Shown here piece by piece: positions 1-11,095 of a stretch of DNA of 11,095 nucleotides (positions are counted from its first letter, which is position 1; each line of letters starts with the position of its first letter). The notes below the pieces were generated by a model. It searched no databases and was not told the origin of the DNA. It was given only the letters and a program-made list of their open reading frames with translations. Position numbers and translations under genes: made by a program. Where the stretch lies: assembly GCA_016182705.1 (NCBI GenBank), contig JACPGA010000105.1, positions 1-11,095 of the forward strand, read 5' to 3'. Source of the stretch: Deltaproteobacteria bacterium. Its GTDB lineage: Bacteria; Desulfobacterota; GWC2-55-46.

Positions 1-501
1 CCTCTCCGATATCCACGCGACGGATTCGACGTGTTGGGGATGCACGCCGAAAAGAAAAGCGCTAACAAGACCGGCCACAACAGCCCCGGCGTTAAGCGGC
101 CCCGCCGCGCCTGCCTCCCGGCGCGCGGTCCTGTACAGCGTCAACCCGAGACAAAATACAAGAAACGTATTGAGGGCGTGAAAAACAACATTGGTAAGAT
201 GGTACTGAAAGGGGTTGAGCCCCAGCACCTGATAATCAAGGCCATATGTTATCAGCGTAAGCGGGTGCCAGTAGGCGTTAAACACATCAGTCTTGAAGGC
301 CCACTTCAAAAAAGCAAAATCAAAATGCCGGATATTGTGATTCAGATAAACATACATCTGGTCGTCCCAGTTGACAAAATCATTGCCGAGGGCTGGCAGA
401 TATATCAGGAATGTTATGAAAGCGGCAAGGGCGCCGATGGCGCAGTTGAGCTTCGAGTTTCCGCCTCTGGACACAATCTTTTCAAGATCAAATTTCGCCA
501 T
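1..501 (-). CDS. Polytopic GT-C-type glycosyltransferase (TMTC/PMT-like), 3' end beyond window
   Basis: An open minus-strand frame of 167 codons starts at ATG 501 and runs off the left edge. A hydrophobic segment at about residues 20-40 is followed by NWDD (44-47), then WHPLT (78-82), a GLDY/GLNP stretch (87-97), a hydrophobic helix with HALN (108-111), and HPQHVESVAW (154-163). This series is characteristic of bacterial membrane proteins related to TMTC-type O-mannosyltransferases, usually with C-terminal TPR repeats that would lie outside the window. In GT-C enzymes an acidic pair in the first extracytoplasmic loop, here D46-D47, is catalytic, with a polyprenyl-phosphate sugar as donor. It lies downstream of pilA past a strong terminator, so it probably has its own promoter, though none is convincing. 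Glycosylation of pilin or another exported protein is inference. The start is uncertain: in-frame ATGs also exist at 564 and 570, and none has a strong ribosome binding site. Confidence 0.82.
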   Translation of the reverse strand, partial: MAKFDLEKIVSRGGNSKLNCAIGALAAFITFLIYLPALGNDFVNWDDQMYVYLNHNIRHFDFAFLKWAFKTDVFNAYWHPLTLITYGLDYQVLGLNPFQYHLTNVVFHALNTFLVFCLGLTLYRTARREAGAAGPLNAGAVVAGLVSAFLFGVHPQHVESVAWISER

Positions 502-610
502 CCGCCGACCTGTCTTTAAGCTGAACAAAGGCTGATTCAATAATATGACGCGGTTATGGGTCATGGGCATGCCTGCTCGCGAAACGTGAATCAAGGAGAC
601 TCCACCACCA

Positions 611-643
611 TAAAAAAAGGGAGGGCAGAGCCCTCCCTTTTCA
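611..643 (-). terminator. Rho-independent terminator of pilA
   Basis: A perfect 12-bp stem pairs 615-626 with 630-641 around a 3-nt loop. On the minus strand it is followed by seven Ts (612-618, partly shared with the stem). It begins about 30 nt after the pilA stop codon. The A/T flanks on both sides make it potentially bidirectional. It should end the pilA transcript and insulate the glycosyltransferase gene. Confidence 0.93.
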
Positions 644-673
644 AAAACTGCCTCAGCTGATTTGTGCCCGGAA

Positions 674-1066
674 TCAGGGCGTAGCCGGGGTGATTACGCC
701 GGAGTAATCGACTTCTGCGGTGTTCTTCGTGAGGCCCCAGCCGGTCTGGCCGGTCAAGGTGAGGCCGCCTGACGATGCAGTCATGTCGCTGGCGCAAGAT
801 ATGCCGGTCGTCGCGTTATAGCCGCCGGTTGTAAGGTTGCCACAGGTAAGTGTCGCGCCAGGGGTATCTACCAGATATGCCTGAGCGGCGGTATAGGCGT
901 TCTTTGCGTCAGCGTTGATCGAAGCTACGTAGCCCCTCTTTCTGTAGGCTGAGAACTGCGGGATAGCTATGGCCGCCAGGATCGCTATGATAGCCACGAC
1001 TATCAGCAACTCGACGAGCGTGAAGCCTTCCTCCCTTTTAATCTTTCTTGCCATGTTTTGCAGCAT
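674..1066 (-). CDS. pilA: Type IVa major pilin PilA
   Basis: The 130-residue prepilin has a 14-residue basic leader (ending KREEG) and a class III cleavage site G14|F15, followed by FTLVELLIVVAIIAILAAIA, the canonical N-terminal alpha helix. In mature numbering F1, E5 (subunit docking), P22, F24, Y27 and Y32 are present, as in Geobacter-type pilins. The mature protein is about 116 residues, so it has a C-terminal globular part rich in Gly, Thr and Ser, with two cysteines (61 and 77) that could form a disulfide, and W96. The start at ATG 1066 is set by AGGAGG at 1075-1080, 8 nt upstream; an internal ATG at 1054 lacks this. The prepilin would be processed by a PilD peptidase not in the window and assembled by PilB/PilC. 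It is transcribed alone from a sigma-54 promoter and ends at a strong terminator. The family call is certain; major-pilin status is inferred from the locus. Confidence 0.96.
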   Translation of the reverse strand: MLQNMARKIKREEGFTLVELLIVVAIIAILAAIAIPQFSAYRKRGYVASINADAKNAYTAAQAYLVDTPGATLTCGNLTTGGYNATTGISCASDMTASSGGLTLTGQTGWGLTKNTAEVDYSGVITPATP

Positions 1067-1163
1067 TTTTGTTTCCTCCTTTTTTTATCCGCATTAGTGA
1101 AAAATCTTTTTCTATTCTTCGGTCATGCTGCTTAAAACTTTAATCAACCTGCATAGCTTATAT

Positions 1164-1179
1164 TGCAACGCGCATGCCA
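1164..1179 (-). promoter_or_regulatory. Sigma-54 (-24/-12) promoter of pilA
   Basis: Read on the minus strand the sequence is TGGCATGCGCGTTGCA. This fits the RpoN consensus TGGCAYG-N4-TTGCA, with the GG (1178-1177) and GC (1166-1165) doublets exactly 12 bp apart. The predicted start is near 1153, giving a leader of about 87 nt before the pilA ATG. Sigma-54 control of pilA by the enhancer-binding protein PilR is known in Pseudomonas and Geobacter, and a PilR gene lies directly upstream. Confidence 0.92.
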
Positions 1180-1197
1180 AACAGAAAACCCCTTAAA

Positions 1198-1210
1198 TAT
1201 CAGATACTTA
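1198..1210 (+). promoter_or_regulatory. Putative IHF binding site in the pilA promoter
   Basis: TATCAGATACTTA matches the IHF consensus WATCARNNNNTTR at every defined position. It is centred about 51 bp upstream of the predicted pilA start, between the -24 box and the palindromic enhancer sites, where IHF usually bends DNA so that an enhancer-bound activator can reach sigma-54 polymerase. The consensus is short, so the position is the main support. Confidence 0.6.
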
Positions 1211-1242
1211 GATTTTAACGAGAATTTTGGCAACGAGAAAAG

Positions 1243-1257
1243 TGACAATTTTTGTCA
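1243..1257. promoter_or_regulatory. Proximal palindromic operator/enhancer of pilA (probable PilR site)
   Basis: TGACAATTTTTGTCA is an inverted repeat with 6-bp arms and a 3-bp centre. It is centred at about -97 relative to the predicted pilA start, in the usual enhancer range for sigma-54 activators. The TGTC half-site resembles the repeated C/G-TGTC element described for PilR upstream of Pseudomonas aeruginosa pilA. The same 15 bp recur in the pilB leader on the opposite strand. Confidence 0.75.
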
Positions 1258-1263
1258 ATGACG

Positions 1264-1278
1264 TGACAAATACTGTCA
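1264..1278. promoter_or_regulatory. Distal palindromic operator/enhancer of pilA (probable PilR site)
   Basis: TGACAAATACTGTCA has 5-bp arms TGACA/TGTCA around 5 bp. Its centre is 21 bp from that of the proximal copy, about two helical turns, so both sites face the same side of the DNA. That arrangement is expected for cooperative binding of two activator dimers. It is centred at about -118. Confidence 0.72.
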
Positions 1279-1404
1279 ATATTGGCCAGTTTGCGGCATC
1301 CCGCGGCTCTGCTTTGAGCGGGTCCGGCATGAAAATACGGCCTGCGTCACTTTTATTAAGCGGAAAGAAGAGATATAAAACCCAGGGAAGGCGAACATGA
1401 AAGA

Positions 1405-1420
1405 GGGGGCCATGCGCCCC
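1405..1420 (-). terminator. Weak hairpin after pilR
   Basis: GGGGC (1406-1410) pairs with GCCCC (1416-1420) around a 5-nt loop, starting 9 nt after the pilR stop codon. On the minus strand it is followed by CTCTTTC rather than a clean T run. It may be a weak or Rho-assisted end of the pilBTCSR transcript. Confidence 0.35.
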
Positions 1421-1428
1421 GGGAGAGG

Positions 1429-2715
1429 TCAGTTGTCCGGAATGCCATACTTGCTGAGTTTATATCTCATGGACCTGAAAGAAAGCCCCAGAAGCTCGGC
1501 CGCCTTCTTCTTCACGCCGCCCGTTTTTTTAAGCGCGTCCATGATGATGACTCTTTCCATATCTTCTATGGTCTTTTCCAGGTCCATGCCGCCGTCAGGG
1601 ACGCCTACGCCGCCCTGGCTGTTGTTTGCGGTAGGGCATGCACTCGCGTCAATCGCAAGGCCTCGAAGGTGCTCTGGAAGGCACTCGGCCGCTATCTCGT
1701 CGCCCTGCCCGAGTGTTACCGCGCGTTCGACTATGTTTTCGAGCTCCCTTACGTTGCCGGAGTAATCATGGTCGATGATAAGCCTCATAGCCTCTTCGGA
1801 GAAGCCTTTTATGTCCTTGCCAAGGACCTGATTATACTTATTGAGGAAATGGCGCACAAGGAGCGGGATGTCCTCCTTGCGGTCCCTTAAAGCCGGGGTG
1901 TTTATACGTATGACATTGAGCCTGTAGAAGAGGTCTTCCCTGAACCTTCCGGCACGCACCTCTGCTTCGACCTCCCGGTTCGAAGCCGCCACCAGCCTTA
2001 TGTCCACTGACATGTCGGCTGTAGCCCCGACCCTCCTGAAGCTGCGCTCCTGGATGAACCTCAGGAGCTTTACCTGCAGGTGAAGCGGCAGTTCGGTTAT
2101 CTCGTCGAGAAAAAGCGTTCCCCCGTCAGCCTGCTCGGCAAGCCCTTCCCTGTTCGCAACCGCTCCCGTGAATGCCCCTTTCATATGGCCGAAGAGCTCG
2201 CTCTCAAGGAGGTTTTCAGGTATGGCCCCGCAGTTCACGGCCACAAAAGGCTTGTCCTTTCTGTCGCTCTCCGTGTGTATGGCCCTTGCCACAAGCTCCT
2301 TGCCTGTGCCGCTCTCTCCGGTTATAAACACGTTGGTCTTGGTCTTGGCGATGCTCATTATGAGAGAATATATCTCGGCCATTCTCGCGCCTGCGCCGAC
2401 AAGGTTGGAGAAACCGAACCTTGTCTTCAGCTCTTTTTTAAGGAGGCGGTTCTCGCTCTGGAGCCTTTTGAGGTCGAGGGCCTTTCTGATAGTGAGCTTT
2501 ACCTCGTCTATGTTGAAGGGCTTTATGAAATAATCGTGCGCCCCTGCCTTCATGGCCTCTATCGCGGTCTCGACGGAAGCGTAGGCCGTGATCATTATGA
2601 CCAGGGCCTCGGGGTTCATCTCCCTTAACGCCTTCAGGAAATCGATGCCGTCCATTACCGGCATCCTGACGTCAGAGATGACCAGGTCGAAATCCTCGTT
2701 TTTGAGCCGCTCCAA
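1429..2715 (-). CDS. pilR: Sigma-54 response regulator PilR, main open part (5' end cut off by stop codon)
   Basis: This is an NtrC-family activator, expected to be phosphorylated by PilS and to switch on pilA with sigma-54 polymerase. Numbered from the natural ATG at 2832, the visible part holds the end of the receiver domain with D54 (phosphate acceptor), T82 and K104. The AAA+ domain follows with Walker A GESGTGKE (172-179), the sigma-54-contacting GAFTGA loop (219-224), Walker B GGTLFLDEI (from 237) and the FREDLFYRL arginine-finger region. A Fis-type helix-turn-helix lies at the C-terminus. Codon 35 is TAA, so this frame opens only at TTG 2715, which has no visible ribosome binding site and would lack the first third of the receiver domain, including acidic residues D10 and D11. 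If made, such a fragment would not be a normal phosphorylatable regulator. The PilR call follows from placement between pilS and pilA. Confidence 0.9.
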   Translation of the reverse strand: MERLKNEDFDLVISDVRMPVMDGIDFLKALREMNPEALVIMITAYASVETAIEAMKAGAHDYFIKPFNIDEVKLTIRKALDLKRLQSENRLLKKELKTRFGFSNLVGAGARMAEIYSLIMSIAKTKTNVFITGESGTGKELVARAIHTESDRKDKPFVAVNCGAIPENLLESELFGHMKGAFTGAVANREGLAEQADGGTLFLDEITELPLHLQVKLLRFIQERSFRRVGATADMSVDIRLVAASNREVEAEVRAGRFREDLFYRLNVIRINTPALRDRKEDIPLLVRHFLNKYNQVLGKDIKGFSEEAMRLIIDHDYSGNVRELENIVERAVTLGQGDEIAAECLPEHLRGLAIDASACPTANNSQGGVGVPDGGMDLEKTIEDMERVIIMDALKKTGGVKKKAAELLGLSFRSMRYKLSKYGIPDN

Positions 2716-2727
2716 AGCGAGCTTGGC

Positions 2728-2832
2728 TTACGGGATGCCGACGGGCTCATAGCCCTCCTTCCTCAGCATTATCTCAAGGAGCTCGCGCATGTCCCGTTCA
2801 TCGTCTATTATGAGTATCCTGTTCTTTGCCAT
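2728..2832 (-). pseudogene. pilR: 5' fragment of pilR, ending at premature TAA
   Basis: ATG 2832 lies 4 nt after the pilS stop codon, so the two genes are translationally close. It opens a 34-codon frame that begins a receiver domain: a hydrophobic beta strand, then IIDDE with acidic-pocket residues D10-D11, then the first helix up to GIP (32-34). The next codon (2730-2728) is TAA. Reading through it continues in the same frame into AKLALERL and the rest of PilR. D54, T82 and K104 then fall on exactly the NtrC numbering, so the TAA replaces one sense codon and no insertion or deletion is involved. The intact protein would be 467 residues, normal for the family. Confidence 0.88.
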
Positions 2833-2836
2833 GCCT

Positions 2837-4510
2837 CTATGCCTTCAAAGCCTCGGACAGGCCCTCTACAGGAAGGAGTATCCTGAACGAGGTGCCCATT
2901 CCCTGAACGCTTTTCACGTCCAGCCTGCCGTTGTGGCTCTCAATTATCCTGTGCACTATCGCAAGGCCCAGTCCCGTGCCTTCGTCTTTCGTGGAAAAGA
3001 ACGGGTCGAATATCCTTTTGAGGTCCTCGGGGGCGATCCCCCTGCCTGTGTCCGCGACCTTTACCTCGACATACTCCCCGGGCGCCCCTCCCCTTACCGG
3101 CTCGGCATCGACGTATGAAGCCGATACCGTCAAAGCGCCTCCTCCGGGCATGGCGTGAGCCGCGTTCAGAAACAGGTTCCAGAAGACCTGGCCCAGCTGA
3201 CGGGCGTCCCCGAGTACGCGGAAGCTGCCGTCGATGCGGCAGTCAATCATGATATTTGAAGCGTCAGGCGAATGCCTGAACACCTCCATCGTCTCGCTTA
3301 TGAGAGAGCCCAGGTCTATTGAATCTTTCAGTTCCCTGGCTGGTTTCGCGAACAGGAGATAATCAGTTATGAGCTGGTTGAGTCTTTCCGTCTCGCGCAG
3401 GATTATGTCCATGAGCTTCCTGTTGTCTCCGGCAAGGCTCACTTCCTCACGTAGCATCTGTATGGAGCCGCTTATCGAGGCGAGCGGATTCCGGATCTCG
3501 TGCGCGATGCCTATGGACAACTCTCCGAGCGCCTTGAGCTTCTCGTCGCGCCGGAGCTCCTCTTCCATGGATTTGAGCCTCGTGAGGTCCTGGAATATGA
3601 CTATGCTGTCCACTTCCCCGCCCTGGCCCGAGGATATGGTAAAGCCCAGGTATATCTCTTCGCCTGTGCTCTTCGAGTACTTCTCCTCGACCCTGTCGCC
3701 TGACTGGGCAGCCTTTTTTCCCTTATCCAGCATGCCCGGGAATATCTCGTTGACATCCCTGTAGTACACGTCTCTCAGAGAATAGCCGGTTACGACCCCG
3801 GCCTCCCGGTTGAAGGTGGTTATCCTGCCTTTTTCATCGAGCGTCATTATGCCGCTCGTGATATTGCCGACTATCTGCCTGTTCAGAGTCTCAAGCTTTT
3901 CATAGTCTATTTCCTTTTCCTCGAGCTTCCTCTCCACCTTGGCGGTACGCTCGGCAAGGTAACCGGTAAGGTACGCGACCGTAAAGAAGGCGAGGATATT
4001 CGTGGAAACGGTCATGAAGACGTCTTCCCACGCTGGAACGGCAGGGTTGTCGATAATCTTGTACTTCAAAGGGAGCATGCCGTAGAAGTCCATGTCGATA
4101 AGGACCCCGTAGGCGATGCTGGAGACCGACGCCGCGAAAAAACCGCCGGATTTATTAAGGAGTATGGAAGCCCCGATAACTGAAAGCGGGTAAAGGGCAT
4201 GGAGATAGCTTGCGGTGCCGCCGGTTATATAGACGATGACGGTAGCAAGGGCGATGTCGACTGTTATCTGGCAATAAGTGAACAGTCTGAGGTTGCCCAC
4301 CCTGTTCAGGAGCAGCGCGTAAAATATCGTAAGCAGCCCTACCGCGGCGACTATTACGTAGAGCGGATAGAAGTTAAGGCTGGCAAAGGTATACTCCTTT
4401 ACCTGGAACCATGCGGTAATGCCGAGGAACGCGAGCGCGAGCACCACCCGCAGTATCATCATAGTGAGAAGTCTGGCCCTTAGCGTTCCCCTGGGTTGTG
4501 CCTGCGTCAT
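2837..4510 (-). CDS. pilS: Sensor histidine kinase PilS
   Basis: This 557-residue inner-membrane kinase is expected to phosphorylate PilR. The N-terminal 185 residues hold about six hydrophobic segments (roughly 15-35, 47-68, 76-96, 104-118, 123-139, 165-185) with almost no periplasmic loops, the PilS plan in which the pilin level is sensed within the membrane. A short coiled coil (187-211) leads to a PAS domain (about 212-310). The HisKA helix follows with phosphoacceptor H337 in HEIRNP, and then the ATPase domain with N445/N449 (N box), DTGRG (487-491), FDPFFSTK (501-508) and GTGLGL (511-516). All catalytic motifs are intact, in contrast to its partner pilR. It starts 12 nt after the pilC stop codon; the ribosome binding site is weak. 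In P. aeruginosa PilS responds to PilA in the membrane; the same role here is inferred. Confidence 0.93.
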   Translation of the reverse strand: MTQAQPRGTLRARLLTMMILRVVLALAFLGITAWFQVKEYTFASLNFYPLYVIVAAVGLLTIFYALLLNRVGNLRLFTYCQITVDIALATVIVYITGGTASYLHALYPLSVIGASILLNKSGGFFAASVSSIAYGVLIDMDFYGMLPLKYKIIDNPAVPAWEDVFMTVSTNILAFFTVAYLTGYLAERTAKVERKLEEKEIDYEKLETLNRQIVGNITSGIMTLDEKGRITTFNREAGVVTGYSLRDVYYRDVNEIFPGMLDKGKKAAQSGDRVEEKYSKSTGEEIYLGFTISSGQGGEVDSIVIFQDLTRLKSMEEELRRDEKLKALGELSIGIAHEIRNPLASISGSIQMLREEVSLAGDNRKLMDIILRETERLNQLITDYLLFAKPARELKDSIDLGSLISETMEVFRHSPDASNIMIDCRIDGSFRVLGDARQLGQVFWNLFLNAAHAMPGGGALTVSASYVDAEPVRGGAPGEYVEVKVADTGRGIAPEDLKRIFDPFFSTKDEGTGLGLAIVHRIIESHNGRLDVKSVQGMGTSFRILLPVEGLSEALKA

Positions 4511-4522
4511 TTTCTGCCCGTC

Positions 4523-5743
4523 TTAGCCACCCGCGGCGCCTGCTATCTGGAATATCGGCAGATACAGAGCTATGACAAGACCGCCGACGACCACGCCGAG
4601 AAAGGCCATGAGCATAGGCTCGATGAGTGAAGTCAGCGCCTCTACCGCCTGGTCGACCTCCTCTTCGTAAAAATCGGCTATCTTCGTGAGCATGTTATCG
4701 AGCGCGCCGGTAGACTCTCCGACCGCTATCATCTGGGTGACCATCCCGGGGAACACCTTGGTTTCCATGAGAGGATCGGCAAGCGTCTTTCCCTGGCTGA
4801 GGCTGGTGCGGGCCTTCATGATGGCCTCTTCGATTACGACGTTGCCAGAGGTCTTTGAAACTATCTCAAGGCCTTCGAGTATCGGCACGCCGCTTGAGAG
4901 CATGGTGCCGAGCGTCCTCGTGAACCTCGCGACCGCGGTTTTCCTTATGAGGTCGCCTATGACCGGCGCCTTCAGCAAAAGCTGGTCTATGAGCTTGCGG
5001 CCCTTCGGTGTCTTGTAGGCATATTTGATGCCTACGATCGTGCCGAATATGAAGCCTAAGAGGATATACCAGGAACTCTGCAGGAATTTGCTCATATTGA
5101 CGACAACCTGCGTGGGCGCCGGAAGGGACTGGCCGAAGCTCGCGAACATGTTCTCGAAAATGGGAACGACCCACAGCAGCAGTCCGGTGACAATCAGGGC
5201 TGCTATGACAATGACTGCCGAAGGATAGGTCATCGCGCCCTTTATCTTGCCCTTGAGCTTTTCGGCCTTCTCCAGAAAGCCTGAGAGCCTGTTGAGGATG
5301 GTGTCGAGGATGCCGCCCACCTCTCCGGCCGCTATGAGGTTCACGTACAGGTCGTCGAAGACCTTGGGGTGCTTCCTCAAGGCGTCGGCAAAGGTCGAGC
5401 CCCCCTCGACAGACGACTTGACTTCGATGAGGACCCTCTTGAACTCGGCATTTTCCTGCTGTGTGGCAAGGATGTCCAGGCACTGCACCAGCGGAAGCCC
5501 CGCGTCGATCATCGTGGCGAACTGGCGGCTGAATATGACCAGGTCCTTTGTCTTGACCTTCTCGGCGAACCCGGGCAGTTTTATATTTATGCCGGACAGG
5601 CCCCCGCCTTTTTTCGAAATAGAAGAGGGCATTATCTGCTGGCGCCTGAGCGCGGCTGTCGCCTGCGCGACGCTTGCCGCCTGAAGCTCCCCTTTTCTCA
5701 ACTCACCGCTTGCGGTCTTTCCTGAGTAAACGAAGGTAGGCAT
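4523..5743 (-). CDS. pilC: Type IV pilus inner-membrane platform protein PilC
   Basis: PilC is the 406-residue polytopic platform that couples the PilB and PilT motors to pilin insertion and removal. Two T2SSF (GspF/PilC) domains are visible, at about residues 68-191 and 271-393, with the repeated signatures FSRQFATMIDAGLPL and FTRTLGTMLSSGVPI, and GEVGG and GESTG later in each repeat. Membrane helices lie near 173-196, 224-243 and 374-397. The length is typical for PilC. The gene starts 3 nt after the pilT stop codon, with a GGGAGG ribosome binding site 12 nt before the ATG and inside the end of pilT, so the two are probably co-translated. Confidence 0.97.
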   Translation of the reverse strand: MPTFVYSGKTASGELRKGELQAASVAQATAALRRQQIMPSSISKKGGGLSGINIKLPGFAEKVKTKDLVIFSRQFATMIDAGLPLVQCLDILATQQENAEFKRVLIEVKSSVEGGSTFADALRKHPKVFDDLYVNLIAAGEVGGILDTILNRLSGFLEKAEKLKGKIKGAMTYPSAVIVIAALIVTGLLLWVVPIFENMFASFGQSLPAPTQVVVNMSKFLQSSWYILLGFIFGTIVGIKYAYKTPKGRKLIDQLLLKAPVIGDLIRKTAVARFTRTLGTMLSSGVPILEGLEIVSKTSGNVVIEEAIMKARTSLSQGKTLADPLMETKVFPGMVTQMIAVGESTGALDNMLTKIADFYEEEVDQAVEALTSLIEPMLMAFLGVVVGGLVIALYLPIFQIAGAAGG

Positions 5744-5746
5744 GGC

Positions 5747-6871
5747 TTAGATTGTCCTCCCGGCCGGGCCGGTGCGCATGACCCCGGCGTTGACCATCAT
5801 CTGGCGCAGTTCGTCAGGCTCCTGGCTCCTGCCGAGCGCCTCTTCGAGGGTTATGAGTCTCTTTGAATACAGGCTCATAAGGCTCTGGTTCATGGTCTGC
5901 ATGCCGAACTTGTTCTGCCCGACCTGCATCTGTGAATACAGCTGGTGTATCTTTCCTTCCCTTATGAGGTTTCTTATGGCTGCGTTTGGCACCATGATCT
6001 CTACAGAGGCCACCCTGCCCCGCCCGTCACCCCTTGGCAAAAGGAGCTGGGATATGACGCCCTCGAGCACGAACGAGAGCTGCGCCCTGACCTGCGGCTG
6101 CTGGTCGGCGGAAAACACGTCAACTATCCTGTTTATGGTCTGGATGCATGAGTTCGTGTGCAGCGTCGCGAAGCACAGATGTCCTGTCTCGGCTATGGTG
6201 AGGGCCGTCTCTATGGTCTCCTTGTCGCGCAGCTCTCCTAAAAGGACGACGTCCGGGTCCTGCCTCAGAATATATTTCAATGCCTTATTGAAAGCCTGGG
6301 TATCGTAGCCGACTTCCCGCTGGTTTACGAGGGCCGTCTTGGAGTTGTGCAGGTACTCAATAGGGTCTTCGATCGTTATGATGTGCTCAGGGCGCTCGGT
6401 GTTTATCTTGTCTATCATCGAGGCCAGCGTGGTTGATTTACCGCTGCCTGTGGGGCCGGTGACAAGCACCAGGCCGCGCGGCTTTTTGGACAGCTCTTCG
6501 ATTATCGGAGGCAGGCCGAGTTCCTGGAAGGACTTTATCTTGAACGGGATGGTCCTGAAGACCCCGGCTACCGTTCCCCTCTGTACGAAGAGGTTGCCCC
6601 TGAAACGCGACAGTCCCTTCAACCCGAACGAAAAATCGAGCTCGTTTTCTTCCTCGAACTTGTGCTTCTGGATGTCGGTCAGGACGGAATAGCAGACCTG
6701 CTTTGACTCTGTCCCCGAGAGGACTGGGCTTGTCATGGGGTTCAATTTGCCGTGAACCCTTATCCTCGGGGGCGAACCGGCTGCTATGTGCAGGTCGCTG
6801 CCGCCCTGGTCTATCATTATTCTGAGGAGTTCCTGAAGGTTATATTTGGGAGAGCCGCCTTCTGCTTCCAT
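5747..6871 (-). CDS. pilT: Type IV pilus retraction ATPase PilT
   Basis: PilT is the cytoplasmic hexameric ATPase that drives pilus depolymerisation and twitching. From ATG 6871 it has 374 residues: a PAS-like N-terminal domain with the GGSDLHI motif (23-29), Walker A GPTGSGKS (139-146), the Asp box (IEDPIEY, 167-173), Walker B DVVLLGELRD (207-216) and the His box (H231, H238). AIRNLIRE (298-305), the C-terminal motif specific to PilT and needed for retraction, separates it from PilB. ATG 6871 is chosen over GTG 6874 because AAGGAG at 6877-6882 sits 5 nt from the ATG but only 2 nt from the GTG. A 109-nt gap with a hairpin separates it from pilB, the largest gap inside the motor operon. Confidence 0.97.
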   Translation of the reverse strand: MEAEGGSPKYNLQELLRIMIDQGGSDLHIAAGSPPRIRVHGKLNPMTSPVLSGTESKQVCYSVLTDIQKHKFEEENELDFSFGLKGLSRFRGNLFVQRGTVAGVFRTIPFKIKSFQELGLPPIIEELSKKPRGLVLVTGPTGSGKSTTLASMIDKINTERPEHIITIEDPIEYLHNSKTALVNQREVGYDTQAFNKALKYILRQDPDVVLLGELRDKETIETALTIAETGHLCFATLHTNSCIQTINRIVDVFSADQQPQVRAQLSFVLEGVISQLLLPRGDGRGRVASVEIMVPNAAIRNLIREGKIHQLYSQMQVGQNKFGMQTMNQSLMSLYSKRLITLEEALGRSQEPDELRQMMVNAGVMRTGPAGRTI

Positions 6872-6902
6872 CACTTCTCCTTGAACTGCGTTAAAAAGCC
6901 TG

Positions 6903-6946
6903 GCCGGAGTTTCTTCTGGAATATTAAGTAATAAAGGCTCTCCGGC
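6903..6946 (-). repeat. Hairpin in the pilB-pilT intergenic leader
   Basis: GCCGGAG (6903-6909) and CTCCGGC (6940-6946) form a 7-bp GC-rich inverted repeat around a 30-nt AT-rich loop, ending about 20 nt before the pilT ribosome binding site. A T run follows shortly on the minus strand (AGGCTTTTTAA). It could be an attenuator or mRNA-processing element that sets the PilB:PilT ratio, or it may have no role. Confidence 0.35.
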
Positions 6947-6980
6947 GTAAGGACTAAAGTTACAAAGACAGATTAAACCG

Positions 6981-8681
6981 CTAATCGGCCATCGTGACCC
7001 TGAGTATCTCCTCGATGGTGGTCACTCCCTCGCCTACCTTGGTCACGCCGCTCATCCTCAGGGTCTTCATGCCTTCGCGTATGGCCGCCCTCTTTATCTC
7101 GGACGATGACGCGCCGTTCAGGACGAGCTCTTTTATCGTTTCGGAGAACGGCATTACCTCATAAAGGGCTATCCTGCCCTTGTAGCCGGTCCCTCCGCAG
7201 GTCGCGCAGCCGCTGCCCTTGAAGACCTCCATTTTTGCGGCCTCGGCAGGAGACAACCCAAGGTCGATGAGCACCTTTTCCGCGCTCGGCATCTTGGTCC
7301 TGCAGTCCTTGCATATCTTCCTTGCAAGCCTCTGCGCCAGTATGAGATTGCAGGCTGAAGAGACAAGGAAGGGCTCTATGCCCATGTTCAAGAGCCTGTT
7401 GACGGTGGAAGGGGCGTCGTTGGTATGGAGCGTTGAAAGGACGAGATGGCCCGTCAGGGCGGCCTTTATCGCTATCTCGGCCGTCTCGTAGTCCCTGACC
7501 TCTCCGACCATTATGATGTCGGGGTCCTGCCTCAAAAAACTCCTCAGGGAGGCCGCGAAGTTCAGGCCTATGTCCTCGTGTATCTGCACCTGGTTGATGC
7601 CGTGAAGGTTGAACTCGACCGGGTCTTCCGCGGTCGATATGTTTTCGGATATCTTGTTGAGGTCGGAAAGCGCAGAGTACAGGGTCGTTGTCTTGCCGCT
7701 TCCTGTGGGCCCCGTTACCAGCACGATGCCCCATGGCCTGTGGATGGCGCTCATGAAGTCGTTCAGGGCCTTCTGCTCGAAGCCGAGCTTGGTCATGTCG
7801 AGCTGGAGGTTGGACTTGTCCAGGAGCCTCATGACGACCTTCTCGCCGAACAGGGTCGGGAGCACGGACACCCGGTAGTCCATCTCCATGCTCTTCGAGA
7901 GCTTGAGCTTTATCCTGCCGTCCTGCGGCAGGCGCCTCTCGGCGATGTCGAGCTGGCTTATGATCTTTATCCTCGACACTATCGCGTTCTTGAGCTTTAT
8001 GGGAGGCTTCATCACCTCATGAAGGACTCCGTCTATCCTGTACCTTACCCTGAAGGTCTTTTCATAGGGCTCGATATGTATGTCGCTGGCGCCTTTTTTA
8101 ATGGCGTCGGTAAGGATAAGGTTGACGAGCTTGACGACCGGCGCGTCCTCGACGGCCTTCTTGAGGTCAGAGAGGTCTACTTCCTCCTCGTCCTGGATGA
8201 CCTCCATCTCGCTTTCGTCGAACTCCGTAAGAACGCCCTCGAGTCCGCCCATTTCAGAGGCATCGTAGTGTTTTTCAATGGCGGATTTGATGGCCGCGTC
8301 GGAAGCGACGAGAGGTTCGACGTTGTAGCCGGTGAGGAACTTTATGTCGTCTATGGCGAATATGTTGGAAGGGTCGGCCATCGCGACCACAAGGGTCGAG
8401 CCTGTCCTGCTCACCGGGATGACCTGGTATTTCTGCGCGACATCCTCGGGGATGAGCTTGACTATCTCGTGGTCTATTTCGTGGGTGGAAAGGTCTATGG
8501 TTGGAATGCCGTACTGGCGGCTCAAAAAGCCGGTCAAATCCTTTTCGGTTATATACCCCAGTTTTGTAAGGTTATAGCCGAGCCTTCCACCGCTTTTTTT
8601 CTGCTCATCGATAGCTTTCTTGAGCTGGTCGGTGGTTATTAGTCTTTCCCTGAGAAGTAGCTCGCCTATTCTGTCGGTCAT
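6981..8681 (-). CDS. pilB: Type IV pilus assembly (extension) ATPase PilB
   Basis: PilB is the cytoplasmic hexameric ATPase that powers pilin polymerisation through PilC. From ATG 8681 it has 566 residues, the usual PilB length. In order there are a GspE/MshEN N-terminal domain (about 1-140), an acidic linker (153-173), the ASDIHIEPYE motif (198-207), Walker A GPTGSGKT (324-331), the Asp box around AEDPVEF (351-357), Walker B DIIMVGEVRD (388-397, E394), a His box with H412 and H419, and the zinc-binding pairs C457/C460 and C492/C495 typical of PilB and GspE. The frame is open upstream to TTG 8705, but that start lies inside a palindromic operator and has no ribosome binding site; MTDRIGELL from 8681 is the usual family start, though its own AGGGA is only 2 nt away. 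pilB is the first gene of the motor operon and has its own promoter and operator upstream. Confidence 0.97.
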   Translation of the reverse strand: MTDRIGELLLRERLITTDQLKKAIDEQKKSGGRLGYNLTKLGYITEKDLTGFLSRQYGIPTIDLSTHEIDHEIVKLIPEDVAQKYQVIPVSRTGSTLVVAMADPSNIFAIDDIKFLTGYNVEPLVASDAAIKSAIEKHYDASEMGGLEGVLTEFDESEMEVIQDEEEVDLSDLKKAVEDAPVVKLVNLILTDAIKKGASDIHIEPYEKTFRVRYRIDGVLHEVMKPPIKLKNAIVSRIKIISQLDIAERRLPQDGRIKLKLSKSMEMDYRVSVLPTLFGEKVVMRLLDKSNLQLDMTKLGFEQKALNDFMSAIHRPWGIVLVTGPTGSGKTTTLYSALSDLNKISENISTAEDPVEFNLHGINQVQIHEDIGLNFAASLRSFLRQDPDIIMVGEVRDYETAEIAIKAALTGHLVLSTLHTNDAPSTVNRLLNMGIEPFLVSSACNLILAQRLARKICKDCRTKMPSAEKVLIDLGLSPAEAAKMEVFKGSGCATCGGTGYKGRIALYEVMPFSETIKELVLNGASSSEIKRAAIREGMKTLRMSGVTKVGEGVTTIEEILRVTMAD

Positions 8682-8699
8682 CGTCCCTGATAGTGGTGG

Positions 8700-8714
8700 T
8701 GACAAAAATTGTCA
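8700..8714. promoter_or_regulatory. Palindromic operator in the pilB leader, identical to the pilA site
   Basis: TGACAAAAATTGTCA is the exact reverse complement of the proximal pilA site at 1243-1257 (15 of 15 bases). It is centred 26 bp upstream of the pilB ATG and starts 6 nt downstream of a predicted -10 box, so the transcription start would fall inside it. That position suits repression or a roadblock rather than activation at a distance. Confidence 0.7.
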
Positions 8715-8719
8715 ACATT

Positions 8720-8749
8720 ATGATAGTAAATTCAGCCTACGCTTGTCAA
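8720..8749 (-). promoter_or_regulatory. Putative sigma-70-type promoter of pilB
   Basis: On the minus strand TTGACA (8749-8744) matches the -35 consensus fully, and TATCAT (8725-8720) matches five of six -10 positions, with an 18-bp spacer. The predicted start near 8713 lies inside the palindrome at 8700-8714. No -24/-12 sequence was found upstream of pilB, so the motor operon seems to use a different sigma factor from pilA. Confidence 0.55.
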
Positions 8750-8816
8750 GGCAGTCTTCAAACGATTTCTTTTCCTGCCAAACACCTGAAATCACTTGCC
8801 TTTTCAGCGCGCCTTT

Positions 8817-9191
8817 TCAGGCATACTTTGTGGCGGTCGAGACTATCTCCTCTGAAAAGAACGGTTTCCTGATATACGCGTCTATCATGCCTTCCTTGAC
8901 CCCCTGGAATATGTCCCGGTCGGCATCCTTGAAGTATCCTGTGAAGAGCACCACCCTTATGCCGGGGCGGACTTTCTTGATTTCCCTGAAAGTCTCGAGC
9001 CCGTTCAGGCCGGGCATTATCATATCCATGAATACCAGTGAACAGTCCGTGTCTTTAAGCACATTTATGCCATCTTTGCCACTGGTCACGTACTGGGCTT
9101 TGAAACCGGCGTCCTTGAGCATCTCTGACATCCCGATGCCAACGGTCTCTTCGTCGTCTATTATGAGGACTTTTTTTTCCCTCTCAGCCAT
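8817..9191 (-). CDS. Single-domain (CheY-like) response regulator
   Basis: A 124-residue stand-alone receiver domain. The acidic pocket D12-D13, phosphoacceptor D56 (in FMDMIMPG), T84 (in LFTGY) and K109 (in RKPF) are all present, so it should be phosphorylatable. There is no DNA-binding or enzymatic output domain, so it would signal by protein contact or act as a phosphorelay intermediate or phosphate sink. AGGAGG at 9197-9202 sits 5 nt before the ATG. It lies 98 nt downstream of the hybrid-free histidine kinase, its likely partner, and 135 nt upstream of pilB. Its neighbours suggest control of pilus motor function or expression, but the target cannot be read from the sequence. Confidence 0.92.
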   Translation of the reverse strand: MAEREKKVLIIDDEETVGIGMSEMLKDAGFKAQYVTSGKDGINVLKDTDCSLVFMDMIMPGLNGLETFREIKKVRPGIRVVLFTGYFKDADRDIFQGVKEGMIDAYIRKPFFSEEIVSTATKYA

Positions 9192-9289
9192 CCAAACCTC
9201 CTATCTTATCGGCTCATTTTTTTCAGTCTTAAGGGTTAGTTGAAAATTTACAGCCATACCCGCTGAATTTTCAGCTTCATGAAAAAAAC

Positions 9290-10555
9290 TCATGTTTGCG
9301 CGGCAGATCCGCTGCCTGCCAGGCGTTCTCGTTCACCAGTGTGAACCGGCAGGTAAATACGGAAAACAGCGCCTCCTTCAGGGCTGTTCGCCGCCTCTAT
9401 CCTGCCGCCGTGCTCCTTTACTATGCTGAGCGATATTGAAAGCCCAAGGCCGATATTATGGCCGCCGCCCTTCTCCTTGGTCGTGAAAAAGGGGTCGAAT
9501 ATCTTGTCCGCCAGATCAGCGGGTATGCCGGCTCCGGTGTCCCTGAACTCGGCCATCGCGAATCTGCTCCCGTTTTCCTCTACTGACTCGGTCGATATGA
9601 ATATCGTGCCTGCCCCGCCCATGGCGTCCCTCGCGTTTTTCAGGACGTTAAGGACCACTTCCATTATCTGCCCTTTGTTCCCCATCACCTTTGGGAGCTG
9701 AGGGTCGAATTTCTCGACTATCTCGATTGATTTCGTTTTCACCTCGGAGGTGAATATGGTAAGAGTGGCCCGTATGCACTCGTTCAGGAATGTCGGGGCG
9801 TACACTTCCCTTGAAGGCCTGGAATAGGTGAGCATGTCGAGGATGATGTACTTTGACCTTACGGCCGCGTCTTTTATCTTTTCGAGAAGGAAGTAGTTTC
9901 TGTCGTCTTTCGGCGTCCTTGCAAGAAGGACCTCCGCAATGCTGAGTATCCCGGCAAGCGGGCTGTTGAGCTCATGGGCTATTCCGGCGCCCATCTCGCC
10001 CAGGGATATGAGCTTTGCTGACTGAATGAGCATCTGCTCGGAGTTTTTAAGCTTCCTGTACGCCTCTTCGAGCTCGTTTACAGAGCTGTCCAGCTCCGCG
10101 GTGCGCACCCTGACAGTCTCTTCCAGGACCCCGAGCTGCCTTCTTATGGTTTCTTCAAGCCCTTTTCTCTCGGAGATGTCCCTCCATATCTCCAGTATGT
10201 ATTTCCTGTCTTTTATCTCGATGAGGGACGCCGCTATTTCCACCGGCACCAGGAAGCCATCCTTTTTGGTGACCATCGCGCCAAGGAGATAGCCTTTTTC
10301 ATCATGCACCCAACGCCGCACGGCCTGGTTGTAATCGAACAGCTTCTGGAGAGGGAACAGGTCTTTGGGCCCCATCCTGAGCAGTTCATCCCTGGAGTAT
10401 CCCGAAAGCATTACAGCGGTCTTGTTCACTTCGGCGTACAGGCCTGTCTCAAGGTCGCGAAGGAGTATGGCGTCGGCTGCCATGTTGACCAGTTTGGAGT
10501 ACTTCTCTCCGAGCTCGCTCAAGTCTTCGGAGGCCGTCTCAAGGGAAGCTGCCAT
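9290..10555 (-). CDS. Sensor histidine kinase, PAS-HisKA-ATPase part (C-terminal fragment of frameshifted gene)
   Basis: 421 residues from the first in-frame ATG after the frameshift. The order is the end of a HAMP/linker helix (1-20), a PAS domain (about 19-130), a coiled coil (130-175), HisKA with phosphoacceptor H194 in HELNSPL, and the ATPase domain with N307 (N box), DTGAG (339-343), FDPFFTTK (353-360) and GLGLS (368-372). All kinase motifs are intact. The membrane and sensor half lies in another frame at 10539-11095; removing one copy of the 40-bp tandem repeat at 10519-10598 fuses the two into one continuous protein. ATG 10555 is therefore probably an internal methionine of the HAMP-linked helix, not a true start, and no good ribosome binding site precedes it. 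It lies upstream of the receiver gene at 8817-9191, its likely partner. Confidence 0.88.
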   Translation of the reverse strand: MAASLETASEDLSELGEKYSKLVNMAADAILLRDLETGLYAEVNKTAVMLSGYSRDELLRMGPKDLFPLQKLFDYNQAVRRWVHDEKGYLLGAMVTKKDGFLVPVEIAASLIEIKDRKYILEIWRDISERKGLEETIRRQLGVLEETVRVRTAELDSSVNELEEAYRKLKNSEQMLIQSAKLISLGEMGAGIAHELNSPLAGILSIAEVLLARTPKDDRNYFLLEKIKDAAVRSKYIILDMLTYSRPSREVYAPTFLNECIRATLTIFTSEVKTKSIEIVEKFDPQLPKVMGNKGQIMEVVLNVLKNARDAMGGAGTIFISTESVEENGSRFAMAEFRDTGAGIPADLADKIFDPFFTTKEKGGGHNIGLGLSISLSIVKEHGGRIEAANSPEGGAVFRIYLPVHTGERERLAGSGSAAQT

Positions 10556-10598
10556 GCCTCAAGTCTTCGGCAGCCGCCGCGAGGGAAGCTGCCATGCC
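10519..10598. repeat. 40-bp imperfect tandem duplication that shifts the kinase frame
   Basis: Units 10519-10558 and 10559-10598 are adjacent and match at 35 of 40 positions. On the minus strand each encodes a version of GMAASL..A.EDL: the upstream unit reads AAAAEDL and the downstream unit ETASEDL. Because 40 is not a multiple of three, the second copy is out of frame and the first reading frame ends at 10539. Deleting either copy restores one open frame. Confidence 0.95.
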
Positions 10599-11095
10599 GT
10601 CGAACGCCTCTCCCAGCTCTTCAAACTCATCCCCTGACCTCAGATGCACCCTGTAGTCGAACCTTCCGCCAGCAAGCTCCAGAGCCCCCTGCCTGAGGCT
10701 CTCCAGGGGCTCGAGAAGCCTCCTGTGCACGAGCATGAGGACCGCGAAAGAGGTCGCGAGCAGTATGGCACCGCCCCAGATATAGAATTTAATCCTGTGG
10801 CTGGAGATGATCCTTTCATGTTCCTTCATGGACACAGTCACGGAGAGCGCGCCGGAGACGCCTCCGCTCCTGCCGAAATGGCATTTTCCGCAGCTTTTAT
10901 CGTAGAGCACCGGCATGACAGTCCTGGCCACCTTGTACCCGGAATGCGAGCGGTTTACGGCTTGCGACGGGACACCTTCAAGCGCGGCCCTGTCAAGGGC
11001 GTCCCTCGGGACCTCGTCCATCTCTATGCCGTACTGCTTGTCAATAGATGGCCCGTGGACTATCCGTATTTCCTCTATGCCGTCGATCTTGCGGA
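10539..11095 (-). CDS. Sensor histidine kinase, periplasmic c-heme sensor-TM-HAMP part (N-terminal fragment, 5' end beyond window)
   Basis: The frame is open to the right edge (184 residues visible) and ends at a stop codon created by the 40-bp duplication. The visible start, around EIRIVHGP and KQYG, resembles the periplasmic sensor domains found in kinases and chemoreceptors of Geobacter-type bacteria. CGKCH (10878-10892) is a c-type heme attachment motif near the end of this domain. A transmembrane helix (about 25 residues after SSHRIK) leads to a HAMP domain (LEPLESLRQGA to FDGMAAS). The fragment would be a membrane protein with no kinase domain; joined to 9290-10555 it gives the standard plan sensor-TM-HAMP-PAS-HisKA-ATPase. 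A redox or heme-linked signal is inferred from the CxxCH motif; one such motif by itself does not prove heme binding. Confidence 0.85.
   Translation of the reverse strand, partial: RKIDGIEEIRIVHGPSIDKQYGIEMDEVPRDALDRAALEGVPSQAVNRSHSGYKVARTVMPVLYDKSCGKCHFGRSGGVSGALSVTVSMKEHERIISSHRIKFYIWGGAILLATSFAVLMLVHRRLLEPLESLRQGALELAGGRFDYRVHLRSGDEFEELGEAFDGMAASLAAAAEDLRHGSFP

Follow-up and report, generated by a model that had tools for sequence, protein, structure and literature searches.

A palindrome of the pilA enhancers recurs over the predicted pilB start site: a candidate PilR operator in an order of Desulfobacterota

Introduction

What could a sequence typical of pilin enhancers do over the transcription start of the operon that encodes the pilus motors, and which protein would read it there? 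This question is raised by a stretch of 11,095 nt from a Deltaproteobacteria bacterium (contig JACPGA010000105.1), analysed here as a whole and called the window. Its pilA gene is preceded by two copies of a palindrome, TGACA-N5-TGTCA, and a third copy lies in front of pilB. We compared these sites with those of related genomes, considered the proteins which might bind them, and weighed the activities they might have at pilB.

Results

Genes of the window

The minus strand of the window encodes, in this order, a HAMP protein, a kinase, a receiver-only regulator, PilB, PilT, PilC, PilS, PilR and PilA (Pfam; Table 1). The pil gene names are those we assume from domain content and position; for the retraction ATPase, the name PilT is presumed from position. 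In all 14 clusters compared, the genes pilB-pilT-pilC-pilS-pilR run in one direction and without change of order, pilR being part of the pilB cluster each time; they may form one transcript. A gap of 106 nt separates pilB from pilT, so that separate promoters are possible for pilS and pilR; no terminator-like site was found within 6700-8900, the stretch scanned. In this assembly an in-frame TAA (2730-2728, minus strand) interrupts pilR within the receiver domain. The stop may reflect a genuine interruption or a mistake in the assembly. The PilR matches in two relatives, G001 and G003, lie in open frames of 472 and 467 aa.

The HAMP protein, the kinase and the receiver-only regulator lie directly upstream of pilB (8817-11021). 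The frames of the HAMP protein and the kinase overlap, and by eye they resemble a single kinase that has been split. A kinase and/or a receiver-only regulator is found beside pilB in 12 of the 14 clusters, the exceptions being those of L018 and L019.

Table 1. Regulatory sites and pil genes of the window
Feature	Position	Strand	Basis or remark
Distal pilA enhancer palindrome	1264..1278	-	Starts at -99 from the -24 box
Proximal pilA enhancer palindrome	1243..1257	-	Start 78 bp before the -24 box; identical to the reverse complement of 8700..8714
pilA sigma-54 promoter, TGGCATGCGCGTTGCA	1164..1179	-	Box begins 78 bp past the start of the proximal site
Palindrome TGACA-N5-TGTCA, candidate operator over the predicted pilB transcription start	8700..8714	-	-33 to -19 from the ATG; in 22/25 family leaders
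pilB promoter, -35 box TTGACA	8744..8749	-	Promoter scan and relatives
pilB promoter, -10 box TATCAT	8720..8725	-	Promoter scan; 18-nt spacer
pilB, assembly ATPase	6981..8681	-	Pfam: MshEN, T2SSE
pilT (presumed name), retraction ATPase	5747..6874	-	Pfam: T2SSE
pilC, platform protein	4523..5743	-	Pfam: T2SSF
pilS, sensor kinase	2837..4510	-	Pfam: 6TM_PilS, PAS, HisKA, HATPase_c
pilR	1429..2832	-	Pfam: receiver, Sigma54_activat, Fis-type HTH (HTH_8); GAFTGA present; receiver split by an in-frame stop
pilA, type IV pilin	674..1066	-	Pfam: N_methyl

The exact palindrome is confined to the pil locus in the source genome

The letters at 8700-8714, TGACAAAAATTGTCA, are the exact reverse complement of those at 1243-1257 (TGACAATTTTTGTCA), about 7.4 kb away, as a first-pass annotation of this DNA had claimed for the pilB site and the proximal pilA site. 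Its further statement that the window holds no TGACA-N5-TGTCA beyond the pilA and pilB sites stands as well, the distal pilA site at 1264-1278 being the only match besides these two.

In the source genome (1.63 Mb, 61% complete) the exact form occurs three times, always inside the window, and the same motif read backwards, used as control, is not found at all. Frequent occurrence in unrelated or coding DNA, named by the annotation as an outcome that would speak against its reading, was not observed for this exact form, all three copies being at pil genes. When one mismatch was allowed, 40 sites (37 beyond the three exact ones) were obtained against 11 for the control, so that only the exact form is specific in this genome. 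Seven of the 37 one-mismatch sites were drawn and five were read in their context: three lie within a long open frame and two outside. One of these two is just upstream of a gene that is Fur-like by eye.

The pilB site overlaps a sigma-70-type promoter

The candidate operator starts 5 nt past the -10 box of pilB and stops 18 nt short of its ATG (8681), overlapping the predicted start region of a sigma-70 promoter. This promoter, TTGACA-18-TATCAT, matches the consensus at 11 of 12 positions. Since a promoter scan of the pilB region gave two promoter-like sites compared to 1.0 in shuffled sequences, we place the weight for this promoter on its conservation rather than on the scan. The flanking boxes confirm the earlier description of a single pilB site lying just downstream of a sigma-70-type -10 box, over the predicted start. 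The site carries the same recognition sequence as the pilA enhancers, and its core is common to the sites of relatives too.

Conservation of the pilB site

It had been proposed that pilB leaders of relatives be compared, absence of the copy from all of them being the outcome that would speak against it. Among 28 genomes of the family with a pilB match, 25 leaders could be used (G021, G022 and G028 were omitted because the start is missing), and 22 of these 25, the window included, carry the site when up to one mismatch is tolerated. When the same 25 leaders were shuffled, a pilB-type site was found in 0.18 of them on average and in 2 at maximum. The three leaders without the site are those of G006, G013 and G020. 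Two genomes, G002 and G004, gave no pilB match in the family search, but the site was found in G002 where a contig ends.

Beyond the family, 24 matches gave 23 leaders (G046 omitted, start missing), from which G049, G050 and G053 were removed for mis-set starts, which left 15 leaders from the order's other families and 5 from beyond the order. The site is found in 6 of the 15 (G031, G033, G036, G039, G040 and G044) and is missing in 9, and none of the 5 readable leaders outside the order carries it. In the leader of G030 (L196) the pilB site is degenerate (tACAATTTTTGTAAc) and a one-mismatch palindrome overlaps the -35 box; this palindrome is not counted here as a pilB site (counting it would give 7/15), and the operator has possibly shifted onto the -35 box. 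The pilB copy, seen only in the order, seems to have been lost repeatedly, as judged from its distribution rather than from a tree.

In 25 of the 28 leaders with the site a recognisable promoter is present, with the site 5-13 nt past the -10 box (the pattern allowed 3-13). The three others gave no promoter match, G018 being masked by N and G009 and G039 unmatched. The site of G009 stands at -81, that of G040 at -168 from the ATG. The spacer between the -10 and -35 boxes is 17 nt in 20 of 25 leaders. Between-genus identity was calculated for 20 family leaders chosen by promoter and site: the -35 box reaches 0.97, the -10 box 0.77 and the site 0.95, compared with 0.44 for the spacer between the boxes and 0.31 for the stretch just downstream of the site. 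Because boxes and site served to choose the rows, the fair contrast is that of the diverged spacer and downstream stretch with bases that were not selected: the two unselected bases after the pilB core are invariant, and the five-base centre is ATTTT in 20/25. A search of 63 genomes of the class with the promoter-plus-site pattern gave 25 matches in 24 genomes, 23 of them at pilB, and none for the control. Taken together, these comparisons of sequences support the pilB copy as a real and conserved site, for the most part specific to pil loci and equivalent in kind to the pilA enhancers.

Two matches to the promoter-plus-site pattern have another setting, one in G040 upstream of a gene that is Rrf2-like by eye, one in G039 in a 3-kb locus without pil match.

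Specificity for pil loci in relatives

In related genomes the N5 form alone discriminates less well, with 0-8 sites per genome and at least one in 49 of 59 genomes; G005 has seven such sites, two of which are at pilA. For the AT-centred form GACA-W5-TGTCA, ten near-complete genomes of the family hold 26 distinct sites, of which 24 are at pilA or pilB, and the control gave one single-strand match each in G003 and G005. The two non-pil sites, both in G005, are at the start of open frames. The clustering at pilus, flagellar or cytochrome genes that the first-pass annotation had envisaged is therefore borne out for pilus genes by 24 of 26 AT-centred sites, and not for flagellar or cytochrome genes. 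A broad regulon including the latter was set aside, the AT-centred sites of the ten relatives being almost confined to pilA and pilB.

An enhancer-bearing pilin gene can be far from pilB: it is about 186 kb away in G017, about 180 kb away in G008 and on another contig in G027. Because the pilB site is kept in all three, it most likely serves pilB and not a neighbouring pilA. Apart from these loci, a contig of G022 (C1; L156, 156-252) carries three exact palindromes within 100 bp at its end, with no adjoining recognisable pilin.

Paired sites at fixed distance from the pilA sigma-54 promoter

At pilA the two sites begin 78 and 99 bp before the sigma-54 box (1179-1164, minus strand), in agreement with the claim that they lie upstream of such a promoter. 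We listed by hand 36 pilA-type promoters, that is promoters of the class with a -24/-12 box. With up to one mismatch allowed, 28/36 have the proximal site at -77 to -80 and 27/36 the distal site at -97 to -101; random positions in the same loci reach that match in about 0.3% of 10,800 draws. Left outside the 36 are, among others, G025, G022b, G018b, the far pilin of G017, G199, G348, G329, G418 and the second G044 locus. The pair of G032 is about 10 bp nearer the promoter and so is missed by fixed offsets. No pilin was found in the stretches of G041, G042, G047 and G048 (20 of 24 genomes looked at).

Of 395 genomes sampled from the phylum, 8 contain the exact tandem. It directly precedes a pilin in 6 of them, and in the two remaining genomes the contig ends just beyond a sigma-54 box. 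With these tandems at the level of the phylum and the pilB copy seen only in the order, the pilA element is wider and probably older than the pilB copy, its age being estimated from occurrence and not from a tree.

Two further arrangements were noticed. In G022 (L147, 6552-6724 on the reverse complement) a second pilin gene is preceded by a separate sigma-54-like box, and 74 bp before this box begins a site with one mismatch. In L158 and L159 (family f54) a tandem pair at 1501-1538, near the contig end, has a PilB-like gene (by eye) on one side, and the sigma-54 box beyond the pair faces the other way.

PilR as the probable binding protein

The pilA region has two features by which NtrC-type enhancers are recognised, a dyad-symmetric site in tandem upstream of a -24/-12 box and, encoded nearby, an activator with AAA+ domain, GAFTGA motif and Fis-type HTH, which is PilR (its frame being interrupted in the assembly). 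Because the element stands at a fixed distance from sigma-54 boxes, a sigma-54 activator is implied as its binder. Among the nine window proteins scanned (Pfam), only PilR has a DNA-binding domain; the receiver-only protein at 8817-9191 has none and was set aside as the regulator. The recognition-helix core [FL]R[SA]xRY is present in 50 of 53 PilR matches, with SFRSMRYKL exactly in 31, and the three matches without it are distant relatives of 48-50% identity. Two traits which played no part in finding the sites can be compared between the genes: an AT-rich centre is common to pilB and pilA sites, and a C follows TGTCA in 25/25 pilB sites, 20/31 proximal and 13/29 distal pilA sites. These features support PilR, very likely the protein that binds the TGACA-N5-TGTCA sites. 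Against this, G009 and G010 keep the pilB site, yet the pilA promoter examined there shows no good enhancer.

Discussion

A proposed circuit

Our main reading, to which we give a probability of about 0.68 as a whole, is that PilR activates pilA and represses the pilB operon through a common site. TGACA-N5-TGTCA would be recognised by PilR, whose gene lies in the cluster and which is a sigma-54 activator of the NtrC type. In front of pilA, two PilR dimers would sit about two turns apart, on sites starting about 78 and about 100 bp before the -24 box, and activated PilR assembled on this pair would drive sigma-54 transcription of the pilin gene. At pilB, a single dimer would occupy the site over the sigma-70 start region. 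Positions 5-13 nt after a -10 box are inside the region which RNA polymerase covers at initiation, and a bound dimer is therefore expected to block the polymerase. The blocked promoter would leave pilB-pilT-pilC-pilS-pilR repressed, so that PilR would restrain production of the pilus motors and of itself; once activated, it would also increase pilin. PilR binding at pilB and its repressive effect are suggested by the position of the site, its likeness to the pilA sites and the precedent of NtrC at glnALG; we consider repression the likely outcome of binding.

Whether PilR is a two-way switch throughout the order, uncoupling filament from motor with pilin on and ATPases, platform and PilS/PilR off, is to us an even bet. 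If it were, active PilR would yield abundant pilin under a limited supply of motors, conditions in favour of fibres that are few, long or static, and the response would take the form of a self-limiting pulse. One two-component system could then set pilin and motor levels separately. The palindrome is likely the code by which PilR reads DNA across a large group of uncultured bacteria. It also suggests a circuit, open to experiment, whose pilus regulator would act against the motor operon that encodes it.

Other readings of the pilB site

A dedicated repressor other than PilR might occupy all three sites or the pilB site alone. Dyad sites are used by many regulators, and the pilB sites have a more invariant centre (the ATTTT mentioned above) and a freer first base than the pilA sites. 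However, the same sequence stands at a fixed distance before the sigma-54 boxes of most of the 36 class promoters, a spacing that calls for a sigma-54 activator, and the scanned proteins of the window include no DNA-binding candidate but PilR; we regard a separate repressor as unlikely. PilR could also bind at pilB without repressing it, the site being a decoy, an enhancer acting on pilA from 7.4 kb away or a point of weak activation. Sigma-54 enhancers are able to act at distance, which speaks for this possibility. Against it, the site is tied to the -10 box and not to pilA, no sigma-54 box was found in the pilB leader of the window, and G008, G017 and G027 keep the site despite their remote pilin genes, making a distant enhancer for pilA in particular unlikely. 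A pilR mutant of Pseudomonas aeruginosa has less pilB transcript, a sign opposite to our prediction and favourable to non-repressing PilR (excerpts of PMC6058289). On balance we find such binding about as improbable as a separate repressor.

The palindrome might instead work in the message, as a hairpin at the RNA 5' end that stabilises it or tunes translation, its likeness to the pilA sites being incidental. Palindrome and five following bases can fold into a six-pair hairpin (-3.8 kcal/mol), of which a five-pair version is the sole consensus helix of 26 leaders (RNAalifold). Yet the outer pair is broken in 14/25 and pair 6-10 in 2/25 with no compensating changes, a longer piece of the window leader takes another fold, the 26 leaders show no gain in folding over mononucleotide shuffles (mean z -0.46) and no Rfam match reached the gathering score. 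With the same sequence serving as enhancer sites upstream of a promoter, this weak reading is very improbable. Chance recurrence of a short palindrome could be invoked, ten fixed bases being expected about 1.5 times in 1.63 Mb (uniform-base estimate), but it is countered by the occurrence of the site in family leaders far above the shuffled mean and by genome-wide counts showing the sites to be pil-specific, and can hardly be credited. Among these possibilities, a PilR operator at pilB is the reading we retain.

Comparison with known systems

The circuit logic is known from NtrC; for pili it is new as far as our searches show, no such circuit being described for type IV pili in the open-access literature searched. 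In Escherichia coli the glnL operator overlaps the transcription start. NtrC control is positive at glnAp2 and negative at glnAp1; the source infers negative control also at glnLp of NtrC's own operon (PMC3870243; this and the papers below are cited from excerpts). The likeness to the proposed circuit lies in one sigma-54 activator, paired enhancers and negative control of promoters for its own sensor and regulator genes. In contrast, the pil operon adds motors and platform, sites, regulator and pathway differ, and repression of pilB is predicted. Caulobacter NtrC likewise binds and represses its own operon and activates others, an NtrC-family autorepressor as proposed for PilR; it is without GAFTGA, which the window PilR has (PMC10274813).

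Two reports yielded no motif to compare in the excerpts available: the motif letters were not found in that of the P. syringae PilR paper (PMC7532196), nor any motif for pili in that of the Desulfovibrio map (PMC3333781). In P. aeruginosa, PilS-PilR and sigma-54 control pilin as proposed here, whereas pilB is divergent from pilA and falls in the pilR mutant, and the hallmarks of PilR binding, TGT-N11-AGA and GTCT elements, differ from the window site (PMC6058289). The Myxococcus xanthus NmpR site, GCGCA-N5-TGCGC, shares five-base arms, the N5 centre, an NtrC-like regulator, paired sites and a sigma-54 promoter, but its bases differ and NmpR activates at its own operon; the gap between paired sites is 14-15 nt in 5/7 promoters and 5 nt at pilR, compared to about 5-8 nt here (PMC11841059). 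In Geobacter sulfurreducens, pilA follows pilR directly, carries an RpoN promoter and is under PilR control (PMC2725144), an arrangement like that proposed for the window. For Geobacter PilR 54 loci are predicted (cited in PMC6058289), whereas the regulon in the genomes studied here is apparently almost confined to pilA and pilB.
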